A stretch of DNA of 64,000 bases from Marinococcus sp. PL1-022 (lineage in GTDB: Bacteria > Bacillota > Bacilli > Bacillales > Marinococcaceae): assembly GCF_033845285.1 (NCBI RefSeq), contig NZ_JAWXCX010000001.1:1565495-1629494 (forward strand), read 5' to 3'. A model generated the notes under the pieces. The model did no database searches, was not told where the DNA came from, and saw only the letters and a program-made list of their open reading frames with translations. The first letter of the stretch is position 1; each line of letters opens with the position of its first letter. Shown here one piece after another: positions 1 through 64,000 of this stretch. The translations under genes and the position numbers were made by a program.

Positions 1-2
1 AT

Positions 3-1172
3 TTAGCCTACACCAAACGCCAGCGAAGAAAGGCCGGCAAGCATGCCGTGCTCGGGGTCATTATCTGCCTCGTGGCAATGACTCTGATCCGGGTGGTGGA
101 GCCTTCTGCTGCTGAAAGTGAGTATGAACAGGAGCAGGACACTATCTTCACCTCTGCCATGGTCGGTGACATGATGACCGGGCGTCACGTAGAAGAAATT
201 GCTGAACAGGAAGGGTATGACTCTCTTTTTCAATATGCAAAACCAACGCTCCAGGCAGCTGATTATACAACCGGAAATTTTGAAAATCCAATTGTAGCTA
301 ATCCAGATCAGACCGAACCAGCAGATAAAATCATTAATCTTTCATCTAAACCTGGGATTATTGATGGACTTGAAGATGCAGGCTTTGATTCTGTCAATCT
401 GGCAAACAACCACATGATGGACTATCAATATGCTGGTTTGAACGAAACTCTTCAGACATTTCAAAATTCAAGTATTAATGTGGTAGGAGCCGGTGCTAAT
501 GAGGCCGAAGCTCATGACTACTTATTGAACACCTATAATGGCATGGATGTGGCTACACTTGGCGTTAACGATATTACGTATGCGAATATGGAACAGGCCG
601 GTCCAAACTCTCCTGGTATTTTAACGAGCCAGGATCCGAGTGCTTATATTGACGCCGTTCAGCGCGCAGACGCGAATGCGGATCTGGTTATCGTAAACGT
701 CCACTTCGGCCAGGAATACGACAGCACGCCTACTACACGCCAGCGTCAGATGACAGAAGCGATCGCGGATGCTGGTGCTGATGTGATTGTCGGTACTCAC
801 CCGCACGTGCTGCAATCGGTGGAAGTATACAATGACACATTTATCATGCACTCTATTGGTAACTTCGTGTTTGATCAGGGCTGGACTAGAACGAGAGACA
901 GCGTCATAGCAAATTATTCTCTTGGCGAAGATGGCACTGCCCATCTGGAAATGCAGCCTTTCCGGGTATTTGAAGCTACGCCCCGCCCGGTCGAAAGTGC
1001 GTTTCACCGTGAGCGGATCTTCCGTCAGCTCACAAAGGATACACAAAATAAGGATGCTATTGTAGAGAATGGCGAACACCTTGTTTTTGAGGCAGATCAC
1101 TCGACTGTCCTTCAAAGCATGGAGCAAAATAGCAATCAAAACAGCAACCAGAACAGCACTCAAAACCAATAA
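3..1172 (+). CDS. pgsA: CapA/PgsA-family poly-gamma-glutamate capsule protein, 5' partial
   Basis: Product resembles the membrane-anchored PgsA (CapA, YwtB) protein of poly-gamma-glutamate synthesis and export. The frame is open to the left window edge. The visible part begins with a basic stretch (LAYTKRQRRKAGKHA), then one hydrophobic anchor, then an extracytoplasmic metallophosphatase-like domain. Conserved points are GDMMTGR, NFENP, ANNHMMDY, a GTHPHVL motif and FDQGWTRTRDS. The basic stretch and anchor match the start of Bacillus PgsA, so only a short N-terminus is missing and the GTG at 48 is not the real start. The protein ends in an unusual Gln/Asn/Ser-rich tail made of short near-repeats. 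Any pgsB and pgsC would lie left of the window, which I cannot see. Family assignment is firm; the precise role is inferred. Confidence 0.85.
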   Translation, partial: LAYTKRQRRKAGKHAVLGVIICLVAMTLIRVVEPSAAESEYEQEQDTIFTSAMVGDMMTGRHVEEIAEQEGYDSLFQYAKPTLQAADYTTGNFENPIVANPDQTEPADKIINLSSKPGIIDGLEDAGFDSVNLANNHMMDYQYAGLNETLQTFQNSSINVVGAGANEAEAHDYLLNTYNGMDVATLGVNDITYANMEQAGPNSPGILTSQDPSAYIDAVQRADANADLVIVNVHFGQEYDSTPTTRQRQMTEAIADAGADVIVGTHPHVLQSVEVYNDTFIMHSIGNFVFDQGWTRTRDSVIANYSLGEDGTAHLEMQPFRVFEATPRPVESAFHRERIFRQLTKDTQNKDAIVENGEHLVFEADHSTVLQSMEQNSNQNSNQNSTQNQ

Positions 1173-1186
1173 AAATATCACTTATG

Positions 1187-1222
1187 CACCTGCCGGTTTT
1201 AACCGGTGGGTGTTTTTATTTT
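1187..1222 (+). terminator. Rho-independent terminator after pgsA
   Basis: An inverted repeat (CACCTGCCGGTT / AACCGGTGGGTG, with G-T wobbles) is followed by a T-rich run ending near 1222. It starts about 15 bases after the pgsA stop. Confidence 0.8.
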
Positions 1223-1266
1223 AGGTATTGTAACTAATGGTAGGGTCTGAAGTTTAAAATATTTTT

Positions 1267-1285
1267 ATTACAGTAAATGAAATTT
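1267..1285. repeat. Copy A of a 19-bp dispersed element
   Basis: ATTACAGTAAATGAAATTT is one of three near-identical copies in the window. The others are at 12985-13003 and 36153-36171; the consensus is AWTACAGTANRTGAAATTW. The other two lie in minus-strand promoters. This copy sits between two convergent terminators with no gene to drive, and has no -10 box at the matching distance. Confidence 0.55.
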
Positions 1286-1299
1286 TTATTTCTTCGAAA

Positions 1300-1326
1300 A
1301 ATAGCCCCTGATTTTTCAGGGGCTAC
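1300..1326 (-). terminator. Rho-independent terminator of the addBA-sbcDC operon
   Basis: A perfect stem (TAGCCCCT / AGGGGCTA, loop GATTTTTC region) overlaps the sbcC stop codon. On the minus strand it is followed by a T-rich stretch. Confidence 0.85.
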
Positions 1327-4300
1327 ATCGTTTCCATCATTATAGTCGATCCATTCCCTCCAGGAGTTGCCGGAGTCACCATCAGCCGTTTTGGCACCCG
1401 CTGCTGCATATCCGGTACATGGCTGATAACACCTACCGATAAGTATTCCCCGTGAAGGTTTTCCAGAGCATCCATCACTGTATCGAGCAGATCCTGATCC
1501 AACGTCCCAAACCCTTCATCCAAAAAGAAGAATTCCAGCGGATATTGCCCTTTCAGCTGAATGGACGTTGAAAGCGACAGCGCAAGAGCAAGAGAAGTTA
1601 AAAATGTCTCTCCTCCGGACAGCGTGGAAACCGGACGGTACACTCCCCCATTGGCATCATCACGAATAACGAAAGCATTCTGCTCATTTACTTCAATGGC
1701 ATAGCGTCCTCTCGTTAAGGCATGCAGACGCTGGGAAGCTTCTCTTGTTACCTGCACCAGCTGTTCTTCGGCAAGAAATTCGACAAATTTTCTTCCCTTC
1801 ATAATTTGATCGAGATCTTCCAGCCGCTCTTTTTCTGCCTGCCTCTCGAGCCGGTTTTGTTCCAGCTCCTGATAACGTTCTACCTTCCGTTCGATATCTT
1901 CAAGCTTTTCTTTGATGCCGCCGAGCGTTTCTTTGTACCTGTCCCACTCGTTAGAAGCTTCGTAGTACTGCTCCTCTATATTGTTAAAGGCCTCTTTGGT
2001 CACCCGTTCGTTTTCAAGCTTTGTCTGCAGCCACTGCTGTTCATAATGCAGTTCTTTTTGTTTTGTATCAAACTCTTCTACTTCTCGCTGCAGCTCTGTT
2101 TTTTGTTCCTCCGATAACGAATAGGCAAGCACCTCCTCTGAGGAAACAGTGGAACCTTTCTGCTGCTTCTGACGGAGCCATTCGGCTTCAGCCGCTTTTC
2201 GTTTGTTTTCAGATTTTTGCAGTGATTCCGAGCTTTCCCTGCTTGAGGCTTTAGTACGCTCATATTCCCTCTCTGCTTCTCTCTGCCTTTCCTGCAGTTC
2301 TTCTTTTTCCGCTTTAAGCGCATCCGCCCGCTTGTCGACTGCGCTCTTCCATTCCTGTTTGGTTCTTCCTTCAAGCTGCTCATTGAGCTTCTGTTCCGCT
2401 GCCTGCCTGGCCTCTGCGGTCTGCTTCCATTCTGATGCCGCTACAGCCTCCCGGCTTTTTATCTCGTAGAAATGGCGCTCCCGGGAAGCACGTTCCTCCC
2501 GTTTTTCCTCAAGATACTTCTGGCCGTTATCAATGCGCTGCTGGATACCTTTAATTGCTTTTTTGCGCTCCTTCGCCCGTTCGTATTCCGAATCAAATTG
2601 ATCCAGGCGAAGAGGCCTAAATGTCTGTTCCCACTGGTCTTTTTGCTCCTGCCATTGCTTTTGAAGCTGTTTAAGTTTATGTTCCTGCTCTTTGGCTTCC
2701 GTTTCCTGCTGGGCTGCTTTCACGGAAATACGGTCTTTTCGCCGGTTCCACTCCTCCCAGGAACGATTCAATGCCTGGGTCTGCTCCTTTAGCCGGTCTA
2801 TCGTCTCCATCTCTGCTTCCCAGCGGGTAACCACGATGCCTTCCTCTGTTTCCTCCGGATAACCTTCTTCTTTCTGCTCTTCTCCGGAAGGCAGCGTAGA
2901 AACCAGATGCTGCAGACCGATCTTCGTATGCTCCCAGGCGGTTTTCCACTGGCGCAGCACTTCAATTTCTTCCGTTATGTTCCCTTGTGCTTCTTCTTCC
3001 GGCCTGGGAGCCGGTGACGGGTGCTCCACCGCTCCGCATACCGGGCAGGGGTCTCCGTGTTTCAGTTCTTCTGCGAGCATATGCAGCTGCCGGTTCTGTT
3101 CAGCCTGCTGTTTTTTTTCAAAACGCCTTAATTCCTGCTCGATAAGCCGGATATGCGCCGCTGCCCGGCTATACCAGTAATAGATATTCTGCGTCGTCTC
3201 CTCCGTACGTTTCTGAAGTGTCTGTTGTTCCTTTTCTGCCTCTTTGGTTTCTCCAGCTGTTTCCTCCAATTTTTCTTTAGACGCAGATTCCCTGGCCTGC
3301 TGGTCATTCAGCTGCTGATGGAGGGCGTCGAGCCATTGCTTTTTCGATAAAGCCTCCCCCATATCCGGCAGATGCTCTTCCTTCTGCTCGGCATCGGCAT
3401 AGTCCTGCTTGAGCTTTTCGAGCAGCCTCCGTGCTTCCTGCTCCTTATTCTGTAAGTCGGTCACCTGATCGGAAGCTTCCTGGTATAACTTACGCTGTTT
3501 TTCCACCTCTTCAAGCTTTTGTTTCTCCAGCTCATGATGCTGCTGATATTCAGCTTCAATGGTTTCGATCTGCTCGAACCGGCGATACCAGTGCTGAAGC
3601 AGCCGTTCTTCCTCTTCCCAACGTTTTTCATTCTGCTCTGCTTTTATTCCCGCCTCCTGTTTTTTGCGTTTTGCCTCTTCGTGCGCTTTTTGTTTTTCTT
3701 TTAAGTCGTGCTCCTGCTCGCTGTACTCCTGCCTTGCTTTTTGAAAGCTGTCCGCATACGGATACAGCGCTTCATACATTTCATTTTCCTTTAACGTACG
3801 GCGCTTGTGTTCAATTGCAGGGCTCGTTTTTTCCCATTCCTGCATGGAGGCTTCCAGAAGCTTAAGCTCTTCAGTCCAGTGAAATTTCTGTTTCACTTCT
3901 TCGTACTGTTTTCTTCGCTCTTCTACATGCTTCTGCTGCCTTTGAACAAGCTGAACCCAGCGGGCGTGCTCTTCTCCGGCTTTTTTTAGATCCTCTCCGG
4001 AAGCCGGTCCGAGTCCCTGCTGTTCCGCTTCGATGTTATGTACGTCCTGCTCGGCCGATGCTTTCCGGGATTTGACGGAGGCAATCAACTGGTTGCCGTA
4101 CCGTTCAAGATGAAACAGCCGCTCGAGCATTTTGCTTCGGTCACTGCCTCCGAGATGCAGAAATTCCGCAAATTTCCCCTGCGGGAGCACAACCGCACGG
4201 GTGAAATCATCGAGGGTGAGGCCGAGAAGCTCTTCAATTTTCTGATTGACCGCTTTTGTTTTTTCTGCAAGTACTACCGGATCCCCGGTCTGATCGGTTA

Positions 4301-4619
4301 ACCGGCACAGCTTTCCTGCCATGGTCGCTTCCCCTGTACGTTTATAGTGGCGCTCAATATGATACACCGACGGGCCGAGCGAAAACGTAAAGGAGACGCG
4401 CAACTCGTTTTCCGACTGATTCATGATTCCCTCGGTTTTGGAAGCCCGCTCCACATTTCCGTATAAGGCTAACGTCATGGCATCGAGCAGCGATGATTTT
4501 CCGCTGCCGGTCGGGCCGAAAATACCGAAGACCCCGTTTTCGCAAAGCGTTTTAAAATCCACCGTCTGTTTCTGGCGGAAGCTGTGCAGTCCCTGTATCT
4601 GCAGTTGTAATGGTTTCAT
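1323..4619 (-). CDS. sbcC: SbcC exonuclease subunit (Rad50-like ATPase)
   Basis: This is the ATPase and coiled-coil subunit of the SbcCD nuclease, which opens hairpins and trims protein-blocked DNA ends in the cytoplasm. The 1098-residue product has a Walker A motif (GPTGSGKS, about 35-42) and two very long charged coiled coils. A zinc-hook CPVC lies near 525, the ABC signature LSGGE near 1000, and a Walker B with FFLDEGFGTLD follows. Length and order are typical of Rad50/SbcC. Its ATG lies one base after the sbcD stop codon, so the two are translationally coupled as the last genes of addB-addA-sbcD-sbcC. The gene order matches Bacillus subtilis. No defect is visible. Confidence 0.95.
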   Translation of the reverse strand: MKPLQLQIQGLHSFRQKQTVDFKTLCENGVFGIFGPTGSGKSSLLDAMTLALYGNVERASKTEGIMNQSENELRVSFTFSLGPSVYHIERHYKRTGEATMAGKLCRLTDQTGDPVVLAEKTKAVNQKIEELLGLTLDDFTRAVVLPQGKFAEFLHLGGSDRSKMLERLFHLERYGNQLIASVKSRKASAEQDVHNIEAEQQGLGPASGEDLKKAGEEHARWVQLVQRQQKHVEERRKQYEEVKQKFHWTEELKLLEASMQEWEKTSPAIEHKRRTLKENEMYEALYPYADSFQKARQEYSEQEHDLKEKQKAHEEAKRKKQEAGIKAEQNEKRWEEEERLLQHWYRRFEQIETIEAEYQQHHELEKQKLEEVEKQRKLYQEASDQVTDLQNKEQEARRLLEKLKQDYADAEQKEEHLPDMGEALSKKQWLDALHQQLNDQQARESASKEKLEETAGETKEAEKEQQTLQKRTEETTQNIYYWYSRAAAHIRLIEQELRRFEKKQQAEQNRQLHMLAEELKHGDPCPVCGAVEHPSPAPRPEEEAQGNITEEIEVLRQWKTAWEHTKIGLQHLVSTLPSGEEQKEEGYPEETEEGIVVTRWEAEMETIDRLKEQTQALNRSWEEWNRRKDRISVKAAQQETEAKEQEHKLKQLQKQWQEQKDQWEQTFRPLRLDQFDSEYERAKERKKAIKGIQQRIDNGQKYLEEKREERASRERHFYEIKSREAVAASEWKQTAEARQAAEQKLNEQLEGRTKQEWKSAVDKRADALKAEKEELQERQREAEREYERTKASSRESSESLQKSENKRKAAEAEWLRQKQQKGSTVSSEEVLAYSLSEEQKTELQREVEEFDTKQKELHYEQQWLQTKLENERVTKEAFNNIEEQYYEASNEWDRYKETLGGIKEKLEDIERKVERYQELEQNRLERQAEKERLEDLDQIMKGRKFVEFLAEEQLVQVTREASQRLHALTRGRYAIEVNEQNAFVIRDDANGGVYRPVSTLSGGETFLTSLALALSLSTSIQLKGQYPLEFFFLDEGFGTLDQDLLDTVMDALENLHGEYLSVGVISHVPDMQQRVPKRLMVTPATPGGNGSTIMMETM

Positions 4620-4620
4620 T

Positions 4621-5778
4621 TTATCCGTCCTCTTGCTGAATAAGTTCTAAAAAGAGATTGGTCACCGACGGGTCAGGTACAGCTCCGCCGGACTGCTTTT
4701 CATAAAAGCGTTCAAACAGCTGATCAATGGGAATATGTTTTTTGCTCTCCACGGGTTCAAGCTCCTGCCGGGAATAGACCGGACGTATCGTCAGCAGGCC
4801 GGTATGCTTTGTCCGCAGGGCGTGAATGTCCTCAATGGACAGCTGGTTTTCCACGTACACATCCACCTCTACCCAGGCATTCCAGTCCCGCTGCTCCTCC
4901 ACCCACTGCTGCAGCTCCGCGAGCCCATTTCTTGCTTTCCATATGCTGAGCGGCTTACCCGCTGTTAAAGGAATCGTAGAAATATGAACTTCTTTTTGGC
5001 TGTCATTTGTGTCAACAATCGTCACCGATTTCTGCTGCCCTGCTTCAGAAAAGCTGTAGGCAAGCGGAGATCCGGAGTACCTCGCCGGGCCGCCTGCTCC
5101 TCGTACATCCTGAGGCCGGTGCATGTGGCCCAGTGCCGTATAAACAGCGTGCTCCGGCAGGCTGTCGGCGGTGACAGTATAAGCTCCGCCTACTTCAATC
5201 GGGCGTTCGGAATCACTGGCGTCGCTGCCGGCAATAAACAGGTGGCTCATACCGACAAGCGTGTCTTCTGGCCGCCGGGAGGCTGCAAGCCGCTGAAAAA
5301 TCTCCTGAACTTTTTGATTGTAGGCATCACGGAGATCTATTTCCGTTGCCTCCTGCATAAATGCCTGCTTCAGCCTTGATTCCGAAGGATACGGAAGCGT
5401 CTGCACATACAGCCGCTCTTCTGAAACCGGCACAATCACCGGGTCGATGCCCGGGTACCCACGCAAATGGATACCGTGCTTTTGCAGCAGTGTCCGCGAG
5501 GCCGCCAGCCGTTCCGGATGATCATGATTGCCGGCAATAACGATGACCGGCACCCGTCCGTTATTGCTCATCCGGGCCATGGCCTCATAAAACATCTCCT
5601 CAGCGGCGGCAGGCGGATTGACAGAATCAAACACATCTCCTGCCATCAGGACCGCATCAATATTTTCTTCTTCGATCATCTGGATGATTTCATCCAGGAT
5701 GGCCTGCTGTTCTTCGAGACGCGAACGCCCTTCAAGCGTCCGCCCCAAGTGCCAGTCAGCGGTGTGCAATAAGCGCAT
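4621..5778 (-). CDS. sbcD: SbcD exonuclease subunit (Mre11-like)
   Basis: Nuclease subunit of SbcCD, an Mre11-type calcineurin-like phosphoesterase that uses manganese. The 385-residue protein starts HTADWHLG and continues with the metal-binding motifs GDVFD (about 48-52), GNHDHPER (about 83-90) and GHMHRP (about 215). These are the expected phosphoesterase order. A C-terminal capping region follows. It lies 25 bases after addA and directly precedes sbcC, which it partners. All catalytic His/Asp residues I can place are intact. Confidence 0.95.
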   Translation of the reverse strand: MRLLHTADWHLGRTLEGRSRLEEQQAILDEIIQMIEEENIDAVLMAGDVFDSVNPPAAAEEMFYEAMARMSNNGRVPVIVIAGNHDHPERLAASRTLLQKHGIHLRGYPGIDPVIVPVSEERLYVQTLPYPSESRLKQAFMQEATEIDLRDAYNQKVQEIFQRLAASRRPEDTLVGMSHLFIAGSDASDSERPIEVGGAYTVTADSLPEHAVYTALGHMHRPQDVRGAGGPARYSGSPLAYSFSEAGQQKSVTIVDTNDSQKEVHISTIPLTAGKPLSIWKARNGLAELQQWVEEQRDWNAWVEVDVYVENQLSIEDIHALRTKHTGLLTIRPVYSRQELEPVESKKHIPIDQLFERFYEKQSGGAVPDPSVTNLFLELIQQEDG

Positions 5779-5803
5779 AAACTATTGCCTCCTTTTCTTT
5801 CTC

Positions 5804-8800
5804 TTATCGGCCGTTCATTGGAATAGTCTGCATGCCGTCGAAGGCAAAAATGTAAGCTTCCGGTATAGCCGTGCCCCATATGCTCTCCAGGGACGCGCGG
5901 TATAAGTCCAGCTGGGTCTGGTAGCGTTCCCGCAAGAATTCCTGCTGCTGCTTTGGATTTCCTGGGAACCGGGACTGCACCCGGTCCGTTTTGTAATCAA
6001 TCAGCACCCAGCGGCCATCCGCTTCCTGTATTACGAGGTCGGCAATTCCCTGAAGGAGCTGCCGGTTTTCAAGGTCGTCCCCGGTCACTCCTGCCGTAAT
6101 AGGAACTTCCTTCTGAACTGTTTTGGCTGCCAGCACGCGCCGGCCCAATTCAGTTTCGAAAAAGGCAGTAACTGCAGCAGTATCAACGCTTGCCGCCTGG
6201 GCGCCGGTAATGTATTCATCGTCTGTCAGCCTGCGCAGCAGCCGCTCCACCCGCTCTTCATCCGGGATACCGGTAAAGGAGAGCTGTTCCATGACAATAT
6301 GAAGAATGGTTCCTTTTTCTGCCGGGCTTACGGCTTCTTCCATCATAAATGACGGTCTACGTGCATAGGAGGAAGTAAAAGTAGCAGCATGCCGCTGTTC
6401 AGCCTGTGGATCTTCCGAGCGCCGTTTCCATTCACTTACCGAAATTTTGGCCGCATGACGGGTGTCTTCCTTATAGGGATAACGCCAGTACATACGGCGC
6501 CTGACTTCTTCGTCCCATTCCTCTCCTGCCGGCACCTCTTCTTTATCCTTTACCGCCTGCAGCCAATCCTGCGCTGGCGCCTCCTCCTGTCCTGATCCAA
6601 TCTGCAGGGTCGAGGCCGGCACAATATGAACCCTCCAGGAGGAGTGATCCGCCACATTCTTTGAGGTCTGCTGCTCTAACGGGTCCACTTCAGCATGCTG
6701 CAGCAGGACGGGCATCAGCCAGTCAAATGCGTGCTGGGCTTCTAAGCGGTCGTGCAGTTCAAGCGTGCTTCCGGCCTGGGCACTTTTCTGCTCCCATTCT
6801 TCAAATTTCTTTTCTACCTTCTGCATCGAGCTTACGAGGATCAGCTGTTCTTCTGCTCTTGTAAACGCTACGTACAGCACACGCAGTTCTTCAGCAAGAC
6901 CTTCCGTCTTCATCCGGTTTTTGATGGCTGCGTGCGGCAGTGTCGGCCAGCTGACGCGCTGCTTGGGATCGACATATTTCATGCCGATGCCAAGCTCTTT
7001 ATGAAACAGAAGAGGCTGCCGCTGATCCTGCACGTTAAAGCCCTTCTGCAGTCCGGCAGCATAAACGATCGGAAATTCCAGCCCCTTGCTTTTATGAATG
7101 CTCATAAACCGGACGACATCTTCCTGTTCCCCAAGCGCCCGGGCGGTCCCCAGGTCTTCTTTTCGGTTTTTCATGCCTTCAATAAAACGAAGAAAGCGGA
7201 AAACGCCGCGAAACGACGTCGATTCATACACACGGGCACGGTCGTACAGGGCAAGAAGGTTCGCCCGTCGCTGTTTACCTCCGTGCAGCCCGGAGCAGAA
7301 ATCCAGATAGCCCGTCTCTTCGAGCAGCGCCCATATAAATTCTGACAACGGCTCGTATTTGGACCGGCTGCGCCAGCCTTCCAGCTGTTCCAGAAACGCC
7401 TTGGCCTGTGGCTGCATGCTCGAGGAACCGGCGGCGGCCAGCTCTACACACTGATAAAAGGAAGCATTTTTGTCTTCCAGCCGCACCGCTGCGAGCATCT
7501 CTTCATCCCAGCCGACTATTGGTGACCGGAGCACGGAAGCGAGCGGAATGTCCTGCAGCGGATTATCAATAATCTGCAGCAGGGAAATCATGATTTGAAT
7601 TTCCACAGCCTGAAAATACCCCCCGGACACTTCTGCGTAGACAGGGATACCGTACGCCTGCATTTCCTCCATCATTTCATTCACCCACGGCATCGAACGC
7701 ATTAAAATCACGTGATCCCGGTAGACCGGCCGGCGCTTTTCGCCTGTCTCCTGATCGGTCACCCAGCCGTTCTGCATCGAATGGCTGACCGCCTGCGCGA
7801 TCCACCGGGCCTCTGCCCGGGCGTTGGTCAGCTCCACTGCCTGCGGATCATTCTCTGCGACATCCTCCTGATCAATCACGGCCACTTCGGTTACCATGTC
7901 CCCGAGGTCCGGATACTGATCGTTGCCCCATTTCAGCTCTGCCTCCCTGTCATAGGCAATCCCTCCAAGGTCGTTATCCATCAGCTGGCGGAATAAGTAG
8001 TTGACGGCATCTAACACCTGCCTGCGGCTGCGGAAGTTTTTATCGAGCATAATTCGTTCGCCGTCATCGCTTTTTCCGTACCGCTGGAATTTCTCTAAAA
8101 ACAGATCCGGCTCCGCCAGACGAAAACGGTAAATGCTCTGTTTGACATCTCCGACCATAAACAGGTTGTTACCGGAGGAGAGCTGAGTGACGATTTTTTC
8201 CTGCACAAAGTTGGTATCCTGATACTCGTCCACGAGCACCTCCTGGAAAAATCCACGGTAATGATCGGAAGATTCTTCAAAAGCCAGAATCTGCAGGCAT
8301 GTATGCTCCAGGTCGGAAAAATCCATCATTGCCCGCTTTTGCTTCACCTCGTAGTACCGCTCGCTGAATGCCTGCACCAGCCGGCAAAGCTCCCGGACCG
8401 ATGGATAGAGAGCCGCAATATCGCTCAGCGCATCCTCCTGATTTTCCGCCACCATTTCCTCCTGAAGCTTCTGAATGACCTTTTTGGCTCCGTCCCGGTT
8501 ATTTCTTATCTGTTCCCGCCGCTCCGGTGCTGCGTCCGCCTCCTTTTTGCTGCCCAGCTTTTTAAAGGTGAACCCGGCAAGCGTCTGCTGCATGTCTTTC
8601 CATGTCGTGGCTTCCAGAGCCCTCCGGCACGTATCAAGCTCCTCCTGCAGAAGCTCTAGGTTTGCTTTTGGTCCGTCCGGCTGCCCGGCAGCTGCAATCG
8701 CATTTTCATACTTGAGGACAGCGCCGGCAAGAGAAGTCTTTGCCTGCTGCATCATTTCAAGCCCCCACGGAAGCTCTTCGATCGACCTGCTTCCGTCTGT

Positions 8801-9433
8801 ATGGTACTGGTCAGCCACCTCCTGCAGCCAATCTGCCGGATCCGCGTGCGCCCGGGAATACTTAAACAGGCGCAGTACTGCTTCACGCAGCGAGTCGTCG
8901 CTCCGGTCCTTATTCAGCCGGTCGGCAAGCAGAACAAAATCGTCGTTGTTTTCTGCGGCGTAGTTTTCCTCGAGCAGCTCCTCAAGCAGTTCCTCCTGGA
9001 TCATGGCTCCTTCATTCTGATCCATAATGCGAAACTGGGGGTCCACATCCACGAGGTAATAATACGTACGGATGACATTCATACAGAATGAGTGAAGCGT
9101 GGAGATGGAGGCCCGGTTTAACAGCGCCAGCTGCCTGCGGATATGCAGGTTGGAAGGGTCTGCCTTTAATTTTTCCTCGAGCGCTTTTCCTACCCTTGTT
9201 TTCATTTCTGCTGCGGCTGCGTTGGTAAACGTGACGATCAAAAGCCGGTCTACGTCCACAGGCTCTTCGGAGTGCGTAATTTTCCGGATGACCCGCTCCA
9301 CGAGCACAGCGGTTTTTCCGCTTCCTGCGGCGGCAGAAACTAAAATATTTGAGCCTTCTGCCTGTATTGCCTCCCACTGGCTGTCCGTCCAGCGGGCGTC
9401 TGTCGGTTTTTCAGGAATGGTCCTCAGACTCAT
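5804..9433 (-). CDS. addA: AddA helicase-nuclease subunit
   Basis: AddA is the UvrD-like 3'-5' helicase plus nuclease of the AddAB complex, the Gram-positive counterpart of RecBCD. It processes double-strand ends up to a Chi sequence. The 1209-residue protein has Walker A (AAAGSGKT, about 34-41), a DEYQDT Walker B/motif II, later UvrD motifs, and a C-terminal RecB-type nuclease motif IDYKTD near 1147. Length is close to the usual 1230 residues. Its start overlaps the end of addB by 23 bases, indicating coupled translation. An identical gene order is known from B. subtilis. Confidence 0.95.
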   Translation of the reverse strand: MSLRTIPEKPTDARWTDSQWEAIQAEGSNILVSAAAGSGKTAVLVERVIRKITHSEEPVDVDRLLIVTFTNAAAAEMKTRVGKALEEKLKADPSNLHIRRQLALLNRASISTLHSFCMNVIRTYYYLVDVDPQFRIMDQNEGAMIQEELLEELLEENYAAENNDDFVLLADRLNKDRSDDSLREAVLRLFKYSRAHADPADWLQEVADQYHTDGSRSIEELPWGLEMMQQAKTSLAGAVLKYENAIAAAGQPDGPKANLELLQEELDTCRRALEATTWKDMQQTLAGFTFKKLGSKKEADAAPERREQIRNNRDGAKKVIQKLQEEMVAENQEDALSDIAALYPSVRELCRLVQAFSERYYEVKQKRAMMDFSDLEHTCLQILAFEESSDHYRGFFQEVLVDEYQDTNFVQEKIVTQLSSGNNLFMVGDVKQSIYRFRLAEPDLFLEKFQRYGKSDDGERIMLDKNFRSRRQVLDAVNYLFRQLMDNDLGGIAYDREAELKWGNDQYPDLGDMVTEVAVIDQEDVAENDPQAVELTNARAEARWIAQAVSHSMQNGWVTDQETGEKRRPVYRDHVILMRSMPWVNEMMEEMQAYGIPVYAEVSGGYFQAVEIQIMISLLQIIDNPLQDIPLASVLRSPIVGWDEEMLAAVRLEDKNASFYQCVELAAAGSSSMQPQAKAFLEQLEGWRSRSKYEPLSEFIWALLEETGYLDFCSGLHGGKQRRANLLALYDRARVYESTSFRGVFRFLRFIEGMKNRKEDLGTARALGEQEDVVRFMSIHKSKGLEFPIVYAAGLQKGFNVQDQRQPLLFHKELGIGMKYVDPKQRVSWPTLPHAAIKNRMKTEGLAEELRVLYVAFTRAEEQLILVSSMQKVEKKFEEWEQKSAQAGSTLELHDRLEAQHAFDWLMPVLLQHAEVDPLEQQTSKNVADHSSWRVHIVPASTLQIGSGQEEAPAQDWLQAVKDKEEVPAGEEWDEEVRRRMYWRYPYKEDTRHAAKISVSEWKRRSEDPQAEQRHAATFTSSYARRPSFMMEEAVSPAEKGTILHIVMEQLSFTGIPDEERVERLLRRLTDDEYITGAQAASVDTAAVTAFFETELGRRVLAAKTVQKEVPITAGVTGDDLENRQLLQGIADLVIQEADGRWVLIDYKTDRVQSRFPGNPKQQQEFLRERYQTQLDLYRASLESIWGTAIPEAYIFAFDGMQTIPMNGR

Positions 9434-12400
9434 CGTTTTCCTCCTCCTGGAACAGCGTCTCCCATTTCATGCCCCCGCTCCGAAAGCTCCGGAATTCGTT
9501 GCCCGGAAACCCGCGGTCGAATTGGCATACAGAATGAAATTCACAGTAGTCACATGCTTTTTTTTGTTTCATTTGAAAAGGCTGAATGCTCGTATCGCCT
9601 GCTCTCAGCTGCTCACCGATATGGCGGATTTTTTCACGGATATGGCCGCGAAGACGTTCAAACTGTTCTTTTGACACGACCGGTGACTGTTTATTAAACC
9701 CTCCGCCTTTATTCAGACGCGCAGGTACAATAAACGAATCGGCGCGCGCCTCAAGCCGTTCATCCATCATTTTGGCAATGCCGGGATCGTCCGGCAGAAT
9801 GCCTTTCATGCGGAACTGCTTCATCATCTCCTGCTCAATATCCTCTGGAGACCATGACCGCCCCGCCTGAATGATAGGATTGTGTACGTTGAAATACAGT
9901 ACGCCGGCCGGATCTGCTTTCGTTCCGAGCCATTCTTCGGAAAAGGAGAGCACTACATCCAGATAGACGAGCATCTGCAGCGCCAGTCCGAAAAATACTT
10001 CTTCCGGACGCAGGTCTTTAGCACTGGACTTGTAATCAATCACCCGGAGCAGCACCCCGCTGTCCGAAACCGCCTGGTCAACGCGGTCAATTCTTCCCGC
10101 TACTTCCATCTGGGTGCCATCAGACAGTTCAAACAGGAGCGGCGGAATTTCCTCGCTCGGTCCAAAGCCTACTTCAAGCCCAATAGGCGAAAAGCGGCTG
10201 GATTTTGCCTGCTGGCTCAAAATCATCGAAGCCCGCTGCACGGTTTCTTCAAGCTTTTTTAATAAATACTGGTGTCTGGAATTGCTTAAAAGAATCTGGC
10301 GCTGAATGGCCGGAGCCAGTTCATGCACTGCTTCTTCGGCATAATCGCGGGCATTTTGCTCGGAAAGCTCCTCCCACGTCCGCCCGTCCCGGTACACCGA
10401 TTTTGTTACATCCTTTAAAGCCGCGTGAAACAGCTGCCCGATATCCGGCGCTTCGAGCTTGTACAGCTGTCTCTCCTTCAGCTTCAACCCGTACGAAGCA
10501 AACTGCCGGAAAGCACAGGCTTCATACTGCTCCATCCGCGACACGCTCGTTTTCATTTTCCGCCCGTACAGCTCCCGGGTTGTTTCCCTTGACAGAGCTA
10601 CTGCTTCATTACGGTAAAACAGGCTTTTCGTCAGTTTTTCCATACGGTTGTTTTTGACAAAAACATTGTACACGCTCCACCAGAGTTCAGCCACGTCCTC
10701 TCCCTGCCTGCAGCGTTCAAGTTCTCCAATCAAAAAGCTCATTGTTTTCATGGAGGCATTTACAAAATGCAGCTGCTCCTCTTTGCTGTAGACACCTGGT
10801 TCGTTTTGAATCAGCACCGGTGCCTGGTCCGGGAACATATCCAGGAGCTGCTGGATCACAATCGAGGGCTGAAGCCGCTTTCCTTCTTCATCCGCCATTG
10901 GGTAGCTGACAATCAGTCTGTCGGAGGGCAGACTCATCGTGCGATAAATGAGGAAGTTTTCATTCAGAAGCTTTGCCTCCCCGCTTTCTTCAAGCTCAAT
11001 GCCCTGCTGCTCGAGCCAGGCCCGGTCTCCCTCCTGCAGCATACTGCTTTCTTCGAGGGCAGCCGGAAGGACACCTTCGTTTACGCCGAGCAGATACACC
11101 ACTTTAATATCCAGCAGCCGTGAACGTTCCATATCAGCTGCAGTTACCTGGTCCAGGGAAGGAGGCACAATCGAAAAAGTCGCTTTCGTAAAGCCAGCTT
11201 CCATCATCTGTTGAAAAGTCTGCATGCCTGCCTTATCATCGCCGGCCACCTCTACCATCTGCTCTAGCAGGTCCACGATCATGTCCCAGATCTGCTCATG
11301 CTCTCTTGCCATCTCCAGACGGTTATGATGGAGGCAGTCATCGCGCATCATTTCAAGTTTTTCCGGTATCCGGAGCTCCTCTAAAAACGTAAATAATGCG
11401 CCCGCTTTTTCCCGTACAGTCCGTGCTTTTTTCAGTCTTGCCTGCAGCGAGAATAATGGAGCACTCAACCGCATTCGTGTCTGATGAATGTCTCTTTCGA
11501 TCTCGTGGTTGTCTTTATGCTCCCACTCGTCCTCCACATTGGTGGCATGGTACCGGTAGACCCACTGTTCTTCGCTTTTCCAGTCTTTTTCTTTGACGTT
11601 TCGGGCGAGCACGTAGTTTTCCAGAAAGTCTACCTGTTTTCTCGCTTCCGTCCAGGACTCATGTACGTCAAACAGCATATCTGTTTTAAATGTCCGGAAT
11701 ACTGACTCGTATCTCCACCGTTCTGCAATGGTCTCAAGCGCTGACCGAATAAATTCCACTACCGGGTGATTCAGTACCGGGCGCGTTTCATCCACAAACA
11801 CCGGAACCCGGTAATCCTGAAACACGGTTTCAATTATATGATTGTAGTCCCCCGGGTTTCTGGCGACGACAGCAATATCCTCATACCTGTAATTATGATC
11901 CCGGACAAGCGCCGCGATATCCCGCGCACATTCCTCCACCTCTGTACGGCGGTTGACCGCATTTTTAACTGTAACAGCACCTCCGCCCCGGCTTGTTTTA
12001 TAGGAACGGTTTTCCATGAACCTCTCTAAATGCTGCAGCGCTTCGTGCTTATTTGTCGCTCCGCCGTTAAACCAGTACGGCTTCTCCACCGCTACGGCAT
12101 GCTCCTCTGCCAGCCCGTTCAGCTGGTAATACGTTTTTGCTGTCTGTCTGAACATATCCGGAGCCGGATGTGTGTCTTCCTTATTTGTTAAATCGTCGAG
12201 CGTCAATGCCACCCGCACATCCTGCGAGTACTGAAGCAGCTGCCCGACCACTGAAAGCTCCTGCGGCGTGAACCTGTGGAAGCCATCAATATAAACGACT
12301 GCTTCTGCAAGGTATGCAGACGAGGCTACTTTTTCAGTCAGCCAGAACAGCTGCTCTTCACTTCCGATGTAGCGGTCACCAATGATCTTATCCATCTCTT

Positions 12401-12908
12401 CCCAAATGAGCAGAAGGTCCTGCAGCTTTGCGGTTAAAATGCGGTCAGCGCCGGTTGCTCCGCTGCTTTCCAGCTCTGTCGCCATATCGCGCATAGCCGT
12501 TTTGGATACGTTATGAGTTTTCCATTCTGTAATTACTTCATCGACCTGGTCAATGAAACCATCCGTATAGCTCGACGTTTCATACAGCCGAAAATGCTTA
12601 CGCTGTTCACTGATCACTTTGCGGATCAGCATCTGTTTACCTGTTTTCTGAAGGGCGGTTTTGGCTGCTCCTCCCGTTTCCTGAAAAACCTTCCACGCAA
12701 GTCTCGGGAAGCTGTAAACCTGGGCCCTTGTCATCCCTTTTTCCGACAGGCGGACAAGCTGTTGTTCCACCTGGAAAGTCATTTGATCAGGGGTAATAAC
12801 GATAACCGGAGGTCCGTTGGGATCACGGGTGATCATTTCATTGATCTCTTGGTACATGGCGGTGGACTTACCCATTCCGGAGCGTCCGAGATAAAATTGT
12901 AGGCTCAT
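9411..12908 (-). CDS. addB: AddB helicase-nuclease subunit
   Basis: AddB is the second AddAB subunit: an inactivated helicase fold that recognises Chi, with a nuclease domain and an iron-sulfur cluster. I place the start at the ATG at 12908 (MSLQFYLGRSGMGKST). It has AGAGGAG at good spacing and agrees with the family start, whereas the longer frame begins inside the promoter leader. Visible features are Walker A (GRSGMGKST), a C-terminal IDYKSS nuclease motif, and the cluster cysteines: one in YEACAFRQ and three in CDYCEFHSVC. The length of 1165 residues is normal. It is the first gene of the addB-addA-sbcD-sbcC operon. Confidence 0.95.
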   Translation of the reverse strand: MSLQFYLGRSGMGKSTAMYQEINEMITRDPNGPPVIVITPDQMTFQVEQQLVRLSEKGMTRAQVYSFPRLAWKVFQETGGAAKTALQKTGKQMLIRKVISEQRKHFRLYETSSYTDGFIDQVDEVITEWKTHNVSKTAMRDMATELESSGATGADRILTAKLQDLLLIWEEMDKIIGDRYIGSEEQLFWLTEKVASSAYLAEAVVYIDGFHRFTPQELSVVGQLLQYSQDVRVALTLDDLTNKEDTHPAPDMFRQTAKTYYQLNGLAEEHAVAVEKPYWFNGGATNKHEALQHLERFMENRSYKTSRGGGAVTVKNAVNRRTEVEECARDIAALVRDHNYRYEDIAVVARNPGDYNHIIETVFQDYRVPVFVDETRPVLNHPVVEFIRSALETIAERWRYESVFRTFKTDMLFDVHESWTEARKQVDFLENYVLARNVKEKDWKSEEQWVYRYHATNVEDEWEHKDNHEIERDIHQTRMRLSAPLFSLQARLKKARTVREKAGALFTFLEELRIPEKLEMMRDDCLHHNRLEMAREHEQIWDMIVDLLEQMVEVAGDDKAGMQTFQQMMEAGFTKATFSIVPPSLDQVTAADMERSRLLDIKVVYLLGVNEGVLPAALEESSMLQEGDRAWLEQQGIELEESGEAKLLNENFLIYRTMSLPSDRLIVSYPMADEEGKRLQPSIVIQQLLDMFPDQAPVLIQNEPGVYSKEEQLHFVNASMKTMSFLIGELERCRQGEDVAELWWSVYNVFVKNNRMEKLTKSLFYRNEAVALSRETTRELYGRKMKTSVSRMEQYEACAFRQFASYGLKLKERQLYKLEAPDIGQLFHAALKDVTKSVYRDGRTWEELSEQNARDYAEEAVHELAPAIQRQILLSNSRHQYLLKKLEETVQRASMILSQQAKSSRFSPIGLEVGFGPSEEIPPLLFELSDGTQMEVAGRIDRVDQAVSDSGVLLRVIDYKSSAKDLRPEEVFFGLALQMLVYLDVVLSFSEEWLGTKADPAGVLYFNVHNPIIQAGRSWSPEDIEQEMMKQFRMKGILPDDPGIAKMMDERLEARADSFIVPARLNKGGGFNKQSPVVSKEQFERLRGHIREKIRHIGEQLRAGDTSIQPFQMKQKKACDYCEFHSVCQFDRGFPGNEFRSFRSGGMKWETLFQEEENDESEDHS

Positions 12909-12956
12909 GAACATTCTCCTCTGCCGGCTTAAAAACCGGATCATATGTTTGGTTTT

Positions 12957-13003
12957 ATTATATCAGATTTTTAATTTTTTGTTTAATACAGTATGTGAAA
13001 TTA
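12957..13003 (-). promoter_or_regulatory. addB promoter with conserved upstream element (copy B)
   Basis: Read on the minus strand, a TATAAT box (12957-12962) is preceded by TGA, making an extended -10. No good -35 box exists; TAAACA lies 17 bases upstream. Instead the element TTTCACATACTGTAT ends about 24 bases before the -10. Nearly the same arrangement precedes the small membrane gene ending at 36094, where the -10 is TACAAT. Confidence 0.7.
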
Positions 13004-13013
13004 ATTAATTTCC

Positions 13014-13046
13014 ATACAAAAAACGCCCTGCTGCCAGGACGTTTTT
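13014..13046 (-). terminator. Terminator of the small gene upstream of addB
   Basis: The stem AACGCCCTG / CAGGACGTT (loop CTGC) is flanked by A-rich and T-rich runs on both sides, so it can work in either direction. It lies just past the stop at 13054. Confidence 0.8.
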
Positions 13047-13053
13047 TCACTTA

Positions 13054-13377
13054 TTAGGAAACAGCGTTCGCTGTTTTTTGTGGTTTGCTGAATCGTTTTA
13101 CTCCTGCGCAGTTGAGATGTTCGAACGGACCGAATCCATGGAGGAATAGGCGCAATTCTTTTTTCAGCTGCAGGCGTTCATGGACATACACCGAAATGTC
13201 TTCAAACTGGTAACGCGTATATGTGGCAGTTTCAGCAGGTGTGCCTACCTGTACTACTGTATCGACTGGGCCTTTGTCTTTTTTCTGATTCCAAAAATAA
13301 AATGGGTCCAGCGTAACTACGCCTCCATCTTTTCTAATACGCGCAGCTGTTTTTCGGTCCATTTTAATATTGCTCAT
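13054..13377 (-). CDS. Conserved hypothetical protein (107 aa)
   Basis: I do not recognise this protein. The ATG at 13377 (MSNIKMDRKTAARI) is chosen because it follows AAGGAGGG at correct spacing; the longer frame would start within untranslated leader. The product is basic and soluble with no signal peptide or membrane segment. It has an early KDGGVVTLDPFYFW stretch and one cysteine near the end (LNCAGVKRF). The N-terminal GG-V-x-T pattern loosely recalls small HesB/CC-Se motif proteins, but that is weak. It has its own terminator and is not in the add operon. Confidence 0.65.
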   Translation of the reverse strand: MSNIKMDRKTAARIRKDGGVVTLDPFYFWNQKKDKGPVDTVVQVGTPAETATYTRYQFEDISVYVHERLQLKKELRLFLHGFGPFEHLNCAGVKRFSKPQKTANAVS

Positions 13378-13612
13378 ACTATCCCTCCTTGGTATATCGT
13401 GTTCTCTCAACGATCACATAAATGATTATATCAATAGATAGAAACGGAACGCAAGCGTTAAACGAAGAAAAAATCATTTATTTTCATTTCATCTCTTTTT
13501 TTACGATAAAATGGCTGAAAATCAGAGATTATCGCGGAATATGAAAAAATATGAGTTTTCTTATCGTCAGCCCGGCACCAGTATAAGCCCTGCCTTTTTG
13601 TGTTTCTGCAAA

Positions 13613-13643
13613 GAAAAAACCCGCCGGGAAGCGGGCTTTTTTT
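13613..13643 (-). terminator. Terminator of odhAB
   Basis: The minus-strand hairpin AGCCCGC / GCGGGTT is followed by TTTTTTC, directly after the odhB stop. Confidence 0.85.
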
Positions 13644-13649
13644 CGTATA

Positions 13650-14948
13650 TTACCCTTCAAGCAGAAGGTTTTCCGGATCTTCAAGCAGCTGTTTCAGCGT
13701 TACAAGAAAGCTTACTGCTTCTTTGCCATCTACGATGCGGTGATCATAGGAAAGGGCTGTATACATCATTGGACGGTTCTCCATCGTATCCTGGTCGATG
13801 GCCACCGGGCGCCACTGGATCGTGTGCATCCCGAGTATACCTACCTGCGGAGCGTTCAAAATCGGTGTCGAAAGCAGCGAACCGAAAACGCCTCCGTTCG
13901 TAATAGTGAAGGTCCCGCCCTGAAGATCTTTCAAGGTTAATTTATTATCGCGGGCTTTTAAGGAAAGGTCCATAATTTCCTGTTCAATTTCAGCAAACGT
14001 TTTACGGTCTGCATCCCGGACTACTGGTACTACGAGGCCATCATCAGTGGAAACAGCCATGCCGATATCATAGAACTGCTTTTTAATCACTTCTGTAGCC
14101 TGGATTTCCGCGTTCAGCAGCGGATATTTTTTCAACGCCGCGATAACACCCTTCGTAAAGAAGGACATAAATCCGAGGCGTACGTCGTGCTGTTCCTGGA
14201 ACGTATCCTTCCGGCGCTTTCTCAGATCCATGATTGCTGACATGTCCACTTCGTTAAACGTGGTCAGCATCGCTGTTTCCTGCTGGACTTCCTTCAGCCG
14301 GCTCGCGATCGTCTGACGGCGGCGGGACATTTTGATGCGCTCAACCGGTTTGCCTTCGAATTCGTCTTTCTCGGTTTTTGCAGCAGGTTTTTCCGGCTGT
14401 TTTTCTTCTTTATTGCTGCTTCCTTTGACCTCATTATCCACATCTTCTTTGCGGACGCGGCCCTTTGGATCACTTCCGGACACTTCGTTCAAGTCAATGC
14501 CCTGCTCGCGGGCATATTTACGCACAGATGGAGAAGCAACAGGGCGGTCTGCCGGAGATTCTTCTTTCGATTCTTCTTCCGTGCTTTCTTTTGATTTATC
14601 TGCTGCCGGCTCTTTGGCAGCCTCCTGTTTTTCTTCCTGCTTTTCTTCGCTTTCCTTTTCAGGAGCCGCTTCCTCCGGGCTTTTCTCTTCTGAGCTTCCG
14701 CCGCCGGCTTCACCGTTTTCATCCACAACGGCAATTACTTCGCCGACCTCTACGTTGTCTCCCTCTTCTTTTAACAGTTCCTGGAGGACACCAGTTTTTT
14801 CCGACGGGATTTCCACATTCACTTTGTCAGTTTCAAGCTCAGCGATGTTTTCTCCCTGTTCGACTTTGTCCCCTGGTTTTTTTAACCATTCTGCGATTGT
14901 TCCCTCTGTAACGGATTCGCCTAGTTCTGGTACTTTGATCTCTGCCAT
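13650..14948 (-). CDS. odhB: 2-Oxoglutarate dehydrogenase E2 (dihydrolipoyl succinyltransferase)
   Basis: E2 core of the 2-oxoglutarate dehydrogenase complex, transferring succinyl groups from lipoamide to CoA. The 432 residues show an N-terminal lipoyl domain ([14 protein letters not shown], lipoyl Lys near 43), then a Glu/Lys/Ser-rich acidic linker (about 80-140). An E1/E3-binding domain ([14 protein letters not shown]...GRVRKEDV) follows, and a catalytic acyltransferase domain carries the [10 protein letters not shown] signature near the C-terminus. The long acidic linker fits a salt-tolerant proteome. It follows odhA by 13 bases. No lpd (E3) gene is nearby, so E3 must be supplied elsewhere, as in B. 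subtilis. Confidence 0.95.
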
Positions 14949-14961
14949 GACTGCGTCCTCC

Positions 14962-17808
14962 TTATTCGTTTCCTTTTAGGGCTTCCTGGATGATGCGGTT
15001 CTGTTCTTTTTTATGGATTGTAGGGTCGCCTTCTGCCGGACTTGACCTTCTGCGGCGCCCGATGTAATCCACCGATGCTCCTTTTGGAGCCAGGTTATGC
15101 AGGAGCGGGTACATATAATACCATGCGCCCATGTTCTTCGGCTCTTCCTGGACCCATTGGATCGATTTTACGTTTGGATACGCTTCTAAGATGTCACGAA
15201 TTTCTTCTTCCGGAAACGGATAGAGCTCTTCAATCCGGACAATATGGATATCACTCGGTACTTCACCGTCGGCCAGTGCTTCATGCAGGTCGATCGTCAT
15301 TTTTCCAGTACCTACGAGCAGGCGTTTTACTTTCTTTTTGTCTTTGCCCGTCAGCGGATCCTCCACTACGGATTGGAAAGCACCTTCACCGAAGGCTTCC
15401 GGTTCGCTCGCTACGGTCTGATTACGCAGCAGGCTTTTTGGTGTCATGAGTACAAGCGGACGCATTTCGTCTTTTCCGAGAAATTCCGCCTGGCGCCGGA
15501 GCAGATGAAAGTATTGTGCTGAACTTGAAAGGTAAGCGACATTCCAGTTGTTTTCTGCCGAGAGTGTCAGGAAACGTTCGAGTCTTGCACTCGAGTGCTC
15601 CGGTCCCTGTCCTTCGTAGCCGTGCGGGAGCAGAAAGACCATACCGGACTTTTGTCCCCATTTGGCGCGGCCCGCAGATACAAATTGATCAAATATCACC
15701 TGCGCAGCGTTACCGAAATCACCAAACTGGGCTTCCCAGAGTGTCAGCGTTTCCGGGGCCTGCACATTGTAACCATATTCAAAACCTACAATACCGTTTT
15801 CGGAGAGCGGACTGTTGTATAGTGCAAAGGCTGCATTTGCTTTCGAGAACGCATGCATAGGGGAGTACATATCACCGTTTTTATGGTCGTGGAGCACCAG
15901 ATGTCTCTGCGCGAACGTACCGCGCTGGGAATCCTGACCAGTTAAACGCACCGGTGTCCCATCCGCCAGAATCGTTGCGAAAGCCAGCGCTTCGGCATGG
16001 CCCCAGTCCACTTTGCCGCCTTCTTCCATAGCCGGACCGCGGCGCTCAAGAATTTTTCTTAATTTCGGAAAGACGTTAAAGTTTTCCGGCCAGGTAATAA
16101 GCTCCTGGTTAATTTCTTTCAGTTCATTTAAGTCATAGCCGGTCTCAACTTTAGGAAGACGTTTTTCCACTTCTTCCGGAACAGGTCCAAGCTCGGTTTC
16201 CGCTTCTTTATCCTCTGCTACTTTATTGTATTGGTCCCGCAGATGATTCAGCGTATCCTCTTTCAGCTGATCAGTTTCTGATTTGTCCCAGAAGCCGATT
16301 TCATCCAGATGGTCCGCATAATGCTCCCTAACAGTCGGATGCTCCCTGATCAATCCGTATAAGTAAGGCTGGGTTGCCGCCGGTTCGTCCGTTTCGTTAT
16401 GGCCATAACGGCGGTAGCCAATCAAGTCAATCAGGAAGTCTTTGTTAAATTTATTTCTGTATTCGTAAGCCAGCTGTACGGCCGCAAGACAGGCCTCCGG
16501 TTCATCCGCATTCACGTGAATAACCGGGATTTCGTATCCCTTGGCCGGGTCGCTCGAATAGGTGGTACTTCTTGCTTCATCCGTGTCGGTTGTAAAACCG
16601 AGCTGGTTATTGGCAATAATATGCACGGTGCCGCCAGTCTGATACCCTTTCAGCCGGCTCATGTTCAGGGTTTCTGTTACGACGCCCTCGCCGGGAAAAG
16701 CCGCATCCCCGTGCACTAAAATAGCCATGGCCTTAGAGCCGTCCTGCTGCGGAAAGCCCGGTTCGCTGCAGTCATCCTGGGCTGCCCGCGTATAGCCTTC
16801 CACAACCGGATTGACGTATTCCAGGTGACTCGGATTGTTGGCCAGGGAAATACGGGACTCAAACGATTCCTGATTAATGTTTTTATCTGCCCCCAGGTGA
16901 TACTTTACATCTCCTGTCCAGCCGTAATTAATCCCGACAGAGCCTTCCGAAGGCACGAGATCTTTGTTTGGAGAGTGCTGAAACTCAGAGAAGATCAGGT
17001 CGTAAGGCTTCCCGATAACTTTAGCCAGGACACTCAAACGACCCCGGTGGGCCATGCCGATCATAATGTTTCTTGCCCCGTCCTGCATCGCACTGTGGGT
17101 GAGCTCTTCCATGATAGGAGCAAGAATGTCAATTCCTTCTATAGAAAAACGTTTCTGGCCGACAAACGTTTTCTGCAGAAACTGCTCAAATGCTTCTACT
17201 TCCGTAAGGCTTTTCAACAGAGCTTTGCGTTTATCCTCCGACACATCGCTGTAAATTTCGCCTGCCTCCACCTTGCGGTTGAGCCAGCGGTGTTCCTCCA
17301 CGTCATGAACGTGGTCGAATTCAAAAGCGATGGTTTTAGTATACATCTGCTTTAAATGCTCGATTGCTTCGAGCCCGTCTGACACTGATTCCGGCGCATC
17401 CGGACATAGGATTTCCTTTGGTATGGTCCGAAGATCTTCTTCACTTAACCCATATTCTTCTATGCGAAGAAATGAGGTTTCCCCGTTTGGTTCCTGAAGC
17501 GGGTTGATGTCTGCAGACAGATGGCCGTGAATGCGGATGTTTTCAGCAAGTTTGACTGCATCCGCGATCTTTTCCATATTTAGTCCGGCACCGACTGCCT
17601 GGTCTTTATCCTCCACAGCAGGAGCATAGCTGACTGCTGCTTCCCCATTTGAAGACGGAGGTCCGTACTGGTCGAACCAGCTTTTGATCTCCGGCTCCAC
17701 GGCGTCAGGATCTTCTTTGTACACGTCGTATTGCTCCCACATATAACCCAGATTGGGACCATAAAATTCCTGCCAGGCTTCTTCAGCCCTGGATTGATGC
17801 TTACTCAT
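14962..17808 (-). CDS. odhA: 2-Oxoglutarate dehydrogenase E1
   Basis: Thiamine-diphosphate E1 subunit that decarboxylates 2-oxoglutarate and succinylates the E2 lipoyl group. The 948 residues have the typical N-terminal segment ([21 protein letters not shown]). TPP/metal-binding parts are [23 protein letters not shown]...[11 protein letters not shown] and [14 protein letters not shown] transketolase-like C-terminal half ends with [13 protein letters not shown]. Length matches Bacillus OdhA. It is the first gene of odhA-odhB, with a modest candidate promoter at 17853-17880. Confidence 0.95.
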
Positions 17809-17852
17809 CGAGTGATACCCCCAGCTTATGTGATCAATAAGTTTTCTAAACT

Positions 17853-17880
17853 ATCATATTAGTCGTTTAATATCTATGAA
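17853..17880 (-). promoter_or_regulatory. Candidate odhA promoter
   Basis: Minus-strand TTCATA (17875-17880), a 16-base spacer and TATGAT (17853-17858), giving a leader of about 40 bases before the odhA ATG. The -35 is weak, so this is a plausible guess. Confidence 0.35.
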
Positions 17881-18205
17881 GGTGAACCATTTGGAATGGA
17901 GTCTCCACCATCACTTCCCTTCTTCGACTCAACCAATTCTTCGAGAACATGCCTTATCATAAATCAGACATATTTTAACATGCTTAGAGCAGGTGCTCAA
18001 AACCTTACACAGCCAAGTATACGAAAATATGTATGTTCCTCGCTGCAGGAAGCCGGAAATCCGCCTGATTTCTGTTTTCCGGCATCTTTAAAGCGGCATT
18101 TCTTATGAAGCGTTCTCACACACCTACATTGTACACTAATTCTTTTCACTTGACAGTCCCTAAACTGAATTATTTGCTTTTCCGGGCGGATCGGCATATT
18201 TCTTT
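17881..18205. other. Intergenic stretch without a recognisable gene
   Basis: About 325 bases between the divergent odhA and HAD genes. Open frames on both strands here are short, lack ribosome binding sites and have no family signature. The only structure I see is a loose inverted repeat (GCCGGAAA ... TTTCCGGC, about 18050-18082) without a T-run. Confidence 0.5.
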
Positions 18206-18234
18206 TTCTTAAATATTAATCGCTGTGCTATGAT
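18206..18234 (+). promoter_or_regulatory. Promoter of the HAD phosphatase gene
   Basis: TTCTTA, a 17-base spacer and TATGAT, with TGC before the -10 (extended -10). It lies about 37 bases upstream of the start codon. Confidence 0.6.
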
Positions 18235-18270
18235 TTATACATACTTTTTCACTTTCACAGGGGGATTTTC

Positions 18271-19050
18271 ATGAAAACACTTATTTTTGATTTAGACGAC
18301 ACCCTGCTCTGGGATAAAAAAAGCATCACTGAAGCGCTGCGGGCCACGGCCTTCGATGCTGAAATACGTACTGGTGTAAAGGCACACCTGCTCATGGAAA
18401 CCGTGAAGCGGACGGCCCCCGAGTTGTATAAAAAACTCTCTGTATATGATTTCACTAAAACGATAGGCATTAACGCATTCGAAGGCCTCTGGGGAAACTT
18501 TGACGATATTGAACACCGGCGCTTCCAGGAAATGAGCCGGCTTATTTCCTCCTACCAAAAAGAAACCTGGACACGTGCGCTTGCAGCCCATGGCGTTCAC
18601 CAGCCGGAAGCAGGGGAATGGCTGAAAGACCGTTTTATTATGCATCGGCGTCATCTTCCATACGTATACGCTGATACGTTTGAAGTCCTTCACACACTAA
18701 AGAACAATTACCAGCTGCTGATGCTCACAAACGGCTCTCCAAGTCTGCAGCGGCTGAAGCTGTCACTCACCCCGGCCCTTGTACCTTTTTTTGACCATAT
18801 TATTATCAGTGGCGAATTCGGTGTGGGCAAACCTGATCCTTCCATCTTTACTCATGCGCTGCATCTCGCAGGCGCCGCTCCTGAAGATACGCTGATGGTC
18901 GGCGACAACATGAACACCGATATTGCCGGGGCAAAAAATACCGGGATCAACAGCGCCTGGATTAACCATGATGGGAGCGTCCCGGCCCATGAATTCCGGG
19001 CAGAGCATGAACTGACAGCCCTCGGGGATCTGCTGCACCTGCTTCGCTGA
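18271..19050 (+). CDS. HAD-superfamily hydrolase (YjjG/phosphoglycolate-phosphatase type)
   Basis: Soluble phosphohydrolase of the haloacid dehalogenase superfamily, subfamily I. The four motifs are intact: FDLDDTLL (Asp7 nucleophile, Asp9 acid), LTNGS, the lysine in GVGKPDP, and VGDNMNTDIAGAKN. An alpha-helical cap lies between motifs I and II. The 259 residues are typical. The ATG follows AGGGGG at good spacing. Family members dephosphorylate small phosphates such as nucleotides or phosphoglycolate; the substrate cannot be read from sequence. It is a single-gene unit. Confidence 0.85.
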   Translation: MKTLIFDLDDTLLWDKKSITEALRATAFDAEIRTGVKAHLLMETVKRTAPELYKKLSVYDFTKTIGINAFEGLWGNFDDIEHRRFQEMSRLISSYQKETWTRALAAHGVHQPEAGEWLKDRFIMHRRHLPYVYADTFEVLHTLKNNYQLLMLTNGSPSLQRLKLSLTPALVPFFDHIIISGEFGVGKPDPSIFTHALHLAGAAPEDTLMVGDNMNTDIAGAKNTGINSAWINHDGSVPAHEFRAEHELTALGDLLHLLR

Positions 19051-19063
19051 ACAGGCTTCCGGT

Positions 19064-19333
19064 TCACAAAAACGGACGGAGTTTTTTGACATAGCGCTTC
19101 ACGCGGAACAGCACCTCGCGCTGAAGCGAAGGACGGGGGATCTGGGAAGCAACTGCTTTCACGTCAGGATAGACTCCGTAAGCGTGGTAGGCTACCGGAA
19201 TGACAGCTTCAAATAAAATATCGCCCTTTTCACGGTGTATTACTTCAGTTCTCACCTCCGCTATATGCGTCTGGAGTTCGTCCTCCGGCTCCTTTAAATA
19301 AACAGATTCAACATCAAAGATATATTGCGGCAT
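19064..19333 (-). CDS. Hypothetical protein (about 89 aa)
   Basis: Not recognised. I prefer the ATG at 19333 (MPQYIFDVESVYLKEPEDE), which has AAAGGAG 13 bases upstream. The longer frame begins with a TTG at 19384 lacking any ribosome binding site. The product is soluble, acidic at the start and basic at the C-terminus (LFRVKRYVKKLRPFL), with no cysteines and no membrane segment. It converges on the HAD gene with a 13-base gap and no visible terminator between them. Confidence 0.55.
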   Translation of the reverse strand: MPQYIFDVESVYLKEPEDELQTHIAEVRTEVIHREKGDILFEAVIPVAYHAYGVYPDVKAVASQIPRPSLQREVLFRVKRYVKKLRPFL

Positions 19334-19462
19334 GCCTTGATCGTGGCTCCTTTCCCTTGAGACGAATAAAAATGTTCTTTGCAAATGGCGGGTTTCGTGT
19401 TAATTTAGTACAATGTTTGTAGTAATTATACATAAAATTGTATGAATATCGAGGTGAAGAAA

Positions 19463-20800
19463 ATGAGTTCCACCCCATCCACCAGGGCCTCGAGCGCCCT
19501 AAAATTTATTATTCCTTCATTGATTGGGATCTTTTTATTCATGGTACCTATCTCTACTGACGACGGCTTAACCGTTCCGGTGGCTCTTCTTGCCGGATGG
19601 CTCGAAGGCTTACTGAGCGGTATACTGCCTGCAATGGGCGTTATTTTTATCGGCATCTCCGTCGCCGGCGCCATTATTGCCCGGTTCCGACCGTTTTCCT
19701 CCGGCATTGCCGTGTCGTTGTTTCATGTGACTAACGGCTGGCTGCTCATTCGGATTTTAGGCTTTATTTTTGCCTTCTTAACTCTTTTTCAAATCGGGCC
19801 AGCCTGGCTTGTCGGGGACGCCACCGGTGGTCTTTTGCTCTATTCCCTGATTCTCCTCTTAATTACCGTCTTCTTTTTTGCCGGTTATTTTCTCCCGTTT
19901 CTGCTTAATTTCGGTCTGCTTGAATTTTTCGGTTCAATCCTGACGATTTTAATGCGCCCATTATTTACCCTTCCGGGACGCTCATCGATTGACGGTCTTG
20001 CTTCATGGCTGGGGGACGGCACAATTGGGGTGCTTTTGACGAGCCAGCAGTATGAAAGCGGCCACTACACGCAGCGCGAAGCCGCTGTTATCAGTACGAC
20101 GTTTTCGGTAGTCAGTATCACATTCACTATCACGATCCTCGGGGAGCTCGATCTGCTTGCCTATACGCTGCCTTATTACCTCACCATCGTAGCAGCCGGT
20201 GTGGTGTGCGCCCTCATTATGCCGCGGATTCCTCCGCTGTCGCGGAAGAAAAACGAGTATTACAACCAGCAGCCGGCAGAGGAAATCGCCAATGGACATA
20301 CTGGCAAAAACCCAGTTTCCTCCGGGTGGGAAAAAGCACTCGATAAAGCTTCCCGCACTCATTGGTCTTCCGTCCTAATCAGCGGCACAAAAAACGTACT
20401 TGATATGTGGATCAGCGTCATACCAATCGTCATGGGCCTTGGCACCATCGCTGTGGTTATTGCAGAATTCACTCCGCTTTTTGCCTGGCTCGGCGCTCCG
20501 TTTGTTCCGCTCCTGCAGCTGATGCAGGTGCCGGAGGCTGTAGCAGCCAGCGAAACGATGCTTATCGGCTTTGCCGACATGTTCCTGCCGGCGATTCTTG
20601 GTACGGATATTGAAAGCGAAATGACACGCTTCATTATCGGAGCCCTCTCGGTTAGTCAGCTCATTTATATGTCCGAAGTCGGCGGCCTGCTGCTTGGGAG
20701 CAAGCTTCCTGTCCGTTTTACCGACCTGGTGCTGATCTTTCTGGAGAGAACCATCATTTCACTTCCGGTCATTGTTTTAATCGCTCATTTTATCTTTTAA
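19463..20800 (+). CDS. YjiH-family membrane protein (nucleoside-recognition/Gate domain)
   Basis: Integral membrane protein of about 445 residues with roughly ten hydrophobic segments, resembling YjiH-type proteins with Gate (nucleoside recognition) domains. Signature-like parts include GVIFIGISVAGAIIARFRP, GDGTIGVLLTSQQYESG and the C-terminal TRFIIGALSVSQLIYMSEVG. The ATG at 19463 is chosen because GAGGTG sits six bases before it; an in-frame ATG at 19442 lacks such a site. Proteins of this group are presumed permeases or membrane gates; the substrate is not known. It is monocistronic, ending at a strong bidirectional terminator. Confidence 0.8.
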   Translation: MSSTPSTRASSALKFIIPSLIGIFLFMVPISTDDGLTVPVALLAGWLEGLLSGILPAMGVIFIGISVAGAIIARFRPFSSGIAVSLFHVTNGWLLIRILGFIFAFLTLFQIGPAWLVGDATGGLLLYSLILLLITVFFFAGYFLPFLLNFGLLEFFGSILTILMRPLFTLPGRSSIDGLASWLGDGTIGVLLTSQQYESGHYTQREAAVISTTFSVVSITFTITILGELDLLAYTLPYYLTIVAAGVVCALIMPRIPPLSRKKNEYYNQQPAEEIANGHTGKNPVSSGWEKALDKASRTHWSSVLISGTKNVLDMWISVIPIVMGLGTIAVVIAEFTPLFAWLGAPFVPLLQLMQVPEAVAASETMLIGFADMFLPAILGTDIESEMTRFIIGALSVSQLIYMSEVGGLLLGSKLPVRFTDLVLIFLERTIISLPVIVLIAHFIF

Positions 20801-20825
20801 CAAAAAGAAGACGCATAAAAGAAAT

Positions 20826-20859
20826 CATAAAAAGCCGGCGGGGTCCGCCGGCTTTCTTT
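20826..20859. terminator. Bidirectional terminator
   Basis: A perfect 11-bp stem AAAGCCGGCGG / CCGCCGGCTTT with loop GGT serves the convergent yjiH-like gene and the gene ending at 20858. Confidence 0.85.
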
Positions 20860-21178
20860 ATGCTTCTGTACGCTGTTTTCCGTACCAGTCATCAAGCACT
20901 TTTGCATCGAGTATTTTGCTTTCAATAAATTTCTGCTGTTTCGTTTTAAATTCTTTCTGCCAGTCGATATTTAGTTCCTCAGCAAGCTCCACAGTAGTGA
21001 GCAGCTCCTGCCAGGCTACGTACCGTTTATACCAGAAAAACTGCGGCTGTTCATTCATATAAGGGTATAAGTCGTCAAAAGCTGTGTGTTTACAGTCAAT
21101 GGTGCGCTCAAATTGAGTTTTGGCTTCCTGCAATTTGCCGGCAAAAAACGTGCTGAGATTCGTTTTGTTTTGACTCAT
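20858..21178 (-). CDS. Hypothetical protein (106 aa)
   Basis: Not recognised. A small soluble protein rich in aromatic residues (FFWYKRYVAWQELL) and predicted largely helical, with one cysteine (DCKHTAFDDLYPYM). The start is supported by GGAG six bases upstream. It is the last gene before the bidirectional terminator and stands apart from the next gene, which has its own terminator. Confidence 0.65.
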   Translation of the reverse strand: MSQNKTNLSTFFAGKLQEAKTQFERTIDCKHTAFDDLYPYMNEQPQFFWYKRYVAWQELLTTVELAEELNIDWQKEFKTKQQKFIESKILDAKVLDDWYGKQRTEA

Positions 21179-21271
21179 CAGCTCTCCATCCCTTCTGTAT
21201 ATTTACCTACATTCTGCCACAGAAACGCCTGATCGAAAAGAATTATGTTTTCCCTGAATTTTCAGAGCAAT

Positions 21272-21298
21272 AAAAAACGCTGCGTTTGGCAGCGTTTT
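21272..21298 (-). terminator. Terminator of the 230-aa hypothetical gene
   Basis: Stem AACGCTGC / GCAGCGTT with a five-base loop; the minus strand continues into TTTTTTA. Confidence 0.85.
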
Positions 21299-21307
21299 GT
21301 TCGTCGA

Positions 21308-22000
21308 TTAACCAATCCGGTCAAGGCGGCGCTCCATCCGTTCAAGCTGATGGTCGCCCGCTCTCTTTTTATTCGAGGATTTAATTATTTTTTTCAGCTT
21401 TTTCTTTGTCGTTCCTGCCGGAAGAAGACCTTCACTGATCAGAAACTTGTAAAAGAAGTCGAGACGCCCCGTTTCGAGCTGATAAGCACGCGGCACCTGC
21501 TGCAGGTACGAAGTGACCGCATCTGACAAGGAATCGTTGTGAGCATCCAATTCGCTGTAACGTTCTTTATACATGCGGTAATTGTTTTCACTGAGGCGGT
21601 TCATAAGCGTCAGCAGAAAACGTTCTTCATTTCCCTGAAGCTGAAAGCCTTTCTTTTCAATCAAACGGAGAAACACCGCAAGATCCGTGTTGTAAAAGTC
21701 GAGCGCAAGCTTCATTTCACTTGTGACAGAAAGCGTCAGTGAATACTTTCCCTGCGCCCGGGCAAGCAGCCGGTTGTAAAGCGCCCGGTTCACACGGTCA
21801 TTTAACAGAAACGACGGATGGATCGTATACAAATATTTTTCAATATCTTTATTGAGAAGTTCATCAGTCCAATCATCGTTTTCACGCCTCTGTCTCATCT
21901 GTAACTGCAGATCCGTATTATAACCCTGAATCCGTTCTTCTGTTTGACGGGCGAGCTGATCGCGCTTGTCCATCCATTTTTGCTTCATTGCTTTAAGCAT
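21308..22000 (-). CDS. Hypothetical helical protein (230 aa)
   Basis: Not recognised. The ATG at 22000 has GGGAGG eight bases upstream. The sequence is highly charged and helical: a basic N-terminal amphipathic part (KQKWMDKRDQLARQTEERI), a middle part beginning LLNKDIEKYLYTIHPSFLLND, and a Lys-rich C-terminus (TKKKLKKIIKSSNKKR). There is no signal peptide, membrane helix or cysteine. It is a single gene with its own terminator, next to but not co-transcribed with the toxin-antitoxin pair. Confidence 0.65.
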   Translation of the reverse strand: MLKAMKQKWMDKRDQLARQTEERIQGYNTDLQLQMRQRRENDDWTDELLNKDIEKYLYTIHPSFLLNDRVNRALYNRLLARAQGKYSLTLSVTSEMKLALDFYNTDLAVFLRLIEKKGFQLQGNEERFLLTLMNRLSENNYRMYKERYSELDAHNDSLSDAVTSYLQQVPRAYQLETGRLDFFYKFLISEGLLPAGTTKKKLKKIIKSSNKKRAGDHQLERMERRLDRIG

Positions 22001-22213
22001 ATGAAAGCCTCCCTTCCTTATCCTCTCTCTTATAGACTGGTTGATCCAGCCCTCTCTTTATTTCCTAGAGCAGTGTATCACATCACAACTTAAAATAAAA
22101 TAGAGCATTTAAAAGTTTTTCGTATGAATTTACATCTTTGCGCTACTGAGTGCTTTTATTAGACTCACAGAACGATATATCGCGTTTTAAAGGCACTCAC
22201 TTCTTTTTTTGCA

Positions 22214-22242
22214 GCAAAAAACCTTCCCGGTTTGGGAAGGCT
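22214..22242 (-). terminator. Terminator of the toxin-antitoxin operon
   Basis: Stem CCTTCCC / GGGAAGG followed on the minus strand by TTTTTTG, about 50 bases after the toxin stop. Confidence 0.8.
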
Positions 22243-22291
22243 TTAGGTATTCATATGCCGGCGGGGGCCCGCAGTCGTTATGTATGATGGA

Positions 22292-22690
22292 CTAATTGAA
22301 CTCATGAAGGCCGAGGCTTATTTCCAAACCTTTACGCACCTGCTCCATGGTTTCATCATCGAGGTGGGTAATCTTATCGGTTAACCGCTGCTTATCAATA
22401 GTACGAAGCTGCTCAAGCAGGATAACGCTGTCACGGTCAAATCGATGCTTGGCGGCATCAATTTCCACGTGTGTCGGCATTTTTGCCTTTTTAATCTGTG
22501 CCGTAATAGCAGCCACAATCACTGTGGGACTGAAGCGGTTACCAATATTATTTTGAATAATAAGTACGGGGCGGACGCCTCCCTGCTCTGACCCGACTAC
22601 CGGAGACAGGTCCGCAAAAAATACGTCCCCCCGTTTAACTACTTTTTTATGATGCTGATTGTTTTGTTTCGAATCACTCAAACCACCCAT
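22292..22690 (-). CDS. ndoA: EndoA (MazF/PemK-type) mRNA interferase toxin
   Basis: Ribosome-independent endoribonuclease toxin of the MazF/PemK family, cleaving RNA at short U-rich sites in B. subtilis. The core from [20 protein letters not shown] through [24 protein letters not shown] and [12 protein letters not shown] is almost identical to B. subtilis NdoA. The open frame carries an extra N-terminal stretch of about 17 residues ([17 protein letters not shown]). The ATG at 22690 has a perfect AAAGGAGGTGA immediately in front, which is unusually close; a TTG three codons later is better spaced. It lies 49 bases after its antitoxin gene. Confidence 0.93.
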
Positions 22691-22739
22691 TCACCTCCTT
22701 TTCCGGTTGCGCGCTTATGCTGCCGGACAGGATGAACAG

Positions 22740-23006
22740 CTAGTCTTGTTCGTTCAGCCGCCGTTCTGTCGTCTGTGTAGATTCTGTTTCAGCATATTCA
22801 AATTCAGCGCATATTTCAGCATTTAGTGCAGCCATTTCTGCATATCCGTTCTTCAATTGTTCCTGCATGTCTGTGGATTTTTGTTTTTCAATCTGATCTT
22901 TTAATACCTGATGAAAAAAAGAATCCTTTTCTGACTGGGACAGATGTTCGATTTCCGTATAGAGTTCTTCTGGAAGTTCTAGAGCGATCTGCTGAAGCTG
23001 CGACAT
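22740..23006 (-). CDS. ndoAI: EndoAI-type antitoxin (ribbon-helix-helix)
   Basis: Antitoxin partner of the MazF-type toxin. The 88-residue protein has a short beta strand plus helices consistent with a ribbon-helix-helix DNA-binding fold (IALELPEELYTEIEHLSQSEKDSF). Its C-terminus, YAEMAALNAEICAEF and TTERRL, corresponds to the toxin-binding tail of B. subtilis EndoAI. The DNA-binding half diverges from that of B. subtilis, lacking the usual MREKRSRNELI segment. Antitoxin-first order and spacing are typical. Such antitoxins repress their own promoter, here probably 23045-23073. Confidence 0.85.
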   Translation of the reverse strand: MSQLQQIALELPEELYTEIEHLSQSEKDSFFHQVLKDQIEKQKSTDMQEQLKNGYAEMAALNAEICAEFEYAETESTQTTERRLNEQD

Positions 23007-23044
23007 ACGTAATTGGCCCCCTAATGTTCTGTTTTCCCTCTCTC

Positions 23045-23073
23045 ATTATATAAGAAAGGTTCCCTAAAATGAA
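23045..23073 (-). promoter_or_regulatory. Promoter of the antitoxin-toxin operon
   Basis: Minus-strand TTCATT (23068-23073), a 17-base spacer and a perfect TATAAT (23045-23050), about 38 bases before the antitoxin ATG. Confidence 0.65.
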
Positions 23074-23218
23074 ATGTGTTTTTAAAATTTTTTTGTCAGC
23101 CTCGTCCTTTCTCCGCCCAAACAGCGGTGGTGAAGGGAAATGCAGGCGATATTTAATTATGTTTATTCACGCCAAAATCAGGCAATACGTAATTTATAAT
23201 TGATTTTCAGCCGTACTA

Positions 23219-23247
23219 TTGTCTTTCGGAGCGTTATCTGCTATGGT
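23219..23247 (+). promoter_or_regulatory. Promoter of the lysine riboswitch-dapA transcript
   Basis: TTGTCT, a 17-base spacer and TATGGT, with TGC directly before the -10 (extended -10). Transcription would begin near 23254, about 35 bases before the riboswitch aptamer. Confidence 0.7.
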
Positions 23248-23287
23248 GTAGTTAATTAATTTCATATCCTGCTTCTTTATTTGAGAA

Positions 23288-23464
23288 GTGAGGTTAGAGG
23301 CTGCGAAAACTATTAGTACGCTTTAGGAAGAGAATGAGCTCTGGTGATTAAAGCGGAAAGGGGTTTTTGCCGAAGCTGCGGACGACTCAATCGTTCAACG
23401 CTGGTCTCGTATTGAATAAATGCGGGACTGTCATACAGATTTTCTGTATGGAGGGCTATCTCAC
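23288..23464 (+). promoter_or_regulatory. Lysine riboswitch (L box)
   Basis: The leader upstream of dapA carries L-box hallmarks in order. These are GAGGTTAGAGGCTGCG, an AGTAC segment, AAAGGGG...GCCGAAGC, the diagnostic AAATGCGGGACTGTC, and GGAGGGCTATCTCAC. GTGAGGTTAG (from 23288) and CTATCTCAC (to 23464) can close the P1 helix. Known family function: lysine binding stabilises the aptamer and favours early termination of lysine-pathway genes. The terminator follows at 23501. I identify it by sequence memory, without a covariance search. Confidence 0.92.
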
Positions 23465-23500
23465 GCACGTGCGGTTCTGCTTAACAGCTGAAGCGTTCCT

Positions 23501-23534
23501 GCAACGATGGGCTCTTTCCATGGTTGCTTTTTTC
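23501..23534 (+). terminator. Riboswitch-controlled terminator in the dapA leader
   Basis: Stem GCAACGATGG / CCATGGTTGC, with one G-G mismatch, followed by TTTTTT. It lies 37 bases after the aptamer and 80 bases before dapA, as expected for a transcriptional OFF switch. Confidence 0.8.
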
Positions 23535-23615
23535 GTGTCCGGACGGAGACGAAGACGTGAAACCGCAAGCCCTCTCTTTTTAGGCAAGACTATACTTTTA
23601 AGAGGGTGAGTAAAC

Positions 23616-24503
23616 ATGAATTTTGGCAGACTGAGTACAGCGATGGTGACTCCATTCGATGAACACGGAGATATAGATTACACTGCATTAACCAGACTCA
23701 TTAATCATTTGATCAGCACAGGAACAGAAAGCATCGTGGTTGCAGGGACAACCGGCGAGTCTCCAACGCTTTCCCATGAGGAAAAAATTTCATTGTTCCG
23801 TCACACTGTACAGACTGTAAACGGCCGGGTGCCGGTCATTGCAGGCACAGGCTCCAACGATACAAGGGCTTCACTCGCCTTGTCCCTCGAAGCGGAAAAA
23901 ACCGGCATTGATGCCGTTATGCTCGTTACTCCGTACTATAATAAACCTTCCCAGGAAGGGATGTACCAGCACTTCCGTACAATTGCTGAAGGAATTAACA
24001 CTCCGGTGATGCTTTATAATATTCCGGGGCGGAGTGCAGCCGGCATGACGCCGGAAACCATTGTACGACTGTCCCATGTCAGAAACATCTGCTCCATTAA
24101 AGAAGCGAGCGGTGATCTCGAAGCTGCGGCCTATATCCTGCAGCATGCACCGCAGGACTTTACTTTATACAGCGGTGATGACAGCCTGACGCTTCCACTT
24201 CTGTCTGTTGGAGCTACCGGCGTCGTTTCTGTGTCTGCCCATGTGGCCGGAGAGAGCATGCAGGACATGATTCAAAGCTTCTTTAACGGACAGCCGGTCT
24301 ATGCCGCTTCCCGGCACCGTGATCTGCTTCCGCTGATGAAATCGATGTTTGCGGCTCCTAGTCCGACTCCTGTCAAAGCTGCGCTTGAGATGCGCGGTAT
24401 CATTTCCGGCGACGTCCGCCTCCCGATGGTACGTTTAAACGCAGAAGAAGAAGCGCTTCTCCGTCAGGTCGTTGAACCGGCAGCCTCCTTCTACGTCGGC
24501 TGA
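23616..24503 (+). CDS. dapA: 4-Hydroxy-tetrahydrodipicolinate synthase
   Basis: Condenses pyruvate with aspartate semialdehyde at the first committed step of lysine and diaminopimelate synthesis. The 295-residue TIM barrel shows AGTTGES, the TPYYNKPSQEG loop with the catalytic tyrosine, and the Schiff-base lysine in SIKEASGD (about 161). The start follows AAGAGGGTG. It stands alone between riboswitch and terminator and is not joined to asd and dapG as in B. subtilis. The upstream lysine riboswitch implies direct repression by lysine. It competes for aspartate semialdehyde with the catabolic operon at 27-33 kb. Confidence 0.95.
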   Translation: MNFGRLSTAMVTPFDEHGDIDYTALTRLINHLISTGTESIVVAGTTGESPTLSHEEKISLFRHTVQTVNGRVPVIAGTGSNDTRASLALSLEAEKTGIDAVMLVTPYYNKPSQEGMYQHFRTIAEGINTPVMLYNIPGRSAAGMTPETIVRLSHVRNICSIKEASGDLEAAAYILQHAPQDFTLYSGDDSLTLPLLSVGATGVVSVSAHVAGESMQDMIQSFFNGQPVYAASRHRDLLPLMKSMFAAPSPTPVKAALEMRGIISGDVRLPMVRLNAEEEALLRQVVEPAASFYVG

Positions 24504-24519
24504 TACAAATTTACGGTTT

Positions 24520-24549
24520 TAAACCCCGCTCATTCAGGCGGGGTTTTTC
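24520..24549 (+). terminator. Terminator of dapA
   Basis: Stem AACCCCGC / GCGGGGTT followed by TTTTTC. Confidence 0.9.
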
Positions 24550-24610
24550 AGTTATGTGCTTATTTATGCTACGCTTTAAGTGTAAAAAAAGTCGCTAGGA
24601 GTGCGTATAT

Positions 24611-24841
24611 ATGAAAACATTAATAGTGGCGCTGATCCGGCTGTATCAACGTTACATTTCCCGGTTCACACCTCCCTCCTGCCGGTTCTATCCCACCTGT
24701 TCCCAGTACAGTATTACCGCCTTTGAGCGTTTCGGCTTTTGGAAAGGGTCCTTTTTAACGGTCAAGCGCATTGTCAAATGCCATCCCTTCCATCCGGGCG
24801 GTTTTGACGAGGTTCCGGATAAAAAAACAGACATCCGCTAA
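24611..24841 (+). CDS. yidD: YidD membrane protein insertion efficiency factor
   Basis: Small (76 aa) protein of the YidD family, which assists YidC-dependent membrane protein insertion at the inner face of the membrane. Signature parts are [24 protein letters not shown], with the conserved Cys pair region, and the CHPFHPGG motif. The start is preceded by AGGAG nine bases upstream. Its final codons lie in the stem of a bidirectional terminator shared with the convergent transporter gene, which it overlaps by two bases. Confidence 0.93.
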
Positions 24842-24877
24842 GCATGGCGTTTAGCGGATGTCTGTTTACGTTTTTTT
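24821..24877. terminator. Bidirectional terminator inside two coding ends
   Basis: A perfect 17-bp stem (arms 24825-24841 and 24851-24867, loop GCATGGCGT) is flanked by an A-run on the left and a T-run on the right. The left arm encodes the last residues and stop of yidD. The whole hairpin encodes the last residues of the minus-strand EamA transporter. Confidence 0.9.
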
Positions 24878-25779
24878 AACAGCAGCTGTTCCACCCAGCC
24901 GGTGCCAAGCAGCACTCCGGCCACAATAAATACAAATCCTCCAAGCTGGGCCGGTGATACGTTTTCTCCGAGAATAAGCGCTGAGCTTAACAGACCGAAA
25001 AACGGTACAAAGTTGTTAAATATGGCTGTTTTCCCCGGTCCGATTTTAGAGATCGAGGCGTTATATAAAATCTGTCCGAGACCGGTGGCAAAAATCCCGG
25101 AAAGTAAAAACACGAGCCATACCCAGCCTGGAGCCGTTATATACGACTCCCACCCGGACGGAGAAAGCACGAAGCTGACTACGAACAAACCAACAGAGCC
25201 AAGCATCAGTGTGTAAATCGTTAATACTCTTGGGGCCACCAGCTCAGAGGCTTTTTTAATGAACAAAAAGCTGACGGCCTGGGCAGTCATTGCCGCAAAG
25301 ATAAAAGCGTCTCCCCTCGCGGCGCCCTGTACCGCTCCCCCGCCTTCTCCGGTGACATTAATAAGTACTGCTCCTGCAAATCCGGCAAATACCCCGAGCC
25401 AGCGAAGCTTCGTAAAGGCATCCCCCAAAAACAGCATGGACAGGAGCGCTGTCGTAATAGGAAGAAGCGCAAGGATGAGCGAGCTTTTCACAGCGGTTGT
25501 TTCACTCAATCCTATAGCTAAAAACGTATGATGACCGGTCATGCCAAACACCGCGGCCAGCAGTATATACATAAAAGCAGCCTGGGGTACCCGTTCATGT
25601 TCTTTGCGCAGAAACACAAACAAGGCGACAGACAGACCGGCAAGCAAAATCCGGGCTGCCTGCATATAAACCGGGCTTATTTCAGCCACCAGCACCTTCA
25701 ATGCCACGACATTCAGCCCCCACATCAGCATCACAAGCATGACTGATCCATATAATTTTCCAGCTTCAAGTGGACGCAT
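24838..25779 (-). CDS. DMT-superfamily (EamA) transporter
   Basis: 313-residue inner-membrane protein with about ten hydrophobic segments and two EamA repeats (roughly 10-140 and 155-290). Repeat-typical sequences are [20 protein letters not shown] and [26 protein letters not shown]. EamA proteins usually export or import amino acids or other metabolites; the substrate is not readable. It follows the 457-aa permease by 21 bases on the same strand, so the two are probably co-transcribed. It ends in the terminator shared with yidD. Confidence 0.85.
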
Positions 25780-25800
25780 GCTGCATTCTCTCCTTCATTT

Positions 25801-27174
25801 TTACATTACTGTTTCTCCGAGTATAAATAACACAAGGCTCAGCACGACGGCTGCGCTTAGAATAAATGCTGTATTTTTCCTGATGACCTCAATGGTGGTC
25901 GTCCCCATCAAATGGGCTGTCATAAGTATTGCTCCTGTAAACGGAGACACCTGGACGCCGAGCATCCAGGACATGAGCAGCAGCACAGCCATAAATGGAG
26001 CCCCCACCCCGAAAATTTCCGGCGAAAGGGCCCCTCCGAGGCCAGTGACAATGATAACGGGATGAATACCCACAGCAGATAGTCCCATTACGATAGCAAC
26101 CACCCAGGCAATCAGCAGAATCATATAGCCCTGGGACAGAAAGCTGATGGCTTCAGAAAGCCACACCCCGGCATCACTGCTCCGAAGCGCAACACTGAAA
26201 AATCCGGCCGTCACAAAAATACCAATTTCGTTGTACAGTCGTTCAAACGAACCGCCTACGTGTTTCCACGTTGACTGTGCAAACGAGGCGGCCTGTTTTC
26301 GTGCAATGGCCCACACCCACGGATACAAAAGAGCAAGCACAGAAACAATCGTCAGCATATTGTAGGGCAGCAGCGCTTCAAGCAAAAAAGAAGCAGCAAG
26401 CAAAATACCTAAAAAGAGTATAAACGTGCGCATCGAAGAGACGGGCGGATTAGCTTCTTTTTCCTTCTCCGGAACCGTCCAGCTGTCATCGGCGAACGCC
26501 GACGAACGGAAAAATACAACGACCAGACCCGTTAATACCGCAGCCATCACGATCCCGTACGGACCAACCTCTCCCCAGCTCAAATCATAGATGCTTAAAA
26601 TCAGGGCCATGTTTACAAAGTACGGCGACCAGAGCATGCACGAGCCAAATCCTCTGAGCACCGTTAACGCCATTCTTTTTTGTTCAAACGGCGGAAAGCT
26701 TTCCTTGGCTATGCCGTACACAAGCGGCATAGAGCCGAGATTAAGAATAGCACCGATGCTTGCCGTCACTCCGTAGCCAAGCCGATGCGGCGGCACTCCC
26801 CTTTTATCGTTTTGACGTTCAAGATACTGCTGAAACGCATGCAGATGTCCGGCTTCTGACATGTACGTCCCAATCAGCGGTACCGTCAAAAAGAGGGCCA
26901 GCAGCGGCAGATTTTCCCCGAAGCTTGTCCATACTGTCTGCCAGGAGACCCCGTAGGTCCAGAACAGAGCAATACCGACAGCGATCAGCACGTAAACCAC
27001 CCGCCGGTTCAGGGGCGGCATCACAGGCATTGATGCCACAAGCAGCACACCGGCAATCAGGCTGTACGCGTATTCGACAAATGGAACGCTTAAAAGCACT
27101 TCTAAAAAATAGCAAAATACAGCCGCAAAAGCAGCAGCTCCAAGTGTTGGTTTTATGTAGGCCTGCCGGTTCAT
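25801..27174 (-). CDS. Multi-spanning permease, ion-transporter-like
   Basis: About 457 residues with roughly twelve hydrophobic segments. The ATG at 27174 (MNRQAYIKPTLG) is preferred because AGAGGA precedes it; earlier in-frame starts lie too close to or upstream of this site. Two re-entrant-loop-like stretches (LGSMPLVYGIAKESFPPFEQKR and VQVSPFTGAILMTAHLMG) recall the ion transporter (DctM/CitMHS/ArsB-type) superfamily, but I cannot name the family with confidence. It lies directly downstream of the ectoine-like operon but behind that operon's terminator, so it has its own promoter. Uptake of that operon's substrate is possible but unproven. Confidence 0.6.
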   Translation of the reverse strand: MNRQAYIKPTLGAAAFAAVFCYFLEVLLSVPFVEYAYSLIAGVLLVASMPVMPPLNRRVVYVLIAVGIALFWTYGVSWQTVWTSFGENLPLLALFLTVPLIGTYMSEAGHLHAFQQYLERQNDKRGVPPHRLGYGVTASIGAILNLGSMPLVYGIAKESFPPFEQKRMALTVLRGFGSCMLWSPYFVNMALILSIYDLSWGEVGPYGIVMAAVLTGLVVVFFRSSAFADDSWTVPEKEKEANPPVSSMRTFILFLGILLAASFLLEALLPYNMLTIVSVLALLYPWVWAIARKQAASFAQSTWKHVGGSFERLYNEIGIFVTAGFFSVALRSSDAGVWLSEAISFLSQGYMILLIAWVVAIVMGLSAVGIHPVIIVTGLGGALSPEIFGVGAPFMAVLLLMSWMLGVQVSPFTGAILMTAHLMGTTTIEVIRKNTAFILSAAVVLSLVLFILGETVM

Positions 27175-27265
27175 GATCATTCCTCTTTTTCGTCCAGTCA
27201 TCATTGCAAACACCTTTATGCTATCACTATCCGGAAAAAATAGCCAATACCTGCATTCCCATCCA

Positions 27266-27301
27266 TAAAAAAGCGGACTTCCAAAAAAAGAAGTCCGCTG
27301 C
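27266..27301 (-). terminator. Terminator of the ectoine-catabolism-like operon
   Basis: Perfect 10-bp stem AGCGGACTTC / GAAGTCCGCT with an A-rich loop, followed by TTTTTTA on the minus strand. Confidence 0.9.
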
Positions 27302-27308
27302 CTGTTTC

Positions 27309-28532
27309 TTATTTGTAATGGGCGTTCATCCGGTTTTCCGCAAAGGCGTCACCGAGCACCCCGGGTTCTTTGATATACATATCCCTTGGCACATGGCTGA
27401 GCAGTTCACATCCGTTTTCCGTGATGCGGATCGATTCGGTAATTTCCACACCGTGATCATCGAGCCAGATGCCAGGCATCAGGTGAAACGTCATATTCGG
27501 CTGCAAAATAGTGTGATCGCCCTTCCGGAAGCTGACTGTATGCTCGCCCCAGTCCGGCGGATAGCTGAGCCCGATGGAGTAGCCAAGACGGGATTCCTTA
27601 AAATACCCGCGTCTTGCGATTGTCCGACTCCACACACTTTCCACCTCTTCAGCTGTCATCCCAGGCTTAATTGCATCCATCGTCGTTTCGATGCCTTCAA
27701 CGACCGTTTCCGACAGATCATACATTTTTTCAGGGGCCTGGCCGATCGCCATCGTTCTTGCCATCGGAGTGTGATAGCGCATATACGCTCCGGCAATTTC
27801 GATCGTCAAAAAGTCCCCGTAGTTATATCTGCGATCCGTCCATGTCAAATGCGGAGTGGCTGTGTTTTCGTTTGCGGGAATCATCGGCACAATCGAAGTA
27901 TAATCGCCGCCAAATTCCTTTGTCCCGAGAATCTGGGCATTGGTGATAGCCGCAGCCACTTCATTTTCACGAACGCCGACATCCACCGTATCAAAGCCAG
28001 CCTGCATGGCATTTTCCAGTATCCGGCCAGCGCGGTACATGCATTCGATTTCCGCTTCCGATTTTATCAGGCGGACCCAGTTAACGAGTGTGCTGAAATT
28101 ACGGAATTCGGCATTCGGGAGACCAGCCTGGATTCGTTCGTAGCACATCGCGGTAAAATAAAATGCATCCATCTCCAGTCCGATTTTCCGGTTGCCCTGG
28201 CCTATTTCGGTCAGGATGTTTGCTGCAAAATCCATCGGGTGCTTGATTGTCGACTGCACAAATTCATCAGGGTACGGAATGATATGGTCGTCGTCGAGCC
28301 AGGTGGTGACCGCGGCACTGTGGGCATCCATTTCTCTCCCGATCCATAACGGCTGATCCTCATCAATCATCACAATCACCATTTGATGCACATAAAATGA
28401 CCATGCATTATATCCTGTTAAATAATACATATTGGATGGATTGGAGACCAATAGCACTTCAATACCATATTCCATCATTTTCATTTTTGTCTGATTCATC
28501 CTCATCAGGTACTCATCTTTTTCAAATAACAT
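27309..28532 (-). CDS. doeA: Ectoine hydrolase-like protein (DoeA/EutD, M24 fold)
   Basis: Pita-bread fold protein (407 aa) resembling DoeA/EutD, which opens the ectoine ring to N-acetyl-2,4-diaminobutyrate. The N-terminal creatinase-like domain has SNPSNMYYLTGYNAWSFYV and WIGREMDAH. The catalytic domain has GGDYTSIVP, GYSIGLSYPPDWGEHT and FHLMPGIW. Canonical M24 metal ligands are mostly replaced: IEIAG where VDxG is usual, HTPMARTM where DxTRT is usual, and LMPG where xEPG is usual. This argues against an Xaa-Pro peptidase and fits the non-metallo DoeA branch. It is the last gene of the operon, 35 bases after the aldehyde dehydrogenase, with a strong AAAAGGGGGG ribosome site. Confidence 0.75.
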   Translation of the reverse strand: MLFEKDEYLMRMNQTKMKMMEYGIEVLLVSNPSNMYYLTGYNAWSFYVHQMVIVMIDEDQPLWIGREMDAHSAAVTTWLDDDHIIPYPDEFVQSTIKHPMDFAANILTEIGQGNRKIGLEMDAFYFTAMCYERIQAGLPNAEFRNFSTLVNWVRLIKSEAEIECMYRAGRILENAMQAGFDTVDVGVRENEVAAAITNAQILGTKEFGGDYTSIVPMIPANENTATPHLTWTDRRYNYGDFLTIEIAGAYMRYHTPMARTMAIGQAPEKMYDLSETVVEGIETTMDAIKPGMTAEEVESVWSRTIARRGYFKESRLGYSIGLSYPPDWGEHTVSFRKGDHTILQPNMTFHLMPGIWLDDHGVEITESIRITENGCELLSHVPRDMYIKEPGVLGDAFAENRMNAHYK

Positions 28533-28567
28533 GAGCTGATCCCCCCTTTTATCCCGTTTACGTTTAA

Positions 28568-30007
28568 TTATTCATCAATGGTGAAGCATACGAGCCGTTT
28601 TTCTGACATTTCTTCAATTGCAAACGCTACGCCTTCCCGGCCGATGCCCGAATGCTTCACGCCGCCAAACGGCATGGCATCGATCCGGAAATCGCTGCTG
28701 TCGTTTACCATAACACCGCCAACGTGAAGCTTGCGCACTGCCTTCAGCGCTAAATTAATATCATTCGTGTAAATACCGGCCTGCAGTCCGAAAGGTACGC
28801 TGTTCGAGCGTGTGACTGCTTCATCAAACGTTGCTACAGAAGCAAGTATCACTACCGGCCCGAACACTTCTTCTTTTACAATTGTTAAGTGCTCCGGCAC
28901 ATTCGATAGAACCGTCGGCTCGATAAAGGCCCCGTGCCGTTTTCCGCCGGCAAGCACTTTGGCTCCCGCCTCTACTGCTTCTTCAATCCAGCTTTCAATC
29001 CGTTTGGCTTCTTTTTCGTTGATGACCGGTCCAATATCTGAATCCTTGTCCATCTTTCTGCCGGCGCGCACCTGTTTGGCTTTATCCACAAACGATGCTT
29101 CAAACGCATCATAAATTTCTTCATGAGCGTACACCCGCTGAACACTCAGGCAGTTCTGGCCGGCCGCTCCAAACGCTCCGTCCACGCCGGATTGCGCTGC
29201 CTTTTCAATGTCTGTATCCTTCCATACGATAAACGGGGAATTCGAGCCGAGCTCCATGGAAAGCTTTTTCAGCCCCGCTTTGTGGGCAATGCTTTTTCCT
29301 GTTTCATAGCCACCGGTAAAGCTGATCATCTGTACGTCCTCTGCTTCAACCAGAATGTCGCCAATGTCACGGCCTCTTCCGGTGATCACTGTCATCACCT
29401 TTTTCGGAAGACCGGCAGCAATAAATGCTTCAGCCAGCTTTAATGCGCTGAGCGGTGTTTCTGTTGCCGGCTTCACGATAACAGCGTTACCAGCAGCAAT
29501 TGCCGGTGCTACCTTATGGGCCACCAGGTTCAACGGATCGTTAAACGGCGTGATGGCTGCTACCACACCCACCGGAAAATGATAGTAATAGCCCATCCGG
29601 TTCGTATTACCTTCCATTTGGTCGAAATTAATCGATTCCCCGGAAAGACGGCGTGCCTCCTCTGCCCCAAGTCGTATCGTTTCAGCAGTTCTCCGTGCTT
29701 CGCCGGAAGCTTCCGCTATCGTTTTGCTTCCTTCAAGCGCAATGATTTCTGCAAACTCCTCTGCATGATCGAGCACATAATCCGCCACTTTATTTAATAT
29801 ATCCATGCGCTCCCGGATACTCAGCGCTTCGGCGATTTCTTTTCCTTCAACAGCGATCCGTACAGCTTCGCGTGCATCGTCGCTGCTAGCCATTGGGACT
29901 GTACTGATAACAGACTGGTCTTCGGGATTGACGACGTCCAGTGTCTGATCACGGCCGACCCATTCTCCGCCGAGCAGCATCTTTTGCTCTGTGATTTTTG
30001 TTGTCAT
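28568..30007 (-). CDS. NAD(P)-dependent aldehyde dehydrogenase (candidate DoeC, aspartate-semialdehyde oxidising)
   Basis: 479-residue member of the aldehyde dehydrogenase superfamily. It has the proton-relay Asn region (TPFNDPLN), cofactor glycine motif (SFTGGYETGK), catalytic Glu (MELGSNSP) and nucleophile Cys in GAAGQNC (about 278). All are intact, so an active oxidising enzyme is expected. In ectoine catabolism DoeC converts aspartate semialdehyde to aspartate, and the operon context suggests that role here. Succinate-semialdehyde or lactaldehyde oxidation cannot be excluded by sequence alone. It lies 12 bases after the homoserine dehydrogenase gene. Confidence 0.85.
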   Translation of the reverse strand: MTTKITEQKMLLGGEWVGRDQTLDVVNPEDQSVISTVPMASSDDAREAVRIAVEGKEIAEALSIRERMDILNKVADYVLDHAEEFAEIIALEGSKTIAEASGEARRTAETIRLGAEEARRLSGESINFDQMEGNTNRMGYYYHFPVGVVAAITPFNDPLNLVAHKVAPAIAAGNAVIVKPATETPLSALKLAEAFIAAGLPKKVMTVITGRGRDIGDILVEAEDVQMISFTGGYETGKSIAHKAGLKKLSMELGSNSPFIVWKDTDIEKAAQSGVDGAFGAAGQNCLSVQRVYAHEEIYDAFEASFVDKAKQVRAGRKMDKDSDIGPVINEKEAKRIESWIEEAVEAGAKVLAGGKRHGAFIEPTVLSNVPEHLTIVKEEVFGPVVILASVATFDEAVTRSNSVPFGLQAGIYTNDINLALKAVRKLHVGGVMVNDSSDFRIDAMPFGGVKHSGIGREGVAFAIEEMSEKRLVCFTIDE

Positions 30008-30019
30008 ATTATCCCGCCT

Positions 30020-31060
30020 TTATATAGTATTTCGGTCCATGTTAATCAAATCGATTAACAAGGCAAATCCTGTTTCCGGCACCCCGGCCCCGGCACCCAT
30101 CAGCGTAATCGGGCCACTCAGGTCGCATTCATAGGTAACCGCGTTTACCGCACCGCCCACGTTGGCGAGAGCATCGTCTTCGGAAAGCAGCTCCGGTTTC
30201 ACAGACCCTTTGATTGTGCCGTTGACGTTTTCAACGCGCCCGATCAGCTTCCAATGCTTGTTTTCATTTTTTGCCTGCTGCATATCTTCGGCAGAAAGAG
30301 ACGTAATTCCCTGGCGCTCCACATCTTCTTTTTTCAAATCAGCTCCCATGACGACATTGGCAAGAATGACTACTTTATACAATACATCATAGCCTTCGAC
30401 ATCGCTCGTGGGATCCGCTTCCGCGTATCCGCGGGATTGGGCTTCTTTTAAAGCTTCGCTGTATCCCATGCCCTGCTCCATCTGAGTGAGCATGTAATTT
30501 GTTGTGCCGTTCATAATCCCTTTAATGGACGTAATCCGGTTTCCGGAAAGACTTGTAAGCGGCATCCGGAGCGCCGGTGTTCCGCTCATGACCGTTCCTT
30601 CGAATAAAAACCGTACACCGTTCTCTTCTGCCAGTGCCTGAAGCTCTTTATAGGCAAGTGCTACGGGACCTTTATTCGTAAGAACGGCGTTTTTGCCGGC
30701 CTTAAATGCCGTTTTGCAGTGATCAATCGCCGGCTGTCCGGTCTCCACGTTGGTGAACGTAATTTCGATTACAGTATCAGCGTTTGACTGGGTAATGGTT
30801 TCGATGCTGTCCCAGCCGCGCACGAGCCCTTCGGTATCAGGATAGTTTTCGACTGTCCCATCTTTTTTCAGGCAGTCAAGCACTTTCTGCATGTCAAGGC
30901 CTTCCGGGTGGTGAAGGGAGCCTTTGTACAAATCGGAAACGGAAACGACCAAAAAGTCGGAACCGAAGGTATCCTTCAGCCAGTCTCCCCGTTCCAGCAG
31001 TATATCTGCAAGTCCGCGGCCCACTCCGCCAAACCCGATAAAATCTAATTTATGCGGCAT
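30020..31060 (-). CDS. Homoserine dehydrogenase, short form without ACT domain
   Basis: 346-residue enzyme that interconverts aspartate semialdehyde and homoserine with NAD(P)H. Features are the Rossmann motif GFGGVGRGLAD, VLTNKGPVALAY, the substrate loop GYAEADPTSDVEGYD and the catalytic DVLYK. The C-terminal ACT regulatory domain of Bacillus Hom is absent, so threonine feedback control is not expected. Placement in the middle of the operon, away from thrB and thrC, suggests a catabolic or branch role acting on aspartate semialdehyde. It has a good GGGAGG site and 12-16-base spacing to both neighbours. Confidence 0.88.
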   Translation of the reverse strand: MPHKLDFIGFGGVGRGLADILLERGDWLKDTFGSDFLVVSVSDLYKGSLHHPEGLDMQKVLDCLKKDGTVENYPDTEGLVRGWDSIETITQSNADTVIEITFTNVETGQPAIDHCKTAFKAGKNAVLTNKGPVALAYKELQALAEENGVRFLFEGTVMSGTPALRMPLTSLSGNRITSIKGIMNGTTNYMLTQMEQGMGYSEALKEAQSRGYAEADPTSDVEGYDVLYKVVILANVVMGADLKKEDVERQGITSLSAEDMQQAKNENKHWKLIGRVENVNGTIKGSVKPELLSEDDALANVGGAVNAVTYECDLSGPITLMGAGAGVPETGFALLIDLINMDRNTI

Positions 31061-31076
31061 ATTTTTTCCTCCCAGT

Positions 31077-32291
31077 CTAATCTGTCTTGTGCTTTGTCAT
31101 ATAGTGTACAGCTGCTCCTGCAAGCAGGGAAGCGCCAATTGGTAAAATGGTTTCTTCAATATCAAACTGGGGCATGTGCAGCCCGCTGTCTGCACGATCA
31201 GGGTAGCCTGCGCCGAGAAACATCATGCAGGACGGCACCTGACGGGCCATGTAGCTGAAATCTTCTCCGCCCATGCCATAGGATTCTTCGTGGATCATCG
31301 TTTCCGGGTACAGTTCCTTTAGCACGGACCGGTAAGCCTTAACCGCTACAGGACTATTAACGAGTGCCGGCTCACCTTCTGCAATCGTTACCTCCTGGGA
31401 GGCGTTCATCGATTCTGCTATACGGAAGGCCTGCTGAAGCTCCTCACGAAGATGCTTGCGGGTGTCATCCGAATAGCTTCGCATCGTGCCGCGGATACGG
31501 ACTTCGTCCGGGATAACGTTCGTCGAAGCTCCTGCCTTTAATTCACCGATACTCACAACCGCCGGTTCAAGCGGAGACGTCCGCCGTGAAACGATCCCCT
31601 GCATCGCCTGCATCACAAACGTGCTGATCCACACCGGATCCGTGGCGAGATGAGGATACGCCCCGTGGCCGCCGCTTGCGCGAATGACCCCTTCAAACGT
31701 ATCAATGCCTGCCATGGACGGGCCTTCCTGCAGTCTTACATGACCCGGCGTAAACTCAGGGTCCATGTGCAGCGCAAAGGCTGCTTCAGCTCCTTCAAGC
31801 CACCCATGGCTGATCAAATACGGGCTGCCGGTGCTTCCGTACTCATCCGTATCTTCTTCTGCCGGCTGAAAAATGAACCGGATGGTTCCGTTCAAATGCT
31901 CCTGCTGGTTGTGAAGCACAACGCAGGCACCAAGCAGCATAGCAGTGTGGGCATCGTGCCCGCACGCGTGCATTTTACCCTCGTAGGTGGAAGCATAATC
32001 ACAGCTGTTTTCTTCCTGGATCGGAAGGGCATCAATATCAGCGCGCAGAATGACGAGAGGGCCGTCACCGGCCCCGAGCTCTGCGATCACGGCCGTGTCG
32101 AGACCCGTTTCTTCTCTCCCGCTGTATACTGTTAGATGCTGAAGACCGGCAAGCGCCTGTTTAATAAACGCTGACGTTTCATACTCTTCAAAGCTCAGCT
32201 CCGGGCGGCGATGCAGGCTGCGCCTCCATTCGACCAGCTGCTCTCTGATCGCTTCTGCTTCTTCTTTAATCGTTTTTGTCACTATAGTCAT
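31077..32291 (-). CDS. M20-family amidohydrolase (candidate N-acetyl-diaminobutyrate deacetylase)
   Basis: 404-residue metal-dependent amidohydrolase of the M20D (hippurate hydrolase/N-acyl-amino-acid deacylase) type. Metal ligands appear intact: ADIDALP, the HACGHDAHTAMLLGA motif, FQPAEEDTDEYG and a C-terminal YGMGGEDFSYM. The dimerisation (lid) domain lies about 190-300. In this context the natural inference is deacylation of the N-acetyl-2,4-diaminobutyrate made by the DoeA-like protein. Characterised DoeB/EutE deacetylases belong to the unrelated AstE/AspA family, so this would be a non-orthologous replacement. The ribosome site is AAAGGACGG. It lies 15 bases after the PLP enzyme gene. 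Confidence 0.85.
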   Translation of the reverse strand: MTIVTKTIKEEAEAIREQLVEWRRSLHRRPELSFEEYETSAFIKQALAGLQHLTVYSGREETGLDTAVIAELGAGDGPLVILRADIDALPIQEENSCDYASTYEGKMHACGHDAHTAMLLGACVVLHNQQEHLNGTIRFIFQPAEEDTDEYGSTGSPYLISHGWLEGAEAAFALHMDPEFTPGHVRLQEGPSMAGIDTFEGVIRASGGHGAYPHLATDPVWISTFVMQAMQGIVSRRTSPLEPAVVSIGELKAGASTNVIPDEVRIRGTMRSYSDDTRKHLREELQQAFRIAESMNASQEVTIAEGEPALVNSPVAVKAYRSVLKELYPETMIHEESYGMGGEDFSYMARQVPSCMMFLGAGYPDRADSGLHMPQFDIEETILPIGASLLAGAAVHYMTKHKTD

Positions 32292-32306
32292 CGTTCAAAC
32301 CGTCCT

Positions 32307-33512
32307 TTAGTTTTGCACGCTTGCGGTTTTTGGCAGCGAGGCCAGCGCCTGTTCCAAATCGTTAATGAGATCCTCTGTATCTTCAATTCCGACCGAGTAG
32401 CGCACAAGGCTTTCCGGAATACCGAGCGCTGCCCGCTCTTCCGGCGTATTTTCCACGTGGCTTGTCGTTCTTGCCGGCCCTACCGTTGTTTCCACCGATC
32501 CCAGGTTTGCTGCCCGGTTGGCATACTCGAGTTTTGGCAGGAACTGGCGAACAGCATCCATTCCACCTTTTAACGAGAAGCTGAACATGCCGCCAAACTG
32601 GTTCATCTGTTTTGCTGCAATATCATGACCAGGGTGTGTTTTGAGCCCCGGATAGAATACCTGATCCACCTGCTCATGATTTTGCAGGTGTTCAGCGATT
32701 TTCATCGCGGATTCACACTGCTGGCGTACCCGGAGATGAAGCGTCTTCATGCCCCGGATCATCAGGTAGGCAGCCATTGGATCCATCGTCGCTCCATTAA
32801 TTTCGCGGTAATGAAATATTTTTTCAACCAGATCTTTCCGGCCGCATACCGCTCCGCCAAGGGCATCTGCGTGTCCTCCCAGAAATTTCGTCGCACTGTG
32901 AATAACTAGGTCCACGCCAAATTCGAGCGGGTTCTGGTTGATTGGAGTAGCAAATGTGTTATCAACGAACACAAGCGCGCCCACTTCCTTCGCTACCCTG
33001 GTCATTCGTTCAATGTCAGTAATTTTTACCGTTGGATTGGTTGGTGTTTCCAGATATAAAATATCGCAGCCTTTACGAACTTCTGTCTCAATTTCTTCAT
33101 GATTGCCTGTTTCGCATAGTGACACTTCGATATCCATATGCGGCAGAAATTCAGTAAAGATTTTATTTGTACCACCGTACGTGTCCTTCATCGATACCAC
33201 CCGGTCGCCCGGACGGAGGAACGTAGCCAGAGAGTTGCTGATTGCAGCCATGCCGGTTGAAAAGCTTGTAGCCGCTTCAGCGTCTTCCAGAATTCTGATT
33301 TTTTCTTCGAACGATTGCAGGGTAGGATTAGTGTTCCGACCATAGATATGCCCTTCCTTTTTTCCTGTTGCCACGTCATACCAATGGTCTAAATCATCGT
33401 AAGTATAGGCAACACTGTGGACTACCGGGACCTGGGTAGCTCCAAATGCCCGGTATTCTTTTTCTCCTGCCCATACTGCTTTTGTCGAACGATTAATGTG
33501 TGTGTTTGTCAT
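32307..33512 (-). CDS. Cys/Met-metabolism PLP enzyme (cystathionine gamma-synthase/lyase type)
   Basis: About 401-residue fold-type I PLP enzyme. PLP-binding features are FSTGMAAIS, DTYGGTNKIF, the Asp in VDNTFATP and the Schiff-base lysine in SATKFLGGHAD. The substrate-binding end is GSVETTVGPARTTSH. The YGGT motif resembles cystathionine gamma-synthase/lyase and O-acylhomoserine sulfhydrylase, not methionine gamma-lyase, which has Cys there. It is the first gene of the operon. No aminotransferase gene is present, so this enzyme may act on diaminobutyrate or a homoserine derivative; that is inference. The ATG at 33512 is chosen over an in-frame TTG at 33524 that abuts the ribosome site. Confidence 0.85.
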   Translation of the reverse strand: MTNTHINRSTKAVWAGEKEYRAFGATQVPVVHSVAYTYDDLDHWYDVATGKKEGHIYGRNTNPTLQSFEEKIRILEDAEAATSFSTGMAAISNSLATFLRPGDRVVSMKDTYGGTNKIFTEFLPHMDIEVSLCETGNHEEIETEVRKGCDILYLETPTNPTVKITDIERMTRVAKEVGALVFVDNTFATPINQNPLEFGVDLVIHSATKFLGGHADALGGAVCGRKDLVEKIFHYREINGATMDPMAAYLMIRGMKTLHLRVRQQCESAMKIAEHLQNHEQVDQVFYPGLKTHPGHDIAAKQMNQFGGMFSFSLKGGMDAVRQFLPKLEYANRAANLGSVETTVGPARTTSHVENTPEERAALGIPESLVRYSVGIEDTEDLINDLEQALASLPKTASVQN

Positions 33513-33583
33513 GATTGAACACAACCTTCCCTGTTACTATTTTTTCTCTATCTTCAGTGTATAGGTTATCTGTTCAAATTCCA

Positions 33584-33630
33584 TTCACACAATTGTATGA
33601 AGTTTCGCACTTTCTTTTGCACAATGTGCA
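33584..33630. promoter_or_regulatory. Candidate operator palindromes in the divergent control region
   Basis: Two inverted repeats lie between the divergent operon and pucR-like gene: TTCACACAATTGTATGAA (33584-33601, one mismatched pair) and TGCACAATGTGCA (33618-33630, perfect arms). They are positioned to serve a regulator acting on either promoter. No factor is identified by sequence. Confidence 0.45.
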
Positions 33631-33716
33631 TGACACATTATCTTCCATGCAAATATGGTAAAATAATAATCAGAAGATGAATTTACGTTTTTGGTATTGT
33701 AAAGGGGTGTCTGGCG

Positions 33717-35426
33717 ATGATTTCTATGCAACAAGTATTACAGCTTCCAATTATGAACACGGCTCTTCCACTGACATCAAATGCCGATTCAAGCTCTATT
33801 ACCGTCTACTGGGCATCGGTTATAGAAACACCTGTGGAAGATTTCGTCCGTCCGAGAGAATTAATTTTAAGCTCGGGGATCGGCTGTCAAAATGAAAGGG
33901 ATCTGCTTGAATTTATTGAAGAGCTGATGGAGGCGGGTGCGAGCGGTTTGATTTTATCTGTCGGCCACTACATCTCGTCAATTCCTGACAACGTGATCGA
34001 CTTTTGTGAAACAAAGGCATTTCCGCTCGTGGAAATCCCATGGGAAATCCGCTTTTCGGACATTACAGAAGCCATTTCTGAAGCCCTTCATAAAAGCTCG
34101 CTGCGCTCGATCGACGTTTCGAATAAAATCCGTACAGATCTTCTCGAAATTATTCTTGAAGGCAAGGGCATGGAGGCAATTGCCTCTTATGTATACAAGC
34201 AGCTGCATATACCGATGCTTGTAGTGGATAAGCGGGGACGCCTGAAGACCCAGACAGACCATTCGTCGGACCTCGCCGGATGGTGGAACCAGTATTTAAG
34301 CCAGGGAGGAAATCCGCTTTTTCCTCCTTTTCAGCAGACAGATCCTGAAAAGAGCCTGCCGGCGAACATGGAATGGATGGACACTGACGCCGGGACCCTG
34401 CTGCGCTTAACCGTGCAGACGACCCAGGACATTCAGGGCTATATGATCCTGCAGTGGCCCCCTCATAAAGAAAAGCACGATGTTTTTGAAGAATACACCC
34501 TGCTTCTGCTTGAACACTCGGTCACCACTTCCGCTCTCTGCTTTTTGCATGACCAGACGGCGATTGAAACCGAAATGCGCCTGAAGGATGATTTTGTCTG
34601 GAGTCTGGCAAAGGATAATTATGAATCCCGGGACCAGGCGCTTTCGCGCGGCAAATCATTAGGCTATAACCTTGAGCTTCCTTATATCTGCTTTGTCGCC
34701 AAACCCGAAAATGTTGAACGGGTCTTTCACGCAGAATCTCCGCCGCTTTCCTATGACCACTGGCTCGAACAGATTGGGTATATGTTTGAAGAGGAAGTCT
34801 CCCACGCAAGCCGTTATTTAAAAGCACGTGTGATGAGCACGTTCCAAAAATCGGAGCTGATCGTATATCTGGAAATGCATCCAACCATGATGTATGACAC
34901 AGTATATTATTTCGCTGAGACGGTGCAGTACCGCCTCGAACAAAAAATCCCTCATCTTGTCATTTCCTGGGGAGTAAGCAAGACGGCCGCACCGTGGGAG
35001 TTTGTGACAAGCTTTTCAGAAGCCTCTTCTGCTCTTGATGCCGGGCGCAGACAGCGGGGATTCGGCTACATCCATACGTATGAAGATACACGCTTTGACC
35101 GGGCTCTCATGTCTCTGGCTAAAAATGAAGAAATCCGCCAGATTGCTGAAGCTACAGTTGCCCCCCTTCATCATTATTCTGTCGAACGCGGCATTGATTT
35201 AATGAAAACGGTTCGCACCTATAATGAGTGCAAGGGCAATGTCAGCCAGACATCCCGGGAGCTAAATCTCCACCGTCAGTCCTTGTTATACCGTTTGAAA
35301 AAAATTGAATCACTCACAAGCTGTGATCTGAATAATTCCGATGATCTGTTTTTAATCGAGCTTTCCATTCGGCTGCACACAGCCGGGGCTCTGTTTGTCA
35401 CCGATGAACGGACTCCACACGTATAA
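33717..35426 (+). CDS. PucR-family transcriptional regulator
   Basis: 569-residue regulator with an N-terminal PucR-type sensor domain (about 1-125, with VRPRELILSSG and GLILSVGHYISSIP). A central GGDEF-like/GAF-like region follows, and a C-terminal PucR helix-turn-helix (RTYNECKGNVSQTSRELNLHRQSLLYRLKK split over about 505-535). PucR-type regulators generally activate catabolic operons when the substrate or an intermediate binds. It is divergent from the ectoine-like operon with 204 bases between starts, so it is the obvious local regulator. Characterised ectoine operons use a GntR/MocR-type EnuR or an Lrp-like DoeX instead. The ribosome site AAAGGGGTG is present. Confidence 0.9.
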   Translation: MISMQQVLQLPIMNTALPLTSNADSSSITVYWASVIETPVEDFVRPRELILSSGIGCQNERDLLEFIEELMEAGASGLILSVGHYISSIPDNVIDFCETKAFPLVEIPWEIRFSDITEAISEALHKSSLRSIDVSNKIRTDLLEIILEGKGMEAIASYVYKQLHIPMLVVDKRGRLKTQTDHSSDLAGWWNQYLSQGGNPLFPPFQQTDPEKSLPANMEWMDTDAGTLLRLTVQTTQDIQGYMILQWPPHKEKHDVFEEYTLLLLEHSVTTSALCFLHDQTAIETEMRLKDDFVWSLAKDNYESRDQALSRGKSLGYNLELPYICFVAKPENVERVFHAESPPLSYDHWLEQIGYMFEEEVSHASRYLKARVMSTFQKSELIVYLEMHPTMMYDTVYYFAETVQYRLEQKIPHLVISWGVSKTAAPWEFVTSFSEASSALDAGRRQRGFGYIHTYEDTRFDRALMSLAKNEEIRQIAEATVAPLHHYSVERGIDLMKTVRTYNECKGNVSQTSRELNLHRQSLLYRLKKIESLTSCDLNNSDDLFLIELSIRLHTAGALFVTDERTPHV

Positions 35427-35448
35427 ATAAAATAAAGAAAAGATACGA

Positions 35449-35478
35449 AAATAACTCTGCCCTCGGGCAGAGTTATAA
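35449..35478. terminator. Bidirectional terminator between the pucR-like gene and kapB
   Basis: Perfect 12-bp stem ATAACTCTGCCC / GGGCAGAGTTAT with a two-base loop. It contains the kapB stop codon. Confidence 0.8.
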
Positions 35479-35850
35479 TAATTTTTGCCGTTCATAATCG
35501 GCTTTTACTGCATGGAGCGTTTTCAGCGATTTCTGGGAAAATTCATCTTCTTTACTTTCGAGCTCCTGCTCATAAGCATCAAACGCCTGTCGCAGAGATT
35601 CTTTATACGTCATGTCCGGTACTGTTTCGAGCGGCTTCACCGCTTTTTTCTGCACCCAGATTTTTTCTTTTTCCGCCAGCGCCCGGCGTTCGTGAAAAAT
35701 CGGCACATTTGTTTTCTTCGGCTGATGCAGATCTCCCTGCCGGGGGTGCTCCAGCACGACTTGTACTTCCATCAGCCACTGTTCGGGATTTTCTTTAACA
35801 GGGATCCCAACGTAAACTCCTGATTTATAAGGAAATCGATATTGTTCCAT
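35473..35850 (-). CDS. kapB: Kinase-associated protein KapB
   Basis: 125-residue protein of the KapB family, known from B. subtilis as a lipoprotein-like factor needed for sporulation kinase KinB activity. Family-typical parts are KSGVYVG near the N-terminus and VVLEHPRQGDLHQPK followed by FHERRALAEKEK. The latter is close to HPMQGDLHNPK...FHQRRALA in B. subtilis. Like many homologues it shows no lipobox, so a cytoplasmic SH3-like protein is more likely. The ribosome site AAGGTGG precedes the ATG. It follows a small membrane protein gene on the same strand by 19 bases and is likely co-transcribed. Confidence 0.85.
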   Translation of the reverse strand: MEQYRFPYKSGVYVGIPVKENPEQWLMEVQVVLEHPRQGDLHQPKKTNVPIFHERRALAEKEKIWVQKKAVKPLETVPDMTYKESLRQAFDAYEQELESKEDEFSQKSLKTLHAVKADYERQKLL

Positions 35851-35869
35851 TCTTTTTCCACCTTTCCTG

Positions 35870-36094
35870 TCAGCCTCCTGGCGTTATAGCAACAAACCAT
35901 TCCCACAGTATCTCTGCCCAGGGAGCCAGATGCGTGTTTGTCCATTCATTGTATTCGTCCCATCCGAGAAGCACCTGGGCCATCTCTCCGGAAAATGAAA
36001 CCATTACAAACAATAACGCCGTTGCCAAAATAAGTACGATGATGACTGCGTAAACCATTACTGCTGTTAAAATCCCTTTTGCAACCTTTTTCAA
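35870..36094 (-). CDS. Small membrane protein (74 aa)
   Basis: Not recognised. The TTG start at 36094 is supported by AGGAG six bases upstream. The protein has a basic N-terminus (MKKVAKG) and one strong transmembrane helix (about 8-32). A short extracytoplasmic tail rich in Trp and acidic residues follows (LLGWDEYNEWTNTHLAPWAEILWEWF). It precedes kapB by 19 bases, suggesting an operon. Its promoter shares an element with the addB promoter. Confidence 0.65.
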   Translation of the reverse strand: MKKVAKGILTAVMVYAVIIVLILATALLFVMVSFSGEMAQVLLGWDEYNEWTNTHLAPWAEILWEWFVAITPGG

Positions 36095-36125
36095 TGTGAC
36101 TCCTACTCCAACAAAGTTTTAATCT

Positions 36126-36171
36126 ATTGTATCAGATTATTAATAAAAATTCATTACAGTACGTGAAATTT
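36126..36171 (-). promoter_or_regulatory. Promoter of the small membrane protein/kapB, with copy C of the 19-bp element
   Basis: Minus-strand TGATACAAT (extended -10, box at 36126-36131) lies about 23 bases downstream of AATTTCACGTACTGTAAT. The addB promoter has the same element at a spacing one base longer. No conventional -35 is evident. Confidence 0.65.
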
Positions 36172-36182
36172 AAAAATCTTTT

Positions 36183-36216
36183 CTTGAAAAAGCCCGGATT
36201 GGCCGGACTTTTTCAT
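36183..36216 (-). terminator. Terminator of gltAB
   Basis: Stem GAAAAAGCCCGG / CCGGACTTTTTC (one mismatch) next to the gltB stop at 36218. Confidence 0.8.
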
Positions 36217-36217
36217 T

Positions 36218-37702
36218 TTACTGCAGGTTAGTCGTTCCCATCAGGAAACGGTCGCACTCCCGTGCTGCTTCACGTCCTTCATGGATAGCCCATACTACAA
36301 GGCTCTGACCGCGGCGGTTGTCGCCTGCTGCAAATACGTTTTCATGATTTGTGACATAGCTTCCGTATTCGGCATTTACCGTGCTTCGTTCTGTGCGTTC
36401 GACTTCCATCTGCTCCAGAAGCTCCTGCTCGGGACCGGTAAAGCCGACAGCGAGCAGTACGAGGTCTGCTTTCCAGACGCGCTCGGTTCCAGGCACTTCG
36501 TGACGAACTTTTTTGCCGTCTTCAAAGACCGTTTCCACTTCCACCGTATGAATTTCTTTTACCTGGCCTTTTTCGTTTCCGACAAATTTCTTTGTCATAA
36601 CTTTATATGCACGCGGGTCCTCGCCCTGAAGCGCGGCTGCTTCTTTGTGCCCGTCTTCCTGCTTATAAACAAGTGGATACAGCGGCCATGGATTGTCTTC
36701 CGGACGGTCGTTGTCCTTTTTTTTATTAATATCGAACTGTGTCAGAGAGGCACAGTTGTGACGAAGCGAGGTCGTAATACAGTCCACCCCGGTGTCCCCA
36801 CCGCCGATAACGATCACATGCTTATCCTTCGCGCTGATATATCTTCCGTCTTCGAGGTTCGAGTCCAACAGGGATTTAGTGTTTCCCCGCAGAAAGTCCA
36901 TCGCATAATGGATTCCTTTTAGACCGCGTCCTTCCGCCGGCACATCGCGGTGATTCTGCGCACCGGTACAGAGAATAACTGAATCGTATTCTTCATCGAG
37001 CTGTTCAGAGGTAATATCTTTTCCTACATCGACACTCGTCCGGAATTCGATGCCCTCTTCTTCCATAATGTCTGTTCTTCTTGTAATTGTTTCATTTTCA
37101 AGCTTTACTTCCGGAATGCCGTAGGCAAGCAGCCCGCCGATGCGGTCGTCTTTTTCGAACACCGTCACCATGTGGCCGGCCCGGTTTAACTGCTGGGCGG
37201 CTGCAAGTCCTGCCGGACCGGAACCGATCACTGCTACTTTTTTGCCGGTTCTTGATTTTGGCGGATCAGCCGTAATCCATCCTTCTTTAAAACCTTTTTC
37301 TACGATGTGGTATTCAATGGATTTGATAGTTACCGGATCATCGTTGATGGCTACTGTGCAGGAGCCTTCGCAAGGAGCCGGGCACACTCTCCCGGTAAAT
37401 TCCGGAAAGTTGTTCGTTTTATGCAGACGTGTCAATGCTTCCTGCCATTTTCCACGATAAACAAGATCATTCCATTCCGGAATCAAATTGTATACGGGAC
37501 AGCCGATTTCATCGGAACCAACCATGGAAGTACCGGCCTGACAGAACGGGATCGCACAGTCCATACAGCGGGCGCCCTGCTCCTGAAGCTTGTCTTCCGG
37601 CATCATGACTTGAAACTCCTGCCAGTTTTTCACCCGTTCGAGCGGGTCCAGTTTACTTGGAGCTTCTCTTTTATATTCCAGAAAACCTGTTGGTTTCCCC
37701 AT
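36218..37702 (-). CDS. gltB: Glutamate synthase small (beta) subunit
   Basis: NADPH-oxidising subunit of glutamate synthase (Bacillus GltB; GltD in enteric naming), feeding electrons to the large subunit. About 494 residues: an N-terminal 4Fe-4S region with CMDCAIPFCQ...CPVYNLIPEW and TGRVCPAPCEGSC, then an FAD motif (VIGSGPAGLAAAQQL). An NADPH motif (VIGGGDTGVDC) and a C-terminal FAD motif (VFAAGDNRRGQSLVVWA) follow. The ATG at 37702 (MGKPTGFLEYKR) matches the family start and has GGGAG eight bases upstream. It is 90 bases after gltA, with a hairpin between. Confidence 0.95.
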   Translation of the reverse strand: MGKPTGFLEYKREAPSKLDPLERVKNWQEFQVMMPEDKLQEQGARCMDCAIPFCQAGTSMVGSDEIGCPVYNLIPEWNDLVYRGKWQEALTRLHKTNNFPEFTGRVCPAPCEGSCTVAINDDPVTIKSIEYHIVEKGFKEGWITADPPKSRTGKKVAVIGSGPAGLAAAQQLNRAGHMVTVFEKDDRIGGLLAYGIPEVKLENETITRRTDIMEEEGIEFRTSVDVGKDITSEQLDEEYDSVILCTGAQNHRDVPAEGRGLKGIHYAMDFLRGNTKSLLDSNLEDGRYISAKDKHVIVIGGGDTGVDCITTSLRHNCASLTQFDINKKKDNDRPEDNPWPLYPLVYKQEDGHKEAAALQGEDPRAYKVMTKKFVGNEKGQVKEIHTVEVETVFEDGKKVRHEVPGTERVWKADLVLLAVGFTGPEQELLEQMEVERTERSTVNAEYGSYVTNHENVFAAGDNRRGQSLVVWAIHEGREAARECDRFLMGTTNLQ

Positions 37703-37764
37703 TTCCCTCACTCCCATTTTTAACGTTGTATGCTGTGCATTCAACGCCTTTATTCGAAAAGCCA

Positions 37765-37785
37765 GGAAGGCTCTGAAAGCCTTCC
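37765..37785 (-). terminator. Hairpin between gltA and gltB, possible partial terminator
   Basis: Perfect 8-bp stem GGAAGGCT / AGCCTTCC, followed on the minus strand by GGCTTTTCG. The T-run is short, so partial termination or message processing is more likely than full termination. Confidence 0.5.
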
Positions 37786-37792
37786 CGGACTA

Positions 37793-40700
37793 TTAATTTC
37801 CAGTGACTTTTTCTTTATCTTTATCTTCTTCTGTCGTGGCTTCCTGGAAAGCTTCGAGCACAGCGTCTGATTCGCTCAAGCCGTTGTCTATTCTTTCCTG
37901 GATCGACTGCAGCATTGCCTGATAGTCATACGGAATGACCTTCACGAAATGCTTGCGTTCGGTCTCCCAGCCGGCCAGGATGCGCTCTGCAGCTTCACTG
38001 CCCGTCTGCTTTCCGTGAGATTCAATCATTTGGCGGATCTCCTGCTCATCCCCGGCAGATTCGATCACCTCAAGGCCTACCATTTCGCTGTTGTATTTAC
38101 TTTCAAGCGTATGGTCAGGGTCGTACACGTACGCTACGCCGCCCGACATACCCGCTGCAAAGTTTTTCCCGGTAACGCCAAGATTAACGACAACACCGCC
38201 AGTCATATATTCACAGCCATGGTCCCCGACGCCTTCTACGACGACTCTTGCACCACTGTTTCTGACACAGAACCGCTCACCGGCCACCCCGCGGATGTAA
38301 GCCTCCCCGGACGTAGCTCCGTAAAACGTCGTGTTTCCAATAATGATATTATCTTCCGCATCAAATGTAGAAGTATCCGGCGGCGTGACGATCAATTTTC
38401 CGCCTGACAGACCTTTGCCGATATAGTCATTGGCATCGCCAATCAGGCTCATTGTCATGCCTTTAGGAATAAACGCCCCGAAGCTCTGGCCGGCCGAACC
38501 GTAGAAAGTAAATCTGATAGTGTCCTCCGGCAGGCCTTCGGCACCGTACTTCTGCGTAATTTCGCTTCCAAGCATCGTCCCGGCCACACGATTGGTGTTT
38601 TGGATACCAAACTCCCCAAACACCGGTGTCTGTGATTCAAGAGCGTCCTTCGCCGCATGCTTTAGCGTCGTTTCATCAAGAGATATATTCAGCTCATGGT
38701 CCTGTTTAATGTGGGCCACGTGCTTGGATTGATTTTTCGCTTTCGGGCGGTGAAGCAGGTTCGACAGGTTCACGGTCTGTGCTTTTTTATTATTCACCGA
38801 GTCCACCTGCTTCAGCACTTCGGTGTGCCCCACCATATCATCAATGCTTTGGAAACCGAGTTCCGCCATGATTTCACGAAGCTCTTCAGCCACAAATGTC
38901 ATGAAGTTTACGACATTGTCCGGCTTGCCCATGAACTTTTTACGCAGTTCAGGGTTTTGGGTTGCAACACCTACCGGGCATGTATCGAGATGACACACAC
39001 GCATGATGACACAGCCGAGTACAACGAGCGGTGCTGTGGAAAATGCATATTCTTCCGCACCGAGAAGAGCGGCCACCGCGACATCGCGGCCCGTCATCAG
39101 CTTGCCGTCTGTTTCCACTGAAATCCGGTTCCGCAAATTGTTCATGACAAGCGTCTGATGCGTTTCTGCGAGACCGATTTCCCACGGAAGGCCGGCATGC
39201 TTAATGCTCGTGCGGGCAGCGGCGCCTGTGCCGCCGTCGTAGCCGCTGATAACTACATGGTCAGCTCGGCCCTTCGCGACGCCGGCAGCAATCGTACCAA
39301 CGCCGGTTCCTGAAACAAGCTTCACACTGACCCGGGCGTTTGGATTGGCGTTTTTCAAGTCATGGATCAGTTCGGCTAAATCTTCAATCGAATAGATATC
39401 GTGGTGTGGAGGAGGCGAAATCAGGCCTACGCCTGCAGTCGTTCCGCGCACTTCCGCAATCCACGGATACACCTTTTTGCCGGGAAGCTGGCCGCCTTCG
39501 CCAGGCTTTGCCCCCTGGGCAATTTTGATTTGTATTTCGTCGGCATTAACCAGGTAGTGACTCGTAACCCCAAAGCGTCCCGAAGCCACCTGTTTGATCG
39601 CGCTCCGGCGAAGGTCGCCATTTTCATCCGGGGTAAACCGCTCTGGATTTTCCCCGCCTTCACCCGTATTCGATTTCCCGCCGATACGGTTCATAGCGAT
39701 TGCAAGCGCCTCGTGAGCCTCCTCGGAGATGGAACCGAATGACATCGCTCCGGTTTTAAAGCGTTTGAAGATATTTTCTGCCGGCTCCACTTCATCGATA
39801 CTGATCGGCTCGCGGACACCTTTATCAAACTCAAGCAGACCGCGGAGCGTTGTCTGCTCCTGTTCCTGTTTATCGATAGCGTCTGAATACTTTTTAAACA
39901 GCGTAAAATCATTGGTTTTTGCAGCGTGCTGCAGCATATGGATCGTATGCGGATTGTATTGATGAGGTTCACCGTACCGTCTCCACTGCAGGTCGTCCCC
40001 CGGATCAAGCGTTGTATCCAGCCCTTCACGGTCATTGTAGGCGCGGAAGTGGCGTTCGAGAACGTCTTCTGCAATGATCTCCGTGCTCACGCCGCCGATT
40101 CTCGAGGATGTCCATGTGAAATAGCGGTTGATTACTTCGTCATTAATGCCAACGGCTTCAAAAACCTGCGCCCCCCGGTAGCTTTGTACCGTGGAAATGC
40201 CTATTTTTGAGAGGACTTTCATGATGCCTTTTGTGGCACCTTTAATATACGTGCTTACCGCTTCAACGTACGAGCCTTCCATTAATCCTTCTTTGATCAT
40301 GTCATCGACCGAATCAAAGACAAGGTATGGGTTGATTACCTCTGCCCCGTACCCGAGCAGTACCGCAAGATGGTGTACTTCCCTTGGCTCGGCACTTTCA
40401 AGCACAAGGCTTACGTCTGTACGGCGGCCTGTGCGGATGAGATGGTGGTGCAGTCCGCTGACCGCCAGCAGCGCCGGTATCGGAGCATAATTCCCATTCA
40501 CATCACGATCGCTTAATATAAGCATAGTCGAGCCTTCATCAATGACCTGGTCCGCCTGCTCAAATATACGTTCGAGGGCACGTTCCATTTCATTGGCTCC
40601 TTTTGCTGCTTCAAAAACGATGGAAAGCGTGGAAGCTGCAAATCCTTCCAGTTCATTGGAGCGGAGCTTGGCTAAATCTTCGTTATTGACAATCGGTTTT

Positions 40701-42400
40701 TTTAAATACAACTGCTGGGCATGCGATGGCTTTGGATCGAGCAGATTGCCCTGCTTTCCGATAGTCGTGCCGACAGCAGTGACTATTTCCTCACGGATAG
40801 CGTCTATCGGCGGATTTGTCACCTGGGCAAACAGCTGTTTAAAGTAGTTGTACAAAAGCTGGGGCTTTTTCGAAAGCACAGCAAGCGGAGAGTCGTAGCC
40901 CATCGAGCTGACCGGGTCGCCCGATCCGGTGGCGAGTGGCTTCACCACTTTTTCCAATTCCTCATACGTATAGCCGAAGGCCAGCTGACGCTGCTCTAAC
41001 TTTTCAAAATTGGTATTGTATACGTCCTGGCTTTCAAGCAAATCCTCTAAATCCGTCAGGTATTCATCTGTCCATTCCTGATACGGATGCTCTCCGGCAA
41101 TTTTATCCTTGATCTCTCCGTCAGGAACGATACGTCCTTCTTCAAGATCGACAAGCAGCATATGACCGGGATGCAGACGTTCTTTATATAAAACGTCTTC
41201 CGGGGCGATATCAAGCACTCCCACCTCTGAAGACATAACAATCTGGTCGTCTTTAGTAACGTAATAACGGGCCGGACGCAGGCCATTTCTGTCGAGACAG
41301 GCGCCGATCTGGCTTCCGTCGGTGTATGCGATCGCTGTTGGACCGTCCCATGGCTCCATCAGGCAGCTGTGGTATTGATAAAACGCACGTCTTTTTTCAT
41401 TCATGAGCGGGTTGTTCTGCCAAGGCTCAGGAATCATCATCATCGCAGCATGCGGCATTTTATGCCCGGACAATGTCAGAAATTCAAACGCATTATCAAA
41501 CATTGACGAGTCACTGCCTTCAGCATCCACCACCGGATGAACCTTCTCCATGTCGCTGCCAAAGAGATCTGATTCAAATTTTGGCTCTCTCGCATGCATC
41601 CAGTTAACGTTTCCTTTAATCGTGTTGATTTCCCCGTTATGAATAAGGTAACGGTTCGGGTGCGCCCGCTCCCAGCTTGGAAACGTATTCGTGGAGAAAC
41701 GGGAGTGCACAAGCGCCAGTGCTGTTTCAAACTGCCGGTCGTTTAAATCTTTGTAGAACTGGTTAAGCTGCTCTGTGGTAAGCATTCCCTTATACACAAT
41801 GGTCCGCGAGGACAGGCTTGCAAAATAGAAGCTGTCCTGGTCATGAAGCTTAACCCCGTGTTCATGCTCGGAGCGTTTTCTGACAATATACAATTTTCGC
41901 TCAAAATCTTCCCGCGTTTTTACATTTTCCGGACGTTTAATAAACAGCTGGCGGATGGCGGGCATAGCTGAGAGTGCCGCGTTTCCAAGCATGGAGTCGT
42001 CAGAAGGCACTTCACGCCAGCCGAGCAGCGGCAGCCCCTCTTCTTCCACCATTTTTTCGATTGCCTGTTCGCACTGGGCACGCCGGGTGTGATCTACAGG
42101 CAGAAACAGCATCCCAACCCCGTAATTGCCTTCCTCCGGGATGGAAAAACCGAGCTCATTTTCTTTATTTTTAAAGAAACGATGCGGAATTTGCAGAAGC
42201 ATTCCCGCGCCGTCCCCGGTATTCACTTCATCTCCCTGACCACCGCGGTGGTCCAGATTTCTTAAAATTTGCAATCCTTTTTCAACAATATCATGCGATT
42301 TTTTCCCTTTAATATCCGCAAGAAAACCAATCCCACAGTTATCCTTCTCAAACTGGGAGTCATACAAGCCTTCTTTATAATTTTTTCTAGGCAATAACAT
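37793..42400 (-). CDS. gltA: Glutamate synthase large (alpha) subunit
   Basis: Converts glutamine and 2-oxoglutarate to two glutamates (Bacillus GltA; GltB in enteric naming). About 1535 residues: a short propeptide ending EKDN, then the Ntn amidotransferase nucleophile Cys ([11 protein letters not shown]). A central FMN synthase domain follows, with the 3Fe-4S cysteines in [15 protein letters not shown], and a C-terminal GXGXG-repeat domain. The ATG at 42400 is chosen because the longer frame would start inside the -10 box at 42452-42457, which cannot be transcribed. This choice also leaves a normal-length propeptide. It is the first gene of gltA-gltB. Confidence 0.95.
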
Positions 42401-42451
42401 ATACCCCTCTCCACCTCTCTCCATGGTGTCCAAATTTAAATTGGTTTGCAT

Positions 42452-42480
42452 ATTATATCATTTTTCTAAACATTCGACAA
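42452..42480 (-). promoter_or_regulatory. gltA promoter
   Basis: Minus-strand TTGTCG (42475-42480), an exact 17-base spacer and TATAAT (42452-42457), with TGA before the -10. The transcript would start near 42445, 45 bases before the gltA ATG. Confidence 0.85.
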
Positions 42481-42505
42481 ATTAAGATTTGAGTTCCACT
42501 AGTCA

Positions 42506-42519
42506 TGTAAACGCTTATA
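42506..42519. promoter_or_regulatory. cre-like site upstream of the gltA promoter
   Basis: TGTAAACGCTTATA differs from the catabolite-responsive element consensus (TGWAANCGNTNWCA) only near its end. Its position, about 60-75 bases upstream of the predicted start point, would suit activation by CcpA. Confidence 0.45.
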
Positions 42520-42591
42520 GAAAGGTGTGTAAGCTTTTATTCTTTCAGCACTCTTTTATATTCATACGTTTAAAAGAATAAATATCCAACC

Positions 42592-43344
42592 CTATACATG
42601 CCATTCATAGTAGCCCGTTCCGGTCCGGGCGTCTGTCATCCGCTCGATCATTGTAATTTTTCCGTCTTTACGCACAATAAACATGGTCTGGCATCTCGTT
42701 TTGTATTCCGGGAGATCAATAAACATCGATGAGAGCTGTTTCTCAAGCTGTTTATCCACCCCAGTATCTGGAAGGTCCTGGTCGGCGGCCGGCTCTGCAT
42801 TTTGCATTGCTTTAAAAAAGGCGTCAGGGTCCAGCGTGCTTTTTGAAGAAGCAAGCAGTGCTTCCACATGCTTTTTTGCTTTTTCGACCTTCGGCCAGGG
42901 CGTGTTCAAAGACGCATTGCTGAGCGCGTGAACTCCTGGTGCAAGACGCTCTGCATATGGCCCTTCCTTGTGATTATGTAAATAAAAAATTTCCTTCTCT
43001 GAGCCGGCAATCATGTTGAACCCTCTGTACTCGTTCCGGTCTTTTTCCACCGATTCAATGGCCTGCTTCGTTTCGCCCCGCAAAAACCGCAGCGGCAGAT
43101 GCCCACGTGATTTTTCACCGGCTTCCATACCTGGCCTCCGAATGTTTGTCACAGCCGCAAACCGTCCGGAAAGACTGCCTCCCATCCATGTACCGCCCTG
43201 CTGTAAATCTTTCCCTGCAATGATGTCTTCCCCCTGCCATTTATGAAGGCGTTGTGTCGGCCGTTCTAAAAATTCATCCCGGTTAGAAACAACGACAAGC
43301 GGAAACCACGGATGCACCTGGTACGCAAAAGCAATTAAACACAT
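42592..43344 (-). CDS. NRDE-family protein (TANGO2-like)
   Basis: 250-residue protein of the NRDE/TANGO2 family, named for the N-terminal motif seen here as SNRDEFLERPT. The product begins MCLIAFAYQVHP, with Cys2 able to act as an N-terminal nucleophile. GGTWMGGSLSGRFAAVTN and HALSNASLNTPWPKV follow, both typical. The biochemical role in bacteria is unsettled. It lies upstream of gltA on the same strand, but gltA has its own strong promoter. A weak candidate promoter for this gene is TTGAAA-16-TATAGA on the minus strand (43522-43549). Confidence 0.88.
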   Translation of the reverse strand: MCLIAFAYQVHPWFPLVVVSNRDEFLERPTQRLHKWQGEDIIAGKDLQQGGTWMGGSLSGRFAAVTNIRRPGMEAGEKSRGHLPLRFLRGETKQAIESVEKDRNEYRGFNMIAGSEKEIFYLHNHKEGPYAERLAPGVHALSNASLNTPWPKVEKAKKHVEALLASSKSTLDPDAFFKAMQNAEPAADQDLPDTGVDKQLEKQLSSMFIDLPEYKTRCQTMFIVRKDGKITMIERMTDARTGTGYYEWHV

Positions 43345-43733
43345 GCCATTCGTTCCTTTCTTATTTCAGCGGTAGTTCTTTGCACGCTGAATCTGATTCG
43401 TCGTTATCCGCTATTGTTTTGTGAATAGAGCAAATACTTCTTCCATTGAACAGCACTTGCTGGAGCTGGCAATTCTCCCTGAAAAACCCCCTGGCTGCTG
43501 CCGACTGGTTTATATACTGCTTCTATAATATGTTACAAAAAATTTTCAAAATTGCAAAGTAAAATGATTTATTCTGTCCAGCAGGGCAAGGCTCTTCTAA
43601 TGGACATTTTTTTACTATTGCCCGCTCTAATGCTAAACTATAAGTATTATACTTCCTGTTTATAAACTATTATTAATGATTATACGATATATAAGTAAAG
43701 GCCCCGCCGAATTCACTATGAGGAGGAATCCGT
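43345..43733. other. Intergenic region between divergent NRDE and telA genes
   Basis: About 390 bases, AT-rich on the telA side. It must contain both promoters. The minus-strand candidate TTGAAA-16-TATAGA (43522-43549) would leave a leader of about 175 bases. On the plus side I see several AT-rich -10-like hexamers near 43635-43660 but no convincing -35. No gene or stable hairpin with a T-run was found. Confidence 0.5.
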
Positions 43734-44789
43734 ATGACTGATGAGCCCAACACAAATCAAGAAGATTTAACTCCCTCCACGAACGAAGGGAAAAGCAAGG
43801 AAGAAGCTGAAAAATTTATTGAACGCTTTAAAAGTGAAAAAGATACAGATCAGCTTGTAAGTACTCTCGGTGGTCTTGGGGAAGCGGAGCAGCGCAAAGC
43901 CGGTGACTCCCTTGAAGCATTGAAGCGGCCCGTCCGGGAAATGATGGATCAAAAAGACAATGAGCTTCCCGATAAGCTTCATGAATTAAAAACAGTGGTC
44001 GGCGAACTTGAACCGGAATATTTGAAAGAAGGCCGCCTGCAGAAAACGATGAATAAAATTTTACGCCGTGATCCGGTCGAACAATACGCGAAAAAATATG
44101 AAACCGTGGAATCCCAGGTGGACAATATTATTCACGGCCTACTCGCCGGCCGGGACAAGCTGCAGGAAGACAACGTCATGCTTGAAGAATTAAAAGAAAC
44201 GGCCATTAAGCGCATTGAAGAACTCGAAATACAGATTGAAACCGGCAAGCAGCTGAATTCCATGCTTGAGGAAGAAATGCTCGAGGAACAATGGCGCGAC
44301 AACCCGGCCGCTATTCAAAAGGGGCAGCAAAAAGTAATATCCCGGGTAAAAAACATGACCCAGGCAGTTATGGTCCTTCAGCAGTCAATTGCTTCAATCG
44401 ATCTGATTGTCGATAACAATGGAAAGCTCGAGGAAGCGATTTTTAACGCCATTACCATGACGAAAAACATCGTTACCGTCACCGCTTCCATCCAGCTTGC
44501 TCTTGGCAACCAGCGGAAAGTGATCAATGCGGTGCAGAGTGTTAACGAATCTACTGAAAATATGCTCACCAACAATGCACGTATGCTGAAAGAAAACACG
44601 GCCGACACCCTGAAGACACTCGAAGAGCCGGCTATCGCCCTCGAAACGTTCCAGCAGGCTTACCAGGATGTGTACGAGGCCATCCAGATGACGGAGCAGT
44701 CCAATGAACGTATTGTCGCCTCAAGTAAACAGTTCATTTCCGAAATGGATGAATTAAACAAGCAGATGAAACACAAATTGTTAAACTAA
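43734..44789 (+). CDS. telA: TelA/YaaN-family toxic anion resistance protein
   Basis: 351-residue helical protein of the TelA (tellurite/toxic anion resistance, YaaN) family. The N-terminus is acidic and flexible; the rest is coiled-coil-like helix. Family-typical portions are LPDKLHELKTVVGELEP, PVEQYAKKYETVESQVDNI, QRKVINAVQSVNESTENML and LKENTADTLKTLEEPA. The molecular function is not established; stress and envelope roles are proposed. The ribosome site GAGGAGG precedes the ATG. It heads a three-gene unit with two poorly known proteins, 30 and 21 bases apart. Confidence 0.9.
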   Translation: MTDEPNTNQEDLTPSTNEGKSKEEAEKFIERFKSEKDTDQLVSTLGGLGEAEQRKAGDSLEALKRPVREMMDQKDNELPDKLHELKTVVGELEPEYLKEGRLQKTMNKILRRDPVEQYAKKYETVESQVDNIIHGLLAGRDKLQEDNVMLEELKETAIKRIEELEIQIETGKQLNSMLEEEMLEEQWRDNPAAIQKGQQKVISRVKNMTQAVMVLQQSIASIDLIVDNNGKLEEAIFNAITMTKNIVTVTASIQLALGNQRKVINAVQSVNESTENMLTNNARMLKENTADTLKTLEEPAIALETFQQAYQDVYEAIQMTEQSNERIVASSKQFISEMDELNKQMKHKLLN

Positions 44790-44819
44790 TAGATCCCAAT
44801 GTATAGGACGGTGAATCCC

Positions 44820-45731
44820 TTGGCTAACAGATGGTTCGAACATCCCTGGGTTGAACGCTTCCTGCCGGACCATATGCGCCCGGTGGATGATCATATCTTC
44901 TCCGACAGCCACGGATTGTTTATCGTGGAGGAAATGGAAGCCGCAATCGACCGGGTGATTGCCCGCGCGGATGAACTCCGGCAGTCCAGGCGCCTGAAAC
45001 GCGAAAACGAACTTTTTTTGTTCCGCATGAAGCTGACCGCCCGGCGAATCCGCATTACAAGCTTTGAAAAAGAGCGGTCCCAGGCGGCCATTCAAAAAAC
45101 AGTGACGATTGACTACGTACGAAGTACTGACGGCCACACTCCGGCTTTTTTGCGGGAAGCGCTGGTGCATTATATGAAAAACGGAAAAATGCATGCCCGC
45201 AATATTGAAAAATCGTCCTACTTTCAGCATATTTTCCGCAAGCTTGAAGTGCTCGATTACACCCTTCAGGGCCGTGCGCCCCGGGACATTCAGCTGCAGA
45301 CAGCCGAACCGGTACAGAAAGAGGAAGTACCGGAGGACGAGCCAGCAAAATGGCATAAAGCGCTCGACCGCTTTCATCAGCACTACGTGAAGCAAAAGAG
45401 CAGCCTCCCGGCAGATATTCACCAGGAGCTGCAGCAGATTGACAGCGAGCTTGAGGAGCTGCGCTCTTCGCCCTCCCTGCAGCTTGATGTAGAGGATGAG
45501 TATTTGGTCGAGCGGATGCTTGGCCGTGAAATACCGGACCTGATCGAAACGTACAGACTGCTTGAACCAAATCACAGAAATGAGCAGCATGGTGCTCTGC
45601 TGCAGGCGCTTGAAGCGATGCGCGGACGGATCAGCTCGCTGCGCATGGAACAAAATGACGTTCATGCCCGAAAAATGCGCCAGCTGTTGAAGGTAAACGA
45701 AAAAAGATATCGGCAGGAAAAGAAATTTTAA
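44820..45731 (+). CDS. Hypothetical helical protein in the telA operon (303 aa)
   Basis: Not recognised. I choose the TTG at 44820 (MANRWFEHPWVERFL), which has AGGACGGTG six bases upstream; the ATG at 44799 has no ribosome site. The protein is rich in Arg, Glu and Gln, largely helical, with no membrane segment, signal peptide or cysteine. Its C-terminal 100 residues look coiled-coil (EELRSSPSLQLDVEDEYLVERML; ALLQALEAMRGRISSLRMEQ). In B. subtilis yaaN is preceded by xpaC, but I see no membrane anchor or clear XpaC likeness here. Position implies a joint role with TelA. Confidence 0.7.
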   Translation: MANRWFEHPWVERFLPDHMRPVDDHIFSDSHGLFIVEEMEAAIDRVIARADELRQSRRLKRENELFLFRMKLTARRIRITSFEKERSQAAIQKTVTIDYVRSTDGHTPAFLREALVHYMKNGKMHARNIEKSSYFQHIFRKLEVLDYTLQGRAPRDIQLQTAEPVQKEEVPEDEPAKWHKALDRFHQHYVKQKSSLPADIHQELQQIDSELEELRSSPSLQLDVEDEYLVERMLGREIPDLIETYRLLEPNHRNEQHGALLQALEAMRGRISSLRMEQNDVHARKMRQLLKVNEKRYRQEKKF

Positions 45732-45752
45732 AGGTATAAAGCGAGGTCCATT

Positions 45753-46715
45753 ATGAAACGACAAGAAGCATTCGAGCATCAAGGCCGCCCCGTGGTTGTC
45801 GATTACGGCAGATCCGGGGCCTATTACGGTATTTTAGAGCAGACATCCGCCGCCCCCCGGAAAATTTGGGAAGGGCGTGTCCGGATTCAACAGGCCCACC
45901 GCCTTCCGGACGTGGAAAGAAAAGAAGCGGTACATGAATTTAACCTCGAAACCATTACTGTCCCGGGAACAAAAATCTCCGCTGCTGACGACCGTTCCCC
46001 TGTTTCCTACGAGCATTCCGTCGTGCAGCTGCTTGAAAAAGAGATCTCTTCCCCACTCGTCTCCTACAGCGATAAAAAAGAATGGAGGCACCTGCTGCAT
46101 TCTCTTTCCGCTACTTTTACACCGGAACCAAAAGAGCCTCAGGAAGAGTCGTATATTTATTATGAAATTCACCGCTCGCGGGGAAACGTATTCCTCCGGG
46201 AGGCGCCGGATGGCCAGGCCCTTGACATTGAAGACTGCCCGTTTGAACTCGAAATTTCCCCGGCCGGTCTTCCCTGGCGCCGCGCGGTCCATTACTACGA
46301 TATGTATTTCCGAAACGATCACGGCCAGATATTTGAGCTGCAGGAGCATGATCATGTCCGTATTCACAGTGATCAATTCCGGCCATTCGCTATCTTTTTA
46401 AATGAACTCGAAGATCCTTCCCGCTACAGCCTGGTTAAAAATATTCATTCCAACGGATTCAGTAAAGACGATCTGGTTGAATGCCATAACCATTTGCTGT
46501 ACCAATTGATGCAGGAGCCTGAAGAAACTTCTTTTACCGGAGTGAATTTTCTCTACTTCCGAAAACAGCAGTCTGTACTCATCGTGCAGCACCATTATGA
46601 ACGGGCCCTGCACGCAGACGATGAGGACTATGTGTTTGACCGTTTTGAAATTACGACCGATAAGGGCGTCCGCAACCTGTTTATCTATACAAACTCGTTT
46701 GCCCGTGGGAAGTAA
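45753..46715 (+). CDS. Conserved Bacillus protein, probably DUF2777 family (320 aa)
   Basis: Third gene of the telA unit. The sequence fits what I remember of the DUF2777 family of Bacilli: an N-terminal beta-rich part (GRSGAYYGILEQ, APRKIWEGRVRI), a middle ALDIEDCPFELEI, and a C-terminal FTGVNFLYFRKQQ...VQHHYERALH...DRFEITTDKG. It is cytoplasmic, has no catalytic motif I can name, and no function is known. The start has GCGAGG upstream. It ends at a strong terminator shared with ydbT. Confidence 0.75.
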   Translation: MKRQEAFEHQGRPVVVDYGRSGAYYGILEQTSAAPRKIWEGRVRIQQAHRLPDVERKEAVHEFNLETITVPGTKISAADDRSPVSYEHSVVQLLEKEISSPLVSYSDKKEWRHLLHSLSATFTPEPKEPQEESYIYYEIHRSRGNVFLREAPDGQALDIEDCPFELEISPAGLPWRRAVHYYDMYFRNDHGQIFELQEHDHVRIHSDQFRPFAIFLNELEDPSRYSLVKNIHSNGFSKDDLVECHNHLLYQLMQEPEETSFTGVNFLYFRKQQSVLIVQHHYERALHADDEDYVFDRFEITTDKGVRNLFIYTNSFARGK

Positions 46716-46732
46716 TTCCCCACTATGCAACA

Positions 46733-46769
46733 AAGGCTTTTGAACCGGAGTTCAAAAGCCTTTTTTTTG
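46733..46769. terminator. Bidirectional terminator between the telA unit and ydbT
   Basis: Perfect 14-bp stem AAAGGCTTTTGAAC / GTTCAAAAGCCTTT with loop CGGA and a run of eight Ts. It contains the ydbT stop codon. Confidence 0.9.
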
Positions 46770-48221
46770 TGTTCTCGCAGCACGATCCCAGGTTTTCTGG
46801 TACCAGGAAAAATAAACTGCTTCATCCTTTTCATCCACATCCCGTAAATAAACCGTCCGCCCGGTAACACTGCTGATAACCGAAGCCGAGACCGTATACA
46901 GTCTGCGTCTCCGCTGGAAAAAGGACTGGGTGTTTTCCAAATATTGAATACGTCGTTTAGGCACAAAATTATAAATGGCACTCCAGGCTCTTTGGCGGAT
47001 AATCAGCTGCTTTTCGTCCACTTTCATGCCGGAGCCTTTATAGCATATCCAGCCCCACCAGGTGAAAAACAGCGGCACCACTGCGGCTGCCCATCCGTAA
47101 GGCACCCAGATCACCGTCGGAATAAATACCAGCCACCAAAAAACTGAAGCCCGGAACATATATCTTCTTGCCGCCCGTTTTGGCAGTTTGTTCACCTTTT
47201 CCGGAATCAATGCCGTGTCGTCAATCTGCTCCATAAAGGTATGTAGCTGCTTCTGGCGAATCAATGGCAGCAGCATTATCGAATTCTGGCCCCGTTCAGT
47301 ACTCCCGCCGGCACTGTCTATATAAACCGCCCACATACCGAGCGCCTGTCTGGCTGGATTACTGATAAATCGAATACACGTTATCCGGTGCATTTGAAGC
47401 GTAATCTGCTTTCGTTCGAGGAGCCCCCAATTAATTTCAAGATCATTCCCGGTACGGTTCACTTCGAAATTTCCGTGCTGCACAAGCGTCCATGCCGACG
47501 AAACAAGCCAGCTTAGCAGCGCTGTCACTAACAGCCCCCCGATAATAAACCAGTAGCTGAGCTCGATTAAAATGCCAATTGACTGCTCGACCCACGCATC
47601 GGGAAGAAAATTTCCCACCTGGGAATACAGGCCTGCAAGCGCCGCAAAAATAATACCCGCCCGGCCGGAGGTAAGCCCGGCTGTGAAAATGGTACTCATT
47701 GGCACTTTCCAGGAAAACGATGGTTCTGAAGGCTCCGCAGATATGCCGTCCCCGGAAAAATCTTCCGTTGCTTCAGCAGCAGAAGATTTTTGAATCAGAG
47801 CCGCCTGAATAATATCCGCCTCTTCCCGGCGGATCGCCTGAATCGAAGCCTCCGCTTCTGCTCCTCCGCCTGCTGTTTCAATATTAAGACGAACAAGACC
47901 GAACATCCGCTGAATGATACCGGCAGTGATATCTACCGATTGAACGCGCTGACTGCGGAGAAATCGTTCTTTTTTCACAAAAATGCCGTAATGGATCTGA
48001 AGCTCCTTCTCGATCAGACGGTAACGAAAAAAGATCCATTTCATGATGCTGCTCATGATGATAAACAGCACTAAAAGCAAAAAGATCCAGTTGACTGGAA
48101 GCGGCCCGGAAGCGTTACCACCAGCAAAGAAAGTAATAATCAGCGGAAAAAGAAAATCCTTCAGCTGCCGGAAAAATACGGTGACAATGGCTGCCGGATG
48201 CATTCGTCTCCATTCATTCAT
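46752..48221 (-). CDS. ydbT: YdbT-like membrane protein with PH (bPH2) domains
   Basis: About 489-residue membrane protein with several hydrophobic helix pairs. Three bacterial PH-like (bPH2) modules follow them (for example around FFRYRLIEKELQIHYGIFVKKERFL, split across 70-95, and KGSGMKVDEKQLIIRQ late). This matches B. subtilis YdbT. The ATG at 48221 (MNEWRRMHP) fits the family start and has GGGGACGG nine bases upstream; two slightly earlier in-frame ATGs are possible. Its start overlaps the end of ydbS, implying coupled translation. In B. subtilis YdbST is linked to resistance to the antimicrobial peptide amylocyclicin. Confidence 0.85.
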   Translation of the reverse strand: MNEWRRMHPAAIVTVFFRQLKDFLFPLIITFFAGGNASGPLPVNWIFLLLVLFIIMSSIMKWIFFRYRLIEKELQIHYGIFVKKERFLRSQRVQSVDITAGIIQRMFGLVRLNIETAGGGAEAEASIQAIRREEADIIQAALIQKSSAAEATEDFSGDGISAEPSEPSFSWKVPMSTIFTAGLTSGRAGIIFAALAGLYSQVGNFLPDAWVEQSIGILIELSYWFIIGGLLVTALLSWLVSSAWTLVQHGNFEVNRTGNDLEINWGLLERKQITLQMHRITCIRFISNPARQALGMWAVYIDSAGGSTERGQNSIMLLPLIRQKQLHTFMEQIDDTALIPEKVNKLPKRAARRYMFRASVFWWLVFIPTVIWVPYGWAAAVVPLFFTWWGWICYKGSGMKVDEKQLIIRQRAWSAIYNFVPKRRIQYLENTQSFFQRRRRLYTVSASVISSVTGRTVYLRDVDEKDEAVYFSWYQKTWDRAARTQKKGF

Positions 48222-48735
48222 CGTCATCATCCGTCCCCGCCAAAAAGGCGATCCGGTTGCGCAGCTCCGGCGCCGTCTCTTCTTTAAGCGCTGGAATCTC
48301 ATGCATCCCGGCTGCGGTGGAAATCGTCACAGTGGAAAGCCCATACCGCTTGTATATCGGCCCCTGGGCTGTATCCACGTGCTGGACGCGCACCATGGGA
48401 ATTAATACGTGTTTAGAAATAATCACACCGTACTGAAGCTCTACCTCTGTCTCATACACCTCGTAGCGCCAGCGCTGCCATTGCCATTTTGGGAGCACCC
48501 ATGCATACCAGACAGAAAAAAAAACTAAAAATACCAGGATGGCGCCGAGGGCCCATCGGACCCATTCGGACCATCCAAACCAGAAGGCAAGCACAAGTAA
48601 AGCAAAAGGGATGAAAGAAACAATGGCCATTTCAATCATCCCCTTGAAACGCCAGACCGTCAGCGCATCTTCAGATATGCGCTGCGACGGTGCCGGCCTT
48701 GTTGCATTTTCTTCCTCATAGATGCCGTCATTCAT
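48214..48735 (-). CDS. ydbS: YdbS-like membrane protein with PH (bPH2) domain
   Basis: 173-residue partner of YdbT. The N-terminus is soluble, two transmembrane helices (about 30-75) follow, then one bPH2 domain (YEVYETEVELQYGVIISKHVLIPMVRVQHVD region) with VDTAQGPIYKRYGLSTVTI. The C-terminus is a string of acidic residues (GTDDDDE) whose codons double as the ribosome-site region of ydbT. The start overlaps the preceding small gene by four bases (ATGA). The three genes are therefore a tightly coupled operon. Confidence 0.88.
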   Translation of the reverse strand: MNDGIYEEENATRPAPSQRISEDALTVWRFKGMIEMAIVSFIPFALLVLAFWFGWSEWVRWALGAILVFLVFFSVWYAWVLPKWQWQRWRYEVYETEVELQYGVIISKHVLIPMVRVQHVDTAQGPIYKRYGLSTVTISTAAGMHEIPALKEETAPELRNRIAFLAGTDDDDE

Positions 48736-48941
48736 TCCTCATCCTCCACGTAAATAATCGTGACTCCTTCGTCCTGCAGCACCTTCAGCACTGCATCGTT
48801 CAGTGTTTCATCACGAAGAAGACCGAGAGAAGCGGCCAGCTCAAGCTCTTTTAAATCGCCATTTTCAGCGTCCTCAATCAGCTCGAGCACTTCCTCCATA
48901 TTTCGTTCTTCAAGCTGCTGTCGTACTTCTGCTTTCGTCAT
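48732..48941 (-). CDS. Small acidic protein (69 aa), possibly sigma-70 region 1.1-like
   Basis: First gene of the ydbS-ydbT unit, overlapping ydbS by four bases. The 69 residues are strongly acidic, helical, without cysteine or membrane segment. The second half (DAVLKVLQDEGVTIIYVEDEE) resembles the end of sigma-A region 1.1 (helix, then EQGVEL and acidic residues). Several Bacillaceae small proteins carry such a domain alone. The likeness is from memory and short, so I give it as a possibility; an alternative is an unrelated acidic partner protein. Confidence 0.65.
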   Translation of the reverse strand: MTKAEVRQQLEERNMEEVLELIEDAENGDLKELELAASLGLLRDETLNDAVLKVLQDEGVTIIYVEDEE

Positions 48942-48965
48942 CGTTCAGGCTCCTTCCCTTCTCGT

Positions 48966-50105
48966 TTACGACCTGGGCTTTCGCTCCTGCTCCATTTTCT
49001 CACTCATCTGCTTCCAGATGGACCCTTTTGCTTCTTTCCCGCCTTCAATTCGTTTCAGTGCGAGCTTAATCTGCAGATCCACTTCAAATTCCGGATCCCC
49101 ATCGGCTTCTTTTAAAGCCTCTACAGCAGAACTGTCACCTACTTCATATAAAAACATTGCCGCACGCCAGCGCACCAGCTTGTTTTTGTCCTTCAGTGCT
49201 TCAATCATGTCCGGGATGCCCGCAGGGTCCCCCAAATCAGAATACGTGTCTGCTGCAGTTCTTCGCACCGTGACCGATGGGTCCTGCATCGCTTTTTGAA
49301 GGTCCGGCAGCACCTGAGGATCTTCAAGCATCCCTAAATACACGACCGCCAGCCGGCGGATGGCCGGTTTTTCATCTGCAAGTCCTTTTTGTATAACCGG
49401 GAGGTCTTCCATGGATGGATCCATCTGATCAAAGGCCGCATAGCGCTGTTTCCAGTCCGGCTCCTCCATCATATCCATCGTTACTTTTTTAAACTTTGGC
49501 TCCGTGTTTTCTGCTTCGGGTGTATTTGCGATCCGGACCAGGCGTTTCAGCCGCTCTTCCGGATAGGCAGCAGCAATTTCCTCTGCCATCTCACTGCCGA
49601 TCTGTTCGAGATCCTGACCGTAACGAACCCCGTAATCCTCCCATTTGCGCTGCATCACGATGTTATCGTCTTCAAGCTGGGCTTCAAACGCTGCGGTCTG
49701 AAAACGTTCCGGCAGACCCTGACGTTTTTCTTCCTCACCGGACAATAGCTTTATCTGCATCGGTATGTTTTTAAACATCTGTACCTGTGCCTGTACCTCC
49801 CCAAAAGCCTCCTGTGGCTCCTCCGGCTCTTCGGCCGGCTGTTCCACCTCTTCGCCGAACGCCTGGCGCACCTGGGGCAGCAGCTGCTCCCAGTCGGCTT
49901 TTGGATGACGCTCGAGGGCCATGAAGTCAGCGACGTGATAGACACCTTTAATGCCTTCGATCTCCAGCAGCTGCTGGATTGGCGCCGGTGCTTCTTCTTT
50001 ATTTTCCGGTTTATAATTGCTGCTCGTTCCGGCGGGCAGCGATTCGTTAACATTCAGCTTCATCGTATGAGGACTCGGTGTTGGCTCAATGGATGTAATA
50101 TGCAT
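48966..50105 (-). CDS. CvfC-like virulence factor C family protein (Nfu-N and HEAT repeats)
   Basis: About 379 residues. The N-terminus (MHITSIEPTPSPHTMKLNVN) is an Nfu/NifU N-terminal-like scaffold domain. An acidic linker (EQPAEEPEEPQEA) and a C-terminal set of HEAT-like repeats follow (about 225-365; AIRRLAVVYLGMLEDPQ, TVRRTAADTYSDLGDP, LVRWRAAMFLYEVGD). This is the layout of the conserved virulence factor C family of Firmicutes, function unresolved. The ATG at 50105 has AAAGGAGAG upstream and matches the family start; the longer frame runs through the promoter. It has its own promoter at 50151-50181. Confidence 0.83.
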   Translation of the reverse strand: MHITSIEPTPSPHTMKLNVNESLPAGTSSNYKPENKEEAPAPIQQLLEIEGIKGVYHVADFMALERHPKADWEQLLPQVRQAFGEEVEQPAEEPEEPQEAFGEVQAQVQMFKNIPMQIKLLSGEEEKRQGLPERFQTAAFEAQLEDDNIVMQRKWEDYGVRYGQDLEQIGSEMAEEIAAAYPEERLKRLVRIANTPEAENTEPKFKKVTMDMMEEPDWKQRYAAFDQMDPSMEDLPVIQKGLADEKPAIRRLAVVYLGMLEDPQVLPDLQKAMQDPSVTVRRTAADTYSDLGDPAGIPDMIEALKDKNKLVRWRAAMFLYEVGDSSAVEALKEADGDPEFEVDLQIKLALKRIEGGKEAKGSIWKQMSEKMEQERKPRS

Positions 50106-50150
50106 GATCAATCTCTCTCCTTTAAAATAACGTCCCAATTTGCACGTCTG

Positions 50151-50181
50151 ATTATAGCACAGGAGAAGCCTCTCCTGCCAA
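50151..50181 (-). promoter_or_regulatory. Promoter of the CvfC-like gene with 19-base spacer and palindrome
   Basis: Minus-strand TTGGCA (50176-50181), a 19-base spacer and TATAAT (50151-50156, preceded by TGC). The spacer holds a perfect inverted repeat AGGAGA-AGCC-TCTCCT (50161-50176). A long spacer with a central palindrome is the layout used by MerR-family activators. Confidence 0.6.
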
Positions 50182-50270
50182 CCGGCTTGTGCATTTGCAT
50201 TCCAAACCAGCCCGCTGTTCTGATACACTGTAATAAGATTGTTTCAAAAGCTCATGAGGAGGTTATTACG

Positions 50271-50996
50271 TTGCAAATTGCACTTCTTTCAGACGTACAC
50301 GGTAATGCCCGTGCATTAAAAGCTGTTTTAAACGACCTGCACGCTTTATCGGTAGACCATATGTATATGCTCGGAGACCTTGCTTTCCGCGGTCCGGAAC
50401 CAAAAAATTCGATTGAAACCGTTCAATCCCTGCCTGCAAAAGTATTGAAGGGCAACGCAGACGAATGGATTGTCCGCGGTGTCCGGGAAGGAGAAGTCCC
50501 CGAGAGCAAACGCTCGATCATGAATCAGGAGAGGGAGTGGGCCCTCGAACGGCTCTCCACAAATGATGTTAAATACTTAGAAGAGCTTCCCGAATCATTT
50601 CTCGATGAGTATGAAGGCTTTCGTTTGTTCGCCTTCCACGCAGTGCCAGGCAGCCTGTTTCCCCCGGTTCCGGTCGACAGTGAGGCTTCTGTCTTTGAAG
50701 AATCTTTTTTTCAGAAGCAGGAAGCAGACATTTATGTGTACGGGCACGTGCACACTCCTTCCATTCGAAAAATTGGGGCTAAATGGGTAATCAACACGGG
50801 CAGTATCGGTCTCCCGTTTGATGGGGACCCGACACCATCGTACGTCCTTCTGACCATTAAAGATGGGGAGGTCATTCCGGAAATTCGCCGGGTGCCCTAC
50901 GATACGGATGAAGTTTTAGCCCAATTTAACGCCAACGATTATCCGAACAGCGACCAGGTAAAGCGTATTATTTCTTCTGGCCGTCCGCCAAAATAA
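50271..50996 (+). CDS. Metallophosphoesterase (YfcE-like)
   Basis: 241-residue calcineurin-like phosphoesterase of the YfcE/MJ0936 type. The TTG start at 50271 (MQIALLSDVHGN) follows AGGAGGTT by seven bases and places the first metal motif correctly; the open frame extends upstream only by chance. Motifs are SDVHGN, GDLAFRGP, LKGNAD (the usual GNxD), FAFHAVPG and GHVHTP, all intact. Members hydrolyse phosphodiesters or phosphomonoesters with manganese; the natural substrate is unknown. It is divergent from the CvfC-like gene and ends at its own terminator. Confidence 0.9.
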   Translation: MQIALLSDVHGNARALKAVLNDLHALSVDHMYMLGDLAFRGPEPKNSIETVQSLPAKVLKGNADEWIVRGVREGEVPESKRSIMNQEREWALERLSTNDVKYLEELPESFLDEYEGFRLFAFHAVPGSLFPPVPVDSEASVFEESFFQKQEADIYVYGHVHTPSIRKIGAKWVINTGSIGLPFDGDPTPSYVLLTIKDGEVIPEIRRVPYDTDEVLAQFNANDYPNSDQVKRIISSGRPPK

Positions 50997-51013
50997 CGTT
51001 TATTCAATATATA

Positions 51014-51047
51014 CAAAAAACCCGCCGTCCGCGGCGGGCCTTTTTAT
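51014..51047. terminator. Bidirectional terminator after the phosphoesterase gene
   Basis: Stem CCCGCCG / CGGCGGG with A-run before and T-run after. It overlaps the last codons of the convergent TlpA-like gene. Confidence 0.88.
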
Positions 51048-51469
51048 ATGCTGTTCACCTTTTGCAGGCTTTGCATAATATCAATAAACGATGCTTTATC
51101 TCCGTACTGCGCCACAATCTCACCATGCTCATCAATAATAAACGTACTCGGCACGCCTTCACATTTATAGCGTCTGTACGTATCCACACCTTCGTCCTGA
51201 AGCACTGGAAAACGATAATTGTTGTTTTCCACGTACGTTTTAGGATCTTCTTCCCGCCGTTCGCGGCCGGTCACATTAATCGTCACAAACTGCAGCGGGC
51301 TGTCTTCATTCATTTGTTCATAAAACCGGTTCTTCTGCACCAGATCTGCAGAAGAGTCCGGACACCAGGATGCCCAGAACGTTAACAGCACTGGTTTTCC
51401 TTTCAGCTGCTCCAGCGACCATTCATCGCCGCTGGACATTTCTTTGAGTTGAAACTGAGGGGCCTGCAT
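51044..51469 (-). CDS. TlpA-like thioredoxin-fold protein with CPDS active site
   Basis: 141-residue thioredoxin-fold protein of the TlpA/AhpC-TSA type (FQLKEMSSGDEWSLEQLKGKPVLLTFWASW, split over residues 5-34; cis-Pro loop GVPSTFIIDEHG). The active site is WCPDS, so the usual resolving cysteine of CxxC is replaced by serine; one other cysteine lies at YKCEG. No signal peptide or anchor is seen, so a cytoplasmic location is likely. It overlaps the end of the thioredoxin-like gene by 47 bases, an unusually long overlap implying coupling. It could act as a monothiol reductase or peroxidase-like partner; that is inference. Confidence 0.8.
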   Translation of the reverse strand: MQAPQFQLKEMSSGDEWSLEQLKGKPVLLTFWASWCPDSSADLVQKNRFYEQMNEDSPLQFVTINVTGRERREEDPKTYVENNNYRFPVLQDEGVDTYRRYKCEGVPSTFIIDEHGEIVAQYGDKASFIDIMQSLQKVNSI

Positions 51470-51809
51470 AGGAATCCTCCTTTTTATCGGTTAAATCTTT
51501 TTTCAGATACGAATGCAGCTGCTCAAGTAAATACGAGCCCGATTGCATTTTGTACAGCCGCTCTCTTTCCTCCCCGCTGTCAAATACGATTAAGCACGGC
51601 ACACTCTGAATTTCGAGCTGCCGGGCCCGTACAGGGGCAGTATTGATATCCACTTCCAGAAATGAAGCGCCGGCGTACAATTTTTCTATTGGCGCAAGCA
51701 TACGTTTTGCCAGCTGACACGTGCCGCACGTCGGGGAGGTAAACAAAACCACCTGTCGTCCGTCTCGCGCCTCTATCTGCTTAAGCTGCTTGTTTGCTAT
51801 TCGTTCCAA
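51423..51809 (-). CDS. Thioredoxin-family protein (CGTC)
   Basis: 128-residue thioredoxin-like protein similar in style to Bacillus YusE/YtpP. The active-site CGTC lies in FTSPTCGTCQLAKRML (about 28-31) and the cis-proline loop is QSVPCLIVFDSG, with an extra cysteine right after the proline. A charged C-terminal extension of about 30 residues (KKDLTDKKEDSYAG...) lies in the region overlapping the next gene. Together the two genes form a small redox unit; no promoter was resolved. Confidence 0.82.
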   Translation of the reverse strand: MERIANKQLKQIEARDGRQVVLFTSPTCGTCQLAKRMLAPIEKLYAGASFLEVDINTAPVRARQLEIQSVPCLIVFDSGEERERLYKMQSGSYLLEQLHSYLKKDLTDKKEDSYAGPSVSTQRNVQRR

Positions 51810-51832
51810 TCTGTTTCACCTGCTTTTTATCC

Positions 51833-51885
51833 AAGACCGAAACGGCTGTATCTTAAGGATGCAGCCGTTTCGGTCTTTTCTTTTT
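51833..51885. terminator. Strong hairpin between the DJ-1 and thioredoxin-like genes
   Basis: Perfect 16-bp stem AAGACCGAAACGGCTG (51833-51848) / CAGCCGTTTCGGTCTT (51862-51877). Although both neighbours are on the minus strand, the best T-run (TTTTCTTTTT) is on the plus side; minus-strand termination would be weaker. Confidence 0.65.
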
Positions 51886-52408
51886 ACTGCTTCCGAAAAG
51901 CTTCGACAAGCGCCTGATTGTACGCTGGAATATCCGGCGGACGCTGGCTTGAAACGATATGACCGTCTACAACAACCGGATCATCCGACCAAATGGCCCC
52001 GGCGTTGGTCATGTCGTCTTTAATACCGGGAGTACTCGTTACGTGAACACCCTGCAGAATACCTGCTGAGGAAAGAACCCAGCCGGCATGGCAGATTTCA
52101 CCGATGATTTTTTTATGCTCATCCATGTGCCGGACGATGGCAAGCACTTCGCTGTAGCGGCGGAGTTTGTCCGGTGCCCATCCTCCAGGCACCAGCACAC
52201 CATCATAGTCTGCCGGGTCCACCTCGGCAAGTGCTGCCTCTGATACGGCCGGCACTCCGTGTTTTCCTGTATACGATTTGCCGTTTTCTTTACCGGTAAG
52301 CAGTACTTCAGCCCCTTCTTCGCGCAAACGCATGACCGGAACCCACAGCTCCAAATCTTCAAAATCATCTTCGACAAATGCAATAATTCTTTTTCCCTGC
52401 AGTGTCAT
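51884..52408 (-). CDS. DJ-1/PfpI-family protein
   Basis: 174-residue type 1 glutamine amidotransferase-like protein of the DJ-1/PfpI group (general stress protein 18/YfkM-like). The nucleophile elbow is GEICHAGWVLSSAG, with cysteine near 106; a conserved acid lies in EDDFEDLELWVP and the loop VLVPGGWAPDKLRR. Family members act as deglycase/glyoxalase-like or stress-protection proteins. It is an isolated gene with a strong hairpin downstream. Confidence 0.88.
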   Translation of the reverse strand: MTLQGKRIIAFVEDDFEDLELWVPVMRLREEGAEVLLTGKENGKSYTGKHGVPAVSEAALAEVDPADYDGVLVPGGWAPDKLRRYSEVLAIVRHMDEHKKIIGEICHAGWVLSSAGILQGVHVTSTPGIKDDMTNAGAIWSDDPVVVDGHIVSSQRPPDIPAYNQALVEAFRKQ

Positions 52409-52439
52409 AAAGATTCCTCCTTTATCTTACTTTCAGCAT

Positions 52440-53186
52440 TTATTCGGCAGGCTTTAATGTGACGCGGCGGCTGTCCGGTTTCACGTTCCACAGCTCCCCG
52501 GGCGACTCAAGCGGTTTCTGTACACAGCGCCGCTTCACCTCGACGGTAAAGGACTCTGTAAACGGGAACGGCTGCAGAGCTATCGTCTCTTCATCTTCCC
52601 AACGGGCATGGATTGTTTCGTGATTAAGAGAAGCGAATGTCTGTCGGAAGCCGTCCCGGAACCACGGAACTTCCTGCTCTTTGGACGCCCCCGGCGTATT
52701 CATGCATATATAAAGGGACAGATCGTCAAAAAACTGAAGCAGATGAAAATGTTCAGCAGCCATCAGGAAATTCCACTGGTAGCCGGTAATCAGCCGCTGC
52801 TGGCGGGCGATTTCCTCCTGCATAAATGCAATTTCCTCCGGTGCCTCGGATTCTTTGAAAAACGAGCCGTAGTGGCTGCTGATCAAATACGCCTGGTACG
52901 GGTCCTCTTCTTCGAGGGCGTTAATGGTGTTGCGGTAGGCGCCGAGCTTCGGCGGGACCGGGTAATTTACAAAGGATACCGGCCAGCCGTTTTCATCAAG
53001 TACCGGCACTTCATCAAGTGTTTTCCAGGCATCATCGTGGCGGGCCGTGGCCTGAAGCGCCGATGACCAGGACGCCTGTTCTTTAAACGTCGTATGGTGC
53101 CAGTACTTCATGCACTCTCCGGAAAGAGCCGCATGCTCCTGCTGCATCATTACTTCCACCCAGCCGTTCCGGTTCTCGCTGATCAT
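52440..53186 (-). CDS. DUF3891-family protein
   Basis: 248-residue soluble protein fitting the DUF3891 family. The N-terminus contains VEVMMQQEHAALSGECMKYWHH, where the His could bind metal. The middle part is AYLISSHYGSFF and LMAAEHFHLLQFFDDLSLYICM, with histidines arranged like an HD-type helical enzyme. Function is unknown. The start has AAGGGAG nine bases upstream. It sits alone between ilvA and the DJ-1 gene, all on the minus strand, with short gaps. Confidence 0.75.
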   Translation of the reverse strand: MISENRNGWVEVMMQQEHAALSGECMKYWHHTTFKEQASWSSALQATARHDDAWKTLDEVPVLDENGWPVSFVNYPVPPKLGAYRNTINALEEEDPYQAYLISSHYGSFFKESEAPEEIAFMQEEIARQQRLITGYQWNFLMAAEHFHLLQFFDDLSLYICMNTPGASKEQEVPWFRDGFRQTFASLNHETIHARWEDEETIALQPFPFTESFTVEVKRRCVQKPLESPGELWNVKPDSRRVTLKPAE

Positions 53187-53224
53187 TGTATCCGCTCCCT
53201 TTCTGCCCGTGTATACCGTCTTAA

Positions 53225-54472
53225 TTAGATGAGGAAATTAAACAGCGTTTCCTCTTTATTGATTTCTGTATATTTGATGCCGCGGTCTTTCATTCTCGTC
53301 AGAAGCTTATCGTAGTCCGACGGATAGGTGACCTCGATGCCGACAAGCGCCGGCCCGTTGGATTTATTGTTTTTCTTGTTGTATTCAAAACGGGTAATAT
53401 CGTCGTCCGGGCCGAGTACATCATGAAGGAATTCCCGTAGTGCGCCGGCACGCTGCGGAAAATTCACAATGAAGTAATGCTGCAGTCCTTCATAGATCAA
53501 TGATTTCTCCCTCATTTCTTCCATGCGGCCGATATCATTGTTTCCTCCGCTAACGATACAAACGACCGTTTTTCCTTTAATTTCTTCTTTATGAAAATCA
53601 AGAGCCGCAATTGACAGGGCGCCCGCTGGTTCAGCCACAACGGCATTTTCATTGTACAGCTCCAGAATAGTTGTACATATCTTGCCCTCAGGTACGAGCG
53701 TGATGCTGTCAAGCAGATCCTTACAAACGTCATATGTGAGCTCCCCGACCCGCTTCACAGCAGCCCCGTCAACAAACTTGTCAATGTAGTCGAGAGAGAC
53801 GACACCCTGATTTTCAATGGATGCTTTCATACCTGGAGCTCCGGCCGGCTCACAGCCGATAATCTTCGTTGAAGGGGAAATCGAGTTCACGTACGTGCCA
53901 ACGCCGGATACGAGTCCGCCTCCACCGATGCAGGAAAATAAATAATCGATCGGCTCTTCAATATCATTCATAATTTCCATTCCGACAGTGCCCTGACCAG
54001 CGATCACTTTTTCGTTATTAAACGGATGCACAAATTCCATGTCGTGTGCTTCGCCGTAAGCATTGGCTTCGTAATAGGCATCGTCAAACGTGTCGCCCGT
54101 AAGTACTACTTCCACGTATTCCTTTCCAAATAACTTCACCTGCGAAATTTTCTGGCGCGGAGTCGTGTTTGGCATAAAAATATGACCCTTCACCTTCAGC
54201 GCCTGGCAGGAGTAAGCCACGCCCTGAGCGTGGTTTCCAGCGCTTGCACATACCACTCCGTTTTCAAGCTTCTCCTTGGGAATGCTGCTCATCATATAGT
54301 ACGCCCCGCGGATTTTAAATGAGCGCACCACCTGGAGGTCCTCCCGTTTTAAATAAATATTGGCCCCGTAACGTTCAGAAAGCACCTGGTTTTTCTGCAA
54401 TGGGGTATGCGTGACCACGTCTTTCAGCGTTTGATTTGCGATGATAATGTCTTCAATGTGTATATTCCCCAT
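53225..54472 (-). CDS. ilvA: Threonine ammonia-lyase (threonine deaminase)
   Basis: PLP enzyme converting threonine to 2-oxobutyrate, entry to isoleucine synthesis. The 415-residue protein shows the Schiff-base lysine in SFKIRGAYYM, CASAGNHAQGVA, the PLP phosphate loop CIGGGGLVSGVG and CIVSGGNNDIGRM. A single C-terminal ACT-like regulatory domain follows (about 335-415, FPQRAGALREFLHDVLG). This one-ACT architecture is usual for Bacillus biosynthetic IlvA. It stands apart from other ilv genes here. It has a TATAAT promoter (54605-54610) and a leader hairpin. Confidence 0.95.
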   Translation of the reverse strand: MGNIHIEDIIIANQTLKDVVTHTPLQKNQVLSERYGANIYLKREDLQVVRSFKIRGAYYMMSSIPKEKLENGVVCASAGNHAQGVAYSCQALKVKGHIFMPNTTPRQKISQVKLFGKEYVEVVLTGDTFDDAYYEANAYGEAHDMEFVHPFNNEKVIAGQGTVGMEIMNDIEEPIDYLFSCIGGGGLVSGVGTYVNSISPSTKIIGCEPAGAPGMKASIENQGVVSLDYIDKFVDGAAVKRVGELTYDVCKDLLDSITLVPEGKICTTILELYNENAVVAEPAGALSIAALDFHKEEIKGKTVVCIVSGGNNDIGRMEEMREKSLIYEGLQHYFIVNFPQRAGALREFLHDVLGPDDDITRFEYNKKNNKSNGPALVGIEVTYPSDYDKLLTRMKDRGIKYTEINKEETLFNFLI

Positions 54473-54552
54473 ACAAGCAACGTTCCTTTCTACTTAGCGT
54501 GCGTCCACTTCAACTGTGAATGCCCGGTTAACATGATTAGTGTAAATGCTCG

Positions 54553-54610
54553 AAAGCGGCGGAGAATGTCTCCGCCGCCTTTTGATCCCGTTCAAACCCC
54601 TACTATTATA
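54553..54610 (-). promoter_or_regulatory. ilvA promoter and leader hairpin
   Basis: Minus-strand TATAAT (54605-54610) with TTTTCA 16 bases upstream would start transcription near 54598. The leader then contains a 9-bp GC-rich perfect stem GCGGCGGAG / CTCCGCCGC (54556-54578) before the ilvA start. No T-box motif (GGGTGGTACCGCG-like) is present, so a different attenuator or plain structure is likely. Confidence 0.55.
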
Positions 54611-54685
54611 ACATGAATATGCACACTGAAAAGCCGTCCGTTTTCCTGCTTTGCGCAAAGGGTACATAAATGTTAATACCGGCAG

Positions 54686-54715
54686 TTCTTTACCCGCCCC
54701 AATCTTTGGTATAAT
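54686..54715 (+). promoter_or_regulatory. Promoter of the phasin-like gene
   Basis: TATAAT (54710-54715) preceded by TGG (extended -10), with TTCTTT 18 bases upstream as a weak -35. It lies about 43 bases before the start codon. Confidence 0.6.
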
Positions 54716-54758
54716 GTTTATAGTACGCTTTTTCACAAAACATAAAGGGGGATTTTTC

Positions 54759-55067
54759 ATGAACGACATGCTGAAAAAAGGATTTTTTCTGGGACTTGGA
54801 GCCGCTTCATATGGACGGGAAAAGGTACAGACATATCTCGATGACCTCGTAACTAAGGGAAAGATCACACCCAGGGAAGCTGACGAGTGGAAAGAGGAAA
54901 TGATTCAACGGGGTTCGGCTCAAAGCGACTCCTGGAACAGCCAGGCGAAAAACTCCTTCGAAAATCGGATGGAAAGCATGGGCATCGCCACCAAGCGTGA
55001 TATTGACCGTCTCGAACAAAAGCTCGATGCCATTGAAAAGGCGATGCACAAACCAGAGGACGAATAA
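54759..55067 (+). CDS. Phasin-like/PHA synthesis regulator-like protein (102 aa)
   Basis: Small helical protein starting MNDMLKKGFFLGLGAASYGREKV. The ATG at 54759 follows AAGGGGG at good spacing; the longer frame begins upstream of the promoter. The pattern LKKGFFLGLGAA...LDDLVTKGKITPREADEW, then a C-terminal coiled coil (KRDIDRLEQKLDAIEKAM), is that of proteins annotated as phasin family or polyhydroxyalkanoate synthesis regulator. It precedes the UbiB-type kinase gene by 32 bases, an arrangement I associate with this family, so the two are likely co-transcribed. Confidence 0.8.
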   Translation: MNDMLKKGFFLGLGAASYGREKVQTYLDDLVTKGKITPREADEWKEEMIQRGSAQSDSWNSQAKNSFENRMESMGIATKRDIDRLEQKLDAIEKAMHKPEDE

Positions 55068-55099
55068 CCGCCAATTTTAATTAAAGGAAGGAACGCTTC

Positions 55100-56776
55100 A
55101 TGGCTATAACAAAAAGTATCCGGCACGCAAATCGATACAGAAAGATTGCTACTACGCTTGCGAAACACGGCTTCGGATATATTTTGCAGGAAGTGGGACT
55201 TTTTCATATTCTTTCTCTTCCCAAGCGCATCATGTCGGATCCCAATGACTGGAACACGCAGTCGATCGGGGTCCGTCTTCGGCTTGTTGTGGAGGAGCTT
55301 GGCCCTGCGTTCATCAAACTCGGCCAGCTTGTAAGCACCCGCAGGGATATTTTCCCTCCGTCCATTGTGGATGAACTTGCAAAGCTGCAGGATCACGTTC
55401 CCCCGTTTCCATACGAAACGGCCAAATCGGTGATCGAGCATGACCTTCATGAACCCCTTGGCAATATTTATTCCTATTTTGATGAAACTCCCATCGCCGC
55501 GGCTTCCATCGGCCAGGTACATAAAGCGGTTCTCCATGACGGCCGGGATGTTGTTGTAAAGATCAGCCGGCCGCATATTAAAGAAATTATCGAACAGGAC
55601 ATCGATATTCTGCGGGATCTGGCACGGCTTCTCACCCAGCGGTTTCAATGGGCCCGGTTCTACCAGCTCCAGGATGTTGTAGAGGAGTATGTATCTGCTA
55701 TACGGGATGAATTTGATTACTTTACTGAAGCCCGAAATGTGGAAAAAATGTCCCGGACCCTTCAGCATTTTGATTCTGTCCAGGTGCCTGAAGTGTATGA
55801 AGCCTGGTCGTCACGCCGCGTTCTGACCATTGAATATATCGATGGCTATAAGCTTTCAGAGCTTAATTACTCCACTGCCGAGTTTGATAAAAAGAAGCTT
55901 GCTCACCATCTGGTGGATTCCTTTTTACACCAGGTGCTTCGCACCGGCTTCTTTCACAGCGACCCTCACCCCGGGAATCTGCTTTTTAAAGAAGGAAACG
56001 TGGTCGCCTACATTGACTTCGGCCAGGTCGGCCGCTTGAGCAAAAGCATGCGCAGGCAGTTCATTAACTATGTTATCGCCATGACAAGGCGAAACACCCG
56101 GGACGTAGCGGCAGCTATCTATGAAATGGCCGATTTTCCGGAAGATATGGATACAGAAATTTTTGAAGAAGATGTGGAATACCTTCTGTCCAAATATTAC
56201 GACACGCCGTTTAAAGATATTGAAATCGGTGCAGCCATCAATGATGTATTTTCCACCTCCCACCGGTACGGAATCAGCATCCATAAAGAATTTACGATGC
56301 TTGCTAAAGCCATTATTACCATTGAATCCATTGCCACTGATCTCGACCCGGACTTAAGCATCGTCGAAATTGCCGAGCCCTACGGCAGGATGCTCGTTAA
56401 AGAACGACTGAACCCGCGCGACCGGATCGAGGACGTTTTCCGCGAAGGTAAAGAACAGTTTGGCTACCTGCGTGAGCTGCCGAAGGAGATTCGTTCCGCC
56501 CTGAAAAAAATCAATGATGATGAACTGGGCGTCGATATACGCATGCCCCGCATTAATATTTTAATGAACAAGCTTGACCGTATTGGCAACCGCCTAAGCT
56601 TCAGTGTCATACTTCTCGCCTTCAGCATCGTAATGGTCGGCTTGATTGTCGGATCCACATTCGGGGATACCAATTCGATTCTCGTCCGGCTCCCTGTCAT
56701 TGAAATCAGCTTTATTGTGGCGTTCTTTCTCTTCGTCTGGCTGCTGTACGCCATTTTTCGCTCCGGGCGGTTTTGA
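55100..56776 (+). CDS. UbiB/AarF-family atypical kinase
   Basis: 558-residue ABC1/ADCK/UbiB-type protein kinase-like ATPase linked to isoprenoid lipid (quinone) biology at the membrane. Hallmarks are the KxGQ motif (IKLGQLVSTRRDIFP), the alanine-rich nucleotide loop (AAASIGQVHKA), catalytic HSDPHPGNLLF and the metal-binding YIDFGQVGRL. Two transmembrane helices close the C-terminus (about 500-520 and 530-552). It follows the phasin-like gene and ends at a strong terminator. The exact substrate is unknown for Bacilli. Confidence 0.92.
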   Translation: MAITKSIRHANRYRKIATTLAKHGFGYILQEVGLFHILSLPKRIMSDPNDWNTQSIGVRLRLVVEELGPAFIKLGQLVSTRRDIFPPSIVDELAKLQDHVPPFPYETAKSVIEHDLHEPLGNIYSYFDETPIAAASIGQVHKAVLHDGRDVVVKISRPHIKEIIEQDIDILRDLARLLTQRFQWARFYQLQDVVEEYVSAIRDEFDYFTEARNVEKMSRTLQHFDSVQVPEVYEAWSSRRVLTIEYIDGYKLSELNYSTAEFDKKKLAHHLVDSFLHQVLRTGFFHSDPHPGNLLFKEGNVVAYIDFGQVGRLSKSMRRQFINYVIAMTRRNTRDVAAAIYEMADFPEDMDTEIFEEDVEYLLSKYYDTPFKDIEIGAAINDVFSTSHRYGISIHKEFTMLAKAIITIESIATDLDPDLSIVEIAEPYGRMLVKERLNPRDRIEDVFREGKEQFGYLRELPKEIRSALKKINDDELGVDIRMPRINILMNKLDRIGNRLSFSVILLAFSIVMVGLIVGSTFGDTNSILVRLPVIEISFIVAFFLFVWLLYAIFRSGRF

Positions 56777-56781
56777 CCTCC

Positions 56782-56825
56782 GATACACAAAAGCTGCCGG
56801 CAGAAGCCGGCAGCTTTTGTGTATC
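56782..56825. terminator. Bidirectional terminator between ubiB-like and rhodanese genes
   Basis: Perfect stem of about 20 bp (core AAAAGCTGCCGGC / GCCGGCAGCTTTT, loop AGAA) serving convergent genes. Confidence 0.9.
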
Positions 56826-56828
56826 CTT

Positions 56829-57671
56829 TTACAGCCTGTTTGGCTCTTTTTCGATCGGAAGGTCCGGATAGGAAATCCAATCGCTCCAGCTTCCGTTATA
56901 AAGTCGCACCTGCTCAATTCCGGCTTCTCTCATGCCGAGCACATTGACACAGGCCGTAATACCGGATCCGCAGTAAGAAATAACTTCATCAAAACCCTCG
57001 AGTTCCTGAAAATGATCACGCAGTTCACTCTGCGATTTCCATGTGCCGTCTTCGCGGAGCACATCCTTCCAGAAATAATGATAGGCACCAGGGATATGGC
57101 CGGAAACAGCGTCCACTTCCTCATTTTCCCCAGCGTAGCGCTCGTAGCTTCTCGCATCCACCAGCGCTGCATGTTCATTACGCAGCTGCTGCTTTACTTC
57201 TTCCAGGTGAACCAGCTGATTCGGCTCGCGGTCGATGATCATCTGCTTCATGAGCGGCGTCGGGATCTCCTCTGTTGTCGGAAATCCTTCCTCCACCCAA
57301 TGGGAATAAGAACGGTCGAGGACGTATGTATTCGTATGACCCGCATACTGCATCAGCCACCAAAAGCGGGCAGCACCCATACCTCCCTGATCGTCATAAG
57401 CTACGACGGTCGTCTGCATGTCTATGCCCCGTTCCGAGAGAACCTGAGCGAAAAAGTCCATATCCGGCAGCGGATGACGTCCTCCGTGGGTCCCGGCCTG
57501 GGCGGATAAATGCTTTTCCACATCGATAAAGACAGCACCTGGAACATGATCCTTAACATACGCTTCATGCCCAGCTGCTGCATCTTTTAGTTCAAACCGG
57601 CAGTCCACCACCCGGACATGTTCATCGCGGCGGTGGTCATTCAGCCATTCAGAAGAAATTAGAAAGCTCAA
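56829..57671 (-). CDS. Thiosulfate/3-mercaptopyruvate-type sulfurtransferase (tandem rhodanese)
   Basis: 280-residue two-domain rhodanese. The N-terminal domain (1-140) is structural and has no active-site cysteine at the loop. The C-terminal domain carries the catalytic loop YCGSGITACVN (Cys near 232) and the typical VDARSYERYAGE and GHIPGAYHYFWKDVL. CGSGITA is nearer the 3-mercaptopyruvate sulfurtransferase type than CRKGVTG-type rhodaneses. It is followed upstream by yppE with 15 bases between them on the same strand. Confidence 0.9.
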   Translation of the reverse strand: MSFLISSEWLNDHRRDEHVRVVDCRFELKDAAAGHEAYVKDHVPGAVFIDVEKHLSAQAGTHGGRHPLPDMDFFAQVLSERGIDMQTTVVAYDDQGGMGAARFWWLMQYAGHTNTYVLDRSYSHWVEEGFPTTEEIPTPLMKQMIIDREPNQLVHLEEVKQQLRNEHAALVDARSYERYAGENEEVDAVSGHIPGAYHYFWKDVLREDGTWKSQSELRDHFQELEGFDEVISYCGSGITACVNVLGMREAGIEQVRLYNGSWSDWISYPDLPIEKEPNRL

Positions 57672-57686
57672 CTTACTCTCCCCTTT

Positions 57687-58046
57687 CTAGGATTCCTGTG
57701 TTAACTGTGTTTGAATGCTATTTAGAATAAACTCCACGGCCTGCAGCGTTTCCTTGAATTGTTTTTCTTTCGTTGTCCGCTGGTAAGCCTGAAGAGAGGC
57801 ATTCATGATGTTATCATATGTGTCTTCCATCTGGGATTCGTGCAGGTACGGGTAGCTTGTTGTCTGCACCCAGGCAGAGGCTTCCTCTTTCCATACATCT
57901 GCTTCCCCTTTTACCTTGTCGACAAACGGTTTCACTTCCTCATAAAAATCCGGGCGGTCGTCCCGCTCCTGTACTTCATAAAAAATCTGCTCTGCTTCAT
58001 CCATGCGCCGTTTCATCTGGTCACAGCTTTCGAAAAGCCCGGGCAT
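57687..58046 (-). CDS. yppE: YppE-like protein (DUF1798)
   Basis: 119-residue helical protein resembling B. subtilis YppE (DUF1798), a four-helix bundle of unknown function. Indicators are the N-terminal SCDQMKRRMDEAEQIFYEV, KPFVDKVKGEADVWKEEASAWV and a C-terminal FKETLQAVEFILNSIQ. In B. subtilis yppE also lies close to recU and ponA, which supports the call. It lies 15 bases before the rhodanese gene and 55 bases after the remA-like gene. Confidence 0.78.
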   Translation of the reverse strand: MPGLFESCDQMKRRMDEAEQIFYEVQERDDRPDFYEEVKPFVDKVKGEADVWKEEASAWVQTTSYPYLHESQMEDTYDNIMNASLQAYQRTTKEKQFKETLQAVEFILNSIQTQLTQES

Positions 58047-58101
58047 CGAAAAACCCCCTCTGATACAAAGAACGCTTCCCTTTAAAGGAAAGCGAATATT
58101 T

Positions 58102-58368
58102 TTAGGATGTGCTTTCTTCCTGATCCTGCTGGTTGCTTACCCGCTGGGCTACTGTTTCCGGCTGAATGGCCGACAGAAGCACGTGATCGCTGTCCGACAG
58201 GATGATGCTTCTTGTTTTCCGTCCATTAGTCACGTCGATGAGCATCTTTCTTTCACGTGCCTCCTGGATCAAACGTTTTGTCGGGGCAGAATCAGAGCTC
58301 ACAATTGAAATTACCCGTTCTGCCATCACCATATTGCCAAAACCAATATTAATCGGTGTATCGCTCAT
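58102..58368 (-). CDS. remA: RemA-family DNA-binding regulator (DUF370)
   Basis: 88-residue protein very close to B. subtilis RemA, a DNA-binding activator of matrix (eps, tapA) and osmoprotection (opuA) genes. The shared core is [24 protein letters not shown] (split across 6-29), [25 protein letters not shown] and [15 protein letters not shown]. The arginines needed for DNA binding in the RKTR region appear conserved. The C-terminal tail is acidic and Gln-rich. In B. subtilis remA lies beside gmk; here it is between yppE and recU, so it is either relocated or a paralogue. Confidence 0.85.
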
Positions 58369-58514
58369 GCTATCCCCTTCCTTTCTCGTTCTTTTCTATC
58401 CTAACACGAATAACCGAGGCTTTGTCTATCATTCTAAGCACGGCGTACGTAATATCCGGCTGAAATTGTGGTAAAATAGCAGCAGGCAGTAAATTCTAGC
58501 AAAGGAAGATTCTC

Positions 58515-59117
58515 ATGGCTTACCGCTACCCAAACGGAAAAGTATACCGTCCGAAAAAAAATGCTTCCTCCCGTCAGGGCCCGCCGGCGGAAAAAAGCTT
58601 TGCCAACCGCGGCATGACGCTTGAAGAAGACATTAATGAGTCCAATGAATATTATATTGCACGCGACATCGGCATCATACATAAAAAACCGACACCTGTT
58701 CAGATAGTCGATGTTCATTATCCGAAACGGAGCGCCGCGCGCATCACCGAAGCATATTTTAAACAGGCCTCCACCACAGACTATAACGGTGTATTTGCCG
58801 GCCGCTACATTGATTTTGAAGCAAAGGAAACGCGCAACAAAACAGCCTTTCCCCTTCAGAACTTTCATGACCACCAGGCAGATCATATGCACAAGGTCCA
58901 AAAGCAGGACGGCATCGCATTTGTGCTTCTTCGTTTTGCCGCACACGGGGAGACCTATTTATATGACGCTTCCCAGTTTCTTCACTGGTATTACGGACAG
59001 ACAAAACGAAAATCCATTCCCTATCAGGAAATCCAGACGCACGGTCATTCAATTCCGCTCGGTCTTCACCCGAGACTGGACTACTTAAAAACCGTGAAGG
59101 ACGTTTATTTTCATTGA
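58515..59117 (+). CDS. recU: Holliday junction resolvase RecU
   Basis: Structure-specific endonuclease that resolves Holliday junctions in recombination and chromosome segregation. The 200-residue protein has the basic N-terminal tail ([14 protein letters not shown]), [17 protein letters not shown], and the nuclease core with [23 protein letters not shown] and a late FVLLRF. The Asp/Glu-x-Lys catalytic residues are present. It directly precedes ponA on the same strand, as in B. subtilis, with 87 bases between. Confidence 0.94.
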
Positions 59118-59204
59118 ATACGCATGTAACAAAACAAAAAATTGAACGTCTAATGCCTGGGCACACAGAACCAGATGCTATGCACAACGAAAGGACGAAC
59201 CTCA

Positions 59205-61745
59205 ATGAGTGACAATTACCGGTCCCGCCAGGAAAAGCGCACGGCCGACCAGAAAAACCCTAAAAAGAAACAGAAGAAAAACCGCAAACGACCGCTTTGG
59301 CAGACGTTCATTATATGGGCCCTTTCGCTCATGCTTGTCTTCATGACTGCCGGTGTCATCATTGTCGCCTATATGATCAATCAGGCCCCTGAATTAGATG
59401 CGGAAGCGATAGTATTATCAGAAGCGGCTACTGTATATGACCAGAATGACGAAGAGATTGCGCAGCTGCAAAACAGCAGTAACCGGGAACTAGCCGATAT
59501 AGAAGAAATGCCTGACTATGCGAAGGAAGCATTTATAGCTGTGGAGGACGAACGTTTTTACAGCCACTTCGGCATCGACGTTCAGCGGATTTTTGGCGCG
59601 TTATGGGCAAACGTGACTGACGGCTTCGGATCCCAGGGGGCAAGCACAATTACCCAGCAGGTTGTGAAAAATGCGTTTCTTTCACCTGATAAAAACATAT
59701 CGCGTAAAGTCCAGGAACAGTATTTGGCCATTAAGCTTGAACAGCAGTACAGTAAGGATGAAATTCTCGAAATGTACGTTAACCTGATCTATTTCAATCA
59801 GGGTGCCTATGGCATCACCCAGGCCGGACAAACCTATTTTGGAAAAGAGGATCCAGGCGAGCTCACGATCGCAGACGCTGCTCTGCTCGCGGCCATCCCA
59901 CGCCGGCCTTCGTATTATGACCCGGTTCAAAATCCGGAAAACGCCGAGGATCGCAGAAATCAGATTATTTCCATGATGAATGAGCAAGGGTATATTACGG
60001 ATGAAGAAGCCGAAGAGGCTTCCAGCACTCCGGTGGATGAGCAGCTTAACTACCAGCCTCCGGAAAACGAAGTTGCCTATGATTCATTCATGTCCTACGT
60101 GCAAAACGAGCTCGAAGACTTTGACGGCGTTGAGGCCTCAGACATATATACAGCCGGGCTGAAGGTCTACACGACTCTTGACACCGAAGCTCAGGACCAG
60201 GCGGAGGAACTCATTCAAAGTTCAGATGCGCTCGACAGCTTTCCAGACAATGAACAGTTTCAGATCGGTTTTACACTGCTTGATACCCAGACCGGAGCAG
60301 TGAAAGCCATTGTCGGCAACCGTCAGAGCCCTGATACGGCAATGAGCTATAATTTCGCTACCGATCCTAATCAGCCTGGGTCGACCATTAAGCCCGTCCT
60401 GGATTACGGGCCGGCCATTGAAAACATGCAGTGGTCCACGTACCATCAGATCGAAGATGAAGAATACCAGTACCCGGACACAGACACCGATGTGCGAAAC
60501 TATACCCGGAACTACCGGGGCAGTGTCAGCATGCGTGAAGCGCTGACGGATTCCCTGAACGTCCCTGCAGTAAAAACGCTTGAGGAAGTCGGACTTGATA
60601 ATGCCAGATCGTTTGCAAACGGTCTTGGCCTTGGCCTTGAGGACGTCTACTATGGTTCAGCTCTCGGCGGGCTTGAGCAGGGGGTTTCCTCTGAGCAGAT
60701 GGCCGGGGCCTACGCCGCTTTCGGAAACGAAGGGGTTTATAACGATCCTCACTCCATCCGGCGGATTGAGTTTCCGGACGGACGAACGATTGACTTTGAA
60801 CCAGAACAGGAGCAGGCAATGGAGGACTATACGGCCTATATGATCACGGATATGCTTAAGGATGTCGTCTCCGAGGGCACCGGCACCGGCGCCCAGATTG
60901 ACGGGCTTCCGCTAGCCGGCAAAACCGGAACCACCAATTTCACGGAGGACGAAATGAGCACCCTGAATATTCCTGACGGCGGTGTCCCCGATGTGTGGTT
61001 TAACGGCTACACTACGAACTATACAGCTTCTGTCTGGGCTGGCTTTGAAACCCGTTCTGAAAACAATTATCTTGTCGACGGGCAGACTGATGCTGCCAAG
61101 GATGTTTTCCGCGAGGTCATGCAGCAGGTCAGCAGCGGCATCGACACTCCCGACTTTGAACAGCCCGACTCTGTAGTATCAGTGCGGCTCAATGAAGAGA
61201 CTGGGGAGCGCGCTACGTCAAACACCTCCGACGCTGACACGATTACCGAGCTGTTTGTAGAAGGCGAGGTGGACGCCCAGGTCACTGAACCATCCTCTGA
61301 TAACGGCTCGGATAACAGCGGGGATTCAGATAGCGGCGAGCCTGCCGGTGACAGCGGTTCTGAGGAAACAAACGACTCTCAGAATGAGCCTGAACCTGCA
61401 GAGGAGCCTGCGGAAGAAACTGGGGAGAATGAAGAAAATACAGAAGATACACCGGAAGAGACTACAGAGCCAGACCAGGAAGAAAATGGCGAAACTGAAC
61501 AGTCTCCGGCAGATGAAGATTCAGGTGCCTCTGAAGAAGGACGTGAAGAAGAAACAGACACGAGCGGTGAGGAGCCTGCAGAATCCGAGCCGGACTCCGG
61601 CGGCGAAAGCGACACCGGTGAAAATACCGAAGACGAAAGCTCTGGGGACACAGAGCCGGAAACAGATACCTCTGGTGAAGAAGAGCCTGCTGACACCGAA
61701 GACAGCCCTTCTGAACCCGAACAGGAATCAGGAACTAACGAATAA
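59205..61745 (+). CDS. ponA: Class A penicillin-binding protein (PBP1-like)
   Basis: Bifunctional peptidoglycan synthase, about 846 residues. The ATG at 59205 (MSDNYRSRQEK) follows AAAGGA and matches B. subtilis PonA. Order: a basic cytoplasmic tail, one transmembrane helix (about 35-58), and a glycosyltransferase 51 domain (VEDERFYSHFGID, GASTITQQVVKN, KRKVQEQ-like segment). The transpeptidase follows (Ser in PGSTIKPVLDYG, TDSLN, KTGTTNF). The last 170 residues or so are an extreme acidic low-complexity tail of Glu, Asp, Ser, Gly, Pro and Thr outside the cell. It is co-oriented with recU. Confidence 0.94.
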   Translation: MSDNYRSRQEKRTADQKNPKKKQKKNRKRPLWQTFIIWALSLMLVFMTAGVIIVAYMINQAPELDAEAIVLSEAATVYDQNDEEIAQLQNSSNRELADIEEMPDYAKEAFIAVEDERFYSHFGIDVQRIFGALWANVTDGFGSQGASTITQQVVKNAFLSPDKNISRKVQEQYLAIKLEQQYSKDEILEMYVNLIYFNQGAYGITQAGQTYFGKEDPGELTIADAALLAAIPRRPSYYDPVQNPENAEDRRNQIISMMNEQGYITDEEAEEASSTPVDEQLNYQPPENEVAYDSFMSYVQNELEDFDGVEASDIYTAGLKVYTTLDTEAQDQAEELIQSSDALDSFPDNEQFQIGFTLLDTQTGAVKAIVGNRQSPDTAMSYNFATDPNQPGSTIKPVLDYGPAIENMQWSTYHQIEDEEYQYPDTDTDVRNYTRNYRGSVSMREALTDSLNVPAVKTLEEVGLDNARSFANGLGLGLEDVYYGSALGGLEQGVSSEQMAGAYAAFGNEGVYNDPHSIRRIEFPDGRTIDFEPEQEQAMEDYTAYMITDMLKDVVSEGTGTGAQIDGLPLAGKTGTTNFTEDEMSTLNIPDGGVPDVWFNGYTTNYTASVWAGFETRSENNYLVDGQTDAAKDVFREVMQQVSSGIDTPDFEQPDSVVSVRLNEETGERATSNTSDADTITELFVEGEVDAQVTEPSSDNGSDNSGDSDSGEPAGDSGSEETNDSQNEPEPAEEPAEETGENEENTEDTPEETTEPDQEENGETEQSPADEDSGASEEGREEETDTSGEEPAESEPDSGGESDTGENTEDESSGDTEPETDTSGEEEPADTEDSPSEPEQESGTNE

Positions 61746-61782
61746 CAAAAACCGCACTGCCCAAAAGGCGTGCGGTTTTTTG
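61746..61782. terminator. Bidirectional terminator between ponA and the dynamin-like gene
   Basis: Stem AAAACCGCAC(T)GCC / GGCGTGCGGTTTT with one bulge, loop CAAAA, followed by TTTTTTG. Confidence 0.88.
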
Positions 61783-64000
61783 CTATCCCTGAACATGGTC
61801 TTCTTTTCTCGTTAACGGAGCAAGCTTCTCCCATTCTGTCTGCAATACGGAATAATAGCTCTGGTCATACCACGTGGACAGTCGATCGAATTCCTTGTCG
61901 AGCGCCTGTCTGTGTTCGGCATAAATATAATCAGAAGCCGCTTTCACACCGGCCTCTATTTTTTCTTCAAGCTCCTGAGCCACTTCTTTCGTTACTTCCG
62001 CAGCAGCACTCTGGACATTTTTCCCGTACGCCTCTTTCAGGGTTTTTATTTCCTGATGCACAAAGAAGTCCTTTGCCGAACGGAAGTACGTTTCATATGC
62101 CTTCGCATCCACCTCTAAGTCAAGCGTCTTTTCAGGTTTTGGGATAAAGGAACGGCTGGCGTCAGGAACCTGAAACATCGGGAAGTCCGCCTGAACCTCC
62201 CTGTACTGTTCTTCGGTCTCCTGCTTCAACTGCCGTTTCATTAATTCCTCCAGACGGATGAACGCCGTTTCTCTCTCCTGCCCTGCCTGCACCAGTATCT
62301 CTTCCTTAATTTCCATCAGTCTTCCGGACAGCTGCCTGCGCTGTTCTTTTCGTGAGGAGCCGTCTATAGTGACTGGGTTCACCACTTTATTAAAGTAATC
62401 CTGATAGAATAAATACAGGCGCTTGCGCACGTGAATCAGCCGTTCTTCGGTGTCTGAAGCGAGTTCTTTTCGCAGCCGCTCCATATGAAAATGTTCCGGC
62501 ACTTCTTTATACTGGCCGAGCTTTTGCTTCAGCCGTTCTGCTTCTGCAGCCACGCTTTTTGCATCGTGCTTCTGCACCTGCAGCGCCCGCCCGAGCTGTT
62601 CTTTTAAATTAAGCGCCTGTTCGATGACATACTGCTGCTGCACGACAAGAAGCTCCTGCCAGATTTGTCCGGATAAATAGTTTTCAAAGGCTGAAAACAT
62701 TTCGTCTTCCCTGCCCTGCTGCTTTTCCTCCAGCCCACGCTGGCTTGAAACAGGAAGCAGAAAAGGCTCCTCAAACCCATTCTGCCGCAGCTGACCGCGC
62801 ACATGGTTGACAACCTGACGGCGCTCGTTCTCGTCTTTTGCCAGATCTGCGGCATTGATCAGAAAGTACAGCTTATTTTGTTCAAATTCTTCATTTGCCC
62901 GGGAGAGCTGCTGGATGAATCTTTCATCGGCATCCGAGAACGCATGATTAAAGTACGTGACGTAAAAAATGGCGTCCGACTGACGCAGGTGATCAAATGC
63001 GACATTGGTGTGGCGTCCGTGGATCGAATTCACCCCCGGCGTATCGGTCAACACCAGGCCCCGATCCGTCCAGTAGCTCCCGTAATAAAGCGTCACCTGT
63101 TTGACAAGACACGCCTTCTGCTCATCCGCCACCCAGGACCCCCAGTCCTCCATCCCAATCGTGCGGGTCTCCCCGAGTGTGGAGCGGTGTTTTTTGATGC
63201 TTTCCTGCAGCGTGAACATGTACTGGCTGTAGGTTTCCATCCGTGCATCCCGGGTGCGGTTCGGCTTTCTCCATTTTTGGATGGAGGCAAGCGTGTACAC
63301 TTCCCCGAGCTCCTTTGATACGGCCTGAATTTCTTCGTCAAGAAAAGCCTCATCCTTCAGCTGCAGAATAACCGTACCGTGTGTGTACTCCTTTTCCGGG
63401 GCCCGCACAATATTTACGGCCGCTGTGGTCGGATGCGGCGAAACAGGGAGTGCCGGAGCACCGAGAAGCGCATTGATAAAGCTAGACTTCCCGGCACTGA
63501 AAGCACCAAAGACTGAAACATGAAGCTCCTGGTTCTGCAGATTTTCACATAAACGCTGCAGATGCTTCTTTTCCTCTTCGATTAACGGAGATTCGGAAGA
63601 ATCGGCGGCAAAGGACTCCACCATCTGGATTTCTTCGCTGTACGAAGGAAGCTCCTTTTGTCCGGGAGAAGCACTCTCCTGCTCTTCCACCGCTTCATCC
63701 TCCCGGGAAATGGAAATCTCCGGAACATCGGACGGGGCTTCTTCGTTCATCATCTGCCGGATTTCCTGTTCCCATTCCCGCCGGGCGGATACGCTTTCCA
63801 TCTGGCGCTCCACCTGGGCGATTTCCTGCTCCAGCCGTTTTTTTTCCTCTTTCCATCCATGCTGAAGTTCATTTAATTTCGTCTGCTCTGCTTCTGTTAA
63901 AGCCAGGCCCGCGGCGGAGGTAAGCACACGCTCTTTTTCTTCAAGCAGCGGCTCCGCCTGGTCCTTGAACCGCCGGGTAATTACGCCGGCCAGCTGGTCG
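61783..64000 (-). CDS. dynA: Dynamin-family GTPase (DynA-like), N-terminus beyond the window
   Basis: Large GTPase of the bacterial dynamin family, active in membrane fusion and envelope stress tolerance. The visible part (about 739 residues) contains G1 FGAFSAGKSSFINALLG, G2 threonine region PHPTTAAVNIV, G3 DTPGVNSIHGR and G4-like INAADLAKDE. A helical stalk follows. The frame remains open to the right window edge; the GTG at 63925-63927 is not a convincing start, since coding-like sequence (LLEEKERV) continues upstream. B. subtilis DynA is two fused dynamin modules, so this may be the second one. It ends at a shared terminator with ponA. Confidence 0.88.
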   Translation of the reverse strand, partial: DQLAGVITRRFKDQAEPLLEEKERVLTSAAGLALTEAEQTKLNELQHGWKEEKKRLEQEIAQVERQMESVSARREWEQEIRQMMNEEAPSDVPEISISREDEAVEEQESASPGQKELPSYSEEIQMVESFAADSSESPLIEEEKKHLQRLCENLQNQELHVSVFGAFSAGKSSFINALLGAPALPVSPHPTTAAVNIVRAPEKEYTHGTVILQLKDEAFLDEEIQAVSKELGEVYTLASIQKWRKPNRTRDARMETYSQYMFTLQESIKKHRSTLGETRTIGMEDWGSWVADEQKACLVKQVTLYYGSYWTDRGLVLTDTPGVNSIHGRHTNVAFDHLRQSDAIFYVTYFNHAFSDADERFIQQLSRANEEFEQNKLYFLINAADLAKDENERRQVVNHVRGQLRQNGFEEPFLLPVSSQRGLEEKQQGREDEMFSAFENYLSGQIWQELLVVQQQYVIEQALNLKEQLGRALQVQKHDAKSVAAEAERLKQKLGQYKEVPEHFHMERLRKELASDTEERLIHVRKRLYLFYQDYFNKVVNPVTIDGSSRKEQRRQLSGRLMEIKEEILVQAGQERETAFIRLEELMKRQLKQETEEQYREVQADFPMFQVPDASRSFIPKPEKTLDLEVDAKAYETYFRSAKDFFVHQEIKTLKEAYGKNVQSAAAEVTKEVAQELEEKIEAGVKAASDYIYAEHRQALDKEFDRLSTWYDQSYYSVLQTEWEKLAPLTRKEDHVQG

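Follow-up and report, generated by a model that had tools for sequence, protein, structure and literature searches.

Ectoine breakdown clusters and the Marinococcus operon

Ectoine is a widespread nutrient in marine and soil habitats and is also an industrial product. The doe genes of Halomonas (DoeA-DoeB-DoeC-DoeD) and the eut genes of Ruegeria (EutD-EutE-Ssd-Atf) encode routes for its breakdown that end in aspartate according to excerpts of PMC8739950 and PMC7192451, the end product that we also expect for the Marinococcus operon described here. Both sets have in common with this operon an M24-fold ectoine hydrolase and an aldehyde dehydrogenase (ALDH). They differ in that Marinococcus has an M20 amidohydrolase for EutE/DoeB, a PLP-dependent enzyme plus a homoserine dehydrogenase (HSD) for the transaminase, and a PucR-type regulator for EnuR/DoeX. 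The preliminary description took the gene set to be undescribed, which does not stand: PMC13188858 (April 2026) reports putative Gram-positive ectoine clusters, pucR-eutBCD-atf / abgB-thrA-adh, in Bacillales, and calls the breakdown tentative until tested. No pathway step is assigned there to thrA (homoserine dehydrogenase); the main text names an atf gene, and the word cystathionine is absent from it. The same gene set is thus known from other Bacillales, and the Marinococcus operon is a compact member, without linked eutB and eutC and with its PucR gene divergent.

The window is the whole stretch of DNA that was analysed, 64,000 nucleotides from Marinococcus sp. PL1-022. Profile searches bore out the five-gene operon and divergent PucR-type regulator of the preliminary description, with all six genes at the positions and in the families given there. 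The operon is tight (33524-27309, minus strand), with the order, 5' to 3', PLP enzyme, M20, HSD, ALDH and M24, and with gaps of 15, 16, 12 and 35 bp. The features are as follows:

32307..33524, minus strand: PLP enzyme of Cys/Met metabolism, PRK08249 family (NF006097, 741 bits)
31077..32291, minus strand: M20 amidohydrolase (TIGR01891, 349 bits, above cut-off)
30020..31060, minus strand: homoserine dehydrogenase, HSD (match to NF004912, PRK06270)
28568..30007, minus strand: aldehyde dehydrogenase, ALDH (PF00171, 530 bits)
27309..28532, minus strand: M24-fold ectoine-hydrolase-like protein, DoeA/EutD-like (DoeA structures, TIGR02993, motifs)
33717..35426, plus strand: divergent PucR-family regulator (PF07905, GGDEF_2, HTH_30)
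33584..33601, no strand assigned: candidate operator, an imperfect palindrome with the minus-strand sequence TTCATACAATTGTGTGAA
27272..27299, minus strand: terminator-like hairpin after the last operon gene (11-pair stem and T run)
25801..27213, minus strand: hydrophobic putative transporter downstream of M24, without a Pfam or NCBIfam match

We collected 80 relatives using the PLP enzyme, scoring presence or absence within the fetched stretches of 9-21 kb. With identity floors of 40-60%, M24 was found in 79, M20, HSD and ALDH in 74 each, and all four in 72; looser counts over the same relatives (M24 80, M20 75, ALDH 75, HSD 74) are superseded by these. The complete set also recurs in four further Marinococcus records (L015-L018), and in Priestia megaterium the cluster is plasmid-borne. 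Because it is complete in those records and all four partners accompany the PLP enzyme in 72/80 relatives, the gene set is not a chance assembly. HSD and ALDH were both absent from six of the 80 PLP loci. Across 398 Bacilli genomes, M24 occurs in 36 and the PLP enzyme in 39, with both in 34.

The replaced regulator proposed in the preliminary description also holds, with a PucR protein in the operon's company and neither EnuR nor an AsnC/Lrp (DoeX) regulator in the operon. The candidate operator block could be aligned across 19 divergent-type loci, 15 of which carry the exact word TTCATACAA; the same word is present in 10 of 12 loci of the aminotransferase type (below). The PucR-type regulator presumably controls the operon, in response to a putative inducer. 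A promoter scan found 10 candidates, with 13.0 expected from shuffles, and a tRNA scan found none.

The M24 protein and the ectoine assignment

The ectoine assignment, made already in the preliminary description, draws support from both sequence and gene context. The best solved relative of the M24 protein is DoeA (6twk/6twj; E 1e-110), and the next is the best prolidase (8e-32). Against TIGR02993 (DoeA/EutD) the protein scores 458.5 bits and does not reach the curated cut-off of 613; we therefore term it ectoine-hydrolase-like, a diverged Bacilli branch. Among 60 sampled matches, identity is 43-46% to plasmid records annotated doeA and at most 36% to records labelled Xaa-Pro peptidase, except for one rhizobial record (H58) at 44%. 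The H58 protein deviates at several DoeA-type residues and its cluster is without Eut or Ehu genes. Since H58 is this similar yet lies outside an ectoine-like cluster, likeness of the M24 protein by itself is no proof of ectoine.

The Marinococcus protein keeps the DoeA motifs WSFYVHQ, GGDY, PHLTW, E(I/L)AG-RYH-P and YPPDWGE, and differs at residues common to two prolidase-type paralogues from its own genome (L130, L131). Where it has EIAG-RYH-PMART and YPPDWGE, alike in kind to DoeA, the paralogues have DFGA/DLGA with DITRT/DMTRT, residues that we take to be the metal ligands of metal prolidases. On the structure matches, record identities and motifs we rejected a prolidase or creatinase. Clustering with true prolidases, which the preliminary description had set against its own reading, appeared in none of these comparisons, and the M24 tree contained no prolidase.

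The company of related clusters points the same way. EutC is present in 43 and EutB in 40 of the 80 PLP relatives (E 1e-12, anywhere in the stretch), and EhuB/C/D in none of the 80; EhuABCD is present in clusters of other genomes (L121, L124-L127, L158-L160, L186, L187, L206). On a Klebsiella plasmid, eutC-like and eutB-like genes, ehuADCB, an EnuR-like gene, doeA and doeB are followed by a PLP enzyme that is 61% identical to the Marinococcus one (NF006097, 653 bits), in a cluster without HSD and ALDH. The Marinococcus genome itself has ectC. On sequence and gene context, this salt-loving bacterium very probably degrades the salt protectant ectoine by means of the operon, and the opening of the ectoine ring by the M24 protein is, as a prediction, well supported.

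Exchange of the PLP enzyme and HSD for an aminotransferase

In family f18, scored likewise within the fetched stretches, the 48 M24 loci comprise 34 with the PLP enzyme, 12 with a class III aminotransferase, two with neither and none with both; the count leaves out L128, which was found via its PLP gene and has an M24 gene broken by a frame change, and three of the 12 aminotransferase-type loci (L201-L203) lie on contigs of <10 kb. HSD follows the PLP enzyme closely (33/34 PLP loci, 0/14 non-PLP loci), whereas M20 and ALDH are retained in all 14 non-PLP loci. In two loci from one genus (L204, L205), the PLP enzyme and HSD have been lost together with no visible replacement. The aminotransferase-type loci form one clade in the M24 tree (from which rows with stops and rows >93% identical were left out), and the swap is therefore read as one event. 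Between this aminotransferase and the class III enzyme encoded behind ssd in a Paracoccus ectoine cluster, identity is 36%. The Marinococcus operon has no class III diaminobutyrate transaminase. This pattern suggests that the PLP enzyme and HSD jointly replace the diaminobutyrate transaminase (DoeD/Atf); their joint role was missed by the preliminary description and is the most telling point.

The PLP enzyme passes the cut-off of 600 for NF006097 (cystathionine gamma-synthase family protein PRK08249) and falls below that for TIGR01328 (methionine gamma-lyase; 397.6 bits, cut-off 549.7), although its closest solved relatives are methionine gamma-lyases. Y61, R63, Y116, D188, K213 and R375 are kept in 66/66 M24-linked Bacilli rows. 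The positions of the PLP lysine and the carboxylate-binding arginine are shared with methionine gamma-lyase. A glycine replaces the cysteine that follows the YG motif of that enzyme. For the PLP tree, rows >90% identical were left out.

The M20 enzyme stands where EutE/DoeB would be, as the preliminary description had proposed; the operon has no deacetylase of that type, and a search of the 80 relatives with Klebsiella DoeB gave no match at E 1e-12. M20 does not reach the cut-off of the DoeB2 model (NF038260; 258.1 bits, cut-off 550) and scores higher on the CpsA model (325 bits, 500 needed). HSD, one of three in the genome, passes NF004912 (PRK06270) at 432.9 bits (cut-off 373), and none of its Pfam matches is an ACT domain. 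ALDH shares 35% identity with the protein encoded by ssd in a Paracoccus yeei ectoine cluster.

In the route that we propose, the M24 protein would open the ectoine ring to give N-acetyl-2,4-diaminobutyrate, from which M20, as a deacetylase replacing EutE/DoeB, would remove the acetyl group to leave 2,4-diaminobutyrate. The PLP enzyme (cystathionine-gamma-synthase/methionine-gamma-lyase superfamily) would be a gamma-deaminating enzyme, with water displacing the gamma-amino group of 2,4-diaminobutyrate to yield homoserine and ammonia. HSD would then oxidise homoserine to aspartate semialdehyde, and ALDH, in the DoeC/Ssd role, would convert this to aspartate. Deamination and oxidation would in this way supply aspartate semialdehyde, and thus the PLP enzyme and HSD would take the place of the transaminase (DoeD/Atf). 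We infer all of these catalytic steps, above all that from diaminobutyrate to homoserine, and consider the whole route, from ectoine to aspartate under a PucR-type regulator, fairly probable. Ammonium leaves poorly from the gamma position, and we know of no characterised precedent for such a displacement on diaminobutyrate. Literature searches found no account of diaminobutyrate with homoserine and gamma-elimination, none linking ectoine, homoserine and cystathionine gamma-synthase, and nothing relevant on diaminobutyric acid ammonia-lyase or, among the papers listed, on ectoine with homoserine and gamma-lyase.

The canavanine-gamma-lyase pathway offers a parallel, since its lyase is followed by homoserine dehydrogenase, semialdehyde dehydrogenase and aspartase; it is not known to include an ectoine hydrolase. 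In Pseudomonas canavaninivorans and Rhizobium, according to excerpts of PMC10018355, a PLP gamma-lyase yields homoserine, as proposed here, but the substrate is canavanine and hydroxyguanidine leaves.

A PLP-HSD-ALDH cassette without M24 occurs in four loci, in one of which (L117) it is near asparaginase and aspartase; L116 (G257), where a 6.7 kb contig ends, was left out of this count. Next to the stand-alone cassettes lie genes for amino acid permeases, some of them resembling S-methylmethionine permease, and once a homocysteine methyltransferase gene, so the PLP family may use other substrates. More broadly, we would put only a little above even the proposition that Bacilli have a transaminase-free ectoine route via a new PLP-dependent 2,4-diaminobutyrate gamma-deaminase and a dedicated ACT-less HSD running oxidatively, with PLP-HSD-ALDH reused outside ectoine as a module from gamma-substituted amino acids to aspartate, and with the PLP enzyme also serving the canonical Klebsiella plasmid cluster. 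If true, the route through homoserine would predict a new PLP reaction, give a role to two genes left without one in PMC13188858 (the sole printed account found), suggest that the "atf" of those clusters is not an aminotransferase and name deletion targets for improving ectoine-making Bacilli. Irreversible removal of diaminobutyrate through loss of ammonia would also be apt where ectoine synthesis draws on that pool by way of a reversible transaminase.

Other readings and the edges of the operon

Given its methionine gamma-lyase relatives, the PLP enzyme might instead act on diaminobutyrate by gamma-elimination, the reaction of methionine gamma-lyase on methionine, and release 2-oxobutyrate and two molecules of ammonia, which would leave HSD a side role; PLP clusters without HSD do exist (Klebsiella, L037, L046, L065, L085, L093, L124, L188). 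We regard this as unlikely, as HSD is then unexplained despite its presence in 33/34 PLP loci versus 0/14 others, and ALDH is left without a substrate. It is also quite unlikely that an unlinked aminotransferase carries out ordinary transamination, with HSD and the PLP enzyme drawing off aspartate semialdehyde by way of homoserine for methionine or cystathionine. The genome does have ten class III aminotransferases. One is beside ectC and therefore probably EctB. The swap aminotransferase is as close to another of them, L154 (38% identity), as it is to the Paracoccus enzyme, with which L154 shares 35%. PMC13188858 likewise has thrA working in the reducing direction. Against this, a class III gene enters the cluster just where the PLP enzyme and HSD are gone, no homoserine acyltransferase is found among the five operon genes, and the PLP enzyme, HSD and ALDH move as a unit, near aspartase in L117.

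The ectoine likeness could also be mere family resemblance in an operon acting on canavanine, S-methylmethionine or a different N-acyl diamino acid. The M24 score below the DoeA cut-off, the H58 protein outside an ectoine cluster, the S-methylmethionine-permease-like and homocysteine methyltransferase neighbours of the stand-alone cassettes, and the homoserine and hydroxyguanidine that canavanine gamma-lyase yields in the excerpted PMC10018355 would all fit. However, the M24 protein has the DoeA-type residues, at several of which H58 differs, related clusters keep EutB/EutC/Ehu/DoeB company, and no guanidino-compound gene was seen among the neighbours scanned by inspection, all of which makes this reading very unlikely. 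Canavanine itself was rejected as substrate on gene context, no supporting genes having appeared among the neighbours scanned.

At the upstream edge of the operon, GGAAGG, a ribosome-site-like stretch as read from the sequence, comes immediately before the TTG (33524) that is listed as start codon for the PLP enzyme; the ATG at 33512 is the likelier start. At the downstream edge, the terminator-like hairpin separates the hydrophobic gene (25801..27213) from M24, and for this reason we rejected it as part of the operon transcript. Relatives of this gene are found in 13 of the 80 PLP-fetched loci, and it is possibly an uptake partner of the operon.

Layout of the operon and nature of the M24 protein

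The arrangement proposed in the preliminary description, five genes in one operon with a divergent PucR-type regulator, was borne out by the gene calls and family matches:

33524 down to 27309, minus strand: five-gene operon, in the order Cys/Met-type PLP enzyme (PLP), M20 amidohydrolase, homoserine dehydrogenase (HSD) without an ACT domain, aldehyde dehydrogenase (ALDH) and M24 protein
3' of the operon: terminator-like hairpin
33717-35426, divergent from the operon: PucR-type regulator

The gaps within the operon are 15, 16, 12 and 35 bp. The best named records belong to Marinococcus, and the whole operon is present in four of them (L015-L018); the PLP enzyme is 97-100% identical in all five Marinococcus genomes examined (the source genome included). 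At 25801-27213 (-), the window encodes a hydrophobic transporter-like protein that has no Pfam or NCBIfam matches and has relatives in 13 of the 80 loci retrieved with the PLP protein; it is possibly the ectoine carrier of its sub-group.

The solved structures closest to the M24 protein are those of DoeA (6twk/6yo9 and 6twj; E 1e-110), followed by a prolidase (8e-32). In an alignment, WSFYVHQ, GGDY, PHLTW, EIAG-Y-RYH-P and YPPDWGE are common to the M24 protein and to rhizobial and Klebsiella DoeA; two M24 paralogues from the same genome (L130, L131) have instead the metal-prolidase patterns D-G...D-TRT and GHG-G...HE, positions which we take to be metal ligands. In a tree of 97 rows, containing DoeA-type rows but no prolidase rows, the protein groups with the M24 proteins of comparable clusters in other Bacilli and is separate from proteobacterial DoeA. 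Judged by its sequence, we class M24 as an ectoine-hydrolase-like enzyme. Both M24 and M20, however, score under the naming cut-offs, which counts against the reading of the operon as a whole; the TIGR02993 score of M24 is 458 bits against a curated cut-off of 613, which therefore places it outside the family by the NCBI naming rule.

Caution is called for by a Rhizobium indigoferae plasmid M24 protein labelled Xaa-Pro peptidase (L099 7983-9161), which is also 44% identical to the window's M24, although several of the DoeA-type motifs are altered in it. Besides another M24 gene, its cluster has an aspartate-aminotransferase-family gene and an ABC transporter, with no Eut or Ehu annotation; the protein is perhaps a hydrolase for a different substrate. 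An archaeal relative on a Haladaptatus plasmid (L097; 51% identical) lies near BCCT carriers, and the remaining pathway genes were not found in that stretch.

Ectoine-linked company of the gene set

Among the 80 relatives fetched with the PLP enzyme, M24 is present in 79, M20, HSD and ALDH in 74 each and all four in 72 (identity floors of 40-60%). Anywhere in these stretches, at E 1e-12, we found PucR in 74, EutC in 43, EutB in 40, a BCCT carrier in 23 and ProP in 13, and EhuB, EhuC, EhuD or DoeB in none. One tested EutC (L033) and one tested EutB (L074) exceed the PRK08291 and PRK07476 cut-offs. In other genomes EhuBCDA adjoin the gene set (L121, L124-L127, L158-L160, L186, L187, L206). Across 398 Bacilli genomes, M24 occurs in 36 (E 1e-90), PLP in 39 (E 1e-130) and both in 34, where about 3.5 would be expected if independent, counting genomes with kinship left in; judged by eye from the listed coordinates, M24 and PLP are no more than 10 kb apart in 34/34. 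A PdxS relative is encoded within or close to the cluster in 4 of the 80 loci, and in L096 (6558-7442) and L126, as if PLP supply were co-regulated.

The most telling context is a Klebsiella variicola JNQH579 plasmid, on which eutC-like and eutB-like genes, ehuADCB, an EnuR-like regulator, doeA and doeB are followed by a PLP enzyme 61% identical to ours. The eutC-like gene belongs to the ornithine-cyclodeaminase family and the eutB-like gene is PLP-dependent, both slightly below the PRK08291/PRK07476 cut-offs. Among the matches listed, 28 Klebsiella or Pluralibacter plasmid records (H6-H33) have the PLP gene at about 61%. The plasmid, pJNQH579-1 (L095, L142), is IncFIB and from human sputum, and its ectoine uptake and catabolism cluster lies between IS5-family transposase genes. 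In a Paracoccus yeei cluster, ssd and a class III aminotransferase come after doeB; neither does so in the Rhizobium and Sinorhizobium clusters inspected. The company of the gene set thus points to ectoine.

The Marinococcus genome itself has ectC and ten class III aminotransferases, one of them beside ectC. Its EutB- and EutC-like genes (L136 5531-6490 (+) and L135 5654-6637 (-)) are separated by about 100 kb, and neither is linked to the operon; they score over the PRK07476 and PRK08291 cut-offs and under TIGR02991 and TIGR02992. A third homoserine dehydrogenase-like gene (L138 5320-6336 (+)) is under the PRK06270 and PRK06813 cut-offs. According to a passage of PMC10203224 (citing Chen et al. 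2022), a Sinobaca sp. both produces and consumes ectoine; Sinobaca qinghaiensis (L026) has the same operon. Passages of PMC13188858 present putative Bacillota clusters, pucR-eutBCD-atf and abgB-thrA-adh, termed tentative, and assign thrA its reducing activity; the words "cystathionine" and "Marinococcus" are absent from the main text. Because of gene order, we take this atf to be the Marinococcus-type PLP enzyme.

A proposed route through homoserine

In ectoine catabolism as outlined in passages of PMC8739950 and PMC7192451, diaminobutyrate is converted to aspartate semialdehyde by the transaminase DoeD/Atf and then to aspartate by DoeC/Ssd. The Marinococcus operon keeps the ALDH, whereas the transaminase is absent and a PLP enzyme of the gamma-acting superfamily and an HSD are found instead. 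In the family of genome G379, M24 occurs in 46/261 genomes at 49 places, all of which were examined, in 48 loci (L201-L203 being contigs under 10 kb; L128, where a frame change breaks M24, is outside the count). PLP is present in 34, a class III aminotransferase in 12, neither in two and both in none. HSD accompanies PLP in 33/34 loci and is found in 0/14 of the others, all 14 of which keep M20 and ALDH. PLP and HSD are therefore gained or lost together and occupy the place of the transaminase. In the M24 tree the loci of aminotransferase type group as one clade inside the PLP types (10 rows, SH-aLRT 99), which argues for one replacement rather than many. The replacing aminotransferase (L120) shares 36% identity with the enzyme behind ssd in Paracoccus yeei but also 38% with an unlinked Marinococcus class III aminotransferase (L154), so that its kinship with Atf is no more than plausible. 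PLP and HSD are also jointly absent in one further genus (L204, L205), with no visible replacement; its clusters, which have an aspartase gene close by, hold M24, EutC, M20, ALDH and Ehu genes but no PLP, HSD or aminotransferase.

We propose that PLP and HSD would stand in for the transaminase, diaminobutyrate reaching aspartate via homoserine. Several points count against this: 6/80 PLP loci, like the Klebsiella cluster, lack HSD and ALDH; among the ten class III aminotransferases of the Marinococcus genome, L154 is as near to L120 as the Paracoccus enzyme is; and ammonium is a poor leaving group. A rival reading, in which diaminobutyrate is split to 2-oxobutyrate, we regard as less probable. 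Five genomes have PLP but no M24. In four of them (L114, L115, L117, L118) PLP-HSD-ALDH stands with neither M24 nor M20, and in the remaining one a short contig (L116) bears M20, PLP, HSD, ALDH and aspartase. Because the three genes keep together without the ectoine hydrolase, they are best explained as successive steps via homoserine to aspartate. In the PLP tree the three non-redundant stand-alone rows make up one clade (100/98), which lies within a larger one that also includes eight M24-linked rows (100/99).

Genes for GntR-type regulators and for amino acid permeases lie next to the four cassettes, the permease being of the S-methylmethionine type in three of them. In L114 the neighbours are a homocysteine S-methyltransferase, a GntR-type regulator and an S-methylmethionine-permease-like gene that scores 664 bits (cut-off 716); such a permease-like gene is also found in L118, whereas L117 has a different permease (PRK10836, presumably lysine-type), asparaginase and aspartase. 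The stand-alone cassette may serve to break down another gamma-substituted amino acid. A PLP gamma-lyase making homoserine is described for canavanine in a passage of PMC10018355, and homoserine via HSD is proposed as a source of aspartate semialdehyde in Rhizobium in one of PMC10228743. A search of open-licence literature found no proposal of a homoserine route of ectoine catabolism.

Residues of the PLP enzyme and a shared upstream block

The PLP enzyme falls within PRK08249 (741 bits, cut-off 600); membership of methionine gamma-lyase was rejected (398 bits, 550 needed). All 66 M24-linked Bacilli rows, Klebsiella and the three stand-alone rows keep Y61/R63, Y116, D188, K213 and R375, and R240-E241 is invariant. 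The residue after the YG motif is glycine, as against cysteine in the best methionine gamma-lyase match, and alanine in 1/66 M24-linked rows and in L118. The meaning of all these positions is assumed by transfer from methionine gamma-lyase work.

In 19 divergent-type loci the intergenic region contains a shared block, which in the window reads TTCATACAATTGTGTGAA (33584-33601). Its exact word TTCATACAA occurs in 15/19 of these loci and in 10/12 loci of aminotransferase type, and is missing from 43/80 loci, all counted with kinship left in. The block is a candidate PucR site, common to both pathway types. A second exact TTCATACAA copy lies outside the operon, at 19438 (reverse strand) in the window.
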